From Defluviitalea saccharophila (GTDB lineage Bacteria > Bacillota > Clostridia > Lachnospirales > Defluviitaleaceae), in NCBI RefSeq assembly GCF_038396635.1, contig NZ_CP121687.1, forward strand, positions 2,656,592 through 2,720,591: a stretch of DNA of 64,000 nt, written 5' to 3'. Shown here piece by piece: positions 1 to 64,000 of this stretch. A program made the translations under genes and the position numbers. The first letter of the stretch is position 1. Every line of letters starts with the position of its first letter. The notes below the pieces were generated by a model. The model had not been told where the DNA came from. It was given only the letters and a program-made list of their open reading frames with translations, and ran no database searches.

Positions 1-2
1 GA

Positions 3-1133
3 ACGGAATTACACGTTGACACAGAAAATAGCAAATCTAAAACTTTATATCGTAGGTTTTCACAAGACGATACGTATTCATTTATTGTCCAGGTAGACGA
101 AAATGGTGAGATCTTAGATATAGATTCTCCTTTTAATATGCTTGATGAAACATACAAGGAAGCTGTCGAAATTGCTTTGAGCAATAAAGATAACAATTCC
201 ACAATAACTTTGGAAGGAAAGCAGTGGAGATATTCCATTAATCCAATGAAAAAACAAGTTATTCAGGAGAACGGGCAGACATATACCATAGCGGATGACA
301 AATACCACATCATGTTTTTGGATGTTACGATATATAAACAAACTCTGTTTCAATTGCTTATGACATTAATTTCAGTAGGAATCATAATGCTTTTGGTTCT
401 TTTTTTCATAAGTCTTTGCTTTGCCAACCGAGTAATTCAGCCAATAGCCGAAGCATGGGAAAGGCAGAAACAATTTGTAGCCGATGCTTCCCATGAATTA
501 AAAACACCCATTTCAATTATAAATGCCAATTACGATGCCCTTTTGGCAAACCAGGAAGAGACCATTAAGAGCCAATTAAAATGGCTTGAGTATATCAAGA
601 TTGGAACCGATAGAATGACAAAACTTGTTAACGATCTTTTATCTCTGGCCAAGATGGAGGATATGAGATTTGAAATACAAAACGTTCCATTCAATATGAG
701 CAATACAATTCATGATGTGATTTTATCCATGGAAGCTGTAGTATTTGAAAAAGGCATTACAGTCACTCGTTCAATTGAACCGGATATAATGGTTAAAAGT
801 GATCCTGAAAGAATTAAACAGGTTATCACGATTCTATTTGATAATGCCGTAAAGTATACGGATCCAAAGGGACAGATTGATATATCTCTGACTAAGTCAA
901 AACGTCATATTACCTTTTCTATAAAAAATACTGGGAAAGGAATCTCTACACAAGAATTGCCGAAAATATTTGATAGATTTTATCGTGTAGATTCCTCTAG
1001 AACCCATGAAACAGGCAGTTATGGCCTAGGCCTATCCATCGCGAAAACTATCATAGAGCGCCTAGGTGGTGGAATATACGCCGAAAGTGTGGAAAATGAA
1101 TATGCAAAATTCACTTTTACACTTGCACGATAG
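3..1133 (+). CDS. Sensor histidine kinase, 5' end outside window
   Basis: The reading frame is open from base 3, so the true start lies upstream of the window; 376 residues are visible. About 115 residues of an extracytoplasmic sensor part come first, then one hydrophobic helix (about residues 116-140). The phosphoacceptor H-box follows (ASHELKTPISI), then the N-box (FDNAVKYTD) and the G-boxes (GKGIS, GLGLSIAK), so the HisKA and HATPase_c domains are complete. It should autophosphorylate on the H-box histidine and pass phosphate to a response regulator, probably encoded just upstream and out of view. A strong terminator follows at once, making this the last gene of its operon. The signal sensed cannot be told. 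Confidence 0.95.
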   Translation, partial: TELHVDTENSKSKTLYRRFSQDDTYSFIVQVDENGEILDIDSPFNMLDETYKEAVEIALSNKDNNSTITLEGKQWRYSINPMKKQVIQENGQTYTIADDKYHIMFLDVTIYKQTLFQLLMTLISVGIIMLLVLFFISLCFANRVIQPIAEAWERQKQFVADASHELKTPISIINANYDALLANQEETIKSQLKWLEYIKIGTDRMTKLVNDLLSLAKMEDMRFEIQNVPFNMSNTIHDVILSMEAVVFEKGITVTRSIEPDIMVKSDPERIKQVITILFDNAVKYTDPKGQIDISLTKSKRHITFSIKNTGKGISTQELPKIFDRFYRVDSSRTHETGSYGLGLSIAKTIIERLGGGIYAESVENEYAKFTFTLAR

Positions 1134-1238
1134 AATATATTGGTGACTGGTTGTTTACATTGGATGCAGTTATTTTAGTTGGATTGTAAATTATTAGATT
1201 CAATTACTGTTTTTCTTAGATTAATTTATTCTATGCTA

Positions 1239-1287
1239 ATACCTTTGATATGCTTTTCTAAAAACATATCGAAGGTATATTTTTTTA
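1239..1287 (+). terminator. Rho-independent terminator after the kinase
   Basis: A 14-bp stem with one mismatch (ATACCTTTGATATG pairing with CATATCGAAGGTAT) and a 12-nt loop is followed directly by seven T residues. Confidence 0.9.
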
Positions 1288-1306
1288 TAAAAAATCAATC
1301 TCTATA

Positions 1307-1334
1307 TTGATATATTAAAATATATTGTTATAAT
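1307..1334 (+). promoter_or_regulatory. Sigma-A-type promoter for the ferredoxin pair
   Basis: TTGATA at 1307-1312 and a perfect TATAAT at 1329-1334 are separated by 16 nt. They lie about 88 bp before the ferredoxin start and after the kinase terminator. Confidence 0.6.
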
Positions 1335-1421
1335 ATATAAGTATATTATCAATGACTTATATACGTATGCTGCCTTTTATGTTGTATGGGCAAAAATTTT
1401 CTAATAGTAAAGGAGGATAAC

Positions 1422-1619
1422 ATGAAAAAAGCAATGGTCAATCAAACAGAATGTGTAGCATGTGGAGTTTGTAAAAAAGTTTGTCCACGTCAAGCCATCA
1501 CTATATTTCATGGAATTTACGCAGAGGTTAACGAAGATTTATGTGTTGGATGCAGAAAGTGTGAGAAGGCATGTCCCGCTTCTGTAATTCAAGTTGTACA
1601 AAAGGAGGTTAAAGTATGA
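1422..1619 (+). CDS. 4Fe-4S dicluster ferredoxin
   Basis: A 65-residue bacterial-type ferredoxin with two binding motifs, CVACGVCKKVCP and CVGCRKCEKACP, which should hold two [4Fe-4S] clusters and carry electrons at low potential. The start at 1422 is chosen because AAAGGAGG lies seven bases before it; an in-frame ATG at 1386 has no ribosome binding site. The stop overlaps the next gene by 4 bp (ATGA), so the two are translated together and probably act as soluble and membrane parts of one electron-transfer unit. The redox partner is unknown. Confidence 0.92.
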   Translation: MKKAMVNQTECVACGVCKKVCPRQAITIFHGIYAEVNEDLCVGCRKCEKACPASVIQVVQKEVKV

Positions 1620-2206
1620 AGAAGTGGAATGAATATTTATGGATATTTTCAGCACTATATCTGACTTTAGGTTTTTTTAATATTTTATTTGCATGGATAG
1701 GGATGATCTGCTTTATTACTCCATTATTACTTTCGATAATAGGTAAGGGCAAGTTATACTGCAACAGCTATTGTGGAAGAGGACAGCTATTTGAATTATT
1801 GGGAGACAGGCTTAAACTCTCTTCAAATCGTAATATTCCTGCATTCCTAAGAAGCAAATGGTTTCGTTATGGATTTTTAGCATTTTTTATGACTATGTTT
1901 GGAATAATGATTTTTTCTACTTATTTGGTTTTTAATGGATCGAATAATTTGAAAGAAGTAGTTACTCTTTTATGGACAATTCAACTTCCTTGGAACTGGA
2001 CTAACACCAGTTCAGTATCCCCTTGGATTGCCCAATTTGCTTTTGGGTTTTATAGTGTTATGCTTACATCCACTATTTTGGGACTATTAACAATGATTTT
2101 CTTTAAACCCCGCTCATGGTGTGTTTATTGCCCTATGGGTACAATGACTCAGGGGATAAGTATGCTAAAGTATAAAAAGGAAATAAAACAAATTAATGAA
2201 GAATAA
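1616..2206 (+). CDS. NapH/CcoG-like 4Fe-4S-binding membrane protein
   Basis: A 196-residue protein with about four hydrophobic helices (around residues 8-43, 80-103 and 135-160). Two cysteine clusters face the same side: CNSYCGRGQ after the first helix pair and WCVYCPMG near the C-terminus. This pattern recalls the polyferredoxin-like membrane part of NapH and related quinol or flavin redox proteins, but each cluster is shorter than a classical CxxCxxCxxxCP motif. Being coupled to the ferredoxin gene, it likely moves electrons between that ferredoxin and a membrane carrier. The physiological reaction cannot be assigned. Confidence 0.8.
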   Translation: MKKWNEYLWIFSALYLTLGFFNILFAWIGMICFITPLLLSIIGKGKLYCNSYCGRGQLFELLGDRLKLSSNRNIPAFLRSKWFRYGFLAFFMTMFGIMIFSTYLVFNGSNNLKEVVTLLWTIQLPWNWTNTSSVSPWIAQFAFGFYSVMLTSTILGLLTMIFFKPRSWCVYCPMGTMTQGISMLKYKKEIKQINEE

Positions 2207-2479
2207 TGGTACATCTGTATTTTCCAAAACGGAGAAAGTAATGAGGAAATTTTCTATTGATAATAATTTATACTGGCTGTATTGATCTACAAAGTTAAAT
2301 TGTGGAAATATTTTTTGAATGAGTTAATTTAATCTTTAAAAGATAGTATAAATTATGTTAAAAATATATTCATACCTAAATCTCTTGGTATAAACAGTAA
2401 AACTATTATGCTATAATTAAAATGCTGACGAGTTCAATTGAAGAAATTTTGGATAAAGGACATGAGGTGAAAGGAATGA
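2207..2479. other. AT-rich intergenic stretch
   Basis: No coding frame, clear terminator or RNA element was seen. The downstream half leads into the remnant of the AlbA-type gene. Confidence 0.4.
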
Positions 2480-3434
2480 CTTTACTTAGAAGAGATAAAA
2501 AAGGGTGAAAGTAGATGCTTGGAGTGGAAAGAAAAACTTCCTCAAGGACAGCAAATTGCAAAAACTGCGATAGCCTTTTCTAATGGAGCAACCAATAAGT
2601 TAGCTGATGAAGAAATGATCTTTGAATTAGAAAGGCAGAGAAGAAACGTCTCTTTTGATGAAGAAATCGAGTATAATTATGATGAGGCAAACTTAAATAT
2701 AGACAAGTTTATAACTGATTTTAAAAGATATACAGATAGAGTATTAAAATATCAGGATCTTATTAATTTAAAAATGTATAAACAAGAAAATGGTAAACTT
2801 TATCCTACGAGAGCAGCTATATTATTATCTGATGAAAGTAATTTCTTTGAATATGCAAAAATAAAGTGTGCAAGGTTCAAAGGAACTACTGTAGAAGAAT
2901 TTATTGATAGTAAAGAATTTAAGGGACCTTTATATGAACAAGTAGAGAATGCAGTCAATTTTGCAAAGATGTATATAGCTAGAAATGGAGTTATAGAAGA
3001 TTTGCAGAGAAAAGATACTTATGAGATTCCTATAGTTGCAATTAGAGAAGCGATTGTGAATGCAGTTGTCCATAGAGATTATAGTATTAGTGGGTCCGAT
3101 GTAACAGTTGCAATTTTTGATGATCGAATCGAAATTACTTCACCGGGAGTTTTACCGAAGAGCTTGTCAATTGAAGATATTAAAAAAGGTCGTTCTGAAA
3201 TAAGAAACCGCGTATTAGCTAGAGTATTTAAAGAGATGAATTTAATTGAACAATGGGGAACAGGAATTCAAAGAATATACCAAAGAACATGGTTCAATTA
3301 ATAATCAAGAAGCAAGAGAAATATTAAATCTTTCAGCATCGGGAGTTAGAAAAATCTTTAAGAGTTTACAAAGCAAAAAGGTGATCCAATCAGCTGGCAG
3401 TAACAGAAATAGAACATATTATTTACCTAAATAA
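2480..3434 (+). pseudogene. Decayed AlbA_2/Schlafen-type ATP-binding regulator
   Basis: The remnant of a DNA- or RNA-binding AlbA_2 protein with a C-terminal winged helix, a family normally about 400-480 residues. The N-terminal part reads well (GESRCLEWKEKLP), but an ATG at 2476 is out of frame with it. The text then jumps from AFSNGA straight to TNKLADEEM, so most of the first domain appears deleted in frame. The central HATPase-like region is intact (EAIVNAVVHRDYS, DRIEITSPG, EQWGTGIQRI). After GIQRI the frame breaks, and the last 45 codons (winged helix, EAREILNLSASGVRKIF to the TAA at 3434) continue in another frame, again with intervening sequence missing. It is probably non-functional. 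Confidence 0.8.
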
Positions 3435-3719
3435 ACATGTAGTTTATATTGCCATCGAATTGTTAATCATTTACTGGATGGCATTGAATAAAGTAAATGG
3501 TGATATGAAAAGATAAATAATACCCTACGACCCTTGTAGAACCTAGGATTGTAGGGTATTTATATATAAGTCAAAATATAGGTATATATTGAATTAACAA
3601 AAAGTTATTAAATAAGAGTGTAATATATGAAAAAATCTGTAGTCAATGATTAATGTAGGGCAAAATAAAAAGCACTAAATTTTCAAAAGATTTTAATTGA
3701 ATAATTTTAATTCAGCTGA
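3435..3719. other. Intergenic stretch left of the IS element
   Basis: Apart from the hairpin at 3519-3560, no gene is seen. Before the IS arrived, this was the region just downstream of the PanE-like gene, whose original TGA stop is at 3720-3722 on the minus strand. Confidence 0.5.
3519..3560. terminator. Hairpin after the AlbA-type remnant
   Basis: A perfect 10-bp inverted repeat (AATACCCTAC / GTAGGGTATT) spans a 22-nt loop. The 3' side is TATATATAAG rather than a pure T tract, so terminator function is likely but not strong. Confidence 0.5.
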
Positions 3720-3731
3720 TCATCTCAAACT

Positions 3732-3739
3732 GCAAAAAT
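3732..3739. repeat. Target site duplication, left copy
   Basis: GCAAAAAT directly abuts the left inverted repeat of the IS. The identical 8-mer abuts the right end at 5278-5285. An 8-bp duplication is the usual length for IS256-family elements. Confidence 0.9.
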
Positions 3740-3769
3740 GAGAGTGTAAATAATTTTCTGTTTTTAAGA
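3740..3769 (+). repeat. IS terminal inverted repeat, left
   Basis: Read inward it starts GAGAGTGTAAATAATTTTCT. It matches the inward reading of the right end at 21 of the first 26 positions. Confidence 0.88.
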
Positions 3770-3829
3770 CTCATCAACTCAAACTCAAGCAAGAATTAAA
3801 TTTAAATTTATATGCTTTATGCTCTTAAT

Positions 3830-3879
3830 ATTGCCAAAATCATCTTATCATATGCATGAATAGGATTAATTTTGGCAAT
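3830..3879. repeat. Hairpin inside the IS left end
   Basis: A perfect 11-bp inverted repeat (ATTGCCAAAAT / ATTTTGGCAAT) is separated by 28 nt. It lies between the transposase stop and the IS end. It could end transposase or readthrough transcripts, or be a subterminal transposase site; TTTTGGCAAAA recurs nearby at about 3930. Confidence 0.5.
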
Positions 3880-3971
3880 AATTATTTATAAGGGAAATTG
3901 TATTCTTTAGCATGTTCCATGAATTATGACTTTTGGCAAAAGAGAATTGTCCAATAATTAAACTTTTATAT

Positions 3972-5192
3972 CTATAGAAGGTATTTATCTATTCGACCTT
4001 CATACATGATGGCTAATTGACTCAGTACCTGATCCCAGTTTCTATACCTCATTGTCCATTTTTTCATTACATTCATAGCCGCTAAATAAAGCATTTTTTC
4101 CAGAGACGAGTCAGAAGGAAATACTGATTTTGCTTTTGTTACTTTTCTAAACTGGCGGTGTACCCCTTCTATAATATTTGTAGTATAGATTATTTTTCGT
4201 ACTTCCGCAGGATATTTAAAGAATGGACTTAGTACATCCCAGTTGTTTTCCCAGCTACGAATAGCATAGGGATACTGTTCTCCCCATTTGTCTTTTAATT
4301 TGTACAATTCTTCCAGAGCAACTTCTTCATTAACAGCTCTATATACTTCTTTAAAATCTTTTGAGAAAGCTTTTAAGTCCTTATACGAAACATATTTAAA
4401 TGAATTCCTTAACTGATGGATAATACATCTTTGAATTTCTGACTTTGGATAGGCAGCTTGAATAGCTTCCTTTAGACCGGTTAGTCCGTCTACGCAAAAC
4501 ATAAGAATATCTTCTACGCCTCTATTTTTTAATTCATTTAATACTCCAAGCCAGAATTTTGAAGATTCATTTTCTCCAATCCATATGCCCAGGATATCTT
4601 TATTTCCTTCTATATTTACTCCCAGTACGACATAAGCTGCTCGATTAAGGATATGTCCATCTTCTCTTATTTTATAATGTATGGCATCCATAAATACAAA
4701 GGGGTAAATCGATTCTAAAGGTCTGTTCTGCCATTCTTTAATTTCAGGAACTATTCGTTCTGTTATTTTACTCACCATATCAGCAGATACTTCAATACCG
4801 TATAAATCCTTTATTTGATCATGAATATCTCTTGTTGTCATACCTCTGGCATAGAGGGATATAACCTTTTCCTCAATGCCTGAAATGTCTCTTTTGTACT
4901 TAGGGACGATTTGAGGTACATGTTCTCCTTTACGATCTTTTGGAATATCTAATTCAAAAGTACCAAACTGACTTTTTATAGTTTTCTTGGTATGTCCATT
5001 GCGAACATTGTCCGTATTTTTATTGGCAGAATCATTTTTAGAATAACCAAGAGACACATCCAGCTCAGCCTCCAACATTTCTTGAATTAAATCCTTAAAT
5101 GCATCCTTAAGATAAGAATAAATTTCACCGACATTTTCAAAATGATTCTCTTTAATAATTTCCTTCAAAACTTCTTTAGGAATAGCACTCAT
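3972..5192 (-). CDS. IS256-family transposase
   Basis: A 406-residue DDE transposase that cuts and joins DNA ends of its own element. Catalytic acids are visible in VFMDAIHYK, MFCVDGLTG and TTNIIEGVHRQFR, with the conserved CIIHQLRNS segment between the second D and the E. The N-terminal third holds the DNA-binding region and the GHTKKTIKS and LDIPKDRKGEH motifs usual for the family. The length is full (family about 390-410). The ribosome binding site AAGGAGGAG is located inside the fused 3' end of the PanE-like gene, and the ATG lies 11 nt before that gene's stop, so translation is probably coupled to it. Confidence 0.97.
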   Translation of the reverse strand: MSAIPKEVLKEIIKENHFENVGEIYSYLKDAFKDLIQEMLEAELDVSLGYSKNDSANKNTDNVRNGHTKKTIKSQFGTFELDIPKDRKGEHVPQIVPKYKRDISGIEEKVISLYARGMTTRDIHDQIKDLYGIEVSADMVSKITERIVPEIKEWQNRPLESIYPFVFMDAIHYKIREDGHILNRAAYVVLGVNIEGNKDILGIWIGENESSKFWLGVLNELKNRGVEDILMFCVDGLTGLKEAIQAAYPKSEIQRCIIHQLRNSFKYVSYKDLKAFSKDFKEVYRAVNEEVALEELYKLKDKWGEQYPYAIRSWENNWDVLSPFFKYPAEVRKIIYTTNIIEGVHRQFRKVTKAKSVFPSDSSLEKMLYLAAMNVMKKWTMRYRNWDQVLSQLAIMYEGRIDKYLL

Positions 5193-6225
5193 AAAAAATC
5201 TCCTCCTTAGCTTTTATTTTAATTCTTGCCAAGAAAGAGATTGTTTGTTCAAAAAACATAAAATTTATTACAGACTCGCAAAAATACGGTTTCAATGCCT
5301 CAAGGTGGGGTAATTTTACATCATATTTTCTTGAATCTTTCATAATGTCTTGTAAGTATTGGAAGGCCATTTCAGTTGTAGCATGTCCTGATCCCTCCAT
5401 TCGTCGCATAATTTCTCCGGTTAAAGTTCCACTTGTAGCGCTTTTCTGCAATAAAAATGCAGATAATTTAATAGGCATACGAACTAGAAACATTGTTATC
5501 ATATCTAAATTTCCTTTTCTTGCTTTTATGAGAGGAATCATTTCGCGCATTAATAATATCATTTCTGTTACACTATCTCGAGATTGAAATGCTTTTAAAT
5601 AACCTCCGACCTTTATCGCTTCAGCAGCCATTGCAGCATTCAGGATAAAATGTCCCCAAAGCCAATGATGCATATTCTTTTGTTGACTAACAGAAAAACC
5701 TGCATCTTTAAAAAGTTTTACAACTTGCTGATGACGTTTTTTAGAAGCAGCTGTCACTTCGGATTCTAGAAAAATTCTTTTCATAAATCCGCCTTTTAGT
5801 GTATTCAAGTCATGATATCCGCCACCACCTCCCGGAAATCCCCATAATACCGTTTTGCTTGGGAAATAGTGTTCTATTGTTTTGGCATCCAACCAAATAT
5901 TATTAAATATTAATATCGTTGCATTTCCAGTATGTGGACTAATTGATTGTGCTACTTCCTCTAGTTGATAATGATTGACGCTAATAATAATTAAATCATA
6001 AGTATGGTTTTCATCAAATGTTTCCCTCATTTTAATTGGCCATTGTTCTATAACTCGATGTCCTTTTGACTTTTCCCTTCCATCCAAGATATCAAGATTG
6101 ACAACTGGACCATATACAGCAGTTTTTCCGGGTCTTACATAAAACTCAATTTCGTTTCCTGCTTTTTCTAAAGCCCAGCCATACAGAGTCGAAATAACGC
6201 CTCGTCCAATCATTAAAATTTTCAT
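5176..6225 (-). CDS. Ketopantoate reductase-like oxidoreductase with IS-encoded tail
   Basis: An NAD(P)H-dependent ApbA/PanE-type protein. The N-terminal Rossmann fold begins KILMIGRGVISTLYG, with a typical mid-region ISVNHYQLEEV and GFPGGGGGYHD, and a helical C-terminal domain. The start at 6225 is chosen because AAAGGAG precedes it; an upstream ATG at 6300 would run through an operator. Residues 1-316 are native. The IS256 element lies after codon 316, so residues 317-349 (from ESVINF to ECYS) come from the IS. Joining the flanks across one target copy restores PYFCSLR and a stop, giving 319 residues originally. The substrate is uncertain: such TetR-linked homologues need not act in pantothenate synthesis. 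Activity may survive, since only three native residues are lost. Confidence 0.85.
   Translation of the reverse strand: MKILMIGRGVISTLYGWALEKAGNEIEFYVRPGKTAVYGPVVNLDILDGREKSKGHRVIEQWPIKMRETFDENHTYDLIIISVNHYQLEEVAQSISPHTGNATILIFNNIWLDAKTIEHYFPSKTVLWGFPGGGGGYHDLNTLKGGFMKRIFLESEVTAASKKRHQQVVKLFKDAGFSVSQQKNMHHWLWGHFILNAAMAAEAIKVGGYLKAFQSRDSVTEMILLMREMIPLIKARKGNLDMITMFLVRMPIKLSAFLLQKSATSGTLTGEIMRRMEGSGHATTEMAFQYLQDIMKDSRKYDVKLPHLEALKPYFCESVINFMFFEQTISFLARIKIKAKEEIFYECYS
5249..5277 (-). repeat. IS terminal inverted repeat, right
   Basis: Read inward on the minus strand it starts GAGTCTGTAATAAATTTTAT. It is also translated as the first codons of the IS-derived tail of the PanE-like protein. Confidence 0.88.
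5278..5285. repeat. Target site duplication, right copy
   Basis: GCAAAAAT, identical to 3732-3739. On the minus strand it encodes the end of the native PanE-like frame (Tyr-Phe-Cys codons). Confidence 0.9.
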
Positions 6226-6243
6226 AAAATATTCTCCTTTCGA

Positions 6244-6275
6244 GTTTTGAAATATTGTCCTATAAATTTCAAAAC
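6244..6275. promoter_or_regulatory. Palindromic operator 1, PanE side
   Basis: Perfect 10-bp arms, GTTTTGAAAT and ATTTCAAAAC, separated by 12 nt. It lies just upstream of the PanE-like start in the divergent promoter region and is a likely site for the adjacent TetR protein. Confidence 0.75.
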
Positions 6276-6309
6276 TATTATATGATGCTTTATCTACCAT
6301 GTCAATAAG

Positions 6310-6339
6310 TTTTGAAATATTATCTTGTGTATTTCAAAA
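6310..6339. promoter_or_regulatory. Palindromic operator 2, TetR side
   Basis: Arms TTTTGAAATA and TATTTCAAAA with a 10-nt spacer repeat the pattern of operator 1 about 65 bp away. This one would allow TetR autoregulation. Confidence 0.75.
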
Positions 6340-6389
6340 ATATAAAGTTTATGTTATGATATTAATATAAAGTTACTGAGGTGATTGTC

Positions 6390-6968
6390 GTGGATAAATA
6401 CACAATACGTACAAATAAGAAAAAACAGGCAATAATTGTTTCCGCTTTGGAACTATTCCGTGAAAAAGGTTATATAAATACCAGCATTAAGGAAGTTGCT
6501 TCACGTGCCGGCGTTTCACAGGTTTCAATCTATAACTATTTTGGCAGCAAGGAGAATCTCGTACAGGAATGTGCCGCTATGTTACTTCAGAATACTCAAG
6601 AAAAGGTCATGTCTTTACTGTCCGAAAAAAATGGCTTTAAGGAAAAATTATTGAAAGCAGTCTCCCTTTGTTCTCAAAGACCCTATGATCTTCTTGAAGA
6701 GTACTTCTCAAAAGATGCTTTGGAAGATAAAGTATTTATTGAATTGTTTCAAGAGAGTGTTAGCAAGATACGATTAGATATTCTTGCTTCGTTCATTGAA
6801 CTTGGAAAAAAAGAGGGCGTTGTTGATTCCACTATTTCGACCGAGACCATATTAGACTTCTTAAGTATTGCATTGGAAATGCAGAACAGTTGTACATCTC
6901 AAAGTGAGCATCAAAAAAAATCTAAAGAACTCTATAAGCTTGTTCTTTATGGACTAATTGGGCAATAA
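6390..6968 (+). CDS. TetR/AcrR-family transcriptional regulator
   Basis: A 192-residue regulator. The helix-turn-helix lies in residues 10-55 (KQAIIVSALELFREKGY, then IKEVASRAGVSQVSIYNYFGSKENL), followed by an all-helical ligand-binding and dimerisation domain. The GTG at 6390 is preferred because GAGGTGA is six bases upstream; a GTG at 6381 overlaps that site. It is transcribed away from the PanE-like gene. The space between them carries two copies of a TTTTGAAATA palindrome, so it most likely represses both itself and the oxidoreductase. The inducing ligand is unknown. Confidence 0.93.
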   Translation: MDKYTIRTNKKKQAIIVSALELFREKGYINTSIKEVASRAGVSQVSIYNYFGSKENLVQECAAMLLQNTQEKVMSLLSEKNGFKEKLLKAVSLCSQRPYDLLEEYFSKDALEDKVFIELFQESVSKIRLDILASFIELGKKEGVVDSTISTETILDFLSIALEMQNSCTSQSEHQKKSKELYKLVLYGLIGQ

Positions 6969-6986
6969 ATAAAGAGCGAAAGAGCA

Positions 6987-7063
6987 AATATTATAATTAT
7001 TCCATCGTTGCATGGGATGTAGACTTTCGTTTTGAAAACAATGAATGGAATTATTATAATTTT
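6987..7063. repeat. Long imperfect inverted repeat
   Basis: About 20 bp of ATATTATAATTATTCCAT and ATGGAATTATTATAATTTTT pair with one bulge, flanked inward by GTTG/CAAT. The 3' arm ends in a T-rich run, so it may terminate tetR transcription. Its length and AT-rich arms also fit a miniature element. It lies between tetR and mrr. Confidence 0.5.
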
Positions 7064-7276
7064 TCTTGACTTAGAAATGAAGAATTGAATGATGAGGGCT
7101 TGTCTATATTATTCAAAGAGGAAACAATCGGAATTACATTTATATTAAGGCAGTAAGAAAATAGATACAGTTTAGTAGTCTGACTTAATCCTATTAAAGA
7201 GCTGTACTGAAAATATCAATCTATTTGAGGTGAAGTTAAGATCTTTAAAAAATAAAAATAAGGAGATGTATCTACT
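7064..7276. other. Leader region of the Mrr gene
   Basis: No gene recognised; AT-rich, ending in the ribosome binding site AAGGAG at about 7260. Confidence 0.35.
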
Positions 7277-8203
7277 ATGTCCATACCCAAATATCATGAA
7301 TTTATGAAACCGATTTTAGAGTTGTTAAAGGACAATCAAAATCATAAGCGTGTAGAGTTGTATAAAAAACTAGCTCTGCAATTTGCATTAACTAAGGAAG
7401 AAATGGAAGAATGGTTACCAAGTGGGAAACAATTGGTATATAAAAACAGAATTGGTTGGGCACTAACTTATCTAAAGAAGGCAAGACTTATTGAATCTCC
7501 TGCAAGAGCAACATTTAAGATTACAGAATTAGGACAATCTGTACTATTAGATAATCCTTCTGAAATTGACCCCAATTATTTAAGAAAATTTGAGGGATTT
7601 AATGATTTTGTAGATAGTTCAAATGAAGATACCCTTTTGGATGAGAATATTCAAGATAATAGCACTGGTGAATCGCCACAGGATTTATTAGATAGAGCAT
7701 ATAAAACCATTTCTAACACGTTAACAGATGATCTCTTAACAGAAATAATGAATCAATCTCCAGAGTTTTTTGAGAAACTGGTAGTTGACCTCTTGGTAAG
7801 TATGGGGTATGGTGGCAGCAAAATCGAGAATAGTCAAGTGCTTGGCAAAACTGGAGATGAAGGTATTGATGGCATCATTAAAGAGGATAAGTTAGGTTTT
7901 GATAAAATCTATATTCAAGCTAAACGGTGGGATTTAGACCGTACTGTTGGGAGACCTGAATTACAAAAATTTGTTGGTGCATTAACTGGACAAGGCGCTA
8001 CAAAAGGTGCATTTATTACAACAGCCCAATTTACAAAAGACGCTAAAGAGTATGTTGATAAGCAGCATGCTTGTAAAATAGTTCTTATTGATGGTAAGAC
8101 TTTAGCTAGCCTAATGATAGAACATAATTTAGGTGTGTCTATAGAGAATGTGTATTATATAAAACGAATTGACACAGATTATTTTAATGATGAATCAGTA
8201 TAG
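7277..8203 (+). CDS. mrr: Mrr-type type IV restriction endonuclease
   Basis: A 308-residue protein with an N-terminal winged helix (Mrr_N, residues about 1-90: IPKYHEFMKPILELL to FKITELGQSVL), a variable linker, and a C-terminal PD-(D/E)xK nuclease (Mrr_cat). Active-site residues are seen in FFEKLVVDLLVSMGYGG, GDEGIDGII and IYIQAKRW. Mrr proteins cut foreign DNA carrying methylated bases, without a partner methylase, and none is present here. The gene stands alone between a long inverted repeat and bioB, a usual setting for a defence gene gained by transfer. Methyl specificity cannot be read from sequence. Confidence 0.92.
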   Translation: MSIPKYHEFMKPILELLKDNQNHKRVELYKKLALQFALTKEEMEEWLPSGKQLVYKNRIGWALTYLKKARLIESPARATFKITELGQSVLLDNPSEIDPNYLRKFEGFNDFVDSSNEDTLLDENIQDNSTGESPQDLLDRAYKTISNTLTDDLLTEIMNQSPEFFEKLVVDLLVSMGYGGSKIENSQVLGKTGDEGIDGIIKEDKLGFDKIYIQAKRWDLDRTVGRPELQKFVGALTGQGATKGAFITTAQFTKDAKEYVDKQHACKIVLIDGKTLASLMIEHNLGVSIENVYYIKRIDTDYFNDESV

Positions 8204-8349
8204 GACTTATATCATTAAGAACTATTATTCTATATTAAAAAATATTTACTGCTTTATTACTTAGAATTTCCCATTGTTGGAGCTTAGAAAAATATTTCAT
8301 GATTTAAAAAGTAAAAAAATCTAATCAAATCTTAAATTTATTTTTCTCT

Positions 8350-9306
8350 CTACCTTGAGATATCAAACCCTAAGGCTGCCAGCATTTTTTTATCTTGGGC
8401 GGTATTATTGCCTATGGTAGTTAGCATATCCCCTGTGATGGTTGCATTGGCGCCGGATAGAAATACCTTTCTACCTCCGTCTTTAAAATAATTTCTTCCT
8501 GCTGCCATTCGGATATATGCTGTAGGGTTAATATAGCGAAAGATTGCTATGGTTCTTAGAATTTCATCTTCAGTAAGAGGTTCTAAATTTTCAAAGTATG
8601 TATTTTTAATGGGTATAAGTGCATTGATAGGGATTGATTCAATCTCCAACTCAGCTAAGCTTAAAGCCATATCGATTCGATCTTCCCACGTTTCTCCCAT
8701 GCCTATGATACCGCCAGAGCAAACTTTAAGACCTGCTTCTTTAGCAAGCTGAATTTCTTTTATTTTATCTTTATAGGTATGGGTTGTACAAATGTTAGGA
8801 AAATAACGTTTAGAGGTTTCGATATTTGCATGATACATGGAAACTCCGGCTTTTTTTAATCGAATAAGCTGTTTTTTTGTTAACAAGCCATGGGATGCAC
8901 AAAGCTCAATATCACATTTAGATTTCATTTTTTGATATGCTTCAAGGGCTTTCTCAAAGTCTTTATCACTTAAAGATCTTCCTGATGTTACAATAGAGTA
9001 GCGGTGAATGCCTTTTGTCTGATGTTTTTTACAATCTTCAAGGATGATATCAGGCTCTAAAAACTCATATTCTTGTATCCCAGTTTTATGATGAGAGGAT
9101 TGGGCACAGAATTTACAGTTTTCGCTGCAGCGTCCACTTCGACCATTAATGATACTGCAAAGATCAACTTTGTTGCCGCATAGCGCTTCACGGATCATAT
9201 TTGATCCTTCAAGCAATTCATCTAAATCAGCTTCTAAAAAGAAATTTAAATCTTCCCCTCTTTTTAGACGTCTCCCCCTAATAATCTTTTTTGCTAGATT
9301 TTTCAT
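8350..9306 (-). CDS. bioB: Biotin synthase
   Basis: A radical-SAM enzyme that inserts sulfur into dethiobiotin in the last step of biotin synthesis. The 318 residues match the family (about 320-345). The CxxxCxxC motif that binds the SAM [4Fe-4S] cluster is in RCSENCKFCAQSS, and the [2Fe-2S] region includes ELCASHGLL, KVCSGGIIGMGE and RMAAGRNYF. AGGGAGGT precedes the start. No bioA, bioD or bioF is adjacent; the cell either has them elsewhere or takes up precursor, perhaps through the BioY transporter at 56942. A BirA-type operator over its promoter (9412-9445) indicates biotin control. Confidence 0.97.
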   Translation of the reverse strand: MKNLAKKIIRGRRLKRGEDLNFFLEADLDELLEGSNMIREALCGNKVDLCSIINGRSGRCSENCKFCAQSSHHKTGIQEYEFLEPDIILEDCKKHQTKGIHRYSIVTSGRSLSDKDFEKALEAYQKMKSKCDIELCASHGLLTKKQLIRLKKAGVSMYHANIETSKRYFPNICTTHTYKDKIKEIQLAKEAGLKVCSGGIIGMGETWEDRIDMALSLAELEIESIPINALIPIKNTYFENLEPLTEDEILRTIAIFRYINPTAYIRMAAGRNYFKDGGRKVFLSGANATITGDMLTTIGNNTAQDKKMLAALGFDISR

Positions 9307-9390
9307 ATTTACCTCCCTATTTGTAATTTCACTATGAAAATATATCTTTCATTCGTCTATGTTTGTTTAAAATCTGATTAATGCATCTTT

Positions 9391-9419
9391 AATATATAGT
9401 ATCATCAAATAATTGTCAA
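9391..9419 (-). promoter_or_regulatory. bioB promoter
   Basis: On the minus strand, TTGACA (9414-9419) and TATATT (9391-9396) are spaced by 17 nt. The -35 box is part of the right arm of the BirA-type operator. Confidence 0.8.
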
Positions 9420-9445
9420 CTTATATGATCGACAAAGTTAACAAT
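9412..9445 (-). promoter_or_regulatory. BirA operator of bioB
   Basis: Read on the bioB strand: ATTGTTAAC, 16 nt, GTTGACAAT. This fits the known BirA repressor site of Firmicutes, and both arms are identical to those in front of bioY at 56850. Confidence 0.88.
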
Positions 9446-9703
9446 AAAAGTGAAAGAGACGGTGCTTTTGTTCTTTCATAAATGAGATTTTGACGTATTT
9501 TCCTCCAAAATTTAAAATAGATATTCAACTTTTTTTTGTGACGTTGTATAGTATATTTAAGAAATATATTTTTTATCGTTTAAAAATGTGGGATATCTTA
9601 AAGAGTACATTTTGAGACGGTTTGTCTGTAAATAAAAACATAGCTATGGGATATACAGTAACACAATCTCAGCAAATTTATTTGTAAATAGGAGGAAAAG
9701 AAA
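9446..9703. other. Intergenic stretch between bioB and the FMN-binding protein
   Basis: No gene or convincing RNA element seen. It must hold the promoter of the downstream small-protein cluster, but no clear -35/-10 pair stands out. Confidence 0.35.
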
Positions 9704-10096
9704 ATGCAGGAAGTCTATGAATTTTTAAAGAATTGTGGAACATATTATTTGGCTACAGTAGAAGGAGATCAGCCTAGAGTCAGACCTTTTGGGACTGTAG
9801 ACATTTTTGAAGGTAAACTTTATATCCAGACAGGCAAGGTAAAGGACGTGTCTAAGCAGCTCCAAGCAAATCCAAAGGCAGAACTCTGCGCTTTTGCTGA
9901 TGGAAAGTGGCTTAGAGTAGCAGGTAAACTGATTAGAGATGACAGAGTAGAGGCGAAAAAACATATGTTGGATAATTATCCAGAGCTTAAAACTATGTAT
10001 TCTGCGGAAGATGACAATACAGAGGTTCTCTATTTTGAAGATGCAACCGCTACCTTCCATTCATTTACCGATAAACCAAAGGTAATTAAATTTTAG
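9704..10096 (+). CDS. Pyridoxamine 5'-phosphate oxidase-like FMN-binding protein
   Basis: A 130-residue split-barrel protein of the NimA/PNPOx-like group (TYYLATVEGDQPRVRPFG, GKLYIQTGKVKDVSKQL, FADGKWLRVAGKL). Such proteins bind FMN or a related cofactor and reduce small molecules; several protect anaerobes from nitro compounds. AGGAGGAAAAG precedes the ATG. It is followed 60 bp later by a TfoX_C-type protein on the same strand. The substrate is not predictable. Confidence 0.88.
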   Translation: MQEVYEFLKNCGTYYLATVEGDQPRVRPFGTVDIFEGKLYIQTGKVKDVSKQLQANPKAELCAFADGKWLRVAGKLIRDDRVEAKKHMLDNYPELKTMYSAEDDNTEVLYFEDATATFHSFTDKPKVIKF

Positions 10097-10155
10097 AGTC
10101 AAAAGTGCCGTGCGGAATATTTATTATATCTACAGGAAGAAGGGAGATTTAGACA

Positions 10156-10422
10156 ATGGGAGAACTGTCTAAATTGCCGAATATTGGAGCTAATTTAGAA
10201 AAGCAACTTATAGATGTTGGGATTACTACAGCAGAAGAGTTAAAAAGTGTGGGCAGCCGTGAAGCATGGCTTCGTATTCTTAGTAAAGATCCGTCTGCCT
10301 GTCTTATGCGTCTTTCGGCGCTAGAGGGCGCGATTCAGGGCATACGGTGGCATCACTTGGATAAAGAGACAAAAGAATCACTTAAAGAGTTCTATCATAA
10401 GCATAAAGGGACATCAAAGTAA
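10156..10422 (+). CDS. TfoX/Sxy C-terminal-domain protein
   Basis: An 88-residue protein made only of the TfoX_C helix-hairpin-helix domain (LSKLPNIGANLEKQLIDVGI, RLSALEGAIQGIRWHHLD). The N-terminal TfoX domain is absent, as is common in Firmicutes. Proteins with this fold are thought to bind nucleic acid, and the full-length form activates competence in proteobacteria, but no such role is shown for stand-alone copies. Confidence 0.88.
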   Translation: MGELSKLPNIGANLEKQLIDVGITTAEELKSVGSREAWLRILSKDPSACLMRLSALEGAIQGIRWHHLDKETKESLKEFYHKHKGTSK

Positions 10423-10454
10423 AACTAAAATACATTAAATGGGGGGGCGTATTG

Positions 10455-11261
10455 GTGGCAGAGCCGGATATAGCATTGAAACAACGCAAATGTCAAAACT
10501 GTGGAGCAACAATATCAGTTATAGAACCTAAATGTCCTTATTGTGGCGGATTTAACTATGAAGGAGCTAAGAGAAAATATTTTAGAGATTTGTACCGTAT
10601 TAGGGACAAACTAAAACAATTAGAAGAAATCCCAACCGAGAGTTATAAGGCAGAAGTATCAGTGCAGATAAAAAGAATTATAAAAATCTTACTGATCTGC
10701 GCTGTAAGTATAGCTGTTATATATGGTATAGTGGCACTGTTTTTTAAGTTGATCGATATTACAGACGGTTTTAACCAGGCAGACCCAAAAGAACAACTAT
10801 TGTGGGATCGGGAAAACTTTCCTATGCTGGATGAATGGTATGAAGCAGGTGAGTACGATAAATTATTAGAGTTTAGTTATGAACTCTATTCAGCAGATAA
10901 AGTATATACCTATGTTAACTGGCAACATGAGGACTTTATTTGGTTTTATGCGTATTACCGTGATGCTAAAGACGCAATGGAGAAAATTCAGCAGAAAGAA
11001 AAATACTCATCATACGATATTACCACTGCAATATATGGAGGGTTAAATATTTGCTATAACCTTGAGAATGCAGGACTGGATGAAGATGAGATAAAAAGAC
11101 TTGAAGAGTACAAACCCACTATGGAGACATTGCTGTTTGATCTATTAAAATTTACAGAGAAAGAAGCTTTACAATTGTATGAAGATGCATTGGAATATGG
11201 ATTTTTAAATTTCGAAAAGATAGAAAAATATGCTTCCAATGTCATAAAGCGATTGGATTAG
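10455..11261 (+). CDS. Zinc-ribbon membrane protein, copy 1
   Basis: A 268-residue protein of unknown function. The N-terminus is a four-cysteine zinc ribbon (CQNCGATISVIEPKCPYCGG), followed by a charged helix (YRIRDKLKQLEEIP) and one membrane helix at about residues 74-96. The remaining 170 residues are acidic, rich in Tyr and Trp, and probably outside the cell. The GTG at 10455 (TTG 10452 is possible) follows a GGGGGGG tract that serves as ribosome binding site. It begins a tight run of three related membrane proteins, and the ribbon would lie in the cytoplasm. Confidence 0.8.
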   Translation: MAEPDIALKQRKCQNCGATISVIEPKCPYCGGFNYEGAKRKYFRDLYRIRDKLKQLEEIPTESYKAEVSVQIKRIIKILLICAVSIAVIYGIVALFFKLIDITDGFNQADPKEQLLWDRENFPMLDEWYEAGEYDKLLEFSYELYSADKVYTYVNWQHEDFIWFYAYYRDAKDAMEKIQQKEKYSSYDITTAIYGGLNICYNLENAGLDEDEIKRLEEYKPTMETLLFDLLKFTEKEALQLYEDALEYGFLNFEKIEKYASNVIKRLD

Positions 11262-11278
11262 GCTGAGAAGGGGTATAT

Positions 11279-12031
11279 ATGAAGTGTGTAAAGTGCGGAA
11301 GCAATCTAACGATTGATGACAAGTTTTGCAGTTACTGTGGCAGTGCGAATGTATATGCTGTGCAACATCGAAAAGATATGCTGCATTTTCGTGAAGATTA
11401 TTATCAAACGAAGCGAAATGTCATTGAGAGAAGTGGAAGAAAAGTTAGTAGAATAGCTAAGGGAACGATTATAGCAGGATTAGTAGTATTGTGCTTTTTT
11501 ATTTTACTGGCCAGTGCTAATGCTTATAGAATAAGTGATTGGGTAAAAAGAGCAGAGCTTAAAAAGGATACGAATATTCATAAAAACAATCTTGATAAAC
11601 TCGAAGCAGACAGAGACTTCTTTGGTTTAGCATCATATTATCAGATCAATGAATTATATCTTTCTGACGATTTACGGGAATATGAGACCATTGCAAATTT
11701 GTCTTATTATTATCTTTTTATCTATGATTATACCCATCAGGTATTAAATTCTGAGAAGTATCCGTATATGTCTACAGAAGATTTAACAGAGTATATTGGT
11801 GATTATATTAAAATGTGTTATGACGGTTTTGAATTTGATGAATACAGGCAAGAACAATATTCAGAGACGCACATGGCGGCCATCCAGGATTTAAGAGATG
11901 AGTTAGAGACATTTATTCATGTATATCTTAAGGTTCCTAAAGAAGATATAGAGAAATTTCAACAATTATCAGCTGGCAAAATACAGCTTGTTATTGAAAG
12001 GAGCTTAGATGATGCTGAAAACGAATATTGA
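11279..12031 (+). CDS. Zinc-ribbon membrane protein, copy 2
   Basis: A 250-residue protein with the same plan as the gene before it: a zinc ribbon (CVKCGSNLTIDDKFCSYCGS) at residues 3-23, a basic linker, one membrane helix at about 60-82, then an acidic, Tyr-rich helical outer domain (LEADRDFFGLASYYQINEL, IANLSYYYLFIYDY). It starts 17 bp after copy 1, with AGAAGGGG upstream, and its end overlaps copy 3 by 23 bp. No enzyme motif is visible. The shared layout suggests duplicated subunits of one membrane complex that may sense or bind something outside the cell. Confidence 0.8.
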   Translation: MKCVKCGSNLTIDDKFCSYCGSANVYAVQHRKDMLHFREDYYQTKRNVIERSGRKVSRIAKGTIIAGLVVLCFFILLASANAYRISDWVKRAELKKDTNIHKNNLDKLEADRDFFGLASYYQINELYLSDDLREYETIANLSYYYLFIYDYTHQVLNSEKYPYMSTEDLTEYIGDYIKMCYDGFEFDEYRQEQYSETHMAAIQDLRDELETFIHVYLKVPKEDIEKFQQLSAGKIQLVIERSLDDAENEY

Positions 12032-12431
12032 TAAGCTCATGAATATAGTGATTGTTTGCCTATGCGTTGTGATGTTAATATGCAGTTTGATATTCATCAA
12101 TATGTATATGGAGGCGTTTACGGATTACCATTATAGAAGTGCCGACGACTATATCTGGTACATTAATGATAAGAAATATAGCGAAATGACAATTCAAATG
12201 TATTTAAGCAAACATGTAGCTAATCCCCCGGAGGATCTTAAAGAGTGCATTGCTGTAGCAGAGTATTATAAGAATGCCTCATATTATAAGATGTATAGTG
12301 AAGTAGGAGAGAACGATAAGGCGAAAAAATATCTTTCGTTGATGGATGAAAACAGAAAAGCTGTGGGAAGCTTGTCCTTTGCAATAGAAGATATTAATGA
12401 GGAACTAGAAATTGATTCTGGTAAAAAATAG
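12009..12431 (+). CDS. Small membrane protein, ribbon-less third copy
   Basis: A 140-residue protein with a membrane helix at about residues 10-33 and an acidic outer domain rich in Tyr (RSADDYIWYINDKKYSEMTI, IAVAEYYKNASYYKMY) that resembles the outer parts of the two proteins before it. It lacks the zinc ribbon. The start ATGATG at 12009 follows AAAGGAG and lies inside the end of copy 2, so translation is coupled. Function unknown. Confidence 0.75.
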   Translation: MMLKTNIDKLMNIVIVCLCVVMLICSLIFINMYMEAFTDYHYRSADDYIWYINDKKYSEMTIQMYLSKHVANPPEDLKECIAVAEYYKNASYYKMYSEVGENDKAKKYLSLMDENRKAVGSLSFAIEDINEELEIDSGKK

Positions 12432-12637
12432 ATATATCAACCCTTGGGAATAGCGCAACTGTGCATAATAATAACATCAAAATAATTCAGAAAGAGAGTG
12501 AATAGACACAATTACGACATAATAAGCTGCCAGGAATGGGACATACCTATAGCTTGTAAGAAACTCGATATAATGGAATATAGACAAAAAATAAGTAATG
12601 GTATGTGAAACAATACGGGGAGAAAGGGGAAATATTT

Positions 12638-14290
12638 ATGATCCCAAAAATCGAACGAGGGGATAAAAATAGCCGAACGAATTTAATTCATATCCTGCTG
12701 GTTGCCTTTCTGGTTATTACAATCTTATATTTTGTTTATATTACAGGCGGTACAAAAAAGGGTTTTGTACATCTCATGTATGTTCCAATTATTCTGTCTT
12801 CGCTCTATTGGGGAGCTTTCATTGGACTGATAGCAGGAATGGTTTGCGGTATATTGACAGGTCCTTTTATGCCCATGGATGTTGCACTGGGCATTACTCA
12901 GGATCCAATGAATTGGATTTTTCGTTTGCTGATATTTTCATTTATAGGCTTTTTAACAGGATATATGATAGACAGAATAAATAGCTTAAATGAAGAAAAA
13001 CTGGAAAGAACCTTAAAAAGCCCTTTTTATGATCTTCCCAATGCAAAGAAGCTTTTTTATGATATTGAAAATAAGATGAAGTCAGAAAAAAACTTCAAAT
13101 TAATATCCATAAAATTAACAAACTTATATGATATTGAAAAATACATTGACAATAAATTAGTGTATGAAATAGTTAACAGTCTGGCAGAGAAATTAATGCA
13201 CACTTGTGGACATAAATCTGTCTATTCTTATGAAAAAGATGAGTTGATTGTATTAGTATGTGAAAGTAGTTCAGATGATTATGAAGAAAAAATTAAAGGA
13301 ATCTTGGAGTATTATCTTGATTTTCCAATGTCAATTAATGAGTACAAAATTAGATTAGCGTTTAAAGTGGGAATTTATATGTATCAAGGTGAAGACAGTT
13401 CACCAATTGAAATATACAATAAAGCCCGGATTGCTTATGAGCAAGGAGAAGTAAAGGAATCAGGCATATATTACTATGACGTTAGCTTAGCAAACAAAAG
13501 GAGAGAGATACAAAGTATTACTGGAACAATGCTTGAGTCTATCTTAAAACATGAATTATTTGTAATGTATCAGCCCAAAATTGATATTGTAAACAATAAG
13601 ATTTCAGGCGTTGAAGCATTGGTAAGGTGGAAAAGAAATGGCAATGAGTTTATCCCGCCGAATATTTTTATTCCCATCGCAGAAGAGATTGGGTTTATCA
13701 ATAAGATTTCCAAGTTTGTTTTTGACTGTGCAACAACACAGATGGAAATTTGGAAAAGTAAAGGGATGAATATTAAATGTGCTGTGAATGCATCTGTAAG
13801 CGAGTTGAATGATGATAGCTTTACTTCCTGGGCGGGAGAAACAATAGATGCTAAAAATATTGATCGATCTGACTTTGAAATAGAAATAACAGAAAGAGCC
13901 ATAGCCTACAACGATCATAGATTAATAGAAAAAATAAATTATTTAAAAGAGAGTGGATATAAAATATCTATTGATGATTTTGGAACGGGTTATAATTCTC
14001 TTATGAGTGTTAGTGAAATACCTTTTGATAAATTAAAAATCGATAAATACTTTATTGATAGGATTCATAAAATTGAAGTCGCAGAACTGGTTAAACTTTT
14101 TATAGAATATGCCCATACCCTTGGTAAAGTTGTAATTGCTGAAGGGGTTGAGACCGAGGAACAAATAAATATCCTTAAAAGACTAAAATGCGACGAAGTC
14201 CAGGGATATTACTATAGCAGGCCTTTATTACCAGAGGAATTAGAAGAATTTTATTTAGAATTTAATAAGGTCAATCATGAGAGTGCATAG
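12638..14290 (+). CDS. Membrane EAL-domain protein with degenerate GGDEF
   Basis: A 550-residue protein. The first 110 residues carry about four membrane helices. A GGDEF-fold segment follows (around 125-280) whose signature loop is replaced by SYEKDELIV, so it should not make c-di-GMP. The C-terminal EAL domain keeps the key motifs (YQPKID, GVEALVRW, NASVSEL, ITERA, DDFGTGYNSL, AEGVETEEQ, QGYYYSRPL) and should hydrolyse c-di-GMP to pGpG. The ATG at 12638 has AAAGGGG seven bases upstream; a GTG at 12605 has none. It likely lowers c-di-GMP in response to a membrane signal. Confidence 0.92.
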   Translation: MIPKIERGDKNSRTNLIHILLVAFLVITILYFVYITGGTKKGFVHLMYVPIILSSLYWGAFIGLIAGMVCGILTGPFMPMDVALGITQDPMNWIFRLLIFSFIGFLTGYMIDRINSLNEEKLERTLKSPFYDLPNAKKLFYDIENKMKSEKNFKLISIKLTNLYDIEKYIDNKLVYEIVNSLAEKLMHTCGHKSVYSYEKDELIVLVCESSSDDYEEKIKGILEYYLDFPMSINEYKIRLAFKVGIYMYQGEDSSPIEIYNKARIAYEQGEVKESGIYYYDVSLANKRREIQSITGTMLESILKHELFVMYQPKIDIVNNKISGVEALVRWKRNGNEFIPPNIFIPIAEEIGFINKISKFVFDCATTQMEIWKSKGMNIKCAVNASVSELNDDSFTSWAGETIDAKNIDRSDFEIEITERAIAYNDHRLIEKINYLKESGYKISIDDFGTGYNSLMSVSEIPFDKLKIDKYFIDRIHKIEVAELVKLFIEYAHTLGKVVIAEGVETEEQINILKRLKCDEVQGYYYSRPLLPEELEEFYLEFNKVNHESA

Positions 14291-14453
14291 TGTGTTCAAT
14301 GTTATGTTGTTTAAACTATTCCTTATTTATGTTAACTATTGTATAATAAGAAAAGTGAAAGATACAAAATCTTAATCAATAGAATATTCTCTTAATAAAT
14401 GAACAGCTATAGTTTTAATCAAAAAGAGCTTATAGGACAGTTGGAGGCTAGAG

Positions 14454-15233
14454 ATGGTATTATATTTTTCAGGTACAGGAAATACAGAATATATAGCAAA
14501 ATTGATTGCGGATGGATTAGGTGATGAATGCGTAGATTTGTTTGATAGAATTAGGACTAATGACAAGTCCCCATTGTATTCAGAAAAAACTTATGTTATT
14601 TGTGCGCCTATCTATGTTTGTGAAATGCCTTTGTTCTTAATGAAGTATTTAAGATCTATAACCTTTAACGGGAATAATAAAGTATACTTTGTTTTTACAA
14701 GCGGTGGTTATTGCGGCAGTGCTAAGGTTCAGGCAAAACTATTTTCAAGGAGAAAAAATTTAAAATGCTTAGGCTGTGTAGAATTTGTAATGCCGAGAAA
14801 TTATGTTGCCAATAATAAATATGCTATGGATGATGAAGAAGTAATTTATTCAAAAATCTCCGAATCTACCAAAAAAGTAAAGCAAGTGGTTGAAGCTATA
14901 AAGAATGAAAATAGACTCAAAACCCGTCATGTATGGCTTTTTGAAACCTTGATTATTGCCCCTTTTGCACCGGTATGGACAAAATATAAACTGGTTGCAA
15001 AGGATTTTTATACTACGGATGAATGTGTAGGGTGCCGAATTTGTGAAAAGGTTTGTCCCTTAAATAATATTGAAGTTGTTGATAAAAGGCCGGAGTGGGG
15101 AGAAAGCTGCACCCATTGTATGGCATGCATTGCGAAATGCCCTAAAAAAGCAATAGAATATGGCAATGTAACGCAGGGCAAAACAAGATATCTTTTAAAA
15201 GATTATGTTCATACTAAGATAGCAAATCAATGA
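14454..15233 (+). CDS. EFR1-type flavodoxin-ferredoxin fusion
   Basis: A 259-residue protein joining an N-terminal flavodoxin fold (VLYFSGTGNTEYIAKLI binds the FMN phosphate) to two C-terminal [4Fe-4S] motifs (CVGCRICEKVCP and CTHCMACIAKCP). It should pass electrons between FMN and iron-sulfur centres in the cytoplasm of an anaerobe. GGAGG precedes the start. The stop overlaps the leader of a small membrane protein, suggesting cotranscription. Redox partners are unknown. Confidence 0.93.
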   Translation: MVLYFSGTGNTEYIAKLIADGLGDECVDLFDRIRTNDKSPLYSEKTYVICAPIYVCEMPLFLMKYLRSITFNGNNKVYFVFTSGGYCGSAKVQAKLFSRRKNLKCLGCVEFVMPRNYVANNKYAMDDEEVIYSKISESTKKVKQVVEAIKNENRLKTRHVWLFETLIIAPFAPVWTKYKLVAKDFYTTDECVGCRICEKVCPLNNIEVVDKRPEWGESCTHCMACIAKCPKKAIEYGNVTQGKTRYLLKDYVHTKIANQ

Positions 15234-15292
15234 TACAGATTATAGAATTTAGGATTGCTAGAATCATCGAGACTATATTAGGAGGAGCGAAT

Positions 15293-15481
15293 ATGAAAAA
15301 CCGCTTAAAAACCTATGGAATCACATGTTTGGTTACTATTTTTATAAATATTTTACTATGGAAAGTGTTAGACATTAATGCTGCGAAGCTTATTCCTATT
15401 ATTTTTGTAATGGCAGCAGCGATGATGGTCATCATAATATCTGTCTTGTATGCAGGGAAAAGAACAAGTACACGAAGATAA
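15293..15481 (+). CDS. Small two-helix membrane protein
   Basis: 62 residues with two predicted membrane helices (about 8-25 and 34-54) and a basic C-terminus (GKRTSTRR). The ATG at 15293 follows AGGAGGAGCG; an earlier in-frame ATG at 15230 overlaps the preceding stop and lacks such a site. It lies between a redox protein and a Nudix hydrolase in one apparent operon. Unknown function. Confidence 0.65.
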   Translation: MKNRLKTYGITCLVTIFINILLWKVLDINAAKLIPIIFVMAAAMMVIIISVLYAGKRTSTRR

Positions 15482-15512
15482 AGCATGTAATGTTCAAAAG
15501 AGGTGTAAAACA

Positions 15513-15917
15513 GTGAAAACAATTCATGTTACAGCAGGGGTCATTATCCATGAGGACAAAGTTTTAATTACAAGACGTGCACCAAATGAAAATTTTGCTG
15601 GCAGCTGGGAGTTCCCTGGGGGTAAAATTGAACCTAACGAAACGCCAGAAGACTGCCTTGTTCGAGAGATTAAAGAGGAACTCAATATTGATGTCTCTAT
15701 TGAAAAATTTTGTACAGAGGTAACTCATGATTACGGTCATATGATTGTTCATCTAATGACATATTATTGTACGATAATCAAAGGAGACATCCAGATATCT
15801 GTTCATGATCAATACAAATGGGTTAAAATAAATGATTTAGTAAAATACGATCTTTTACCAGCAGATATTCCAATAGTTAAAAAGATTATGGAGGAATACC
15901 TGGATAAAAAGCAATGA
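15513..15917 (+). CDS. Nudix hydrolase, MutT-like (8-oxo-dGTP type)
   Basis: A 134-residue Nudix protein. The Nudix box GX5EX7REUXEEXGU is seen as G(17 residues)REIKEEL within the segment GGKIEPNETPEDCLVREIKE, with NFAGSWEFPG just before it, typical of MutT proteins that remove oxidised dGTP from the nucleotide pool. The GTG at 15513 is chosen because AAGAGGTG lies six bases upstream and the protein then begins with KTIHVTAGVI, the first strand of the fold. An imperfect terminator follows. Confidence 0.9.
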   Translation: MKTIHVTAGVIIHEDKVLITRRAPNENFAGSWEFPGGKIEPNETPEDCLVREIKEELNIDVSIEKFCTEVTHDYGHMIVHLMTYYCTIIKGDIQISVHDQYKWVKINDLVKYDLLPADIPIVKKIMEEYLDKKQ

Positions 15918-15963
15918 TTCTTGTTTTAAGCTGTTGGTGAGAATTTCGTCATATACAAGTTTT

Positions 15964-16010
15964 AAAAAGGTTTCTTTAATGAATAACTTTTTCATTAGAA
16001 GCCTTTTTTA
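15964..16010. terminator. Shared terminator between convergent genes
   Basis: An imperfect stem from AAAAAGGTTTCTTTAATGAA and TTCATTAGAAGCCTTTTTT, with A- and T-rich edges on both strands, serves the Nudix gene and the minus-strand membrane protein. Confidence 0.8.
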
Positions 16011-16022
16011 TCTTCCAATTTT

Positions 16023-16592
16023 TTAATTTTTATCTGTTTGCTTATATTTTTTATAAAAATAACTCACTCCAATGATACATACAATCAAGCCCAATAATGC
16101 AGGCTTTAGAATGGACATACCTGCTTCACCACTAAAAACAACACTCCAAATAAATTTTAAAACAGCAGCCCCAATGATCACACCTAAAAGCCATTTCCAA
16201 TTTCTTTTCCATGCCGCCATCAGAAGCATAAAGAAAAATAAGGGGACAGATAAACTCATTAATATTTTAGGAACAGTCCACGTTCCTTTTAGATAATCCA
16301 TTTCATAAGCTAAAAATTCCAGAACTTGAGGACTGCTCGCAGCTGGAGCAGGAAACCAAAACATACTTGTAAACAAAGCAAATATTGATGCGAATATACC
16401 GGTAAGACTTTTCTTAAATGCAAAATAAACCATCGGTATGATAAATAAAGGTCTAATGTACCAGCTTAAGACATTATGGTGTCTTTCAAATGCCCAATTA
16501 AAAAACACATCATTAGTTAGAAATGATACAACAAATATTATAGTAGCACCGGCAAATAACATCCCTAATATCAAATCTGTTTTCTTTTTCAT
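16023..16592 (-). CDS. Multi-pass membrane protein, unknown
   Basis: A 189-residue hydrophobic protein with about six membrane helices (around 7-25, 45-60, 63-80, 108-126, 133-148 and 164-180) and a basic C-terminus. AAAGGAG precedes the start. No transporter or enzyme motif was recognised. It is encoded alone, convergent with the Nudix gene and divergent from the ABC importer. Confidence 0.75.
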   Translation of the reverse strand: MKKKTDLILGMLFAGATIIFVVSFLTNDVFFNWAFERHHNVLSWYIRPLFIIPMVYFAFKKSLTGIFASIFALFTSMFWFPAPAASSPQVLEFLAYEMDYLKGTWTVPKILMSLSVPLFFFMLLMAAWKRNWKWLLGVIIGAAVLKFIWSVVFSGEAGMSILKPALLGLIVCIIGVSYFYKKYKQTDKN

Positions 16593-16811
16593 GGCAAATC
16601 TCCTTTACATTTCAATCACTTTCTTCAGAATTCCATTAAATATTATACTAATGAATCAATAGAGTTATTTAACCCGTGCTTATTTTTTTATTCTACTTTT
16701 TTATTTTCCACCTTTTTGTTCAATCGTAGGATTTATTTATATTTTTTAAAGTGATACTATTAGAACATAAGAAAAAGATTTAAAAAATAAATCTTAGGAG
16801 GAATCAATTCT

Positions 16812-17897
16812 ATGAAAATTAAAAAGAGATGGATGGCACTACTATTAGTAGCTATTATGGCAATGTCTGTGATTGGTTGTTCCAATTCAAGCACAGAACA
16901 AAGCAAAGGAGAAACGCCAGCTAATACTCAAGAAGAAAGTACCGGTGAAGAAGAAAAGGTATTAGTAGTATATACAGCAAGAAGTGAAGAACTAAATAAA
17001 GCAGTGATTTCAGAGTTTGAAAAACAAACAGGAATTAAAGTTGAATTAGTAACAGCAGGCACAGGGGAATTATTAAAACGTGCAGAATCCGAAAAGGATA
17101 ACCCATTAGGAGATATCTTCTGGGTAGCAGACCGTACAATGCTTGCTTCCTCTGAACACTTGTTCATGGAGTACGTATCTAGTGAAGACGGAAATATGAT
17201 GGATGGATTCCAAAATACAACTGGATACTTCTCACCAGCATTTTCAGATCCCCCAGTGCTCATTGTTAATACAGATTTATTAGGAGATATAGAAATCAAT
17301 GGTTTTGCAGATTTGTTAAATCCTGAATTAAAAGGAAAAATTGCTTTCGGTGATCCAGTTAACTCCAGTTCAGCATTCCAATCTTTAGTAGCGATGCTAT
17401 ATGCAATGGGTGACAACAATGATCCAATGTCCGACAGCGCATGGGAATTTGTAGACAAATTTATCAAAAATCTTGACGGCAAAATCAGCAACAGCTCAAG
17501 CCAAGTATATAAAGGTGTAGCAGAAGGTGAATATATTGTAGGTCTTACCTGGGAAGACCCAGCTGCCAAATATGTAAAAGAAGGTGCTTCCGTTAAAGTA
17601 GTATTCCCAGAAGAAGGAACCATTTTCCCAGGAGAATCTGTACAAATCTTAAAAAACTGTAAACACCCTGAAAACGCAAAGAAATTTGTAGATTTCATGT
17701 TATCTGAAGAAGTTCAAAACAGAGTAGGTTCTGAATTAACCGTTCGTCCTCTTAGAAAAGATGCAACATTAGCAGATTATATGACACCTCAGGCAGAAAT
17801 AAAATTATTTAGTAATTATGATGAAGGATGGGTTGCAGCGAATAAAGTAGAAATTACAAATAAATACAGCGAACATCTTGAATCTTCCATGGATTGA
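16812..17897 (+). CDS. ABC transporter substrate-binding lipoprotein (FbpA/AfuA type)
   Basis: A 361-residue secreted lipoprotein. The signal peptide ends in a lipobox (SVIGC, Cys about 22), followed by a low-complexity linker and a type 2 periplasmic binding fold (KVLVVYTARSEELNKAVISE, PLGDIFWVADRTML, GKIAFGDPVNSSSAFQSL, GEYIVGLTWEDPA). It delivers its ligand to the permease and ATPase encoded next. Automated annotation would say Fe(III), but the tandem tyrosines that bind iron in FbpA are not seen; the GLTWEDPA segment stands where they would be. Sugar phosphate or phosphonate is a real alternative. Confidence 0.9.
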   Translation: MKIKKRWMALLLVAIMAMSVIGCSNSSTEQSKGETPANTQEESTGEEEKVLVVYTARSEELNKAVISEFEKQTGIKVELVTAGTGELLKRAESEKDNPLGDIFWVADRTMLASSEHLFMEYVSSEDGNMMDGFQNTTGYFSPAFSDPPVLIVNTDLLGDIEINGFADLLNPELKGKIAFGDPVNSSSAFQSLVAMLYAMGDNNDPMSDSAWEFVDKFIKNLDGKISNSSSQVYKGVAEGEYIVGLTWEDPAAKYVKEGASVKVVFPEEGTIFPGESVQILKNCKHPENAKKFVDFMLSEEVQNRVGSELTVRPLRKDATLADYMTPQAEIKLFSNYDEGWVAANKVEITNKYSEHLESSMD

Positions 17898-17927
17898 TTT
17901 TAATTAAATAGGTTGGATTACTAAAAC

Positions 17928-17990
17928 AGGGCCGCTAAGAGCAATGCCATGTCGAGAAGAAATGCTCGAGTGACAAGCAAAAGCGGCCCT
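17928..17990 (+). other. Structured intercistronic RNA element
   Basis: A perfect 9-bp GC-rich outer stem (AGGGCCGCT / AGCGGCCCT) encloses a second hairpin (TCGAG-N8-CTCGA, 17952-17969), all between the binding protein and ATPase genes. TTTGTTTC follows. It may protect or partly terminate the mRNA so that the binding protein is made in excess. Confidence 0.7.
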
Positions 17991-18028
17991 TTGTTTCTAA
18001 AATATTAACTTAAAGGAGAGTTCAGAAA

Positions 18029-19132
18029 ATGAGCGTAGCAATTAATATAGAGAATGTTATAAAGCGTTTTGGAAAAGATACAGTTATCAATGGATTATCT
18101 TTAGATATTAAGCCAGGAGAATTTTTTACATTACTTGGACCATCCGGTTGTGGAAAGACTACCCTGCTTCGTATGATTATTGGGTTTAACTCCATTGAAG
18201 GTGGTCAAATCAAAATTGATGGGAAGGTCATTAATGATATTCCTACCAATAAAAGAAATATGGGGATGGTGTTTCAAAACTATGCGATATTTCCCCATAT
18301 GTCCGTTAAAGATAATATCGCTTTTGGTTTAAAAAACAGAAAAGTACCAAAGGAAGAAATTGAGAAAAAGGTAGATGAAATTTTAAAAGTTGTTAAAATA
18401 GATCATTTGAAAAATCGTATGCCGCAAAAATTGTCCGGTGGACAGCAGCAGCGTATTGCCTTAGCCAGAGCAATTGTAATTCATCCGGAAGTACTCTTGA
18501 TGGATGAACCCCTTTCCAACCTGGATGCAAAACTCCGTACAGAAATGAGAAATGCTATAAAACAGATTCAGCAGCAAGTAGGTATTACGACAGTGTATGT
18601 AACCCATGATCAGGAAGAAGCATTGGCCGTATCCGACAGAATTGCGGTTATGAACGGTGGAGTGATTCAGCAAATTGATACACCTAAAAATATTTATCAG
18701 CGACCAGCTAATACCTTTGTTTCTACATTTATTGGGCTTTCCAATATCATCAATGGAGTCCTAGAAGGCAATGAAAACGGTAAAGCATTACTTCGAATCG
18801 GCAATTATAAATTCCAAATGAATAATATCAAAAAAGACTGTCATCCAAATTCTGAAGTTAAAGTTTCCGTTAGACCTGAAGAATTTATAATCAATAAAGA
18901 AACCGAAGAGGGAATTCCAGTTGTAGTAAAAAGCAGTGTGTTCTTAGGGGTTGCAACGCACTATTTTGTTGAAACTAAAGAGGGTCAAGAAATAGAAGTA
19001 ATAGAAAACTCCGATCTTGATGAATTAATTCCAAACGGAACAAAAATTCACTTAAAGGTACAGACACAAAAAGTAAATGTATTCAGTGAAGATGGCAGCA
19101 GGAGTTTTATAGATAGGGAGGTTCGTTCATGA
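18029..19132 (+). CDS. ABC importer ATPase (FbpC/PotA-like)
   Basis: A 367-residue ATP-binding subunit that powers import. Walker A is GPSGCGKTT, the Q-loop lies in MVFQNYAIFPHM, the signature is LSGGQQQRIALARAI, Walker B is VLLMDEPLSNLD and the switch histidine is in VYVTHDQEEA. The C-terminal 120 residues form a TOBE-type domain (VSVRPEEFII). AAAGGAG precedes the start, and the end overlaps the permease by 4 bp. It forms one transporter with its two neighbours. Confidence 0.95.
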   Translation: MSVAINIENVIKRFGKDTVINGLSLDIKPGEFFTLLGPSGCGKTTLLRMIIGFNSIEGGQIKIDGKVINDIPTNKRNMGMVFQNYAIFPHMSVKDNIAFGLKNRKVPKEEIEKKVDEILKVVKIDHLKNRMPQKLSGGQQQRIALARAIVIHPEVLLMDEPLSNLDAKLRTEMRNAIKQIQQQVGITTVYVTHDQEEALAVSDRIAVMNGGVIQQIDTPKNIYQRPANTFVSTFIGLSNIINGVLEGNENGKALLRIGNYKFQMNNIKKDCHPNSEVKVSVRPEEFIINKETEEGIPVVVKSSVFLGVATHYFVETKEGQEIEVIENSDLDELIPNGTKIHLKVQTQKVNVFSEDGSRSFIDREVRS

Positions 19133-20784
19133 AGAGCGGCATAAAAAAACTAAACATGTGGCAAGTCTTAGCATTTGCCATATTAGCACTGTTTTTGATG
19201 TTTGTAGTGTATCCCATAGGTCTTATCTTATATAAAAGTATTTTGATGCAGGATGGAAGTATAAGCTTTTCGTACTTTGGGAAATTCTTTTCCAAAAAGT
19301 TTTACTGGAGTACGCTAGTGAACAGCTTTAAAGTAACAATAGCCTCCACATTGGTCTCCGCTGTACTAGGATTAATAATGGCATATGTATTAAGAAGCGT
19401 ACAGATTAGAGGCAGCAAGTATTTAAACATTCTTATTGTTATCTCTTATTTATCACCTCCGTTTATTGGAGCATATGCATGGGTTCAGCTCCTTGGACGA
19501 AACGGATTCATTACCCGAATTTTAAATTCTATGTTTAATGTTCAATTAGGTGGGATTTATGGATTTTCAGGCATTGTACTTGTTTTCTCACTGCAATCCT
19601 TCCCCTTAGTGTATATGTATGTTTCAGGGGCATTGAAAAACTTGGATAATTCTTTGAATGAAGCAGCAGAAAGCCTTGGATGTTCAGTATTTCAAAGAGT
19701 TACCAGAGTTATCGTACCTTTAGTAACCCCAACATTATTAGCCAGCTCACTGCTAGTGTTCATGCGTGTTTTTTCAGACTTTGGTACACCAATGCTTATT
19801 GGTGAAGGGTATAAGACATTTCCGGTATTACTCTACAGCCAGTTTATGGGCGAAGTTAGTACGGATGACCACTATGCAGCAGCTCTTTGTGTGATTGTCA
19901 TTGGCATTACATTAATTTTATTCTTCTTGCAAAAATATATTGGTAATAAGCTAACCTATTCTATGTCAGCGCTAAAACCAATGCAAGCAGAAAAAGCAAC
20001 CGGTATTCGCAATATTCTTGCCCACGCATTTGTATATTTGGTTGTATTGGTTGCGGTTTTACCACAGCTCACTGTAATAAGTACTTCGTTCATGGAAACG
20101 AAGGGTGCTTCTTATACCGGACAATTTACTTTAGAAAATTATAAAAATATTCTAATGCCGAAAAATATTAGTACCATAACGAACACCTATTTGTTTGGAT
20201 TGGCGGCCATATTATTAGTTGTAGTTTTGGGAGTATTGGTATCTTATTTGACAGTGCGAAAAAGATCATTTTTAACTTCAATCCTGGATACCTTAACCAT
20301 GTTCCCATATATTATTCCAGGATCAGTATTAGGTATTTCCTTCTTATATGCATTTAACAGAAAGCCATTACTCCTTAGCGGAACAGCGATTATCATAATT
20401 ATTTCGCTATGTATCAGAAGAATGCCTTATACCATTCGCTCCAGTACAGCGATCATTGGCCAGATTAGCCCAAGTATTGAAGAAGCTGCAATTAGCTTAG
20501 GGGCTACGGAGAGAAAAACCTTCTTAAAAATCATGGTTCCGATGATGATGGCCGGGGTATTATCCGGCGCTATTATGAGCTGGATTACCCTCATTAGTGA
20601 ATTAAGTTCATCCATCATTTTATACACCAGCAAAACTCAGACATTAACAGTAGCAATTTATGCAGAAGTTATTCGCAGTAATTTTGGAAATGCAGCGGCA
20701 TATTCAACAATATTGACCTTTACCAGTGTTCTATCTTTACTACTATTCTTTAAAGTATCAGGAAATAATGATATTAGTGTATAA
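19129..20784 (+). CDS. ABC importer permease, two fused domains (FbpB/AfuB-like)
   Basis: A 551-residue membrane protein holding two binding-protein-dependent permease domains in one chain, about 12 membrane helices. Each half shows an EAA loop that contacts the ATPase (NEAAESLGCSVFQRVTRVIV and EEAAISLGATERKTFLKIMV). The FbpB/AfuB family has this fused form, and a single chain replaces the usual dimer. Translation is coupled to the ATPase (ATGA overlap). A terminator follows, then the two-component genes. Confidence 0.95.
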   Translation: MKSGIKKLNMWQVLAFAILALFLMFVVYPIGLILYKSILMQDGSISFSYFGKFFSKKFYWSTLVNSFKVTIASTLVSAVLGLIMAYVLRSVQIRGSKYLNILIVISYLSPPFIGAYAWVQLLGRNGFITRILNSMFNVQLGGIYGFSGIVLVFSLQSFPLVYMYVSGALKNLDNSLNEAAESLGCSVFQRVTRVIVPLVTPTLLASSLLVFMRVFSDFGTPMLIGEGYKTFPVLLYSQFMGEVSTDDHYAAALCVIVIGITLILFFLQKYIGNKLTYSMSALKPMQAEKATGIRNILAHAFVYLVVLVAVLPQLTVISTSFMETKGASYTGQFTLENYKNILMPKNISTITNTYLFGLAAILLVVVLGVLVSYLTVRKRSFLTSILDTLTMFPYIIPGSVLGISFLYAFNRKPLLLSGTAIIIIISLCIRRMPYTIRSSTAIIGQISPSIEEAAISLGATERKTFLKIMVPMMMAGVLSGAIMSWITLISELSSSIILYTSKTQTLTVAIYAEVIRSNFGNAAAYSTILTFTSVLSLLLFFKVSGNNDISV

Positions 20785-20803
20785 TTTAAAATACTGCTTA
20801 TCC

Positions 20804-20847
20804 AATAACAATATATCATAGTCAAAACTATGGTATATTGTTATTTG
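20804..20847 (+). terminator. Terminator after the ABC importer
   Basis: A long stem (AATAACAATATATCATAG with CTATGGTATATTGTTATT) and a 6-nt loop. The trailing TTGCATTATT is only moderately T-rich, so some readthrough into the kinase gene is possible. Confidence 0.7.
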
Positions 20848-20900
20848 CATTATTAAGATTACTGTCTCCTGAAAATATTTATAAATGAGAGAGGTACAAT

Positions 20901-22625
20901 ATGGCGTCCAACCGATATAGAACCTATGTACAGAAAACATTTTTCCATTATATGTTTGCAATTATACTGTTTCTTTGTGTATTGGTATTTACATTTCTTA
21001 CGATTGACATCCAATGGCTTACCAAAGCGGAAAGTCAGAGAAATAGCCTAAGGATTGCAGAGATTTTAGAACAAGAAATAGCCAATTACAAAGAAGGATT
21101 AAATGTTCTTGTAAGTAATGATGAAATCATCAAGGTTTTTAAACAACAAACGAAGGAACAGACTGCAAAAGCCAATCGCCTTCTGTATGATTTTTCCAAT
21201 AGTCAGGGAGTTCGAGGGGTATTTGCTCTTGTAGATGTAGAGGGCAACATCCTTTGCTCGAATCTGTATAAAGACAATAGAAATATATTTTTGCAGAGTT
21301 TTCTCTATAAAAGTTTGGTTCCCAAAATGTTAAATGAGCCGGAGAAAACTATTTTAACTCCCAGTCGCCTAAATTATTCCTACAACCAGACAGGAGATTT
21401 ACTGATTGGGCGAACTGTGATGGACCAAGGAGATACTATAGGCTTTTTATTCTATGACTTGTTGGATGAAGAAATTTACGACGCGGTTTACAAATATAAT
21501 GTAGACGATGTGATTTTAACGGATCAATATAATAATTTGATTTTTTCTGTGAGCAGACAAAGTGAAGACTTTATGGGGAAGTATCCTATCGGCAGTTTTC
21601 AATTTGAAAAAAATCAAGTTCATATTACTCAGTTAAACGGGAAACAATATCTCATCATAAAAAATATTCTTCACGACAGTGAATTACATTTGTATACCTT
21701 AGCTTCTATCAATTTTCAGCAGAGTCTCTTTCGTTATGCCATCATGTTTCTTGTCATTATTGGATTCCTGATGCTCATCATGTTAAAACCTTTAACGGTA
21801 CATATTGCAGATAAGAATTTATATGCGATAGAAGAACTTCGAAAATCCGTATTAGAAATGGGAAAGGGGAATATGGAGTATTTACTGCGTCCCCATGTTT
21901 TTGAAGAATTTCAGGAGCTCCATGATACTTTCCGGAACATGGTACTGCAGCGTGAAGATCTTCAAAGAAAAAATAGTGAACTCATTGAAAGAAAAAGAGT
22001 TATGGAAATTAAACAGCTGGAAGAAAGGATTAATCCCCATTTTGTATTTAATGTTTTAGAAACTTTAAGGTATGAGGTTTTGATTGACCCATCTAAAGCT
22101 TCTGAGATGATCATGGCATTTGCAAATATAATGCGTTACAACATCTATTATGGAGATACTATTGTACCACTTGAGACAGACATAGAATATGTAAAAGATT
22201 ATTTGCTCCTGCAAAAGATGCGCTATAATCGTCGTTTGACATACAGCATTGATATACCAGAAGAATTGATGGAATGTAAAGTCCCAAAATTGGTGCTTCA
22301 GCCCATTGTAGAAAATTCATTAAAACATGGCATGAAGAATGTTGAATCCATTCATGTAAAGATTACTGCTTCCATGGAGGATGAAAACTTAAGACTGAGT
22401 GTCGAGGATAACGGAATAGGCATTGAACCTGAAATACTGGAGGAACTAAAAGAAGATTTAGAAAGAGAAGATGTATATAAAGAACATATAGGAATGTACA
22501 ATTCCCATAGAGTTGTCAGACTGCTCTATGGACCACCTTACGGCCTAAAAATAGAGAGCACTTATGGGAAAGGTACACTGGTAACTATAGTTCTTCCGAT
22601 CAATAGGGGGAATGATCATGCATAA
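20901..22625 (+). CDS. YesM/LytS-type sensor histidine kinase
   Basis: A 574-residue membrane kinase with helices at about residues 14-36 and 275-295 flanking a roughly 235-residue outer sensor domain, then a HAMP-like linker, a His_kinase domain (EERINPHFVFNVLETLRYEV with the phosphoacceptor His) and HATPase_c (PIVENSLKHGM, VEDNGIGIEP, YGKGTLVTI). It follows the ABC importer and overlaps its response regulator. By analogy with other YesM-type systems beside binding-protein importers, it likely senses the importer's ligand or the loaded binding protein and switches the importer on. Confidence 0.94.
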   Translation: MASNRYRTYVQKTFFHYMFAIILFLCVLVFTFLTIDIQWLTKAESQRNSLRIAEILEQEIANYKEGLNVLVSNDEIIKVFKQQTKEQTAKANRLLYDFSNSQGVRGVFALVDVEGNILCSNLYKDNRNIFLQSFLYKSLVPKMLNEPEKTILTPSRLNYSYNQTGDLLIGRTVMDQGDTIGFLFYDLLDEEIYDAVYKYNVDDVILTDQYNNLIFSVSRQSEDFMGKYPIGSFQFEKNQVHITQLNGKQYLIIKNILHDSELHLYTLASINFQQSLFRYAIMFLVIIGFLMLIMLKPLTVHIADKNLYAIEELRKSVLEMGKGNMEYLLRPHVFEEFQELHDTFRNMVLQREDLQRKNSELIERKRVMEIKQLEERINPHFVFNVLETLRYEVLIDPSKASEMIMAFANIMRYNIYYGDTIVPLETDIEYVKDYLLLQKMRYNRRLTYSIDIPEELMECKVPKLVLQPIVENSLKHGMKNVESIHVKITASMEDENLRLSVEDNGIGIEPEILEELKEDLEREDVYKEHIGMYNSHRVVRLLYGPPYGLKIESTYGKGTLVTIVLPINRGNDHA

Positions 22626-23391
22626 GGTATTAATTGTAGAAGATGAAGATATTATGCGAAAAGGCTTAATGTTTATGCCTAAATGGCAAGAAGTCAATTG
22701 TATTGTTGTGGGAGAGGCATGCAATGGTCTGGATGGTCTGGAGAAAATCCAAAAACTCCAACCCGATATAGTGATTGTAGACATTAATATGCCCGTCATG
22801 GACGGTTTAGAAATGTTAGAAAAAAGTATACGAGAATATGGCTATGATGCGATTATTGTATCAGGCTATGGAGAATTTGACTATGCAAGAAGAGGCATTA
22901 GTTTAGGGGTTACAGAATACTTACTTAAGCCGATTAATTATACCAAACTTTATGAAGCCATTCGAAAGATTGAGGCGAAGAGAAATGTGAAAGAGAGTAT
23001 GAAGAATACCATTCGCCAGATTGATGTTGAAAAGAAAAAGCTAGGACTTTTGGAACATGAGGATACGAAAACAGGGAACCGCTATGTGGATCTTATGCTT
23101 CAAGCCATTCATGAGAAATATGCTACACGACTGGCCCTTACGGATATAAGTGAAGAATGCCAAATGTCCTGTACCTATCTCAATGTAAAATTCAAAAATG
23201 AAACGGGATATACATTTAATGATTATCTTAACCGATACCGTATCCAAAAAGCAGTAGATTTATTAAGAGAAAACAAGTATAAGATTTATGAAATTGCAGA
23301 GATGGTTGGTTTTTCAGATTATAAATATTTTATCAAGGTATTTAAAAAATATATCGGACATTCTCCGGCTCGTTTCTTAAGCGAAAATTAA
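22618..23391 (+). CDS. AraC-type response regulator
   Basis: A 257-residue regulator. The receiver domain has its acidic pocket (VEDED) and phosphorylation site (VIVDINMPVMDG), then Lys in YLLKPINYTK. A linker leads to a C-terminal AraC helix-turn-helix pair (LTDISEECQMSCTYLNVKFK, IYEIAEMVGFSDYKYFIKVF). The ATG at 22618 is used because AGGGGG is seven bases upstream; the ATG at 22612 is too close. It overlaps the kinase gene and is its partner, and probably activates the importer operon. Confidence 0.94.
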   Translation: MHKVLIVEDEDIMRKGLMFMPKWQEVNCIVVGEACNGLDGLEKIQKLQPDIVIVDINMPVMDGLEMLEKSIREYGYDAIIVSGYGEFDYARRGISLGVTEYLLKPINYTKLYEAIRKIEAKRNVKESMKNTIRQIDVEKKKLGLLEHEDTKTGNRYVDLMLQAIHEKYATRLALTDISEECQMSCTYLNVKFKNETGYTFNDYLNRYRIQKAVDLLRENKYKIYEIAEMVGFSDYKYFIKVFKKYIGHSPARFLSEN

Positions 23392-23407
23392 AACAGATAA
23401 CATTTGC

Positions 23408-23457
23408 AAAAGGCTAAGTGGTTGGTCATCTAAGCCCATCTACTTAGCCTTTTTTTA
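23408..23457 (+). terminator. Terminator after the response regulator
   Basis: AAAAGGCTAAGT pairs with ACTTAGCCTTTT, and a run of T follows. Confidence 0.9.
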
Positions 23458-23523
23458 TTAATATAAAAACTAAAGGAAATCATCCACAAGGATGAAAATA
23501 AGTTAGTTTCCATATCAAAGATT

Positions 23524-24945
23524 CTAGACAGACATTAAATATTCTTGGAGCCTTTTTTCTGCACTTAGCACATTCTCTCTGTAGGATTTTATATGTTCCT
23601 CTGATTTTTTAAAAGATTCCAGGATTAAGTTTTCTAACTTATAAATGTCTTCAGGTGAATTAATCAATATTCTAAAATTACCACTTTCAGATTTGGCAGC
23701 CTCTTCGATTGCAAATTGGGTTCTATAAGGATCTATTATTTTTTCATCCAAGTTTGTAAGCACATAACTTTTTTTACCTTTAAGTTTAATTTTTAGCATA
23801 CTAATAACATTTCGAATATCTATGTAATTACCAGCTTTTCCGTATTTTAAATAGGTAATTGATTTATTGTTTTTTAGCAAAATTTCTTTTACTATTTCAT
23901 AGCATTTTAACTCATCTTGAGAAAAATCCTTTTGTTTTTCAATAAGCTTCTGATTATAAAAATCGCAGTATTTTAGATATATCTGGGCAGCCCCTAGGGC
24001 ATCTGCATAACTTCTATGATGTTCTGAAGCTGAATAGTTGATATGATCTAAAACTGTTGGTAGCTTATGATTAGGCAAATCCTTAAATATTAATCTACTT
24101 AATTTTAGTGTGTCTATTATTGGATTTTCTATATAATAGTTTTCATCGTCGAAGAATCTTCTGCAAGCAGATCTCAAGAATTTAATATCAAATATGGCAT
24201 TATGGGCTACTATTGCATGAGTTCCTATGAAATTAATTATTTCAGACAGAATGTCTTCAATTGTATTTTCATTTTCAACCATTTCATTAGTTATGCCAGT
24301 TAATTCAGTTATTTCTTTTGGTATTTTTATTTTTGGATTGATTAGTGAATTTATCGAATCAATAGGGTTACCATCCTTAAATTTAATTAAAGATATTTCA
24401 ATTATTCTATCTTGTTCAGGATCTAATCCAGTAGTTTCTACATCTAGAGCTATAAACTCGTTATAAATACTTTTTAGTATCATTGAACTAGCAGATTTAG
24501 ATTTTACTGTCTTATTGATTGATGCAGTAATGCAGATATTATTATTTAAGGTCCTTAATATTTTTGAAGAGCTCTCATTTTTTGAATCCTTATTAGGCTC
24601 TATTTCTTTTTCTTGAAGTTGATTTTCTAGTTTTTTTCTTTTTTTATAGTCGGCTACGTAAACTTCTAAGGTAGAATATAATTTTTCAGCTTCTTTCCTC
24701 TGGAAGAAAGAAAAATAAAAGTAATCAATATGATTTTTTATAAGTTTATTTTTAAATCCAATAACTCCTAATCTAATTATAGTTGCTTCTTCATAAAAGA
24801 TTGAACTCAAACGGTGGTATTCTATTTTTTTAGATATGTTTGATTTATGATCGGTTAATATCACTCCATCTTTATGAATTTCTAAAGAGTTCTTTTTTCC
24901 AACTAAATAATTTATTTCATTTGCAGAATTCATTGTTCTCACCAT
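23524..24945 (-). CDS. DnaQ-like 3'-5' exonuclease with N-terminal PH-like domain
   Basis: A 473-residue protein. Residues about 1-105 (LVGKKNSLEIHKDGVILTD and on) look like a bacterial PH-type beta domain, with SSIFYEEATIIRLGVIGF and YFYFSFFQRKEAEKLYSTL. A charged linker follows. Residues about 165-330 form a DEDDh exonuclease: ALDVETTGLDPEQDRIIEIS (D, E), AIVAHNAIFDIKFL (D) and HRSYADALGAA (H, D). The last 140 residues are unassigned. It should remove nucleotides from 3' ends of DNA or RNA. It may start at 24945 or at the Met at 24933. It is encoded alone. Confidence 0.88.
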   Translation of the reverse strand: MVRTMNSANEINYLVGKKNSLEIHKDGVILTDHKSNISKKIEYHRLSSIFYEEATIIRLGVIGFKNKLIKNHIDYFYFSFFQRKEAEKLYSTLEVYVADYKKRKKLENQLQEKEIEPNKDSKNESSSKILRTLNNNICITASINKTVKSKSASSMILKSIYNEFIALDVETTGLDPEQDRIIEISLIKFKDGNPIDSINSLINPKIKIPKEITELTGITNEMVENENTIEDILSEIINFIGTHAIVAHNAIFDIKFLRSACRRFFDDENYYIENPIIDTLKLSRLIFKDLPNHKLPTVLDHINYSASEHHRSYADALGAAQIYLKYCDFYNQKLIEKQKDFSQDELKCYEIVKEILLKNNKSITYLKYGKAGNYIDIRNVISMLKIKLKGKKSYVLTNLDEKIIDPYRTQFAIEEAAKSESGNFRILINSPEDIYKLENLILESFKKSEEHIKSYRENVLSAEKRLQEYLMSV

Positions 24946-25528
24946 ACTTTCATTTTAATTCCTTCTGTAGGTAAGTTTTCTATTCTAGCAATTTGTTGAA
25001 GGCCATAATTAGATGAACTATTTATTATGTGGTTCAATAATAAGTATACTATAATAATTTAAATAATGAAACAGATACTTACTGATAATTCTTAATTTAG
25101 TGAAATAAAAAGCTCTATAAAATATTGATATCATTAATAATAAAAATATTAGTTTCTCTGTAGTACCTAAACTGTTGAGCAAAAAAACTATTGCCAACTT
25201 TTTTATTGCATAAAGACTTAGAAAAACGCTTGGATCATCTATTAATAATTATTTTCACAATATTTATTAAAAAAGTAAATAAGAAAATAATACGGGAAAA
25301 GGAGAACCTAAAACATGTGGGACTCCTTTTTTGAACTTAAGAAGAACATATTAAATTACAATTCAATAATGTTATAAAATGTAAAATAAGAAAAGAATGT
25401 TGTCGAAAAAACGAAGATGATTTATAATTTAATGAGAACACTTATCAAAAACAATTCTACGAGTCTTTATTATTTTTAAAAGATTTATGAAAGATAAACT
25501 ATTAAAGCTAATTTTAAGGAGATGAACA
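24946..25528. other. 583-bp intergenic region
   Basis: No coding frame was recognised. Apart from the hairpin at 25297-25333 the sequence is simple AT-rich DNA that must carry the promoters of the divergent exonuclease and chemotaxis genes. Confidence 0.5.
25297..25333. terminator. Orphan terminator-like hairpin
   Basis: AAAAGGAG and CTCCTTTT pair around an 18-nt loop, with a T run on the plus strand. No plus-strand gene precedes it, so it may be the end of a lost gene or of an unseen small RNA. Confidence 0.55.
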
Positions 25529-27265
25529 ATGAACTTTATTAACAATCTTAAAACCAAAACCAAACTTTTAGTAGTATTTGCTTTTATTTTAATCATCACA
25601 ATTTTAATCAATATTAACGGACGGTACACGGCTAAGAATCTTCAGAACAGTTTAGAGACCTTCTATAATGATAACTTTCTTTCCAACCTGATATTGGGCG
25701 AGATACAGGTAAACCAGGAGAAAGCGGTAACAGAAATTCAGAGGATTTTATATAAAACAGAAGCTTTGCATAACCCGGCTGTTATAGAGGCATCACTGGA
25801 AGAGTTGAATAGATTAATGACGGCAAATGAACTTTTAATCAAAGATTATGAAAGTAAAGATCTTTTACCGGAAGAAATAGAACTTTTAGACAGGCTAAAA
25901 ACCACTAACACTGACTATGAGATTGTCAAAGAAAAGGTAATAAATGCTGCAAAAAGTGGTGACTTCAAATTAGCTGCCGAGATTAATGATAAACATGTAA
26001 GGGAATTGGGAGAAGAAATTTCTGGTATTTTGGCTCATATGAAAGAATTGAATAACCAAATTGCTATTGATATAATGTCTGCTAACAAAGAGAAATTTAA
26101 CAGAACCAGAAATTTTGGTATCTTATCATTAGTCATTGCATGTCTGGTGTGTTTAGGGTTGATTATACTTTTAAATAGAATGATTACTAAACCGATCAAA
26201 ACTCTGGTAGAATATGCCAATCGTATGGCTGAAGGGGATTTTACTTATGATGTGCCAGAGAATATCCTGCGTCGTAAAGACGAAATGGGAATGTTAGCAG
26301 GTGCTTTTGCTTCAATGAATGAGAAAATTCATGCTATGCTTAAAGAAGTATCCGTTTCAGCAGAGGAAAGCAGTTCAGCAAGTGAAGAACTAGCTGCTTC
26401 AGCGGAGGAAGTTACTGCTCAGGGGGAAAGTATTGCTACTTCTATTCAACAAATTGCTGAAGGGATGGAAGAAATCAGCTTCTCCATAGAAGAAATTGCA
26501 AAAGGTGGATTAGAAATCAACAACAGAGTACAGTTGCTGGAAAGAAAGGCGATAGATGGTGAAGAAAAGGTAAATAAAATCAAAAACAGGGCGGAAGAAA
26601 TGAAAGATACCGCTCGTCTTTCCAAGCAAACAGCCAACGACATCTATAATCTTAAGCAAAAGGAAATTAAATTGGCGATTGAAGAGGTTGGGATTGTAGA
26701 GGAAATAACCAAAATGGCGGATGTCATTTCAGAGATAGCTGAACAAACCAATCTACTGGCATTAAATGCTGCTATCGAAGCGGCTCGTGCAGGGGAGCAA
26801 GGTCGTGGTTTTGCAGTTGTTGCCGAAGAAGTGCGTAAATTAGCAGAACACTCGGCGAATACAGCAGCAGAGATTCATCAGGTCATTCGCCAGGTTTATG
26901 GCACTGTTGAAAAGCTTATAGCCAATGCTGAGGAGATATTGAAATTTATCGATGAGAAGGTTGCACCTGATTACGATATGTTGGAGAAAACAGGAGAACA
27001 GTATGCCGAAGATGCCCGTTTTGTAAAAAGTTTAACCAACGATTTTGCAGCAGCTGCTTATCAGATTTTGAATTCTGTCGAAGAGATTAACGATGCGATA
27101 GGCGGAGTTTCCGCTACTGTAGAAGAAGCCACTGCATCTGCGCAAGAGATCAGCGGCAGTTCGTTAGAATCAACTAAAGCTTTGGAAGAAGTAGCAAGGA
27201 CGGCTCAGTCTCAAGCGGAAATGGCTGAGAGATTAAGTACCATGGTAGCTAGATTTAAAGTATAG
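25529..27265 (+). CDS. Methyl-accepting chemotaxis protein
   Basis: A 578-residue transmembrane chemoreceptor. Membrane helices at about residues 12-30 and 190-213 bracket a four-helix-bundle ligand domain. A HAMP domain follows ([20 protein letters not shown]), then the long signalling coiled coil with the conserved hairpin tip [20 protein letters not shown] and [18 protein letters not shown]. Glu/Gln-rich stretches such as [19 protein letters not shown] are likely methylation sites. It would steer CheA/CheW, implying a motile cell. Ligand unknown. Confidence 0.96.
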
Positions 27266-27321
27266 CAGCAAGTATTATTCATAGGAATGAACAATACTTA
27301 ATCATGTCATCAGAAATAGGG

Positions 27322-27369
27322 AAGCCTGATTTCTTTGAACTATAGAACAAAGGAATCAGGCTATTTTTA
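27322..27369 (+). terminator. Terminator A of a duplicated pair
   Basis: AGCCTGATTTCTTTG pairs with CAAAGGAATCAGGCT, then ATTTTTATT. It is almost the same sequence as the terminator at 28769. Confidence 0.9.
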
Positions 27370-27452
27370 TTACATAGAATAGGTTACAAGTAAACATAAT
27401 AAGAAATATTTATGGTATAATTTAACTAAAAAATTCAGAAAGGTAATGCTCT

Positions 27453-27911
27453 ATGAAATCCTTGATCATTTATTATTCTACCTATAGAAAAAATACTGAA
27501 AAGATTGCACAGCTATTTGCTGAAAAACTGGGCTGTGAGTTAATTAATATAAAAAATACGGACGATGTCAGCATCGATGGCTATGATCTTATAGGATTTG
27601 GTTCCGGGATATACAAAGAAAGTTTATCACCAAAACTATTTAAACTAGTTGAAGATTTGGATGTAAAAGATAAAAACGTTTTCGTATTTTCTACCAGTGG
27701 CGTTGGAATGAAATTTTACAATCATAAATTAGTAAGATTATTAGAATCAAAGGAAGCAATCATTAAGGGTAACTTCGCCTGTAAGGGAAGTTTTACAGCA
27801 AGAGATTTTAGCAATAATAAGATTTTTGATATCTTTGGGAAATTCTCACAGGGCCATCCTAATACTAAAGATTTCAAAAATGCAGAAGAATTTATTAAAA
27901 ACATAATATAA
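27453..27911 (+). CDS. Flavodoxin-family protein
   Basis: 152 residues with the flavodoxin fold. The FMN phosphate loop is SLIIYYSTYRKNTEKIAQLF, and later segments DLIGFGSGIYKESLS and NVFVFSTSGVG form the isoalloxazine-binding loops. It should act as a soluble one-electron carrier. GAAAGG precedes the ATG. The gene lies with a metallo-hydrolase between two near-identical terminators. Confidence 0.92.
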   Translation: MKSLIIYYSTYRKNTEKIAQLFAEKLGCELINIKNTDDVSIDGYDLIGFGSGIYKESLSPKLFKLVEDLDVKDKNVFVFSTSGVGMKFYNHKLVRLLESKEAIIKGNFACKGSFTARDFSNNKIFDIFGKFSQGHPNTKDFKNAEEFIKNII

Positions 27912-28070
27912 ATGAGAACTGCGACATGAATATGATTAAAACAAAAAGAGTATTTTTGGGGAAAAGAAAAAATTTATGAGCAGAAATAAGAAAAATAATT
28001 GAATAGAAGATAACTCCCTGATAAAATAAATTTTTATAATGCCTATCAGAAGTAAAGGAGAGTAATTCAT

Positions 28071-28769
28071 ATGGAATATAAGATTTTAAGTTTATCCATA
28101 ACCATGCCTTTTGGCAATATAGAAAATACAGTGTACCCAATCTTACTCTGGGACAAGCAAAACATTATTCTTGTTGATTGTGGTTTTATCGGTTCACTTC
28201 CTCTCCTCGAAAAGGAACTGCAAAGAGTTGGAGTGTCGATACAACAGTTAACTGGACTTGTATTGACTCATCATGATCACGACCATATGGGAGCGGCGGC
28301 TGATCTTAAAAAGTTAAATCCTGATATGAAAATATACGCTTCTGCTGTGGAGGCTCCATTCATTTCTGCTAAGGAAAAACCTCTGCGTTTGCAACAAGCA
28401 GAAGAACTGCAGAAAATGCTTCCGCCAGAACAGCAGGATTTTGGTAAGGCATTTTGTAATATGTTGCGTCAGGTTGAGCCGGTTGAGGTAGATGTTTTTT
28501 TACATGATGGAGAATATATGGAATGGTGTGGAGGATGTAGAGTTTTGGCAACTCCAGGGCATACTCCGGGCCATATTTCACTGCTTTTAGAAAGAGATTC
28601 CCTTATTATTACTGGCGATGCGATTGCTCTTGAGGATGGTAAGCCAGTTATCGCAAATCCACAGTTTACGCTAGATTTTGAACAAGCTACAAAATCTATG
28701 GAAAAATTATTGGCACTTAAGGCAAAAACTTATTATTGCTATCATGGTGGGACTTTTATCAATAATTGA
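28071..28769 (+). CDS. MBL-fold metallo-hydrolase
   Basis: A 232-residue metallo-beta-lactamase-fold hydrolase. The metal site is THHDHDHMG (HxHxDH), with further ligands in ATPGHTPGH, ITGDAIAL and YCYHGG. Such proteins bind two zinc or iron ions and hydrolyse esters, thioesters or phosphodiesters; the exact substrate is open. AAAGGAGAG precedes the start. The TGA touches terminator B. Confidence 0.93.
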   Translation: MEYKILSLSITMPFGNIENTVYPILLWDKQNIILVDCGFIGSLPLLEKELQRVGVSIQQLTGLVLTHHDHDHMGAAADLKKLNPDMKIYASAVEAPFISAKEKPLRLQQAEELQKMLPPEQQDFGKAFCNMLRQVEPVEVDVFLHDGEYMEWCGGCRVLATPGHTPGHISLLLERDSLIITGDAIALEDGKPVIANPQFTLDFEQATKSMEKLLALKAKTYYCYHGGTFINN

Positions 28770-28814
28770 AGCCTGATTCCTTTGTTTTAAAGAACAAAGG
28801 AATCAGGCTGTTTT
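28769..28814 (+). terminator. Terminator B of a duplicated pair
   Basis: AGCCTGATTCCTTTGTT and AACAAAGGAATCAGGCT form a perfect 17-bp stem with a short loop, followed by GTTTT. It closely matches terminator A 1.4 kb upstream. Confidence 0.9.
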
Positions 28815-28993
28815 AGAAAATCTTTGTTTTCAATAACGGTATTATGCAGCTTAATCAGAGTTCTTATATATAGGAACATTGGTACTATATCATAGTAATC
28901 GAGTAAAATGGGTTAAGACGACAATTTGGTGAATTGCGTTTTGGATAAGGTAAAGAGGAATTGGAGTATGGTATTTAAAGATTGAAACTAGTT

Positions 28994-30301
<1,308 letters not shown>

Positions 30302-30341
30302 TTATATTTTATTCACAGATAATCTGGCGAGTTACACTTAC

Positions 30342-30377
30342 AATAAAAGGATGTGCACGATGGCCCATCCTTTTATT
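30342..30377. terminator. Hairpin between the two DUF4183 genes
   Basis: A perfect 12-bp inverted repeat (AATAAAAGGATG / CATCCTTTTATT) with a 12-nt loop, just after the stop of the small minus-strand gene. Confidence 0.75.
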
Positions 30378-30380
30378 GGA

Positions 30381-30749
30381 TTAAGCATTCACTGTAGTTT
30401 GAGAATCTGCATCTGGTACAAAGTTAGTAACGACTAAAGTAATTACTGCACCCTCTGGAATAGTGTCTGCTTCTGTGATTACTACCTCATCAGCTGCAAC
30501 GGTGTATAAGTCTTCCTGTTGTAATACACCATTAATGAACAGTAAATAGTAACCATTATCATCTGCAGCTAAAGTAATTTCAGCTACAGGGGCGTCTTCG
30601 TCATCAACAAAAGCATTAGCTGGAATTGTCAAGACACCTTGATCAACATGTGCTGGGTTTAAAGTATAAAAATATCTTTCCACAGCAGGATTTGTTGTAA
30701 CTGTTGTTGTAGTCTGCGCAGCAATAGCAAGTTTAAATAAAGTAGCCAT
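30381..30749 (-). CDS. Single DUF4183-type protein
   Basis: A 122-residue acidic, Thr- and Ala-rich protein with one DUF4183-like unit (RYFYTLNPAHV, then GYYLLFINGVLQQEDLYTV and VITLVVTNFVP). The core FINGVLQ.(D/S).Y matches the repeats in the larger downstream gene. GAGGAGGTG precedes the start. It may be a structural surface or spore protein; there is no direct evidence for the location. Confidence 0.8.
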   Translation of the reverse strand: MATLFKLAIAAQTTTTVTTNPAVERYFYTLNPAHVDQGVLTIPANAFVDDEDAPVAEITLAADDNGYYLLFINGVLQQEDLYTVAADEVVITEADTIPEGAVITLVVTNFVPDADSQTTVNA

Positions 30750-30903
30750 AATACACCTCCTCTTTATAAGTAGTTACTTTATATTATGTCGAATAAAGGG
30801 AAATGGTGACAGGTTGACCATATTAAATTATTCAATTTTAGAATAAATGATTGAACAGTATGTAGAGATATGTTAAAGTAAACGTAATTAAATATAGAGC
30901 AAT

Positions 30904-31085
30904 CAGGTGTCGAAGCGATCATGTATTATGGTTGGCTTCGGTGAAAAGGGAAACAGGTGCAAATCCTGTACGAACTCGTCACCGTAATTAGGGAGCTGAG
31001 GCCGATATGTCACTGGGAAACTGGGAAGATGGCCGATGCAATGATCTTTAAGTCGGGAGACCTGCCTGATTGGCGTACAGAAACG
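30904..31085 (+). ncRNA. Cobalamin riboswitch
   Basis: Conserved blocks of the B12 aptamer appear in order: AGGTG near the 5' end, GGTGAAAAGGGAAACAGGTG, AATCCTGTACG, a GCTGAGGCCGATATGTCACTG-like block (30990-31023) and the B12 box GGGAGACCTGCC at 31055. It senses adenosylcobalamin and lies 5' of cobQ, with a terminator between, so high B12 should switch the operon off. Confidence 0.96.
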
Positions 31086-31184
31086 TTTGTTTCAAGCCAC
31101 GAGTAACTGGCTTTGTACGGTATGATTGTAGGATTATATTTCTTCATGTGAGAATATAGAATCCGGCAAATATACTATGCGTAC

Positions 31185-31217
31185 AAACCCTTTACCATCA
31201 ATTGGAAAGGGTTTTCT
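31185..31217 (+). terminator. Riboswitch expression-platform terminator
   Basis: AAACCCTTTACC pairs with GGAAAGGGTTT, and TTC follows. It is placed between the B12 aptamer and cobQ, so it is the likely regulated terminator. Confidence 0.8.
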
Positions 31218-31350
31218 TAGTATTGTGAAAAAAATGATTGTTGCAAGGAAACATTGGGCTTAGTGCTTACAAAATAAAAATTATTAGATTATGCAAGGCA
31301 GTGAGGAAAAGAAATTGAAAGTATAAAGCAGAGAAAGGTTTGAAGAATAT

Positions 31351-32850
31351 ATGGCAAAAGTAATAATGGTGCAGGGAACCATGTCCAATGCAGGGAAAAG
31401 TCTTCTGGTGGCAGGGTTATGTAGAATTTTTAAACAGGACGGTTACCGTGTAGCTCCTTTTAAATCACAGAATATGGCCCTTAATTCGTTTGTTACAACG
31501 GAAGGGTTGGAAATGGGGAGAGCCCAGGCCATGCAGGCGGAAGCCGCAGGGATTACGCCCATGGTCTGCATGAATCCTATTTTATTAAAACCTACGAATC
31601 ATACCGGTTCTCAGGTCATTGTAAATGGCGAAGTTCTTGGGAATATGGGGGCAAAAGAGTATTTTGCCTATAAAAAGGAGTTGATTCCTAAGATAAAAAA
31701 GGCTTTTCGCCAGTTGGAGGAATTTGCAGACATTATTGTGATAGAAGGAGCAGGAAGCCCGGCAGAAATCAACTTAAAACAGAATGATATTGTCAATATG
31801 GGTCTTGCTGAAATGGTAGATGCCCCTGTGCTTTTGGTGGGAGACATTGATCGTGGAGGCGTTTTTGCACAGTTATTAGGAACGCTGATGCTACTAATAG
31901 AAGAAGAAAAAGAAAGGGTAAAAGGATTAATCATCAATAAATTCCGTGGAGACAAGTCTATCCTGGACCCAGGTATAAAATTTCTGGAAAAAAAGGGACA
32001 GGTACCGGTAGTAGGCGTCGTTCCTTACATGGAAGTGGCTCTTGAAGACGAGGACAGCTTAACGGAGAGATTTAATAAAAAACAAGAAGGTTTAATAGAT
32101 ATTGCTGTTATTCGATATCCAAGAATCTCGAATTTTACGGATTTTAATGTGTTTGAGCAGATTCCGGAAGTTACGGTGCGTTATGTGACTTCCGTCAGGG
32201 AACTTGGTCATCCTGACTTGATTTTCCTCCCAGGAAGCAAGAACACCATGGGGGATTTAAAATGGATGCGGCAGAATGGACTGGAAGCTGCCATAAAACA
32301 GCTTTCAGACGATATCCCGGTGTTTGGTATCTGTGGTGGTTATCAGATGTTAGGGTGTAGAATAGATGACCCCTATAATGCAGAAGAGGGGGGGAGTATT
32401 AGAGGGATGGCATTGCTGCCGGTTACTACCGTCCTACAAAAGCAGAAAAAACGCTGCCAAATAGCAGGGGTAATAGAAAAGTTGGATGGGATTTTCAGCG
32501 GAATATCAGGATGCAATTTTAAAGGATATGAAATTCATATGGGACAGACTGTATATCAGGATGGAATAGAAGATAGCCGTGTCAGCGGAATAGAAAATAA
32601 AGCAGTGATATCTGCCCATCATAAAAATGTATATGGCTCTTATATCCATGGTCTGTTTGATCAAGGAAATATAGTGCATGGAATCATACAGGCTTTGGCC
32701 AAAAAGAAAGGTATCAAAATAAAAGAGGGTGTTTTTGAAGATTATCAAACTTATAAAGAAAAACAGTACGACAAATTAGCAGAAACTTTAAGAAACTACT
32801 TAGACATGGAGGTAATTTATGAAATCCTTAGAGAAGCCCATTTGGACTAA
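31351..32850 (+). CDS. cobQ: Cobyric acid synthase
   Basis: A 499-residue glutamine-dependent amidotransferase that amidates adenosylcobyrinic a,c-diamide at four positions to give adenosylcobyric acid. The N-terminal synthetase has the P-loop-like [18 protein letters not shown] and SQNMALNSF. The C-terminal class I glutaminase has its nucleophile in [12 protein letters not shown] and the later His in [10 protein letters not shown]. Length is normal. It is the first gene behind the riboswitch. No earlier corrin-ring genes are in view, so its substrate comes from genes elsewhere. Confidence 0.97.
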
Positions 32851-33910
32851 ATTGACAAAAGAAACATTAGAACAGATTGTTATTACGCCGCCCAGTGAAG
32901 AGATGAGAAAAAAAGTCTTGGAAAACTGGGATTCTGTTGCAAAGCCTATTGACAGTATGGGAAGATTTGAAATTCTCACGGCACAGCTAGGCGCAATTCT
33001 TGGTACGGATAAAATCAACATTGATAAGAAGGCTATTGTTATTATGTGTGCAGACAATGGGATTGTGGAAGAAGGAGTTACCCTGTCCGGTCAGGAGGTA
33101 ACCACTGCCGTCGCCGGATTAATGGGAAAAAAACAATCCGCAGTGGGAAGAATGGCAGAAAATATAGGCGCAGACACTCTTGTGGTGGATATTGGTATAA
33201 ATAACAAAGAACCTATTCCGGGACTGGAGAATAGAAAAATAAGGTACGGTACCCATAATTTCATAAAAGAACCTGCTATGACGGAGGAAGAGGCATTAAA
33301 GGCAATATCAGTTGGTATAGATATGGTCTTTTCCTGTAAAGAAGCCGGATACACAATTCTGGGGACTGGAGAATTGGGCATGGGCAATACGACCACCAGT
33401 GCTGCTGTTGCTGCAGCCCTGTTGCAGCGCAAGGCAAGTGAGGTGACAGGCAGAGGCGCCGGATTAAGTGATGATGGATTGCTTCGCAAACAGCAGGTGA
33501 TTTCGAAGGCTATTGAGAAATACGATTTGTATCATGCCGATGCCCTGACAGTTCTGGCAACTGTGGGAGGATTGGATATTGCAGGGCTGACGGGTGTATG
33601 TATTGGTGGGGCAATGTTTCATGTGCCTATCGTATTGGATGGTGTGATTAGCATTGTGGCAGCTCTTTTGGCAGAACGAATGGTCCCTGGAACAAAAGCG
33701 TTTTTACTTCCTTCCCATAAGGGAAAAGAACCTGCCATCGACATACTTTCAAAAGAACTGGGGATTGACCCTGTGATTGATGGGAAGCTGGGATTAGGCG
33801 AAGGCACCGGAGCAGTTATGATGTTTTCACTGCTGGATATGGCTCTTAGTGTTTATAAGAGCAGTGCGACCTTTGAGGATATTCAGGTAGAAAAACACAA
33901 GAGGGCTTAA
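32819..33910 (+). CDS. cobT: Nicotinate-nucleotide:dimethylbenzimidazole phosphoribosyltransferase
   Basis: A 363-residue enzyme that activates the lower ligand by making alpha-ribazole 5'-phosphate from nicotinate mononucleotide and a base. Hallmarks are [34 protein letters not shown] and the catalytic Glu region in [10 protein letters not shown]. The start lies inside the end of cobQ (32-bp overlap), with GGAGG eight bases upstream, so expression is coupled. The lower base actually used is not predictable. Confidence 0.97.
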
Positions 33911-33912
33911 AA

Positions 33913-34461
33913 ATGATGGTACTTATTATCGGAGGAAGTGGCAGCGGAAAGTCAGCTTATGCGGAAAAGTATGTAGCCGCCCTCGCTGGAAACAGCAGAA
34001 AATATTATATAGCCACCATGCAGGTTTTTGATGAGGAAGGACAGGAAAAAGTAAAAAGGCATCAAAAGATGAGAGCCCATAAGGGATTTTACACCATAGA
34101 ACAGCCGCTTTCTGTAACCGAGGTATTGGATAAAATAGGGGATAATTTAGCCTCTGAAAGCATTGCTCTGTTAGAATGTATTTCTAACTTGGCTGCCAAT
34201 GAAATGTTTTCTAGCGACGTTCCGAAAGAGTATCAATGGGTATCTCAAAAGATTATCCAAGAAGTAGAACAACTCAATAAAAGTTTTAAGCATTTAGTGG
34301 CTGTTACGAACAATGTATTTGAGGATGGAATAAACTACGATGCAACCACCAGGCAGTATATACGGACTATGGGGGACATTAATCAAAAACTGGCGATGAT
34401 GGCGGACAAAGTTATAGAAATCGTCGTGGGGATTCCGATTGTTGTGAAAGAAGGAAAATAG
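33913..34461 (+). CDS. cobU: Adenosylcobinamide kinase/guanylyltransferase, CobU
   Basis: A 182-residue protein of normal CobU length. It has the P-loop IIGGSGSGKSAYAEKY, and the segment RHQKMRAHKGFYTIEQP contains the histidine and arginine of the guanylylation site. The usual C-terminal NEVGxGIVP loop is replaced here by NNVFEDGINYD, while a second, shorter CobU-like protein downstream (35240) does carry that loop. CobU phosphorylates adenosylcobinamide and adds GMP to form AdoCbi-GDP. Some division of labour with the second copy is possible. Confidence 0.9.
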   Translation: MMVLIIGGSGSGKSAYAEKYVAALAGNSRKYYIATMQVFDEEGQEKVKRHQKMRAHKGFYTIEQPLSVTEVLDKIGDNLASESIALLECISNLAANEMFSSDVPKEYQWVSQKIIQEVEQLNKSFKHLVAVTNNVFEDGINYDATTRQYIRTMGDINQKLAMMADKVIEIVVGIPIVVKEGK

Positions 34462-34462
34462 T

Positions 34463-35227
34463 ATGCGGATTTTAAAATCTATTGTAATAGCGTTTTCCAT
34501 ATACTCAAAAATTCCTGTGCCACAGTTTGAGTGGAAAGAAGAAGACATGAAATATATGCTCTGCTTTTTCCCTTGGGTGGGCATTGTGATAGGTGTTTGT
34601 ATTTATTTTTGGAGAGAACTTTCTGTAAGACTTGAAATAGGTGAATCCTGCTACACGCTCATTGGTGTAGCCATCCCACTTCTTGTTACGGGAGGTTTTC
34701 ATGTGGATGGGTTTATGGATACCATGGATGCACTGCATTCCTACCAGCCTAAGGAAAAGAAATTAGAAATCCTGAAGGACTCTCATATAGGAGCCTTTGC
34801 GGCAATAATGCTTGTCCTTTATGGACTTATTTATATAGGAGCCTTTTCAGAAATAAGGGAGAAGCATTTATTAAAAATTGTATGTGCAGGCTTTGTTTTA
34901 GCTCGATGCCTTTGTGGGATCAGTGTGGTTTCTTTCCCACCTGCAAAAAAGAGTGGATTGCTTTATCTTTTTGCAGGTAGTGCTCAAAAAACAAATGTTA
35001 AGGTTTTGTTGTATGGGCAAGGGGCAGTATGTATGGGCTATATGTTATGGCAGTCTTTATATGCCGGAATAATTGTGATTGCAGCTGCCCTTGTCACCTT
35101 TGTTTATTATTACTATCGCTGTAAAAAAGAATTTGGCGGCTTTACAGGCGATACGGCAGGGTACTTTATATTGATTTGTGAAGGCAGTATGATGGTGGCA
35201 GCAGCTATCCTTAATATTTTAACTTAG
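34463..35227 (+). CDS. cobS: Adenosylcobinamide-GDP ribazoletransferase
   Basis: A 254-residue integral membrane enzyme that joins AdoCbi-GDP and alpha-ribazole to close the nucleotide loop of B12. The signature GGFHVDGFMDTMDALHSY, with KEKKLEILKDSHIGAFA, gives the metal-binding acidic site; several helices follow. It begins two bases after cobU with GAAGGA upstream. It acts in the membrane next to CbiB. Confidence 0.96.
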   Translation: MRILKSIVIAFSIYSKIPVPQFEWKEEDMKYMLCFFPWVGIVIGVCIYFWRELSVRLEIGESCYTLIGVAIPLLVTGGFHVDGFMDTMDALHSYQPKEKKLEILKDSHIGAFAAIMLVLYGLIYIGAFSEIREKHLLKIVCAGFVLARCLCGISVVSFPPAKKSGLLYLFAGSAQKTNVKVLLYGQGAVCMGYMLWQSLYAGIIVIAAALVTFVYYYYRCKKEFGGFTGDTAGYFILICEGSMMVAAAILNILT

Positions 35228-35239
35228 GAGAATGAGAGC

Positions 35240-35632
35240 ATGAAATTGGTTATTGGTGGATATGCCCAGGGAAAATTAAATTATGTACTGCAGGAAAGCA
35301 GTGAGGATAATTATGAAGTTTTTGACGGAAGTATTCCGGATGAAATGCAATTACAGAAAGTGCAGGGCAGAAATATCGTTATCAATCATTTTCACAGTTG
35401 GGTAAGGGAATGTCTTGCTAACGGCGGCAATCCGGAAGAAGAGATATTTGCTTTTTTAGAGAAGAATCCGGAAGTCATAATTATCAGCGATGAAATTGGC
35501 AATGGTATTGTCCCTGCAGATTCTTTTGAAAGAGAATATAGGGAACGAACAGGAAGAATTCTTGTAAACTTGGCAAATCAGGCGGATGAGGTGGTGCGTG
35601 TCATATGCGGTATTGGGCAGAAAATCAAATAA
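35240..35632 (+). CDS. Short CobU-like protein
   Basis: 130 residues. The start VIGGYAQGKLNYVL is a P-loop-like GxxxxGK lacking the usual Ser/Thr. The C-terminal half is clearly CobU-like: IIISDEIGNGIVPADSFERE and NLANQADEVVRVICGIG correspond to the guanylyltransferase end of CobU. About 50 central residues, including the guanylylated His segment, are missing relative to full CobU. Located between cobS and cobC, it probably assists or regulates the CobU step, but activity is unproven. Confidence 0.75.
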   Translation: MKLVIGGYAQGKLNYVLQESSEDNYEVFDGSIPDEMQLQKVQGRNIVINHFHSWVRECLANGGNPEEEIFAFLEKNPEVIIISDEIGNGIVPADSFEREYRERTGRILVNLANQADEVVRVICGIGQKIK

Positions 35633-36231
35633 AGCTTGTAATGATACGCCATGGAATAACGGCATCCAATAAAGAACACCGTTACTTAGGAAAGGCAGAT
35701 GAGCCTTTAAGTGAAGAAGGCATCAAGGCATTGCAAGAAGCAAAAAGCGCCAGGATTTATCCGGATGTTGATTATCTGTTTTCCAGTCCCATGAGGCGCT
35801 GCCTGGAAACTGCCAGGGTGCTCTATCCTGATAAAGAACCAATCATCGTACCGGAATGGTCAGAAATGGACTTTGGGATTTTTGAAGGGAAAAATTATTT
35901 GGAGTTGCAAGGAGATGAACGGTACCAGGCGTGGATTGACAGCAATGGTGCCCTGCCTTTTCCAGAAGGAGAAAGCAGAGAGGATTTTAACAGCCGCTGT
36001 GAGAAAGGATTTCAAAAAATGTTGAGAAGCTTGTCGGCTCAAAAGAAGGAGTGTGCCATAACCGCAGGAATGATTATCCATGGAGGGACAATGATGTCTT
36101 TACTCAGCAGGTATCATGGAGGAGAGTATTTTGATTATCAGGTGGCTAATGGCAAGGGCTATATTTGTACCTTAAAGGGAAGAATTAAGCAACCTCAAAT
36201 TGTAGAACTTAAAAAAATTATGGGAGAATAA
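35605..36231 (+). CDS. cobC: Histidine phosphatase, likely alpha-ribazole phosphatase
   Basis: A 208-residue phosphoglycerate-mutase-like phosphatase with the RHG motif KLVMIRHGITASNKEHRYLG, a second arginine in FSSPMRRCLETARVL, the acid in EWSEMDFGIFEG and the second His in MIIHGGTMM. In a cobalamin operon it most likely removes the 5'-phosphate from alpha-ribazole phosphate or cobalamin phosphate. The ATG overlaps the preceding gene by 28 bp and a clear ribosome binding site is lacking, so coupled translation is likely. Confidence 0.88.
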   Translation: MRYWAENQIKLVMIRHGITASNKEHRYLGKADEPLSEEGIKALQEAKSARIYPDVDYLFSSPMRRCLETARVLYPDKEPIIVPEWSEMDFGIFEGKNYLELQGDERYQAWIDSNGALPFPEGESREDFNSRCEKGFQKMLRSLSAQKKECAITAGMIIHGGTMMSLLSRYHGGEYFDYQVANGKGYICTLKGRIKQPQIVELKKIMGE

Positions 36232-36235
36232 AATT

Positions 36236-37222
36236 ATGAAGTATCATCTATTGGCATTTTGTTTAGGGTTTCTTCTGGATTTGCTATTGGGAGATCCTTA
36301 TTATTTTCCCCACCCGATTCGCTGGATAGGAAAAGGGATAGCAGAATTAGAAAAAAGACTATTAATACATGAAAGTGACAGGAACCAAAAGCGTGAGTTA
36401 GTCAATGGAGCTATCCTGGTTGTTGTGGTGTTGGCAATAACCACCATTGTAGCTGCTTTTATTTTAGTAGGAGCATATGGCATACATCCTTATTTTGGTG
36501 TTCTGATAGAAACTCTTATGACTTATCAGATTTTAGCTGTAAAGTCTCTTAAAGTTGAAAGCATGAAAGTATATAAGCGTTTAAAGGAAGAAGGACTGGA
36601 GGGTGCCAGAAAAGCAGTTTCCATGATTGTAGGCAGGGATACAGAACTTCTTGATGAAGAAGGGGTGGCAAAAGCCGCTGTTGAAACGGTTGCAGAGAAC
36701 ACTTCAGATGGTGTGATTGCACCCATGCTGTATACGGCGCTTGGAGGGCCTGTTCTTGGATTTTTTTATAAAGCCCTCAACACAATGGATTCTATGATTG
36801 GCTATAAAAATGATAAATATCTCTATTTTGGAAGAACTGCAGCGAAACTGGACGATGTTGTAAATTATATTCCATCCAGAATCAGTGCTTATCTTATGAT
36901 TCTTGCAGCCTTTTTAAGCGGCAGAAACTTTAATGGAAAACAGGCTTATAAAATCTATAAAAGAGATCGAAAAAAACATGCCAGTCCCAATTCAGCTCAG
37001 ACAGAATCCGTATGTGCAGGGGCTTTGGGAATACAGTTAGCAGGGGATGCCAGTTATTTTGGCAGGATTGTAAAAAAGCCTTATATAGGAGATAGGTTGC
37101 GCAAGGTGGAATATGAAGATATTAAGCGTATCAATCACTTAATGTATCTGACAGCTTGGATTTGTGAAATATTGTGTTTGACTATGATGTATGTGGTGAT
37201 GTGGCTTTTGGAAGGGAAGTGA
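36236..37222 (+). CDS. cbiB: Adenosylcobinamide-phosphate synthase
   Basis: A 328-residue membrane protein that attaches aminopropanol phosphate to adenosylcobyric acid. Hallmarks are LLLGDPYYFPHPIRWIGK near the N-terminus, VSMIVGRDTELLDEEGVAKA, ENTSDGVIAPMLY, LNTMDSMIGYKNDKY and HASPNSAQTESVCAGAL. About five membrane helices. GGGAG precedes the start. It uses the product of the CobD decarboxylase encoded next. Confidence 0.96.
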   Translation: MKYHLLAFCLGFLLDLLLGDPYYFPHPIRWIGKGIAELEKRLLIHESDRNQKRELVNGAILVVVVLAITTIVAAFILVGAYGIHPYFGVLIETLMTYQILAVKSLKVESMKVYKRLKEEGLEGARKAVSMIVGRDTELLDEEGVAKAAVETVAENTSDGVIAPMLYTALGGPVLGFFYKALNTMDSMIGYKNDKYLYFGRTAAKLDDVVNYIPSRISAYLMILAAFLSGRNFNGKQAYKIYKRDRKKHASPNSAQTESVCAGALGIQLAGDASYFGRIVKKPYIGDRLRKVEYEDIKRINHLMYLTAWICEILCLTMMYVVMWLLEGK

Positions 37223-37229
37223 CCTGTGT

Positions 37230-38273
37230 ATGAGAGCAATTCATGGCGGAGATGTCTACAGAAACCATGTTGATATAGATTTTTCTGTTAATATCAATCC
37301 TTTTGGAATGCCGGAGGGAGTAGAGGAAGCGTTACACAATGCGGTAAAAAATTGTTTCCAATATCCGGATATAAAGGCTGAAAAATTAAAAAAGGCATTA
37401 AGCAGTGCCCTTGGAGTTAAAGAAGAGCAGCTATTATTTGGAAATGGAGCTTCGGAGCTTTTTTTAGGGATAGTACATGCCATAAAGCCTAAAAAAGTTT
37501 TGATTCCTGTCCCCTCATTTTATGGGTATGAATATGCATCGCAGACAGTGGAAAGCTACACCCTTTACTACCCATTAAAAGAAGACAAAGATTTTATGCT
37601 GGAAGAATCTTTTTTTGAGGTGCTGACAGAAGAGATAGACCTTCTTTTTCTTGCCCATCCCAATAATCCAACTGGAAAGCTGATGAATAGAGATTATCTA
37701 AAGAAGCTATTGAGGATATGCAAGGAGAAAAATATATGGGTGGTTCTTGATGAATGTTTTATCGAGTTCTGCGGCAATGAATTTTCTATACTGCCGGAAA
37801 TCGATACATACGATAACTTATTGCTTGTTCGTGCATTTACAAAGATTTATGCCATCCCGGGAGTTAGGTTGGGATATTTGGTGTGCAGCAATACAAGCCT
37901 TTTAGAAAAGATAAGACAACATCTCCCGGAGTGGAACTTATCCACATTTGCACAGGAGGCAGGTATTGCTTGTGTAAAACAATCGTCTTTTATCGCTAAA
38001 ACTGTGGATTATGTAAGAAAAGAAAGACAATTTTTATTGGAACATCTAAATCAGCTGGGAGTAAAAACATTTCCAGGAGAGGCCAATTTTATACTTCTTT
38101 ACAGCGAAAAGCTTTTGTATGAAGCATTATTAAAGCAAGGGATATTGATTAGGGATTGTGAGAATTTTAGAGGATTATCAAAAGGTTATTACAGGATAGC
38201 AGTAAAAACGAGGAAAGAAAATGAAATCTTATTGAAAGCAATAGCCAAAGTGTATTGTACAAGAGTGGTTTAG
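37230..38273 (+). CDS. cobD: L-threonine-O-3-phosphate decarboxylase
   Basis: A 347-residue PLP enzyme of the class I aminotransferase fold that makes (R)-1-amino-2-propanol phosphate for CbiB. Motifs include DFSVNINPFGMPEGV, FGNGASELFLGI, AHPNNPTGKL, VLDECFIEFC and RAFTKIYAIPGVRLGY (the PLP lysine is in FTKIYA). Histidinol-phosphate aminotransferase is the nearest alternative, but the operon position decides for CobD. It is the last gene before a strong terminator. Confidence 0.93.
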   Translation: MRAIHGGDVYRNHVDIDFSVNINPFGMPEGVEEALHNAVKNCFQYPDIKAEKLKKALSSALGVKEEQLLFGNGASELFLGIVHAIKPKKVLIPVPSFYGYEYASQTVESYTLYYPLKEDKDFMLEESFFEVLTEEIDLLFLAHPNNPTGKLMNRDYLKKLLRICKEKNIWVVLDECFIEFCGNEFSILPEIDTYDNLLLVRAFTKIYAIPGVRLGYLVCSNTSLLEKIRQHLPEWNLSTFAQEAGIACVKQSSFIAKTVDYVRKERQFLLEHLNQLGVKTFPGEANFILLYSEKLLYEALLKQGILIRDCENFRGLSKGYYRIAVKTRKENEILLKAIAKVYCTRVV

Positions 38274-38336
38274 GACAGAGTATATTAAAAAGAAAAGCTT
38301 TGAGAGTGTTCTTTTGAATAAGAAAGATGATTGAGA

Positions 38337-38380
38337 AAACGGATTAGTCGGTGCAAGTGTACAGGACTAATCCGTTTTAT
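38337..38380 (+). terminator. Terminator of the cobalamin operon
   Basis: AAAACGGATTAGTC pairs perfectly with GACTAATCCGTTTT around a 15-nt loop, then ATTG. Confidence 0.92.
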
Positions 38381-38444
38381 TGTCTACGGAGCGTGGATTA
38401 TTTTTTAAAGTATTTTGGTTTATACTAAAGTCGAGGTGAGCACA

Positions 38445-38789
38445 ATGGATATAAGAAGGAAAAAAGAACTTTTGGAAATGTATAAACATAGACGCCCTGA
38501 AATGGGTGTTATATCTTATTGCTGTAAAGAAACGGGAGAAGCATTTTTGGGTATCTCTACAGATACAAAAGCAGACTTCAATAGTACCACTGTGAAACTA
38601 AATGCCAGGATGCATCCCAATAAACGATTGCAGGAACTGTGGAATCAATATGGTCAGGAAGGCTTTGAACTATCCGTTATTAAAGTCTTAAAATATGAAG
38701 ATCCCAATGAAGACCATACAGAGGAATTAGAAAAATTAAGAGAGCAGTGTTTTGCTGCTGATCCGAATGCAAGGAGGATATGGAGATGA
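38445..38789 (+). CDS. GIY-YIG nuclease family protein
   Basis: A 114-residue protein. The GIY-YIG-like pair is GVISYCCKETGEAFLGIS, with small-protein features typical of the UvrC/Slx1-like fold further on (NARMHPNKRLQELWNQYG and FELSVIKVLKYED). The second half is Glu-rich. GAGGTGAG precedes the ATG at 38445. The stop overlaps the next start (ATGA), so it is the first gene of a coupled three-gene unit with an unknown protein and an AAA-VWA fusion. The catalytic residues are only partly conserved, and it may bind rather than cut DNA. Confidence 0.78.
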   Translation: MDIRRKKELLEMYKHRRPEMGVISYCCKETGEAFLGISTDTKADFNSTTVKLNARMHPNKRLQELWNQYGQEGFELSVIKVLKYEDPNEDHTEELEKLREQCFAADPNARRIWR

Positions 38790-39250
38790 ATGAAAAAGCA
38801 GTTATTGTATCCAATGGATATGACCGTGTAGATGGCAGAAATGCTTACCAATCTGATATCAAGCGTTTAACTTTAGGAGAACCGATACTGGAAGAAAATA
38901 AAAAAATGCAGATTGCCGCACAGATATGGAAAACCGGTAAAGACGGAGAATTGGAGTTAGCTCAGGAATTACCGATTCATCAGGTGTTTGACTTGATGAT
39001 TTTACTATCCCGGACATTGCTGTACTTTAAAGAAGCCTATCGACTTCCCCTTTTATATGATCCGGAAAATCCGACTATAGAACGCGTTGGGGTGCAGGGA
39101 GGCGTTTTGCCCGTAGAAGTTTGTATTGATAACAAAAATATTAATGAGGACATCAAGGCGTTTGCCCAGAGCCTAAATGATTTAGGAGAAATTATTGGAG
39201 AGCGACAGCGCGTGCTGACACGAATTTTAGAAGAATTGGAGTGTTATTAA
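38786..39250 (+). CDS. Unknown protein, possibly DUF6530 family
   Basis: A 154-residue soluble protein with an unusual opening (VSNGYDRVDGRNAYQSDIKR), a middle helix HQVFDLMILLSRTLLYFKEA, and a C-terminal helical segment. I recall a DUF6530 group with this look but cannot confirm it. The ATG at 38786 is chosen for the ATGA overlap with the upstream stop and AGGAGG nine bases before; an ATG at 38780 is too close. Its TAA overlaps the next ATG by one base, so it is made together with the AAA-VWA protein and is probably its partner. Confidence 0.7.
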   Translation: MNEKAVIVSNGYDRVDGRNAYQSDIKRLTLGEPILEENKKMQIAAQIWKTGKDGELELAQELPIHQVFDLMILLSRTLLYFKEAYRLPLLYDPENPTIERVGVQGGVLPVEVCIDNKNINEDIKAFAQSLNDLGEIIGERQRVLTRILEELECY

Positions 39251-41289
39251 TGAGAAAGACCTGTGTACTGTCACCAGACAGACAGTTAACTGAAGAGGAA
39301 CAAGCCCTTGTCTGGAAAAAACCACCCTCACATATTGAAAGCGAGGCAGAAAAGCGCATTTATCAAGAAGTCGTAAGAAATTGGAATCGGGGCGAAATGA
39401 AAATCAGTACCATTTTACTAGAGGGTGATGCAGGTTCGGGGAAAACCCAGCTTGCCAAAGCTTTATCTGCTGCTTTTAATCTGCCTTATACTAAAATCAC
39501 CTGTTTTGCAGATATGGATAAGTCAGATATTTTAGGTTCTATTCTTCCGGTACTTTCGGAAGAAAATAGTCAATCAGATGCTGTGGAATACCGCTATTAT
39601 CCGTCAGAAATAGTTCGTGCCTATGAAAATGGATGGCTCTTAGAGATTCAGGAACCTACTGTGATTAGAGACGCTGCGGTCTTAATGGCGCTCAATTCCG
39701 TCTTAGAACCAGACGGCAGTTTGAATTTACCAACGCGCATCGCCCGAAGACACCCGGATTTTATTGCGGTAATTACAACAAACCGAGGGTACAATGGGTG
39801 TCGACCTTTAAACGAAGCATTGAGAGATCGAGTACAGCATGCAGAAAAGCTTGACTTGCCGCCTAAAGAAGTGATGATGGAACGGGCTAAAGCAAAGACC
39901 GGCTGTCAGTCGGAAGAGGTGCTTTCTCTTTTAGCGGAAACGATTATACTGCTAGATAAAACCGCTCGGGCAAATGCCATTAAAGGTGTAGCAGGAATGC
40001 GTTCCTATATTTTTTGGGTGGATGCCGTTCATAGTGGCGCTTCAATACAAGAGTCTTTGTATCATAAGGTACTTTATAAAATTACCACTGATCCACAGGA
40101 ACTTGGCATTTTAGAAGAGGCATTACAACGTCAAAGGTTAACTGAGAAGCTTAAAGAATTGGACAGTATCCATACTTCCCATTTAGAAAAGGAAAATCCC
40201 GAAGTCATGGAAATTAAACTTTCTGCAGATGGGGAGGTTTCTTCCGAAATAGACGAAGCAGACAAAGACGCAGTACGTTTAAGGAAATCAGCAGACCAAG
40301 AGGGAAGCTCAGATAAAAGCAGTGATGAAAATATCGCTATCTCAAGTAACGATAATGGGGAAAACGGAACACCACTATATCATGAATTGGATCAATCCAA
40401 GATCAATGAATCGCAGAAAAAAGAATTTCGCAAACAATTAAACAAAGAGGCGCGCCAAAGTGTTCAAGGCAGCCTTCATGAAGCTATCAAGCTGATTGTC
40501 CATCGTCCGGAAGCTACAGACCAAAACAGGGAAGAGTATCATAAGATGGCGGCTAGTTTGATGCCAGTTATTCGGGAACTCATTCATAAAACCAATCCGC
40601 TTTTGGAACATGAGGTTTCTACGGAATTTGCTAAATCCCAGCTTTACGGCACAAAGTTCTGTGCAGAGCAGGTTGCCTCAATGGATTTTCGTGTCTTTGC
40701 CCGAAAGCGTCCCCCGGAGGAAGAACCATCCCTTGCTGTGGCCCTCAGGATTGACGAATCCGCATCCATGTCAGCTTTTGGTCGTTTAGAAGCGGCAAAG
40801 CAGGCAGCAGTGGCATTATATGAATTCTGCACCGAGTGCGGTATTCCGATTATGGTTTACGGCGATACGGCAGACCGCTCCAAACTGGAGCAAATGTCTA
40901 TTTATTCCTATGTAGATTTTGAAAGTAAAGATCCGGATGAAAAGTATTCGCTTATGAACATTCAGGCCCGAAGCAATAACCGGGATGGTATGGCTTTACG
41001 CATTCTTTCTGACAGGTTGCTTAAGGCACCACAAAAAACGAAATTAATCATTAGTCTAAGTGATGGCCAACCTAAGGCTATGCCTGATTACACCGGGGAA
41101 AAAGCAGCTTATGATATGAAGAATACACTTCAGGAATACAGGCGAAAAGGCATTCAATTCCTTGCCGCAGCTATTGGGCAGGATAAAGAAGCTATCCGAG
41201 ATCTTTACGGAGCTGAAAATACATTGGATATAAGCGATTTAAAAGAGCTTCCAGCAAGATTGGTACAAATCATCGCAAGATTTTTATAA
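39250..41289 (+). CDS. MoxR-like AAA ATPase fused to VWA domain
   Basis: A 679-residue protein. The N-terminal AAA module has Walker A at residues 59-66 (GDAGSGKT), a Walker B-like GWLLEIQEPT, and ITTNRGYNGCRPLNEALRDR as sensor 1 and arginine finger. A charged, Ser/Asp/Glu-rich linker spans about 300-380. The C-terminal VWA domain holds the metal-binding DxSxS in VALRIDESASMSAFGR, later Thr in YGDTADR and Asp in ISLSDGQPK. One chain thus combines the two proteins of MoxR/VWA or CobS/CobT-type pairs that remodel or load metal into partner proteins. No cognate large chelatase is nearby. It is the last gene of the unit. Confidence 0.9.
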   Translation: MRKTCVLSPDRQLTEEEQALVWKKPPSHIESEAEKRIYQEVVRNWNRGEMKISTILLEGDAGSGKTQLAKALSAAFNLPYTKITCFADMDKSDILGSILPVLSEENSQSDAVEYRYYPSEIVRAYENGWLLEIQEPTVIRDAAVLMALNSVLEPDGSLNLPTRIARRHPDFIAVITTNRGYNGCRPLNEALRDRVQHAEKLDLPPKEVMMERAKAKTGCQSEEVLSLLAETIILLDKTARANAIKGVAGMRSYIFWVDAVHSGASIQESLYHKVLYKITTDPQELGILEEALQRQRLTEKLKELDSIHTSHLEKENPEVMEIKLSADGEVSSEIDEADKDAVRLRKSADQEGSSDKSSDENIAISSNDNGENGTPLYHELDQSKINESQKKEFRKQLNKEARQSVQGSLHEAIKLIVHRPEATDQNREEYHKMAASLMPVIRELIHKTNPLLEHEVSTEFAKSQLYGTKFCAEQVASMDFRVFARKRPPEEEPSLAVALRIDESASMSAFGRLEAAKQAAVALYEFCTECGIPIMVYGDTADRSKLEQMSIYSYVDFESKDPDEKYSLMNIQARSNNRDGMALRILSDRLLKAPQKTKLIISLSDGQPKAMPDYTGEKAAYDMKNTLQEYRRKGIQFLAAAIGQDKEAIRDLYGAENTLDISDLKELPARLVQIIARFL

Positions 41290-41334
41290 AAAATCCCCTC
41301 TATGACATGAAGTATCTGCCATAGGGGGGATTTG
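41287..41334. terminator. Bidirectional terminator
   Basis: AAATCCCCTCTATG and CATAGGGGGGATTT pair with small internal mismatches. The T run is best on the minus strand, so it mainly stops the AraC gene, and also the AAA-VWA operon. Confidence 0.8.
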
Positions 41335-41383
41335 CTATTGAAGGTTACTAGTTACCAATAAATATTTGGGGTTGCATCGTATC

Positions 41384-42238
41384 TTAAATATGTCTTATAT
41401 GCTTAGCTCTAAGGTTGGAAGGTGTGCATCCGTATGCTTCTTTAAACATATGATTAAATAATTTATAGTTGGTGAAGCCATGTCGTTCTTGAATGATTGT
41501 AATACTATCATCTGTTTGAAGTATGTCGTTATGAATTCGGGCAAGTCTTACCAAGTTAAGATATTTTATAAAAGTAAGTCCCATATGTTTTTTAAAAAAA
41601 CGGCAGAAATATTCCGGATTCAAAGCAACCAAAGAGGCTACTTGTTCCAGGGGGATGGGTTCTTGATAATGTTGTTCCACATAATCGATAATTTTCTTTA
41701 ACCGCCCCAAATGCTTGGTGGATTTGGTATCTTTTGCAGGATCTTTCAATATGGAGTAATTGCCATAGAGTATGTGCAGAAACAGATATAGTTCACTGAT
41801 AAATAAGAATTGATATCCTTCTTCTGCCTGAACATAAAGATTTGCTAGATTAAGAAGATGAGAGATCATCTTTTGATATATGGGATATTCATTTAGTTTT
41901 TTATAAGGATAATATTGTCTGAATTGTATCCTATCGAAATGCTCCACACACTGTTCAAGGAGTTCATAGGGGATTTGAAGCAACAGAACCTTAGAGGCAC
42001 CCAGACTTCTGGTAAAATGAATATCCCCGGAATTTACAACAAATAAATCATTCTGATGGAGGATGTATTTTTCCTCATTTAAAACAATATGATTTGTCCC
42101 CTCAAAAATGTACAGGATTTCTACATGATTATGCCAATGGTTAGGGATGATCTGATTATAAGTGTGGTAGATATCAAAATAAACAGGTAGTTGTGGTTTA
42201 GGAGTAATGATTTCATGGATGGACATTAGTTGATTCAT
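41384..42238 (-). CDS. AraC-family transcriptional regulator
   Basis: A 284-residue regulator with an N-terminal cupin-type sugar-binding domain (IIPNHWHNHVEILYIFEGTN, NDLFVVNSGDIHFTRSL) and two C-terminal helix-turn-helix motifs (IPLEQVASLVALNPEYFCRF, ITIIQERHGFTNYKLFNHMF). It is divergent from the beta-glucosidase gene, whose promoter carries a 22-bp direct repeat. It probably activates that gene when a plant-derived sugar is present. Confidence 0.93.
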   Translation of the reverse strand: MNQLMSIHEIITPKPQLPVYFDIYHTYNQIIPNHWHNHVEILYIFEGTNHIVLNEEKYILHQNDLFVVNSGDIHFTRSLGASKVLLLQIPYELLEQCVEHFDRIQFRQYYPYKKLNEYPIYQKMISHLLNLANLYVQAEEGYQFLFISELYLFLHILYGNYSILKDPAKDTKSTKHLGRLKKIIDYVEQHYQEPIPLEQVASLVALNPEYFCRFFKKHMGLTFIKYLNLVRLARIHNDILQTDDSITIIQERHGFTNYKLFNHMFKEAYGCTPSNLRAKHIRHI

Positions 42239-42300
42239 CCCTTCATATAAAGTATTTTTGGAAAATGTGTAGCTACGACGAAGGTATCATAGGACTATAA

Positions 42301-42341
42301 AAAAGTCAATATTGACTGAATAAAAAGTCAGAAATCGACTT
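42301..42341. promoter_or_regulatory. Likely AraC-family binding sites
   Basis: AAAAGTCA occurs at 42301 and 42323, 22 bp apart on the same strand, the two-turn spacing that AraC-type regulators favour. A 14-bp perfect palindrome (42304-42317, AGTCAATATTGACT) and an AAGTC-N7-GACTT repeat overlap it. Confidence 0.65.
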
Positions 42342-42343
42342 GT

Positions 42344-42378
42344 TTGAGAATTTTTATGAAGTATAAAATATAAGAAAA
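42344..42378 (+). promoter_or_regulatory. Possible beta-glucosidase promoter
   Basis: TTGAGA/TTGTTT-like -35 sequence just after the AGTC repeats is followed by TATAAAAT near 42362. The match is modest, as expected for an activator-dependent promoter. Confidence 0.4.
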
Positions 42379-42429
42379 TTCAAGTGATATATTAAGTCTC
42401 AGATTTATTACAGATTAGGGGGAATTCAT

Positions 42430-44853
42430 ATGATTAAATGGCAAAGGCCAAGGTTTCAGCCCAATTTGCCTTTGGGGGAAAACAATCAAAAGGTGACAGC
42501 ATCAAAAGAGCATCGAGAACTATCAAAGAATGCTGCAAAAGAAGGTATGGTTCTTTTAAAAAATATGAACCATGTCCTTCCATTGCCCAAAGGGTCAAAA
42601 GTTGCATTGTTTGGAAAAGGTACATTTGACTATGTTAAAGGCGGCGGTGGCAGTGGTGATGTGACGGTTGAATATGTTACTAATCTATATAACGGCATGA
42701 AGGCATTAAAGGAAAGAGTTACGGTGTTCGAGGAACTGGCAGATTTTTACCGAAAAAATGTTATGGAGCAGTATGCAAAGGGTGCCGTACCGGGCCTGAC
42801 AGTAGAACCGGAAGTTCCCCGTGAGCTTTTAGCAAAGGCTAGAGCATTTACAGATACCGCAATTATTTCTATTAGTCGTTTTTCAGGAGAAGGATGGGAT
42901 CGAAAAAGCACTTTTGACAAAAACAGCAACAATCTCATAGGACCTGAAGCACTTTTTGCAAAGAAAGCGGATGGAATCTATGAAAACGGTGATTTTTATC
43001 TGACCAAAAAAGAAATTGAAATGGTAAATGTTGTGAAAGAGGCATTTAACAAAGTTATTGTTGTTTTGAATGTAGGAGGTATTGTGGATACGGAATGGTT
43101 TGTAAATGACGATGCAATTCAATCGGTTTTAATGGCATGGCAAGGGGGCATGGAAGGAGGAAGTGCCGCTGCGGAGCTTCTTTGTGGAATAGGTAATCCT
43201 TCAGGCAAATTATCAGATACCTTTGCAAAAAGATTAGAAGATTATCCTTCTACATATAATTTCCACGAATCTGAAGACTACGTTGACTACACCGAAGATA
43301 TTTATGTAGGGTATCGTTATTTCGAGACGATTCCCGGTGCTGCAGATAAGGTCAATTATCCTTTTGGATATGGATTATCCTATACATCTTTTGATTATTC
43401 TGTTGCTTCAATAAGACAGGAAAAAGATTTTATTAAGGTTTTGGTTAATGTAACCAATACAGGTTCTATGGAAGGAAAAGAAGTCATCCAGCTTTATTTT
43501 GGAGCCTCTCAGGGACTTCTTGGGAAGCCTGCTAAAAGTTTAATTGCTTTCCAAAAGACTCGTTTACTGAAGCCTGGAGAGACTCAGCTTGTAAAACTTG
43601 AATTTTCGGTGGATGACATGGCTTCTTATGATGATTTGGGTAAGGTTCAGAAGTCTGCCTATGTTCTTGAGGCAGGGGAGTATGTATTTTTTGTCGGAAC
43701 TTCTGTAAGGGATGTACAAAGAATTGATTTTGTTTATACTGCACCTCAAAACAGAGTTGTAAAGCAGCTTACTGAAAAATTAGCCCCCACTTCATTAAAG
43801 GAAAGAATGCGGGCGGATGGAAGTTTTGAGAAACTTCCTCTAAAAGAACCTAATGATCCTGATGCATGCGGTATTGATAAAATGCCCATAGAAATGACAC
43901 AAGGGTATGCACCGGAAGTTCGTGCAAGAGGTCGTTATCAATTATGGAAAGAGTCACATGAAAACGGCATACATACTCTTTATGAGGTGGCTAACGGCAA
44001 GATTTCCATAGATGAATTCCTGGCACAGATGACAGATGAAGAAGTAGCCCATTTATTAGGCGGTCAGCCTAATACAGGGGTTGCCAATACTTTTGGATAT
44101 GGAAATATGCCAGAATACGGTATCCCTAATGTAATGACTGCTGATGGACCAGCTGGATTACGAATTGCCCCGGAATGTGGGGTTAATACGACTGCCTGGC
44201 CTTGTTCAACGCTCTTGGCTTGTACTTGGGATGCAGATATTGTATATGCAGTAGGGGAAGCAGGTGCCAAAGAAGTAAAGGAAAATAACATTTCAGTATG
44301 GTTAACTCCGGCAGTGAATATACACAGAAGTCCCTTGTGTGGCCGTAACTTTGAATATTATTCCGAAGATCCGTTTTTAACTGGCAAACTGGCTGCAGCC
44401 ATGGTAAAAGGGATTCAATCTCAGCATATTGGAGCAACCGTTAAACATTTTGCTCTAAACAACAAGGAGACCAACAGAAAGAACAGCGATTCCAGAGTGT
44501 CTGAACGAGCAGCCAGGGAAATTTATTTAAAACCCTTTGAAATCATTGTTAAAGAAGCAAAACCATGGAGCATTATGACCTCTTATAATATCATTAATGG
44601 ACATCGGGCATCTGAAAATAGAGAGCTGCTGGAAGATATCCTGAGAGGCGAATGGGGATGGGAAGGCATGGTCACTACGGATTGGTGGACCTATGGAGAA
44701 CATTATAAAGAAGTGAAAGCAGGAAATGATGTCAAAATGGGTTGCGGTTACCCGGAACGTCTTATGGAAGCCAAAGCATTAGGTTTAATTTCTCGACAAG
44801 AAATGGAAATTTGTGCAAAGAGGGTTCTTGAGTTAATTTTGAAATTGGATTAA
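42430..44853 (+). CDS. Beta-glucosidase, GH3 with permuted domain order
   Basis: An 807-residue glycoside hydrolase family 3 enzyme. Domain order is inverted: the GH3 C-terminal alpha/beta domain comes first (KNAAKEGMVLLKNMNHVLPL, KGGGGSGDV, DTEWFVNDDAI), then an FnIII-like domain (VNVTNTGSMEGKEVIQLYF). The catalytic TIM-barrel domain is last (GIPNVMTADGPAGLRI, NFEYYSEDPFLTGKLAAAMV, IGATVKHFALNNKETNR). The nucleophile Asp is in GMVTTDWWTYG. It releases glucose or similar units from beta-linked oligosaccharides. There is no signal peptide, so it acts in the cytoplasm on imported sugars. GGGGG precedes the start. Confidence 0.95.
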   Translation: MIKWQRPRFQPNLPLGENNQKVTASKEHRELSKNAAKEGMVLLKNMNHVLPLPKGSKVALFGKGTFDYVKGGGGSGDVTVEYVTNLYNGMKALKERVTVFEELADFYRKNVMEQYAKGAVPGLTVEPEVPRELLAKARAFTDTAIISISRFSGEGWDRKSTFDKNSNNLIGPEALFAKKADGIYENGDFYLTKKEIEMVNVVKEAFNKVIVVLNVGGIVDTEWFVNDDAIQSVLMAWQGGMEGGSAAAELLCGIGNPSGKLSDTFAKRLEDYPSTYNFHESEDYVDYTEDIYVGYRYFETIPGAADKVNYPFGYGLSYTSFDYSVASIRQEKDFIKVLVNVTNTGSMEGKEVIQLYFGASQGLLGKPAKSLIAFQKTRLLKPGETQLVKLEFSVDDMASYDDLGKVQKSAYVLEAGEYVFFVGTSVRDVQRIDFVYTAPQNRVVKQLTEKLAPTSLKERMRADGSFEKLPLKEPNDPDACGIDKMPIEMTQGYAPEVRARGRYQLWKESHENGIHTLYEVANGKISIDEFLAQMTDEEVAHLLGGQPNTGVANTFGYGNMPEYGIPNVMTADGPAGLRIAPECGVNTTAWPCSTLLACTWDADIVYAVGEAGAKEVKENNISVWLTPAVNIHRSPLCGRNFEYYSEDPFLTGKLAAAMVKGIQSQHIGATVKHFALNNKETNRKNSDSRVSERAAREIYLKPFEIIVKEAKPWSIMTSYNIINGHRASENRELLEDILRGEWGWEGMVTTDWWTYGEHYKEVKAGNDVKMGCGYPERLMEAKALGLISRQEMEICAKRVLELILKLD

Positions 44854-44913
44854 GTAGTGGTGCCTGTTGTTCCTGTTTTAACGTTTTAAATATTGAATCA
44901 ATTCCTTAATCAG

Positions 44914-44954
44914 AAGGAGTTGTTGTACTAAATGTATAGTCAACAGCTCCTTTA
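44914..44954 (+). terminator. Terminator after the beta-glucosidase
   Basis: AAGGAGTTGTTG and CAACAGCTCCTTT pair with one mismatch around a 15-nt loop; TATTATG follows. Confidence 0.8.
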
Positions 44955-45089
44955 TTATGAGTTGTTCCCTTATTGAGTACGCAAAGGGTTCAAAAGAATT
45001 TGACGGATAATCTTGATTTAGACTTTGATACAGATGTCGTCGTAAGATTTCTATAAATATGTTATACTAACAGAGATGGAGGTGAGGGC

Positions 45090-45701
45090 ATGGACTGTGT
45101 GAAAATAGGACAGTTGATTGCCAAGCTTAGAAAAGAAAAAAAGCTTACTCAAAAAAATATTGCAGATGCACTGGGGATTCAAAGTAAAACGGTTTCAAAA
45201 TGGGAATGTGGTTTAGGATGCCCGGATCTGTCTCTATGGCCAGAGTTATCTACCATTTTGGGTGTGGATATGAAACAGATGATGGAAGGCGAAATTACAT
45301 CAAACAAGCCGGACAGCGGAAACATTGACAAAGTACGTTTTTATGTTTGTCCTACTTGCGGCAATATTCTGGTCAGCACAGGAAGTGCCTCTATTTTCTG
45401 CTGTGGGAGAAAACTGGAACGTCTACTGCCTAAAGATGTATCGGATGCAATTAAAATTACAGTTGAGGAAATTGATATGGACTATTTTATAACCTTTGAC
45501 CATCCGATGACCAAAGAACATTATATTTCTTTTGTAGCTTATGTAAAGACCGATAGAGTATTTCTGAACCGTTTGTATCCGGAACAAAGCCCCACTTGCA
45601 GGATTCCTATGAATAAGGGCGGCAAATTCTATGTGTATTGTAATCAGCATGGATTAGTAGTATATTCTGATCAGGCTCTGAATCAAGCGGTGAAAAGATA
45701 A
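45090..45701 (+). CDS. XRE regulator fused to superoxide-reductase-like domain
   Basis: A 203-residue protein. Residues about 5-60 are an XRE helix-turn-helix (IAKLRKEKKLTQKNIADALG, SKTVSKWECGLGCPDLS). A Cys-rich segment (VCPTCGNILVSTGS, FCCGRKLERL) follows, then a desulfoferrodoxin-like fold with HPMTKEHYISFVAYV and CNQHGLVVYS, matching the His and Cys ligands of the superoxide reductase iron site. It probably senses oxidative stress or iron and regulates its own neighbours; whether it still reduces superoxide is open. GGAGGTGAG precedes the start. Confidence 0.85.
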   Translation: MDCVKIGQLIAKLRKEKKLTQKNIADALGIQSKTVSKWECGLGCPDLSLWPELSTILGVDMKQMMEGEITSNKPDSGNIDKVRFYVCPTCGNILVSTGSASIFCCGRKLERLLPKDVSDAIKITVEEIDMDYFITFDHPMTKEHYISFVAYVKTDRVFLNRLYPEQSPTCRIPMNKGGKFYVYCNQHGLVVYSDQALNQAVKR

Positions 45702-45716
45702 GGAGTGTTATAACTA

Positions 45717-46241
45717 ATGAAGAATTTTACAATTAAAGAGAGCATATTGTTTCAGCTTGATATGTGCTGGCAGCTTTATCTTTATTATACAAACAATTTG
45801 GATGAGGAAGAAGCATATTGGGGCTTTGTACCAACAAGTCTTAAGGTAAGAAAAGAAGCTGATCAATGGTCTATAGATTGGCCTGAAACCGAAAGCTATG
45901 AGATAGGACCTTCCAGTATCGCATGGATTATGTGGCATATTATATACTGGTGGAGCGCAGCATTAGACTATAATTTTGGAGCAGGTACCCTGAAAAAAGA
46001 AGATATCCTTTGGCCCGGAAGTATTGAAGAAGCAAAAGCAACGATACAGTCGCTTCATGATCAGTGGGTAGAAAAATTAAATGCATTATCGGATGCAGAT
46101 TTTCAATCCAACCTGCACTCCAAATGGCCGTTGGAAAATAGAAATTTTGCTGATACTGCACTTTGGTTAAATGGAGAGTTGATGAAAAATGTTTCAGAGA
46201 TAGGCTATGGGCGCTTCTTATATGCGAGCTGTAAAAAATAG
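45717..46241 (+). CDS. DinB-family protein
   Basis: A 174-residue four-helix-bundle protein of the DinB/YfiT type, with the metal-site histidine in IAWIMWHIIYWWSAALD and further helices IQSLHDQWVEKLN and ALWLNGELMKNVSEIG. Such proteins bind a divalent metal, and several are thiol-dependent transferases. It starts 15 bp after the XRE-fusion gene with AAGGAG, so the two are likely cotranscribed. Function in detail is unknown. Confidence 0.82.
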   Translation: MKNFTIKESILFQLDMCWQLYLYYTNNLDEEEAYWGFVPTSLKVRKEADQWSIDWPETESYEIGPSSIAWIMWHIIYWWSAALDYNFGAGTLKKEDILWPGSIEEAKATIQSLHDQWVEKLNALSDADFQSNLHSKWPLENRNFADTALWLNGELMKNVSEIGYGRFLYASCKK

Positions 46242-46428
46242 AGCGAATAAGGATTATGATGCCAAAAACTTAACAATGATTGATTGGGAATAGAACTGGG
46301 GATATAATTATATTTAACCGTAGAGATTTAGAATTATTCAGAGTTTTAGGCTAAAAAACGGAATAACTTAAAGACTTGTGCTAAAAATAATGATTTATAA
46401 ACTTTAAATATGGAAAGGAAAGTTGTGT

Positions 46429-46656
46429 ATGAACCCAGGACAAGAAATGTTTTATAATTTTTTTATGGAACGGGCAAAAGATGATAAAAAGGAAGAAGCA
46501 AAAGCATTACTGGAAGAAGGTTTTGCTCGTCAGGACGCTGGAACATTTGATAAAGCCTATTTTGAAGAAACCCTACCTAAATATTTTGAGCTCATAAAAC
46601 CTGAAGCAATTGAGGAAGTAAAAGAAGCGATGAATCATTTTGCATCAAGATTATAA
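46429..46656 (+). CDS. Small helical protein, unknown
   Basis: 75 residues, acidic, fully helical in appearance (GQEMFYNFFMERAKDDKKEE, FDKAYFEETLPKYFELI). GAAAGGAAAG lies before the ATG at 46429, while a TTG at 46423 is less likely. Not recognised. It lies between DinB and a flavodoxin remnant. Confidence 0.7.
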   Translation: MNPGQEMFYNFFMERAKDDKKEEAKALLEEGFARQDAGTFDKAYFEETLPKYFELIKPEAIEEVKEAMNHFASRL

Positions 46657-46759
46657 ATATAAGTATTATAAGGAAAGGATAAGGTAGCTATTCCCTTGTC
46701 TTATGTATTACCCAGGAATTTTTAATTCTTTTATAAAATTTATTATAAAGGATGATTAC

Positions 46760-46891
46760 ATGGGAGCAAATAAAATATCTGAAAATATCTTGATTGTTTA
46801 TTATTCACTTTTCAAATCCACAGCGAATTTAGCATTGAAAATAGCAGCACAAAAAAACTATCCAATGAATAAAATACGAACTTTTTCATAA
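46760..46891 (+). pseudogene. Flavodoxin N-terminal remnant
   Basis: 43 codons after AAAGGATG. NILIVYYSLFKSTANLALKI is the first strand and phosphate loop of a flavodoxin, but the frame stops after NKIRTFS and no continuation is seen in the next 40 bases. Real flavodoxins are about 140-170 residues. This is either a broken gene or a very short relic. Confidence 0.55.
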
Positions 46892-46929
46892 GATAAAAGA
46901 CAAAGTCAAAATAATAAGGAGCGATTAGA

Positions 46930-47169
46930 ATGGATAAGCCTGTAATTGCCGGGAAATCACCTATTCAAGTGGAACTTAAAAAGGGTGAAACTTATTATTG
47001 GTGTTCATGTGGAAGAAGTTCCAATCAGCCATTTTGTAATGGTGCACATAAAGGCACTTCATTTTCACCTATGGAATTTACTGCTGAAAAAGATGAAACA
47101 GCATATTTGTGTGCCTGCAAGCAAACCAAAAATCCTCCATATTGTGATGGAACACATAAAAGTCTATAG
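46930..47169 (+). CDS. Double CDGSH iron-sulfur protein
   Basis: 79 residues with two CDGSH-type motifs, CSCGRSSNQPFCNGAH and CACKQTKNPPYCDGTH, each expected to hold a [2Fe-2S] cluster bound by three Cys and one His. It would act in electron or cluster transfer. AAGGAG lies upstream, and a strong terminator follows the gene by about 55 bp. Confidence 0.93.
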   Translation: MDKPVIAGKSPIQVELKKGETYYWCSCGRSSNQPFCNGAHKGTSFSPMEFTAEKDETAYLCACKQTKNPPYCDGTHKSL

Positions 47170-47223
47170 TTTTATTGTAGCTACCTAAATATCAAGCTAA
47201 AAACCATATAACGAAAGAAATAT

Positions 47224-47262
47224 AAAAATTGTACTCCCAGTTCAGAGGGCGTACAATTTTTT
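47224..47262 (+). terminator. Terminator after the CDGSH gene
   Basis: AAAAATTGTACTCCC and GGGCGTACAATTTTTT form a near-perfect stem with an 8-nt loop and a T run. Confidence 0.92.
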
Positions 47263-47497
47263 GTTATCTATATAATACATTAACGGAATGTACTTGATTT
47301 TCCTGTTGTACAGATACCTATTAATTTGAGTTGGGATGGAAAAACAATTTGACGTTGGAAGAACTATAAGGGATATTTTCAAGTGTAGAACGAAAAAAGG
47401 GGAGTTTTGAGAAGCTTTATAATGAAGTGAGGCAGATAGTATCCCGATGAACAAATATAATCTAACAGGCATTTAACCAACAAAGGAGTGAGATAGG
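47263..47497. other. Intergenic region before the GrpB gene
   Basis: No intact gene. A plus-strand stretch around 47345-47450 reads like protein but is broken by stops, so it could be a relic. Confidence 0.35.
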
Positions 47498-48085
47498 ATG
47501 TCCTCGGAAAGAAACGATACACCTATAAGCGATAAAGAACTTCGAAAGATTACAATAGGAGACCTGAAACCACATAATGCACAAATCACTATTGTTGAAT
47601 ATGATCCGGACTGGTCCCAAATTTTCGAACGGGAAGCAAACCGAATTCGATCGGTACTCGGCAAAAAAGCTTTGCAAATTGAACATGTTGGTTCTACTTC
47701 CGTTCCGGGACTTTGTGCCAAGCCGATCATTGATATAGTGCTGGTTGTGGAGAATTCTGCAGATGAGCCATCCTATGTTCCGGCATTGGAAGCTGCCGGC
47801 TATAGCCTGCGCATTCGAGAACCTGAATGGTTCGAACATCGTTTGTTCAAAGGACCTGATACGGATATTAACCTACATGTGTTCAGTAAGGGAACATCTG
47901 AAATAGATAAGATGCTTCTATTTCGTGACTGGCTGCGTTCTAATGAGAGTGATCGCAACAAATATGCACATGTTAAGCGAGCGTTGGCAAAGAAAGAGTG
48001 GCGACATGTTCAGCACTATGCAGATGCCAAAACATCCATAGTACAGGAAATCATGGCACGGGCCAATGAGTCACATGAAAAATAA
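47498..48085 (+). CDS. GrpB-family protein (nucleotidyltransferase fold)
   Basis: A 195-residue GrpB/UPF0157 protein with the nucleotidyltransferase-like core IVEYDPDWSQIFEREA, LQIEHVGSTSVPGLCAKPI (GSTSVPG with the following IDI acids) and RLFKGPDTDINLHVF. The family sits in the polymerase-beta superfamily; substrates are unproven. AAAGGAGTG precedes the start. Its codon use looks slightly more GC-rich than its neighbours. Confidence 0.92.
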   Translation: MSSERNDTPISDKELRKITIGDLKPHNAQITIVEYDPDWSQIFEREANRIRSVLGKKALQIEHVGSTSVPGLCAKPIIDIVLVVENSADEPSYVPALEAAGYSLRIREPEWFEHRLFKGPDTDINLHVFSKGTSEIDKMLLFRDWLRSNESDRNKYAHVKRALAKKEWRHVQHYADAKTSIVQEIMARANESHEK

Positions 48086-48152
48086 AATAAGGAAAAAATT
48101 CCGTACATGGGAAAACAGAGTATCAGCCAATATTGCCCAAAAGAATTGTGAT

Positions 48153-48187
48153 AAAGTCTGCCCTTTTTAATGGGTAGACTTTTTGTA
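48153..48187 (+). terminator. Terminator after the GrpB gene
   Basis: AAAGTCTGCCC and GGGTAGACTTT pair around an 8-nt loop, and TTG follows. Confidence 0.88.
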
Positions 48188-48325
48188 TAAGTAAAATTTG
48201 AGTGACCAGTAAAACAGTAGTAAGGTAGATAAGTAAGAGCTGGTAATTTTGTTTGAACAGTTTTATAATGAAAAGAAATAGCAATTTTGAATTATGCAAA
48301 AATATTGTTGGGAGGGCTAAATCAT

Positions 48326-49027
48326 ATGAATATCTTAATTGCAGACGACGAGGAGGATATTCGAAATTTAATAAAAATCAGTCTTGAAGAAAACGGATAT
48401 ACCGTCTTGACAGCACAAAACGGCAAGGAGGCATGGGATATCCTTACGGCACAGAAGGTTGATCTTGCCATCCTTGATGTGATGATGCCAATGATGGACG
48501 GATTTAATCTTCTTCGCAAAATACGGGAATACAGCACCATCCCTGTTATTTTCCTGACTGCGAGAACGGATGACATGTACAAGGTACTGGGACTCGGACT
48601 GGGGGCGGACGACTATCTTTCCAAGCCTTTTTCCATTGCAGAGTTAGTGGCTCGTGTAGGGGCACAACTAAGACGAAATCATGAGTATCTCTCACCCAGG
48701 GAAAGACCATCTTCACGGATTACTTATGGGAACTTGTCTATAGACAAAGAAAAATGCTGTGCTTTTAAGGACGGAGAACCGATTGAACTTGGCGCGAAGG
48801 AATATAAGATGCTTCTACATTTTATGGAACATCCGGAGAGGGTTTTTACAAAACGACAGCTTTATCAAGCGGTATGGGATGAGGAATACTATTTTGACGA
48901 CAATACCGTGATGGTACATATCAGCCGAATCAGAAATAGGATTGAAGATGACCCACAAAAACCAAAATATTTAAAAACCATTCGGGGTATAGGGTACAAA
49001 CTCCATTATACCGGTGAGACATCATGA
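48326..49027 (+). CDS. OmpR/PhoB-type response regulator
   Basis: A 233-residue regulator. The receiver has ADDEED, the phospho-acceptor in LAILDVMMPMMDG and Lys in DDYLSKPFS. The C-terminal winged helix (GAKEYKMLLHFMEHPERVFT, VMVHISRIRNRIEDDPQ) binds DNA. GGGAGGG precedes the ATG at 48326. It overlaps the kinase gene by 4 bp and is its partner. Confidence 0.96.
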   Translation: MNILIADDEEDIRNLIKISLEENGYTVLTAQNGKEAWDILTAQKVDLAILDVMMPMMDGFNLLRKIREYSTIPVIFLTARTDDMYKVLGLGLGADDYLSKPFSIAELVARVGAQLRRNHEYLSPRERPSSRITYGNLSIDKEKCCAFKDGEPIELGAKEYKMLLHFMEHPERVFTKRQLYQAVWDEEYYFDDNTVMVHISRIRNRIEDDPQKPKYLKTIRGIGYKLHYTGETS

Positions 49028-50424
49028 AAAGAAAGCTGTCTAATCAATTCTTAAGAAATTTTTGGGTGATCTTTATACTGACGATACTGGATACAGTACT
49101 CGCATTTGTACTGCTGTCCTTTGCAAGCAGATGGATTGCAGGTTCCCTGGCAAAAAATCAGTATCCGGCAAAGGCAATTGTTAAAGAAGATTATAGACAG
49201 ATCGATGCATCTCCTGTCGTGCAAAACGGCGGAGGCGTACAGGTGGTGAATAAGGAATACCGAGTCGTCTATTCAAAAGGGCTTGATACCATCGGAAAAA
49301 ATCAACTGACTGCCGAGGAATTTACAAGATTTTTAACCGAGAGCCAAAGTAAACCCTACCATTACGATATTCTTTACCAACCAGAAGGCGAGTTTTGGCT
49401 GATTGTAACATTCCCTACCTCTATTCGGATAGATTTCTCTTTGATATATAATACAGAAGCCACCGCCGGTGATTTCAAGCGAGCCAGTTGGGCGATTGGT
49501 ATTGTGGTATTGACATATCTTTTGATTCTTGCACTTTTCGCCTTTATTTATTCCAGGATTACTGCGGCGAGCATAACCGTACCTTTACGAAAGCTCTGTG
49601 ACGGCACAAGACTTTTACGGGAAGGAGATTATTCTGTACGGGTAGATTTGCGTCTGAAAAATGAGTTCGCCGAACTTCAGAATACCTTTAACGATATGGC
49701 TGCCAGGATTGAGCATGAAATATCTCTGCGTAAAAAATCGGAGGAAGACAGGCGGCGGTTGATTCTTGATATCTCCCATGATCTAAAAAATCCCATGTCC
49801 AGCATACAAGGCTATGGGGAATTACTTATTAAGAAAAAAGGATTGACCGAGCAGGAAAGGGATGAATATCTTAAAGTCATTCTTAACAACAGCAAAAAAG
49901 CCAATCGACTGCTTACGGAGTTGTTTGAGCTTTCTCAAATGGATAGTCCGAAATTTTCATTAAAGCCCGTAAAGACAGATATATGCGAATACATTCGGCA
50001 AATATGCGGCGAGCTGGTGCCGCAGTTAGAGCGTGAAGGATTCAGATATGAATTTGATATTTTAGAAGAAAGCGTTTTTGTACTTTTAGATACCGACCGA
50101 TTTAGCCGAATCTTACAAAATCTTGCTAATAATGCGATGCGATATAATCCGCCAGGAACACAGATTTCTGTAAGTCTGACGGTAGAAAATAATCAGGTGG
50201 TGATTGATTTTAGCGATGATGGAATTGGAATTCCAGATCATCTTGTGGACAACATATTTAAGCCTTTTGTGAGGGTGGACGATTCTCGCAATTCCAAAAC
50301 CGGTGGCAGTGGATTAGGACTTTCCATAGCGAAGAAGATTGCTGAAGCACACGGAGGAGATTTGACATTATGTCTTAACGAGCAAAAGGGCAGTACCTTC
50401 CGAATTACTATTCCCTCGATTTAA
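49024..50424 (+). CDS. Sensor histidine kinase
   Basis: A 466-residue membrane kinase with helices at about residues 14-36 and 158-180 around an outer sensor of roughly 120 residues. Then come HAMP (SITVPLRKLCDGTRLLREGD), HisKA (LILDISHDLKNPMSSIQGYG) and HATPase_c (LANNAMRYNPPG, DFSDDGIGIPDHL, GGSGLGLSIAKKI). Translation is coupled to the response regulator. The following methyltransferase, hydrolase and lipoprotein are probable targets, so a cell-envelope signal is a fair guess. Confidence 0.95.
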   Translation: MKRKLSNQFLRNFWVIFILTILDTVLAFVLLSFASRWIAGSLAKNQYPAKAIVKEDYRQIDASPVVQNGGGVQVVNKEYRVVYSKGLDTIGKNQLTAEEFTRFLTESQSKPYHYDILYQPEGEFWLIVTFPTSIRIDFSLIYNTEATAGDFKRASWAIGIVVLTYLLILALFAFIYSRITAASITVPLRKLCDGTRLLREGDYSVRVDLRLKNEFAELQNTFNDMAARIEHEISLRKKSEEDRRRLILDISHDLKNPMSSIQGYGELLIKKKGLTEQERDEYLKVILNNSKKANRLLTELFELSQMDSPKFSLKPVKTDICEYIRQICGELVPQLEREGFRYEFDILEESVFVLLDTDRFSRILQNLANNAMRYNPPGTQISVSLTVENNQVVIDFSDDGIGIPDHLVDNIFKPFVRVDDSRNSKTGGSGLGLSIAKKIAEAHGGDLTLCLNEQKGSTFRITIPSI

Positions 50425-50443
50425 GGTAAATTTAAGATTCATG

Positions 50444-50506
50444 TCAGCTGTATGACAGGTTCGATTGTTATGATAATGATGAGCCTAAAATACAGCTGAT
50501 TTTTTT
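50444..50506 (+). promoter_or_regulatory. Inverted repeat between kinase and methyltransferase
   Basis: A perfect 9-bp repeat TCAGCTGTA / TACAGCTGA with 38 nt between arms and seven T after it. It may terminate the two-component mRNA, and the enclosed stretch may hold the next promoter. Confidence 0.55.
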
Positions 50507-50521
50507 GTGAGGTGATAAGTA

Positions 50522-51073
50522 ATGAAGATTGAACCGAATCGATTAGAAATATTTTTGACTAAGATTGCATTTTCCCTTTGCGGAAAGTCTGTTTATCAAG
50601 GATTTGCGGATCGTTTGCCTCTTAACGGAAACGAAAGGGTCCTTGATTTCGGATGCGGTATGGGAACAGTTGCATATTATGCTGCAAAAAGACTTCCCAA
50701 CGGTCATTTGACCTGTTTGGATATTTCAGAACGATGGATGAATATTTGCCGAAAAACTCTGCGTAGCTTTGGGAATATCATTTTTATGCAATGTGAATCC
50801 CCGGTGTTTATGAAAGGAAGCTTTGATGTTGTTTATTGCCACTTTGTACTGCACGATCTCTCGGAAAATGAATTGGAAAGAGTGATCCCTGAGATAGCTA
50901 AATCCCTTAGATCCGGTGGGGTATTCGTTTTTCGTGAACCACTGAATGAGCTGGGGAAATTAAATATCGTTAAACGCCTTGTAGAGCAAAACAGACTATT
51001 CCCTAAGAATAGTCGGATTACCGATATTCCGGTAATGGGTAATGCGGTAGAAAGCGTATATGTTAAACAATAA
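50522..51073 (+). CDS. Class I SAM-dependent methyltransferase
   Basis: A 183-residue Rossmann-fold methyltransferase. The SAM loop is VLDFGCGMGTVAYYAAKRLP, the acidic ribose ligand follows in LTCLDIS, and FDVVYCHFVLHDL gives motif IV. Length is short for the class (typical 200-250), so the substrate part is small. GAGGTGA precedes the start. It is the first of three closely spaced genes, which suggests modification of a small molecule or lipid at the membrane. Confidence 0.88.
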   Translation: MKIEPNRLEIFLTKIAFSLCGKSVYQGFADRLPLNGNERVLDFGCGMGTVAYYAAKRLPNGHLTCLDISERWMNICRKTLRSFGNIIFMQCESPVFMKGSFDVVYCHFVLHDLSENELERVIPEIAKSLRSGGVFVFREPLNELGKLNIVKRLVEQNRLFPKNSRITDIPVMGNAVESVYVKQ

Positions 51074-51085
51074 AGGAGGTGCATT

Positions 51086-52291
51086 ATGGCTCAGATTATT
51101 ATATTTTTTATTTTCACTCTTTTATCGATTATTGCATTAATAGGAATTATCCTTTTATCGGTTTATTATGTAATTGCAAGCCTTATGAAAAAAACGAATC
51201 CAAAGCACTTTACTCGCATACAAAAAATGGTTAAAATTTTTGTAATGATGATGATATTTAACGCTGGGTTGATAACTTTTTCTCAGTTTACCGCTTCCAC
51301 TCCATATATTGTTGATGGCAACGGACATGAGATTAAAAACAGCATTGCAGAGCTTATTGAGCTTGATTTAAACGGTAGAAAGCAGTGGATCAGCTTAAGA
51401 GGCTGGGATAAGACTTCCCCCGTCCTGCTCTTTTTGGCGGGAGGTCCTGGCGGCACGCAGATGGGGGCGGTTCGACATGAACTGGCAGAGTTGGAGAAGC
51501 ATTTTGTTGTTGTGAATTGGGATCAGCCCGGTTCCGGAAAGTCCTATTATGCAGAAAAAACAAAGGATATTACAGCCCAAACCTATATTCAGGATGGTTA
51601 CGCCCTGACAGAGTATTTAAAGGAACGCTTTTCTAAGGAAAAAATTTATCTAATGGGTGAATCATGGGGAAGTGCCTTGGGGATTTTTCTTATTGCTCAG
51701 TATCCTGAGTCCTATCATGCCTTCATTGGTACTGGACAGATGGTGGACTTTGCCGAAACTGAGCGTATAGATTATGCGAAAGCACTGGAAATTGCGAAGG
51801 CCAAAGGGGATACTGAATTGATAGAACGACTTTTAGCAAATGGCGAACCACCATATTACGGAAAGGACGTAACATGGAAGAGCGCGGTGTATCTAAATTA
51901 TCTTAGCGCTTATATGGCGAACAATCCTGAAATTCACAATCCCGGATACAATACCTTGCGGGATATCGCTTCCTCTGAATATGGACTGCTTGATAAAATA
52001 AACTTTTTCCGTGGTATCATCAACACATATAATCATGTGTACCAACAGCTTTATACCATTGATATGAGAAAAGATTATACCAGATTGGATGTGCCTGTTT
52101 ATTTCTTCCTGGGTCGACATGATGTTAATGCCCCAACAGTACTGGTTGAGGAATATATGCAAGTTCTGGATGCACCTGATAAAAAAATTATATGGTTTGA
52201 ACATTCCGGTCATAGTCCATGGATTAACGAACGGGAAAAGTTTGTAGAGGAGGTATTGTCATGCTTTGCAGAAAACAACCCTCAAGAATAA
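51086..52291 (+). CDS. Membrane-anchored alpha/beta hydrolase
   Basis: A 401-residue protein. Two membrane helices (about residues 4-32 and 48-66) are followed by an alpha/beta hydrolase domain of the proline-iminopeptidase look: oxyanion loop LFLAGGPGGTQMGA, nucleophile Ser in YLMGESWGSALGIF, Asp in FLGRHDVNAP and His in FEHSGHSPW. The domain probably lies outside the membrane. AAAGGAGGTG precedes the start. Its end overlaps the lipoprotein gene by 31 bp. The substrate is unknown. Confidence 0.9.
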   Translation: MAQIIIFFIFTLLSIIALIGIILLSVYYVIASLMKKTNPKHFTRIQKMVKIFVMMMIFNAGLITFSQFTASTPYIVDGNGHEIKNSIAELIELDLNGRKQWISLRGWDKTSPVLLFLAGGPGGTQMGAVRHELAELEKHFVVVNWDQPGSGKSYYAEKTKDITAQTYIQDGYALTEYLKERFSKEKIYLMGESWGSALGIFLIAQYPESYHAFIGTGQMVDFAETERIDYAKALEIAKAKGDTELIERLLANGEPPYYGKDVTWKSAVYLNYLSAYMANNPEIHNPGYNTLRDIASSEYGLLDKINFFRGIINTYNHVYQQLYTIDMRKDYTRLDVPVYFFLGRHDVNAPTVLVEEYMQVLDAPDKKIIWFEHSGHSPWINEREKFVEEVLSCFAENNPQE

Positions 52292-52653
52292 TTTTGCTGC
52301 CACTGCTGATTACCATCATTCTGGGGATTTCAGCTTGTATTCCTTCAAAGGGCAGTATAGTAATTCTTGAGGATCCCAATGGAACAGGATGCAAAATGGA
52401 TTTTAAGGAGTGGAGTTTAGAAAATAAATATGAATTATCTCTTAACAAGGGGGATGTATTGCAGATTGAAGTTGATCGTGAAGAGGGAAAGATTGCACTT
52501 ATGATCAGCGGCCAAAATGGCTCGGAACCCTATAGTGGCAATAATCTTAAGTCAGGAATGTTTACCGTAACAGTATCCGAGACGGACCAATATGCCATAA
52601 AAATTAAAGGTAAAAATGCAACCGGAAATGTTACGGTTACAGTGCTTGAATAG
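52261..52653 (+). CDS. Small lipoprotein
   Basis: A 130-residue predicted lipoprotein: basic start, hydrophobic stretch LLPLLITIILGISAC with the lipobox Cys at about residue 26, then a beta-rich domain (YELSLNKGDVLQIEVDREEG, ITVSETDQYAIKIKG-like). AGAGGAGG precedes the ATG inside the hydrolase gene, so the two are coupled. It would be anchored to the outer face of the membrane. Function unknown. Confidence 0.85.
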   Translation: MLCRKQPSRIILLPLLITIILGISACIPSKGSIVILEDPNGTGCKMDFKEWSLENKYELSLNKGDVLQIEVDREEGKIALMISGQNGSEPYSGNNLKSGMFTVTVSETDQYAIKIKGKNATGNVTVTVLE

Positions 52654-52654
52654 T

Positions 52655-52698
52655 AAAATATCCTGAGAGAAATTGATTTTTCCTCAGGATATTTTTGT
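52655..52698 (+). terminator. Terminator after the lipoprotein operon
   Basis: AAATATCCTGAG and CTCAGGATATTT pair perfectly around a 15-nt loop, followed by TTG. Confidence 0.92.
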
Positions 52699-52830
52699 GT
52701 TCAGAATGTAAACTTACAGGGATGCAGTTATTTAAAGATTCTGGGCGATTGTAGAAAAAGGAGAAACAGTATATAATAGTTGTTGAATAATTACTAATGA
52801 ATGGTAAAGATTTTGTAAGGAGAAAATATT

Positions 52831-53304
52831 ATGGCAATCGAAAAGGTAAGAGAATACTTCAAACAATGGGGAATAGAAGATAGAATTCTTGAATTTGACG
52901 TATCCAGTGCAACGGTGGAATTGGCTTCACAGGCTGTAGGCTGTGAACCAAAAAGAATTGCTAAAACTTTATCTTTTATGGTAGATGGAAAACCGATTTT
53001 AATTGTTGTTGCAGGAGATGCAAAAATTGACAATCCAAAGTATAAAGCTCAGTTTTCAACCAAAGCTAAAATGCTTACACCGGACGAGGTACTTGAATTA
53101 GTAGGACATGCTGTTGGTGGGGTGTGTCCCTTTGGTATTCATGAAGGGGTTTCTGTTTATCTAGATCAATCTTTAAAAAGGTTTGATACTGTTTTCCCTG
53201 CTTGTGGCAGCAGTAATAGTGCCATTGAATTATCTATTGAAGAACTTGAAAAATACTCAAATTATTCTTCGTGGGTGGATGTTTGCAAAGGATGGGAAGA
53301 ATAA
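52831..53304 (+). CDS. YbaK/EbsC-family aminoacyl-tRNA deacylase
   Basis: A 157-residue deacylase that clears mischarged tRNA. Motifs include CEPKRIAKTLSFMVDG, PILIVVAGDAKIDNPKYK and VGGVCPFGIHEGVSVYLDQS (GGVCPFG is the family's glycine loop). Length fits stand-alone YbaK/ProX proteins. AAGGAG precedes the start. It lies 30 bp before a transporter gene on the same strand. Confidence 0.92.
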   Translation: MAIEKVREYFKQWGIEDRILEFDVSSATVELASQAVGCEPKRIAKTLSFMVDGKPILIVVAGDAKIDNPKYKAQFSTKAKMLTPDEVLELVGHAVGGVCPFGIHEGVSVYLDQSLKRFDTVFPACGSSNSAIELSIEELEKYSNYSSWVDVCKGWEE

Positions 53305-53333
53305 TACAATCAATAAAAGGAGAATAAAGGTTT

Positions 53334-55451
53334 ATGAAAAATACTCGCAAAGAAGGTCTTGGGACATTTGAAGGCGTTTATACACCGACAGTTTTAACTA
53401 TTTTAGGTGTTGTTATGTATTTACGTATGGGGTGGATAGTTGGAAACTCTGGTATAATAGGAACTTTGACGATTATTATTTTGGCTCATATTATTACCAT
53501 TGCCACTACCTTATCCATGTCATCTATGTTAACCAATATAGATATCGGCGCAGGAGGAGCTTATGCCATTGTATCCAGGTCTCTTGGGCTAGAAATCGGG
53601 GGAGCTATAGGCATTCCTTTATATTTTTCACAGACTCTGTCGGTTGCATTCTACATTACAGGATTTACAGAGGTATGGACTTCTTTCTTTGATCATCCCA
53701 GCTGGCTGGTAGGACTAGTTGTATGGGGGATATTAACAGTTTTATCTGTAGTCAGTGCCAGACTAGCTTTTAGAATACAATATTTTATCTTAGGAGCTAT
53801 GATTTTTTCCGTAGGTTCCTTTATCATGGGACCTTCTCTAAATTCAGGGAATCCTGTATTAATAGGAGATTTTGAGCAAAGCGGATATTGGAATACTTTT
53901 GCGATATTCTTCCCGGCAGTGACTGGTATCTTGGCAGGTGCATCCATGTCAGGAGAGCTTAAAAATCCAAGACAAAGCATTATTAAAGGAACCTTGGCTG
54001 CTGTTATGACCGGCTTATCCATTTATGTTTTATTTGCTTTGTTATTTGCTCTTAGAGTTCCTGAAGACATCTTGCTTTCAGACACTTCGATTATTCTTCA
54101 GTTGGGTAAATATAGAATTCTTATTGTTGCAGGAATCATGGGAGCTGTTCTGTCATCGGCATTATCCTCATTGGTAAGTGCTCCGCGTACACTGGCTGCT
54201 TTAGCGGAGAATAGGTCTATTCCTCTTGCGAAAATTTTTGCAAAGAAAACGGCAAATAACGAGCCGAGAAATGCTGTAATCGTTTCATCCCTTATTTCCC
54301 TTGCTGTATTGCTGGTGAGTAATTTAGACAGTTTGGCTGCAATGTTAACACTTTTCTTCTTAACAACTTATTGTATGATTAATTTAGTTGTTTTGGTTGA
54401 ACAAGCTATTGGCGTGATTAGTTTCAGACCTAGATTTCGAATATCTATCCTAATTCCTATAACTGGATTAGTTGGGTGTGTCTTTTCTATGTTTTTAATC
54501 AATAAATGGTTTACATGGATTACTTTTATTGTAGTGCTGGGCATTTATTATATGTTGAGAAGAAGAAATTTAGTTTCTCCATGGGGAGATGTTAGAGGAG
54601 GCGTATTCATAGCTTTAACAGAGTGGGGAGCGCAAAAGTCCATGAGCATGCCGTACCACCCCAGACTATGGAAGCCATCTATATTGATTCCTGTTGAAAA
54701 TTCCGAAGACTTTAGGAGAATATCTCGATTCATTCGCAGCTTAATAAATCCTTCCGGCAGAGTGTATTGCTTAACCATGAATGATAATGGGGCTGACAGA
54801 CAAGAACTCGAAGAGAAGATTGATACGGTTTTGCAGCCTTTAAAAGAAGAAAACTTGTTTGCACAGAAGATTGTCATTAATAGCAGAGACTTTAATCAAG
54901 ACTTGAATATCGTTTTACAAAGTTTATTGAATGTATTTCTTCCTCCGAATACTATCTTTTTTACTCTTAGTGAAGAAGCGGAGAAGAGAAAGAAATTTTT
55001 AGAAATGCTGAAGAATCTGGAAGATGTGAGAAAAAGAATAGGTTTGTTATGTTTGCGCATCCATCCAAAATACGGATTTGGACAGGAAAAGGATATTCAT
55101 TTGTGGTTAAGAAGTAAAAGTAAAAATTATAATTTAGCGGTTTTAAGTGCGATTCAGATCATGAAAAATTGGAATGGAAATTTAACTTTATGCCGTGTAG
55201 CAGAGAATAGCTCGCAGGTACCAAAGATAGAAAAAGAGTTACTTAAGTTTGTAGAAGATGCGAGACTTCCGATCAGTACGAAAATTGATGTCAAAGTAGG
55301 AAATTTCTATGATTTAATCAGAGAACAATCTACGGATTTGAATATCCTTGGAATGGCTAATTCACTTGGACAGATAGAAAATATTATTGACCAAGTACCT
55401 GCAAGTATTTTATTTGTGGGGGATTCTGAGTTAGAAAATGTACTAGCGTAG
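53334..55451 (+). CDS. SLC12-type cation-chloride or amino acid transporter
   Basis: A 705-residue transporter with about 12 membrane helices in residues 15-410. The N-terminus, LGTFEGVYTPTVLTILGVVM then YLRMGWIVGNSG, is typical of Na-K-Cl cotransporter-like APC proteins. The roughly 290-residue cytoplasmic C-terminal part (starting near YHPRLWKPSILIPVEN) resembles two universal-stress-type folds, as in SLC12 members. It probably exchanges or cotransports ions or amino acids; the substrate is not certain. Confidence 0.92.
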   Translation: MKNTRKEGLGTFEGVYTPTVLTILGVVMYLRMGWIVGNSGIIGTLTIIILAHIITIATTLSMSSMLTNIDIGAGGAYAIVSRSLGLEIGGAIGIPLYFSQTLSVAFYITGFTEVWTSFFDHPSWLVGLVVWGILTVLSVVSARLAFRIQYFILGAMIFSVGSFIMGPSLNSGNPVLIGDFEQSGYWNTFAIFFPAVTGILAGASMSGELKNPRQSIIKGTLAAVMTGLSIYVLFALLFALRVPEDILLSDTSIILQLGKYRILIVAGIMGAVLSSALSSLVSAPRTLAALAENRSIPLAKIFAKKTANNEPRNAVIVSSLISLAVLLVSNLDSLAAMLTLFFLTTYCMINLVVLVEQAIGVISFRPRFRISILIPITGLVGCVFSMFLINKWFTWITFIVVLGIYYMLRRRNLVSPWGDVRGGVFIALTEWGAQKSMSMPYHPRLWKPSILIPVENSEDFRRISRFIRSLINPSGRVYCLTMNDNGADRQELEEKIDTVLQPLKEENLFAQKIVINSRDFNQDLNIVLQSLLNVFLPPNTIFFTLSEEAEKRKKFLEMLKNLEDVRKRIGLLCLRIHPKYGFGQEKDIHLWLRSKSKNYNLAVLSAIQIMKNWNGNLTLCRVAENSSQVPKIEKELLKFVEDARLPISTKIDVKVGNFYDLIREQSTDLNILGMANSLGQIENIIDQVPASILFVGDSELENVLA

Positions 55452-55452
55452 A

Positions 55453-55493
55453 AAAAACAGGGCTTTTGATATGCATCAAATGCCCTGTTTTTT
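55453..55493. terminator. Bidirectional terminator between convergent genes
   Basis: AAAAACAGGGC and GCCCTGTTTTTT pair, with A and T runs on both sides. It serves the transporter and the convergent oxidoreductase, whose last codons lie within it. Confidence 0.92.
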
Positions 55494-56726
55494 GTGTGCT
55501 TTTATGCAATAATCGTCGATGGCCTGTGCCACGATTTTTGCATGATTTACGGCTTCTACTACAGTTTTGGCACCGGTTACAACATCTCCGGCAGAAAAGA
55601 CCCCTTGTCTTGTGGTATGACCGGATTCATCAGCAATAAGCAGTCCACTTTTGCCAGTTTTAAGTCCTTTATTATTGGAAACGATAATATTTCGAGGGGC
55701 TTGGCTGACTGCGATGATAACGGAATCACAGGGATAAAAGCCCTCCGAGGTTTCTACGAAAACTGTTTCTGCCTTACCTTCATCATTGACTATCTTTTGG
55801 GTCTCAATATATTTTACGCCCTCGTCAGTAATTTCTGTAGGTGCTTTGAATAATTCGAAAATAATGCCGTCTTTTTTTGCATCTTCAATCTCAGCTTTTG
55901 TAGCTGTCATATCTTCAAAGCCTTTTCTATAAAGAATGGAAACCTGATCCACACCATTTCTTTTTGCCGTTCTCGCAGCATCCATTGCTACATTGCCGGC
56001 TCCTATTACACAGACACTTTTCCCTAATTCGTAGACTTGTGGGGACTTTAAATAATCAATAGCATAATGAACATGCCCAAGGGTTTCTCCTTTTATATTT
56101 AATGTCTTAGGATTCCATACACCGGTTCCTATAAAAATAGCTTTATAACCGTCCTCAAAAAGTTTATCTATAGTGATTACGGGACCAACCCGTGTATTTG
56201 GTCTTATTTTTACACCCATTTGGACAAGCTTATGTTGTATTTTGTCCAAGATATCCTTCGGAAGTCTAAAGTCGGGAATACCATATCGAAGTACTCCGCC
56301 GATTTTATCCTTGCTTTCAAAGATTGTAATTCTATATCCTTTTGAAGCAAGAATAAAAGCGATAGTAATTCCTGCCGGTCCTGCCCCTATAACAGCGATT
56401 CTGTCTTTATCCAATTTAACAGGGTTGGTTTCGTCAGAGTCCAGAAATTTTGTGGAGATATAGTTTTCAATATCATAGAATTCAATCGGTTCTTCTTTGA
56501 TTCCACGAATACAATTTCCTTTGCACTGATTTTCATGGGGACATACCAATGCACATACAACGGAAAGGGGATTGTTATTAAACAACAGTTCTCCTGCTTC
56601 CTGAATTTTATCTTCTTTGAAAAGTTGAATCACTTCCGGGATAGGGGTATTGATGGGGCATTTTGACTTGCAGCGGGGATTTTTGCACAAAAGACATCTA
56701 TTGGCTTCTTCTTTTAACCTAATCAT
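55476..56726 (-). CDS. GltD-like FAD/NAD(P) oxidoreductase
   Basis: A 416-residue protein of the glutamate synthase small-subunit type. The N-terminal cysteine cluster (CLLCKNPRCKSKCP and CALVCPHENQCKGNC) holds [4Fe-4S] centres. Next come the FAD loop AVIGAGPAGITIAFILASKG, the NAD(P) loop VCVIGAGNVAMDAARTAKRN and the C-terminal FAD contact VFSAGDVVTGAKTVVEAV. It moves electrons from NAD(P)H to a partner subunit or ferredoxin. No glutamate synthase large subunit is near, so the partner is unknown. AGGGAGGTG precedes the start. Confidence 0.93.
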   Translation of the reverse strand: MIRLKEEANRCLLCKNPRCKSKCPINTPIPEVIQLFKEDKIQEAGELLFNNNPLSVVCALVCPHENQCKGNCIRGIKEEPIEFYDIENYISTKFLDSDETNPVKLDKDRIAVIGAGPAGITIAFILASKGYRITIFESKDKIGGVLRYGIPDFRLPKDILDKIQHKLVQMGVKIRPNTRVGPVITIDKLFEDGYKAIFIGTGVWNPKTLNIKGETLGHVHYAIDYLKSPQVYELGKSVCVIGAGNVAMDAARTAKRNGVDQVSILYRKGFEDMTATKAEIEDAKKDGIIFELFKAPTEITDEGVKYIETQKIVNDEGKAETVFVETSEGFYPCDSVIIAVSQAPRNIIVSNNKGLKTGKSGLLIADESGHTTRQGVFSAGDVVTGAKTVVEAVNHAKIVAQAIDDYCIKAHKKQGI

Positions 56727-56849
56727 AATACACCTCCCAAACTTTTATATTACAATAAAAAATATTAATCCGATAAAAATAATAGGAATTAGCTTTAAAC
56801 ATTATATCAAAAATCCCATGCTCTGTCTATGATAAGTCATATTATCTAT

Positions 56850-56883
56850 ATTGTTAACCTTATTTTTAAAATATGTTGACAAT
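56850..56883 (+). promoter_or_regulatory. BirA operator of bioY
   Basis: ATTGTTAAC, 16 nt, GTTGACAAT. Arms and spacing are identical to the bioB operator read on its own strand. Confidence 0.9.
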
Positions 56884-56904
56884 AAATTTTTTTTCATATA
56901 TACT
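56876..56904 (+). promoter_or_regulatory. bioY promoter
   Basis: TTGACA (56876-56881) and TATACT (56899-56904) with 17 nt between. The -35 box is inside the right arm of the BirA operator. Confidence 0.85.
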
Positions 56905-56941
56905 TCAATAGACACCAATTCTATGGAAGGAGTGAAAAGGA

Positions 56942-57496
56942 ATGGAGAGAGTTATCGAAAAGAAATCCAACGTTTACAAGATGGCAATTATCGGAGTGAT
57001 GGCTGCAATCACTTGTATACTCGGACCTTTATCCATACCTATTGGCTTAGTGCCTATTTCTTTTACAAATTTAGTAATCTACATAGCCCTTTATACCCTC
57101 GGTATGAAAAAGGGGACAATCAGTTACATAATTTATATGTTAATAGGATTTATTGGTCTTCCTGTGTTTTCAAATTTTAGCGGAGGTCCATCTAAGTTAC
57201 TCGGACCAACCGGAGGCTATATTATCGGATTTATATTTATGGCACTTATTGCAGGTTTTTTCATCGATTACTTTTTTGAAAAATGGTATTTATGTTTTAT
57301 AGGAATGGTTCTGGGTACGGTGGTGTGCTACGGAATCGGTACTGCCTGGCTGGCATATCAAACCAATATGCAGTTTCAAGCGGCTCTTGGAGTTGGAGTT
57401 ATACCATTTATCCCCGGAGATTTAGCTAAAATTGTGATTTCTACAGTTATAGGTCCTCAAATCCGCAAGAGGCTTATCAAAGCTAATTTATTTTAA
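56942..57496 (+). CDS. bioY: Biotin transporter, S component
   Basis: A 184-residue membrane protein with about six helices and the BioY signatures GVMAAITCILGPLSIPIGL, PVFSNFSGGPSKLLGPTGGY and FIPGDLAKIV. It takes up biotin either alone or with an energy-coupling factor module; none is encoded nearby, so a shared ECF is presumed elsewhere. AAGGAG precedes the start. A BirA operator over the promoter means uptake is shut off when biotin is plentiful. Confidence 0.96.
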   Translation: MERVIEKKSNVYKMAIIGVMAAITCILGPLSIPIGLVPISFTNLVIYIALYTLGMKKGTISYIIYMLIGFIGLPVFSNFSGGPSKLLGPTGGYIIGFIFMALIAGFFIDYFFEKWYLCFIGMVLGTVVCYGIGTAWLAYQTNMQFQAALGVGVIPFIPGDLAKIVISTVIGPQIRKRLIKANLF

Positions 57497-57533
57497 TGTA
57501 GATCTAGCTACTTGAAATTTAACTATTTTATTT

Positions 57534-57585
57534 AAAAAAACACTTTCAGTGATCATATTTTGATGGTTATTGGAGGTGTTTTTTA
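57534..57585 (+). terminator. Terminator after bioY
   Basis: AAAAAACACTT pairs with AGGTGTTTTTT, with an inner ATCA/TGAT pair; T-rich run follows. Confidence 0.8.
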
Positions 57586-57807
57586 TTTTAAATACTCTAA
57601 GAGGTATATGGAAATATGATAAATTATGTGTTGATTTTTTTATTGTAGGCAGTAATTGTATAAAATATTCGATTTATGTTGAAGATTCCTATTAATTATT
57701 ATAAGATTATTAAAAATACATTTGTAGGGGGCAAAGGTATTCACACGTGAGTGTACAACAGACCAATAGGATACTTAAAGGTTTATTGATAAAAGGAGGT
57801 CATACTT
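57586..57807. other. Leader of the secreted repeat protein
   Basis: No gene seen. It is AT-rich and ends in AAAAGGAGGTCATACTT before the GTG start. Confidence 0.4.
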
Positions 57808-59793
57808 GTGAAACGGAATATACATTTTATATCAGCAATTATGTTGATACTCTCGATTTTTTTTAGTAGTTCTGAAATTAATTTATATGCTGCGGAGACT
57901 AATTCGGACACAAATCATAATCTGACATTTAGGAGAGAGCGATCCAATATTGAACATTGTAGCTTAAATGCGATTACGTATAATAAAGGATTATTTGTTG
58001 CAGTTGGGGATGACGGACGAATAAGTACATCATCCGATGGTGAAACTTGGCGAGATCAATATACTGAATATGCTTTTGATTTGAAGGATGTTGTTAGTAA
58101 TGGAAATAATTTTATTACAATTGGCTATAGGGGAGCATATTCTTATTGGTATGGAAGAGAATATCTGATAAAGGGAGGAATTTTGATATCTTCTGACGGA
58201 AATACTTGGATTAATGTAGGTCCCAATAATTTTGTGCCTCAAGCAATTGTATGGGATGGAAATAGATATTTGACTGCAGGGATTCAAATAAAAGGGGATT
58301 CTTCATCTGTTGTAATTTATGAATCAAAAAACGGAAAAGAATGGAAGCAGATCGTTGGCGATTTATCCTTTAGAGAGATCACTGGCTTAATCTATGCGAA
58401 AAATCAGTATGTTATGATTAGCGGTTGGGAAAGACGAGTGGTATCCACATCTAAAGATGCCGTTACTTGGGAAGATAAATATAATGAACGATATATAAGA
58501 CCATTTAGTTCTATCTTATGGGATGGGACGCAGTATGTGTTCGGGGCGTTTAGTGCAGTGGTAAAATCTAAAGATTTCATTCAATGGGATAAGGTTCCTT
58601 TAGAGACTTATCATCAGCGTATTTCAAATATTTCATTTAATGGAAAACAATACATAGGAATAGGATTAAATTCAAAGATTAGTGTTTCAGAAGATACAAT
58701 AAAATGGACACAAATCAGTGTGAGTCAAGAGAGCTATAATACAATTTATGATGCAGCATGGGGCAATGGACAATGGATAGTAGTAGGCGAACATGGTATT
58801 ATAGCAAATTCTACAGATGGAATCCAATGGAATGTCATTAGGGATCCGGATCAAACAAATTTAGGCCATTATAACGGTTCTCTAGAAACCAAGAATCATG
58901 TACACAGTTTGGTAGACAATTCGAATTTTTATATTGCTACAGGGATCAGCAATAGATCTATAGGTCTTACTAGTGATCATTATGAGCATACTGATCTAGA
59001 TGGTATCATTGCCTTATCAGATGATGGAATTAACTGGGACGTGAAATTCTTTGATGGTGAAACCCCTTATAACTTATTGATATTTAAGGCAGATTCTTAT
59101 TATATTGCGGTTAACCAAAAAACGGGAGCTTTGGTAAAGTCAAAGGATGGAATTTCATGGGAAGAGCACGATCGTAAACTCGATGAAGGTGGACTCAATG
59201 ATTTTGTATGGACTCAAAATGATTTATTGATAAATTTAGGTCATCGATTTTACCATCTGAAAGAAAATAAATGGATTGAATATGACCTTTTAAAATCATC
59301 TTTGAAAGAAGCATTAGGAGATTCAACAAGGTTAGAAAAAGTAGTATGGAATGGTGAAATATATCTTGGGGTACTTAGTGGTGCAGAGAACAGGATTATA
59401 TCGTCAAGAGACGGGATTCAATGGTATACACTCTCTGGGGTATCATTTGATGGAAACAAAACTGGGTCAATACCCATTCATGCAGAAGATTTACTATATG
59501 CAAAAGGTCGATTCATTCTTATTGGAAGTGGTATATCTGTAGTGTATTCAAGTAAAGACGGATTGACTTGGGAAAAAGTATTAGAGGATAAAACTACACG
59601 ATTACAAAATGCATATTATATTAATAATTTGTTTTGGGTAACAGATGAACATGGAACGATTTTTACCTCAGTGGACGGAAGGAATTGGATTAAACATAAG
59701 CCTGTTACAAATAACGGAGTAAATAGTATTTTATGGGATGGAGATAAATATTTGCTGTTTTGCGAAGACGGCGTAATTATTTCGGCTAAATAA
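57808..59793 (+). CDS. Secreted Asp-box beta-propeller-like protein
   Basis: A 661-residue exported protein. A signal peptide (basic start, hydrophobic to about residue 28, AxA-like YAAET end) is followed by some ten repeats of the type FVAVGDDGRISTSSDGETW, each ending in an Asp-box-like S.DG..W (LISSDGNTW, VSTSKDAVTW, ANSTDGIQW, VKSKDGISW, YSSKDGLTW). These form blades of a beta-propeller, as in sialidase or YCF48-type folds, but catalytic arginines were not found. It starts at GTG with AGGAGG upstream. It probably binds a carbohydrate or protein outside the cell. Confidence 0.85.
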   Translation: MKRNIHFISAIMLILSIFFSSSEINLYAAETNSDTNHNLTFRRERSNIEHCSLNAITYNKGLFVAVGDDGRISTSSDGETWRDQYTEYAFDLKDVVSNGNNFITIGYRGAYSYWYGREYLIKGGILISSDGNTWINVGPNNFVPQAIVWDGNRYLTAGIQIKGDSSSVVIYESKNGKEWKQIVGDLSFREITGLIYAKNQYVMISGWERRVVSTSKDAVTWEDKYNERYIRPFSSILWDGTQYVFGAFSAVVKSKDFIQWDKVPLETYHQRISNISFNGKQYIGIGLNSKISVSEDTIKWTQISVSQESYNTIYDAAWGNGQWIVVGEHGIIANSTDGIQWNVIRDPDQTNLGHYNGSLETKNHVHSLVDNSNFYIATGISNRSIGLTSDHYEHTDLDGIIALSDDGINWDVKFFDGETPYNLLIFKADSYYIAVNQKTGALVKSKDGISWEEHDRKLDEGGLNDFVWTQNDLLINLGHRFYHLKENKWIEYDLLKSSLKEALGDSTRLEKVVWNGEIYLGVLSGAENRIISSRDGIQWYTLSGVSFDGNKTGSIPIHAEDLLYAKGRFILIGSGISVVYSSKDGLTWEKVLEDKTTRLQNAYYINNLFWVTDEHGTIFTSVDGRNWIKHKPVTNNGVNSILWDGDKYLLFCEDGVIISAK

Positions 59794-59803
59794 AAACAAA
59801 TAT

Positions 59804-59858
59804 AAACTACTTATTTTGATCTTTCTTTGTCTGATCAAATGAGTAGTTTATTTTTTTA
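59804..59858 (+). terminator. Terminator after the secreted repeat protein
   Basis: AAACTACTTATTTTGATC pairs with GATCAAATGAGTAGTTT around an 11-nt loop, then a run of T. Confidence 0.92.
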
Positions 59859-59930
59859 TACAACTTTCCATCTGAATTTTAAAAGAATAATCTACTATTG
59901 ATTAAGTCATTTTTATGATGGAGGTTTGCT

Positions 59931-60746
59931 ATGGGATACTATATCAATGTAGAACCGAATGTTAAAATTTATGTGGAGGATTTGAATCCTACTGGCAAAA
60001 AGACTATTCTTTTTCTTCATGGTTGGCCAGGAAGTCATAAGCTTTTTGAGTATCAGTTTAATCAACTGCCGATGATGGGATACAGGTGTATAGGGATTGA
60101 TACCAGAGGATTTGGAGATTCAGATAAACCCTGGAGAGGATACGATTACGACAGATTGGCAGATGATGTTCGATGTGTGATTGATACGCTGAAACTCCAT
60201 GATATTATTCTGGGAGGACACTCTACCGGCGGGGCCATTGCTATTCGATATATGGCAAGGCATAAGGGACATGGAGTTGCAAAGCTTGCTCTTTTTGCAG
60301 CGGCTGCCCCAAGCTTGATTCAGCGTCCCTATTTCCCCTATGGCTTACCAAAAGAGGCTGTTGAAGAAATGATACAGGAGACCTATCGCGATCGGCCGGA
60401 GATGCTAAGAAGATTTGGCCAAAGCTTTTTCCACAAATACATTACCGAAGCCTTTGCAGACTGGTTCTTCCAACTTGGACTTCAGGCAGCGAGCTGGGCT
60501 ACTGCTGCCGTTGAGCGAACGTGGCTGGGAGAAGAAAAATTATTTTCTGACCTTGGAAAGATATTTGTTCCGACATTGATTCTTCATGGTATCCATGATA
60601 AAATCTGTCTCTTCCCTTTGGCGGAAGCGCAGCATAGAGGGATTAAGCATTCTAAGCTTGTGCCTTTCAGAGACAGCGGACATGGGTTATTCTATGATGA
60701 AAAAGATAGATTCAATCAGGAATTGATTAAATTTATTGAAGAATAA
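59931..60746 (+). CDS. Alpha/beta hydrolase, haloperoxidase/epoxide-hydrolase-like
   Basis: A 271-residue cytoplasmic hydrolase. The oxyanion loop is LFLHGWPGSH, the nucleophile Ser lies in ILGGHSTGGAIAIRYMA, the acid in LHGIHDKICLF and the His in DSGHGLFYDE. The cap is small. Possible substrates are esters or lactones; a non-haem haloperoxidase-like name would be usual. ATGGAGG precedes the start. It converges on the MutS-like gene. Confidence 0.92.
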   Translation: MGYYINVEPNVKIYVEDLNPTGKKTILFLHGWPGSHKLFEYQFNQLPMMGYRCIGIDTRGFGDSDKPWRGYDYDRLADDVRCVIDTLKLHDIILGGHSTGGAIAIRYMARHKGHGVAKLALFAAAAPSLIQRPYFPYGLPKEAVEEMIQETYRDRPEMLRRFGQSFFHKYITEAFADWFFQLGLQAASWATAAVERTWLGEEKLFSDLGKIFVPTLILHGIHDKICLFPLAEAQHRGIKHSKLVPFRDSGHGLFYDEKDRFNQELIKFIEE

Positions 60747-60768
60747 AAAACGCCCTTAAGGGCAGGGC
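60745..60768 (-). terminator. Terminator of the MutS-like gene
   Basis: On the minus strand, GCCCTTAAGGGC is followed by GTTTTTT, just beyond the stop codon. Confidence 0.75.
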
Positions 60769-62556
60769 TTATATAATACCTATCATTTTCATTAAATACT
60801 TGGCATTGGTCGTATTGGATTTTCCGGGCTTTATTTTGTAATCGAAGTAAATGGTATTGTCCCTATAATATTCCGAGAAGTTATAGTTATCGATTCGGGG
60901 GTATATATTTGCCAAATTGCAAAGCTCCAAGTCATGGGTGGTGATGAGTCCGGCGACGTTTAGTTCATTGAGCTTTGAAACCACCGTTTTAGCTCCGATC
61001 AGCCGATCGACTGAATTAGTCCCTCTAAATATTTCATCTATAAGAAAAATCATATTTGAATTGTTTTTTGCGGTTTCTATAATGGTTTTTATGCGTTTGA
61101 GTTCGGCATAGAAGGTAGAAATGCCTTCGTTTAAGTCATCGACAATCCTCATCGAAGTCATAATTGTCAAAGGAGAAAAAGTCATCTCCTTTGCGCAGAC
61201 AAAACTTCCTGCTTGGGCTAGTACCAAATTAATGCCGACAGTTCTTAAAAAAGTAGTTTTGCCAGACATATTTGAGCCTGAAATGATAAAGATATTGTTG
61301 TGAAGTGAAAAATCATTGTTGACTCTGGTTTCGTTAGGAAGCAGGGGATGTCCTAAATCCCTTGCTTCTATTGTTTTATTTTTATCGGTAATTGCAGGCA
61401 TACAAAAATTATTGCAGACACTTTCAAGAGTAGAAAAACTCATTAAGCTTTCAAATTCTCCTAAAGCAAGAAACCACTTCTCGGATAAATGGGCATATTT
61501 AGCTTTCCATGCTTCCAACATAAAGGCACATTGGTAATCCCACAATAAAAATACATTTAAAATAAAGTATATGATGAGGTTATTTCTAACACTTAATTTT
61601 GAAAGGATTCTATCCAAATCTTTAATTGCCTGGGCAGCAGAGTACTCTGAGGTGCTAAGCTGTGTTTGAATTTCTATGAGCTTTTCAGAATGAAACTTTT
61701 TATCTTTAAGCGTTTCAATAACGGTACCATAAGGAGCTAATTTATAGGAGGTATTTGAAATCGTACCTAAATACATTTGAGTTTTCGGAAACCCTAAAGC
61801 CCAAAGAAGAGCTTGTAAGAAAGCCAAAGTGGCACCGGTTAAATATAGATTTTTTGCCTTAAATATCAGCATAAAAGCAATCAGTAAAACCGTCATGACG
61901 GGGGCATATATTAAAGCAAATTTCAATAAGTTATTGGGGATAAAAGGCTTTGAATCCTTTAAGTTATTGACAAGATCCGGAGTAGAGGTATTATCCAAAC
62001 CGATTTTTGAAAAATAATATTCCATCTGATTTGTAAATTCTATATCCTTACTGAGTTCTAAAATAGTTTCTTGTCTTTTTTGTATTTCTTCCTTCGTATT
62101 AGAAGGATGCAATAAGTCCTTGGCAAAGGCATGACGTCCGTACCAGGTATGGGTTCGATTGAGAAACTGAAATAAAGATTTTTTACCCACAATATCCAGA
62201 TCACAGCCATAAGGATGCTCCGGATCAATAAATTCCTCACCAATATCCGAAAAGCCATCCCATTTACCAGATATCCTGTCTAAATGTCGATTATTTATAG
62301 CGATAACTCCGCTTAAATAATCGATTTTTTCATGGAGTCTATCCTGATACATCCAAAAACCAAGAAAAACAATGAAAATCCCCAAACTTGTCCCAATAAG
62401 AACTGGAGGAAATCCCTTAGTCAAAGTAGAGTACCCAGATACAATTAATATAAGAAAAAGAACCAACTTCACATAACCTACAAAATTAAATACGGCAGTC
62501 TGCTTTTTCAAAGAAGCTTCATGCTCCTTAATGAATTGAATAAACCTACTATCCAT
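60769..62556 (-). CDS. Membrane-anchored MutS-family ATPase
   Basis: A 595-residue MutS-like protein. Two membrane helices near the N-terminus (about residues 29-46 and 52-69) and two or three more around 210-250 and 325-345 interrupt the core-lever region. The C-terminal MutS ATPase is complete: Walker A ISGSNMSGKTTFLRTVGI, Walker B FLIDEIFRGTNSVDRLIGA, and LITTHDLELC. No mismatch-binding N-terminal domain is present, so it is not the repair MutS. Homologues of unknown role occur widely in Firmicutes. AGAGGTG precedes the start. Confidence 0.9.
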   Translation of the reverse strand: MDSRFIQFIKEHEASLKKQTAVFNFVGYVKLVLFLILIVSGYSTLTKGFPPVLIGTSLGIFIVFLGFWMYQDRLHEKIDYLSGVIAINNRHLDRISGKWDGFSDIGEEFIDPEHPYGCDLDIVGKKSLFQFLNRTHTWYGRHAFAKDLLHPSNTKEEIQKRQETILELSKDIEFTNQMEYYFSKIGLDNTSTPDLVNNLKDSKPFIPNNLLKFALIYAPVMTVLLIAFMLIFKAKNLYLTGATLAFLQALLWALGFPKTQMYLGTISNTSYKLAPYGTVIETLKDKKFHSEKLIEIQTQLSTSEYSAAQAIKDLDRILSKLSVRNNLIIYFILNVFLLWDYQCAFMLEAWKAKYAHLSEKWFLALGEFESLMSFSTLESVCNNFCMPAITDKNKTIEARDLGHPLLPNETRVNNDFSLHNNIFIISGSNMSGKTTFLRTVGINLVLAQAGSFVCAKEMTFSPLTIMTSMRIVDDLNEGISTFYAELKRIKTIIETAKNNSNMIFLIDEIFRGTNSVDRLIGAKTVVSKLNELNVAGLITTHDLELCNLANIYPRIDNYNFSEYYRDNTIYFDYKIKPGKSNTTNAKYLMKMIGII

Positions 62557-62961
62557 AAAAACACCTCTATAATTGTAAAATGATTACAAATTTGCTTAAG
62601 ACCTTTACAGTGTACACAAGGTTTTATAGGAGTACAAGGGGTAAAAATAGACAGAAGAAATGCAATGATTTCTCCGTTTTATATATTGGATTAAAAGTTT
62701 GATAAAATGACATTAAATGAAAAAATATTATAAAAAATTACAATAATTTGTGTATATTTGAGAATAGTATGATAAAATAGAAAATGGGAAAAGCACTCTA
62801 TTATATACAAAAGATAGGAGTGGAATATTCCTGCTAAAGATGATATTTACGATATCTGTGTCGAGAATAACATTAAATAGGTAGAGTATGCGACATTATT
62901 GTCGAGAATGTATTAATTATTTGAAATTTATTATATATAATACAAAAGGAGAGGATAAAAG
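62557..62961. other. 405-bp AT-rich region before the caspase gene
   Basis: It holds a 10-bp direct repeat (TGTCGAGAAT at 62859 and 62900, 41 bp apart), a 10-bp palindrome GGAATATTCC at 62822, and a short coding-like tract ending at a TAG at about 62878. No intact gene. Confidence 0.5.
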
Positions 62962-64000
62962 ATGAAAAAATTAGCAATTGTTATAGGGGTTTCAGATTAT
63001 TATAACCTGAGTAAACTACCTGGATGCAATAATGATTTTAATTTAATAAATAAGATACTTAAAGCTACTAAAAAATACGACGATATTTTAGAGATTAACA
63101 AAAATACCCTCTCTCTAGAAGTTAAAGATGAAATAAATACATTTATCAGCAAGTATAAAGAAAGTGATATTGAAGAATTATTTTTTTATTTTTCAGGTCA
63201 TGGATTTTATGATGGTGAAGATTTAAGGTATGTTTTCACAGATTTCTCTGAAAATAAAATTAATAGTACTAGTATATCTAATGGCTTCATGGATAACTTA
63301 TTTAGAACATTAAATCCACATTTGTTAGTGAAAGTAGTAGATGCTTGTAATTCTGGAATTCCATATATAAAAGGAACTGAAGAAATTCCTAACATTTTGG
63401 ATAAGAGAAAAGATCTCAATAATTGTTATTTTATGTTTTCCTCGCATTCAAATCAATATTCTTATGTTAGTGAGCTAAGTTACTTTACGAAGAGTTTTGC
63501 TAAATCGATATTAGAACATAATGGTGATTATATTAGTTACTCGAACATAATTGATTATGTGAAAGATAGTTTCTTAAATAATAGTAGACAAAAACCCTAT
63601 TTTATTAATCAAGGTTCACTGACTGAATGCTTTTGTGAAATTACTGATGATATAAAATCGATTAATCTTTCAGACTTTGAAAAAAACAGTACCGAGTTAA
63701 AAGAAAATAAAAGCCTTATAGATATCATTAAAGAAGATGCAGAGAAATATGTTGATAAAGAATATGTTGAAAATTTTCTTGTTGAATTTAAAGACGAATT
63801 AATTGAAAAGTCCAAAGATTGGAGTTTGAATCAGTTATTTGAACTTAATATATCAACTAAAAATAATTATAAGGATGTTAAAGGTATAAAAAAGATAGCT
63901 GAATGGGTTGATAGTAATGAAAATGATTTCATGGTAAAAGTTAATAAAAGTCAAGTGAAAAATAACGATGGGGGTTATTTAAGTGCCTTTACTACTTTAT
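62962..64000 (+). CDS. Caspase-family (C14) protease, 3' end outside window
   Basis: The frame is open from the ATG at 62962 to the last base; 346 codons are visible. The first 230 residues form a caspase-like fold: LAIVIGVSDYYNLSKLPGCN, the catalytic His in LFFYFSGHGFYDGEDL and the catalytic Cys in LVKVVDACNSGIPYI. CYFMFSSHSNQYSYVSELSY is the usual later strand. The following visible part is charged and helical with no clear domain. AGGAGAGG precedes the start. Bacterial caspases often act as effectors in defence or cell death; the partner genes would lie outside the window. Confidence 0.92.
   Translation, partial: MKKLAIVIGVSDYYNLSKLPGCNNDFNLINKILKATKKYDDILEINKNTLSLEVKDEINTFISKYKESDIEELFFYFSGHGFYDGEDLRYVFTDFSENKINSTSISNGFMDNLFRTLNPHLLVKVVDACNSGIPYIKGTEEIPNILDKRKDLNNCYFMFSSHSNQYSYVSELSYFTKSFAKSILEHNGDYISYSNIIDYVKDSFLNNSRQKPYFINQGSLTECFCEITDDIKSINLSDFEKNSTELKENKSLIDIIKEDAEKYVDKEYVENFLVEFKDELIEKSKDWSLNQLFELNISTKNNYKDVKGIKKIAEWVDSNENDFMVKVNKSQVKNNDGGYLSAFTTL

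Follow-up and report, generated by a model that had tools for sequence, protein, structure and literature searches.

Described MoxR-VWA systems and their relation to the locus

NorQ and NorD combine a MoxR AAA+ protein with a VWA protein and insert iron into cNOR, according to the accessible text of two reports (PMC9976466, PMC13036017). A MoxR-vWA core is also found in ternary conflict systems, whose third component is given as VMAP, iSTAND, FtsH or beta-propeller in the accessible part of PMC7159879. The cobaltochelatase CobS/CobT further needs CobN. Among regulators, the HTH-Dx-SOR proteins were classed in SORGOdb in 2011, with neither operator nor regulon in the accessible part of that paper (PMC3116461).

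The locus described here was found in a window of 64,000 nucleotides of the Defluviitalea saccharophila genome. It shares with NorQ/NorD a MoxR/NorQ-type AAA+ domain, a MIDAS VWA domain and a linker, but carries them on one polypeptide with Gln for Asp in Walker B and encodes in addition a DUF6530 protein, a GIY-fold protein and a regulator, while no nitric oxide reductase was seen beside it. Both halves of the gene 3 protein showed weak sequence similarity to CobS/CobT. A MoxR-vWA core with a constant third component is also common to the ternary conflict systems, to which AAA-VWA pairs had been compared in an earlier, sequence-only reading of the locus. This comparison did not hold: as far as PMC7159879 was accessible, those systems keep MoxR and vWA on separate proteins and use different third components and variable effectors, whereas the conserved partners here are DUF6530, GIY and HTH-Dfx proteins, DUF6530 being the constant one, and Pfam gave no extra effector domain on the single VWA chain.

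Gene organization and conservation

Three overlapping genes had been noticed from the sequence, and their coordinates as well as the ATGA overlap between genes 1 and 2 and the TAATG overlap between genes 2 and 3 were all confirmed (Table 1). The same reading had included neither gene 4, encoding an HTH-Dx-SOR regulator, nor a conserved 18-bp site upstream of gene 1. In the window gene 4 is separated from gene 3 by 3.8 kb with AraC and GH3 genes, a stretch that we regard as an insertion because related loci have gene 4 directly after gene 3. The strong terminator that precedes the locus makes it very likely that the unit is transcribed separately from the cobalamin operon upstream.

Table 1. 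Positions of the features of the locus within the window
Feature	Position	Strand	Basis
Intrinsic terminator of upstream cobalamin operon	38336-38378	+	fold -24.1 kcal/mol, z -7.8; T-rich end
Proposed operator GTCTACGGAGCGTGGATT, quasi-palindrome TCTACG-GAG-CGTGGA	38382-38399	+	conservation
-10 box TATACT, putative promoter element	38421-38426	+	21 bp 3' of operator
Gene 1, GIY-YIG-fold protein (pseudo-GIY), 114 aa	38445-38789	+	fold match; active-site residues lost
Gene 2, DUF6530 protein, 154 aa	38786-39250	+	PF20140, E 2.2e-49
Gene 3, single-chain MoxR/NorQ-like AAA+ / charged linker / MIDAS VWA, 679 aa	39250-41289	+	
AraC regulator, part of insertion	41384-42238	-	Pfam
GH3 glycosidase, part of insertion	42430-44853	+	Pfam
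Gene 4, XRE-HTH + desulfoferrodoxin (HTH-Dx-SOR type) regulator	45090-45701	+	Pfam, profile, homologues
DinB_2 protein, cargo rather than core	45717-46241	+	after gene 4 in some relatives
GrpB-family gene, cargo rather than core	47498-48085	+	PF04229, E 1.4e-54

The three-gene order was conserved in other genomes. With the DUF6530 protein as query 46 loci were found, in which the other genes were then sought by tblastn: the GIY gene was present in 40, the AAA-VWA gene in 40 and both in 38, and two of the eight incomplete loci (L069, L075) stop inside the unit. Among 398 Bacillota genomes all eight intact AAA-VWA genes adjoined a window-type DUF6530 gene and all eight full-length window-type DUF6530 genes adjoined an AAA-VWA gene, in a count that left short partial matches at contig ends untyped. 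This linkage is far beyond chance. Correlated gene distances (r 0.66-0.94) also fit joint travel, but shared ancestry was not controlled for and we do not count them as proof. A gene 4 homologue was found in 33 of the 46 loci and lies after AAA-VWA in the gene maps.

Partial versions of the unit were also observed. DUF6530 and GIY genes formed a pair with no motor nearby in 20 of 30 loci, including an annotated example in Listeria, and DUF6530 and AAA genes occurred without GIY on an Enterococcus faecium plasmid. Lone, distant DUF6530 genes on small plasmids of Enterobacterales and Acinetobacter gave no clue to function. An AAA/VWA pair on a Ruminococcus albus plasmid was discarded as a relative, its small neighbour having no DUF6530 match. 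The genes following gene 4 appear to be cargo: the DNA match continues through the DinB_2 gene in L044 and L054, and its cluster occurs in five loci, while the GrpB-family gene is common to a mobile element in L098 with 80% DNA identity over 314 bp.

The AAA-VWA protein and its probable partners

That gene 3 encodes a single-chain MoxR-type AAA and VWA protein with a charged linker, as read from the sequence, was borne out by Pfam, profile comparison and conserved motifs, the AAA half being of MoxR/NorQ type and the VWA half having a MIDAS. AAA_5 was matched above the Pfam cut-off (E 3.7e-14) and the AAA half showed similarity to CobS and CbbQ. VWA_2 and CobT_C scored below their cut-offs (E ~0.001-0.003), and the VWA half is supported by its profile match to NorD (E 3.9e-6). 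Walker A is intact, and K65, T66, N178, R192 and R194, among which the sensor Asn and arginine-finger roles were assigned by eye, are kept in 23/23 sequences, as are the MIDAS residues D502/S504/S506 with D605. Walker B reads LEIQE in the same 23 sequences, with Gln134-Glu135 aligned to Asp-Glu of CbbQ and CobS, and ATPase activity is therefore not assured from these motifs.

Gene 1 had been described as a GIY-YIG-type, nuclease-like protein. The fold is indeed that of GIY-YIG nucleases, with matches to I-TevI by Foldseek (E 5.2e-5) and by VIA structural alignment (Z 12.8, 89 aligned, 2.1 A). The protein differs from them, however, at the aligned active-site positions: positions 23 and 34, aligned to I-TevI Y6 and Y17, are I/F/V and F in all 34 homologues, and position 44, which is placed opposite R27 by a weak alignment (E 0.13-0.17), is D/A/G/K/S and never R. 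E96 is Glu in 30/34 homologues, and the I-TevI alignment stops before the metal-binding glutamate. Since both tyrosines and the arginine are lost in 34/34, nuclease activity appears unlikely.

The 154-residue protein of gene 2, previously without assignment, belongs to DUF6530. Its predicted model (pLDDT 79) had no confident fold match, there was no match at E <=0.001 in a viral structure library, and a literature search by family name returned no paper. Weak fold matches (VIA Z ~3) and a by-eye look had raised a PC4/YdbC-like ssDNA binder as a candidate, but neither profile-profile comparison nor profile scores, which were no higher than those of shuffled decoys, supported it. The sole match of the DUF6530 profile to PDB sequences, the malonyl-CoA transacylase 6smd (E 0.097), was taken as chance. 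Listeria lmo0729 is presumably a DUF6530 gene. This locus tag appears in a mutant-screen table of PMC3091722.

The regulator and its probable operator

Gene 4 matched HTH_3 (E 6e-9) and, slightly under the Pfam cut-off, Desulfoferrodox; its family profile matched desulfoferrodoxin 2ji2 at E 2.2e-13. A full SOR iron site consists of four His and one Cys. Across 22 sequences CxxC...CC, H138, H144 and C184 are invariant and H187 is kept in at least 90%, whereas no residue aligns with the first His, and the signal sensed by gene 4 is therefore uncertain. The order of HTH, desulforedoxin and SOR-like domains is the one described for HTH-Dx-SOR proteins in the accessible part of PMC3116461, although the desulforedoxin cysteines are spaced CX2CX13CC in gene 4 versus CX2CX15CC there, and the present protein is linked to an operon and an 18-bp site.

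This 18-bp block upstream of gene 1 and its tie to the HTH-Dx-SOR family are new here. The block was exact in 37/45 unit loci, a figure that overstates independence because many of the 45 are near-identical copies. The spacing to the -10 box is constant in 37/39 loci, and the 3' end of the block overlaps the expected -35 position; a consensus promoter scan did not pick up the gene 1 promoter. The window holds one site versus 0.02 expected. A relaxed pattern gave one exact match in the 3.0-Mb genome of the organism, as did the reversed control, and was present with at most one mismatch in 8/8 intact units of the 398-genome sample. No site was found in the stretches searched of Paenibacillus L073 and E. 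faecium L100, which carry AAA-linked DUF6530 without gene 4, nor in the broken unit L192.

The same relaxed pattern, refined after part of these upstream sequences had been seen, preceded 14 of the 16 stand-alone HTH-Dx-SOR genes, which span 14 genera, versus 4/353 control windows and 0/16 for the reversed pattern. The exceptions at one mismatch were L174, with two mismatches, and L189, with no site. Another four of 20 stand-alone loci were left out with no start found; one of these (L173) is an incomplete gene match, and the others (L172, L175, L176) carry, where the site would be expected, a sequence that departs from the strict block by 4-5 mismatches. The association with stand-alone genes argues that the block is probably the operator of the HTH-Dx-SOR family. 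Inside units the pattern directly preceded gene 4 in 0/23 cases, as expected if the promoter of gene 1 serves gene 4, and in the window gene 4, cut off by the insertion, has no operator of its own. One scan classed the block as terminator-like, but several loci lack the T run and the inferred start lies downstream of the block, so this reading was rejected. A literature search of partial depth found no operator for HTH-Dx-SOR proteins, and the accessible texts on TrtA (PMC12724145) and Cap0037 (PMC5050335) hold nothing on HTH-Dfx regulators.

Possible functions of the unit

Taken as a whole, the locus may represent a horizontally mobile operon of four genes that remodels proteins with energy from ATP and is controlled by a redox-type regulator that binds iron; we give this reading a probability of about 0.5. 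The gene 4 protein would bind the operator, which lies just upstream of the -35 position and overlaps it, and would thereby control genes 1-3 as well as its own gene where the usual order is kept. The likely signal would be a change at the desulforedoxin Fe(Cys)4 and/or the partial superoxide-reductase iron site, caused by O2, superoxide, NO or iron state. The AAA-VWA chain is predicted to form a ring of the MoxR/NorQ kind and to hold a partner by the MIDAS face of its VWA domain; ATP hydrolysis in the ring might then pull or twist this partner, by analogy with NorQD in the accessible parts of PMC13036017 and PMC9976466. As DUF6530 pairs with a GIY-fold protein elsewhere even without the motor, the two together probably make up an adaptor or client complex, which perhaps binds nucleic acid. 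Such action might be protective in oxidant or drug stress.

The neighbourhood also suggested another reading, in which resistance elements carry the unit as a passenger that shields a drug target, for instance the ribosome, or aids efflux under drug stress, its regulator sensing redox side-effects of the drugs. Several copies are accompanied by genes for serine recombinases and by mef(A)/msr-type genes in DNA 92-98% identical across unrelated genera, and an exact operator copy is located 41 nt 5' of an MFS exporter gene in L040. The survey of neighbours took in proteins of 120-560 aa encoded within 3.5 kb, omitting eight loci (duplicates, own lineage or other branch); the first 150 of the 199 qualifying proteins in list order were scanned, which leaves out loci after L065. 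Among these 150, Mef(A) was matched by nine at E 1e-30 and Msr by three, Arr by two at E 1e-8 and APH by two. Many copies, however, have no such gene in the examined stretch, and DUF6530-GIY pairs as well as the E. faecium DUF6530-AAA pair lie among other kinds of genes. We find this drug-tolerance reading rather unlikely.

More doubtful is a CobST- or NorQD-like chelatase or insertion machine for a cobalt or iron enzyme. The similarities of the VWA half to CobT_C and NorD and of the AAA half to CobS and CbbQ, the adjoining cob operon and the iron-type regulator would fit, but CobN is absent in 6/7 unit-bearing genomes including the organism's own, and no metalloenzyme is among the commonest neighbour clusters. 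The clustering with metal genes considered in the sequence-only reading came down to cobalamin neighbours in the window and L032 alone, broken by the terminator, and a cobaltochelatase identity drawn from this lineage-limited adjacency was rejected.

That the unit defends against phage with a GIY nuclease as effector, as was considered at first, now seems improbable. Mobility, patchy distribution, the motor and the GIY fold would suit it, as would a PADLOC hit between gene 1 and a homing endonuclease model (E 3.4e-5), yet the GIY active-site residues are lost, the regulator is of redox type, PADLOC gave no match for gene 2 and weak ATPase-model matches alone for gene 3 (best E 3.2e-4), and defence genes were few around the unit: in the 150 of 199 flanking proteins there were a single SduA hit and no more than seven candidates of PDC type, the remaining PADLOC hits being to broad ATPase or methyltransferase-like models. 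Least probable of all is that the 18-bp block is an attachment site or the end of a mobile unit, for although upstream sequence diverges at the block and several loci have recombinase genes on that side, the constant distance of 21 bp to the -10 box speaks against it, as does the same palindrome before an MFS gene and before stand-alone HTH-Dx-SOR genes.

Regarding redox-regulated protein remodelling, a broader proposal can be made tentatively, and we hold it more doubtful than probable: HTH-Dx-SOR proteins might be a family of iron-based regulators on a shared palindromic operator, TCTAC-N4-CGT-N-GRT, of which one branch was recruited to a mobile oxidant-stress machine with a single-chain MoxR-VWA motor, an unusual Walker B and a DUF6530/pseudo-GIY complex on which it works, and this would be a new redox-gated AAA+ system in anaerobes. 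The 18-bp site and its fixed promoter spacing make the regulatory role of HTH-Dx-SOR proteins directly testable, and the unit offers a handle on two uncharacterised proteins, DUF6530 and pseudo-GIY. The unit has been swapped between Clostridia and Bacilli, in several cases with resistance-type cargo, and also bears on how anaerobes survive oxygen or drugs.

Composition and linkage of the unit

The three genes described in the sequence-only reading were confirmed in their coordinates and in both overlaps. Gene 2 belongs to the Pfam family DUF6530 (PF20140, E 2.2e-49) and gene 3 matched AAA_5 followed by a VWA domain with matches (VWA_2, CobT_C) under the cut-off, while a Pfam search with gene 1 gave no significant family. 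A scan with the DUF6530 protein as query gave 46 loci (L-numbers), including L069 and L075, where contig ends cut the unit. The proposed linkage was conserved, with tblastn finding the GIY gene in 40/46 loci, the AAA-VWA gene in 40/46 and both in 38/46. The unit did not end with three genes, as clustering of flanking proteins showed 32 loci in which AAA-VWA is followed by a member of a further, fourth family. By tblastn a gene 4 homologue was present in 33/46 loci, some of the remainder ending too early, and all four genes in 32/46.

Features of the unit and of related loci
Feature	Sequence	Positions	Remark
Proposed operator	window	38382-38399	18 bp
Gene 1	window	38445-38789	GIY-YIG fold
Gene 2	window	38786-39250	DUF6530
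Gene 3	window	39250-41289	AAA-VWA
Gene 4	window	45090-45701	behind AraC and GH3 genes
Genes after gene 4	window	45717-48085	DinB_2, CDGSH-like gene (by eye), GrpB
Operator copy	L040	1068-1085	exact, 41 nt upstream of an MFS exporter gene
Interruption of AAA-VWA gene	L056 (Hathewaya)	8615-9597	about 1 kb, two extra ORFs
Stretch with a lone DUF6530 gene	L101	1-2593	small plasmid

PF20140 was present in 64 of 398 Bacillota genomes (G-numbers). DUF6530 of the window type, told apart by its lower score and absent N-terminus with partial matches left untyped, occurred eight times, always adjoining AAA-VWA; the eight intact AAA-VWA genes lay at these same places, and four further rows of the adjacency table were fragments. 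All eight intact units had gene 4, directly after AAA-VWA in seven; in the window's genome it lies 3.8 kb off, behind AraC and GH3 genes that are absent from this position in relatives. Several unit copies are broken, among them that of L056, where the two extra ORFs have copies elsewhere among the loci and the interruption is probably an insertion sequence.

Gene 1, DUF6530 and the AAA-VWA motor

The AlphaFold model of gene 1 (pLDDT 82) matched I-TevI structurally, and the profile match was weak (E 0.13-0.17). Y6, Y17 and R27 are catalytic residues of I-TevI. In all 34 homologues the positions aligned to Y6 and Y17 held I/F/V and F, and none had R at the position aligned to R27. The earlier view of a nuclease-like protein is not borne out by these replaced active-site positions, and gene 1 probably does not encode a nuclease.

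In the larger DUF6530 branch, a GIY partner was found in 20/30 loci and an AAA match in 0/30 (flanks up to 1.5 kb; wider gene maps were drawn for 14 loci), and one DUF6530-GIY pair is annotated in a Listeria record. An E. faecium plasmid carries DUF6530-AAA with no space for a GIY gene. Because either partner occurs with DUF6530 without the other, DUF6530 is the partner common to the GIY protein and the motor. Our literature search found no paper naming DUF6530. Lone, distant DUF6530 genes were also seen on small plasmids (2.6-11.7 kb) of Enterobacterales and Acinetobacter, and 15 of 5426 E. coli genomes matched a DUF6530-plus-neighbour stretch partly or wholly (3 over most of it), all plasmid-borne.

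Walker A, the sensor Asn, the arginines and the MIDAS were invariant in 23/23 gene 3 proteins. Gln replaced the Walker B Asp in all 23, whereas CbbQ and CobS have Asp-Glu at this position. The closest solved structures by sequence were midasin, NorD, CbbQ and CobS, and by analogy NorQD is the best mechanistic model (PMC13036017, PMC9976466); comparison with MoxR-vWA systems drew on PMC7159879.

A redox-type regulator and its candidate operator

Gene 4 combines an XRE HTH (HTH_3, E 6e-9) with a desulfoferrodoxin domain, for which the Pfam score was 1 bit below cut-off and the family profile matched desulfoferrodoxin 2ji2 at E 2.2e-13. In 22 sequences the four desulforedoxin Cys, two His of superoxide reductase (SOR) type and the SOR Cys were invariant and a third His nearly so; the first SOR His was seen neither in this alignment nor in the profile comparison with 2ji2. 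Such HTH-Dx-SOR genes occurred in 31/398 genomes (E 1e-25). By eye, flavodoxin- or flavin-reductase-like genes adjoin stand-alone HTH-Dx-SOR genes, i.e. those outside the unit, in L174, L180, L187, L189 and L191, and L174 also has a chloramphenicol-acetyltransferase-like neighbour.

In 25 upstream stretches compared, the region 5' of the first gene diverged except for the block GTCTACGGAGCGTGGATT, which was exact in 37/45 loci and within two mismatches in 39/45, counts that include near-identical copies. A -10 box followed exactly 21 bp later in 37 of these 39. Of the six other loci, L072, L073 and L076 are from the second DUF6530 branch. L074 has a relaxed copy with one mismatch at the usual place, and in L043, whose GIY gene is broken, and in L064 the exact sequence occurs at a different place, ahead of the broken or lost GIY gene. 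No site was found in two loci that have DUF6530-AAA and no visible gene 4, Paenibacillus L073 and E. faecium L100.

The window holds one GTCTACGGAGCGTGGATT site versus 0.02 expected; its genome has one exact relaxed site, and the reversed pattern likewise one. Among the eight intact units of the sample the block was exact in six and had two mismatches in G003; G346 matched just the relaxed form, at one mismatch. The two other exact copies lay at a contig end (G280) and ahead of an MFS gene just upstream of the unit (G368/L040), so that a transporter of efflux type can belong to the regulon. Allowing two mismatches, the sample held 31 places versus 7 for the reversed control; three more of these precede stand-alone HTH-Dx-SOR genes (L145, L146, L148), and most of the rest look like chance matches.

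The copies before stand-alone genes led to a test, in which 20 stand-alone loci were submitted and a script found the start in 16 (14 genera). The relaxed pattern TCTACNNNNCGTNGRT lay within 250 bp upstream at up to one mismatch in 14/16, ten of them exact, versus 4/353 control windows and 0/16 for the reversed pattern; these figures are optimistic, as some of the same data served to refine the pattern, but the contrast is still large. Directly before gene 4 within units there was no such site (0/23), consistent with a single promoter at gene 1. The portions of the literature consulted, PMC3116461 among them, described no operator for HTH-Dx-SOR proteins.

Genomic setting

Long blocks of 92-98% identical DNA were common to L034, L036, L050-L053, L056 and L098, from Caproicibacter, Heyndrickxia, Anaerotignum, Lutispora, Hathewaya, Clostridia and a viral-collection contig. 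Most carry serine recombinase genes on the upstream side, and in most the downstream side has MFS, ABC-F or nucleotidyltransferase genes. The 150 flanking proteins scanned, of 199 qualifying, matched models for Mef(A) (9), Msr (3), Recombinase (8), Arr (2) and APH (2). For part of the loci the setting is resistance-carrying and mobile more than a defence island. Clustering with defence genes, one suggested check, found little support, as the PADLOC hits among these 150 were one SduA protein, a few of PDC type and otherwise broad models. Clustering with metal genes fared no better: a cobalamin operon lies ahead of the unit in just the window and L032, which is of the same lineage (99.9% DNA identity), and that of the window has its own terminator at its end. 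The genes after gene 4 in the window look as if they, too, were left over from cargo of the mobile element.

The proposed system is real, with the wrong gene taken as key, and the analysis favours a mobile remodelling operon controlled by a redox sensor. What is new would be a variation on MoxR-VWA systems, together with a testable new candidate operator for HTH-Dx-SOR proteins.
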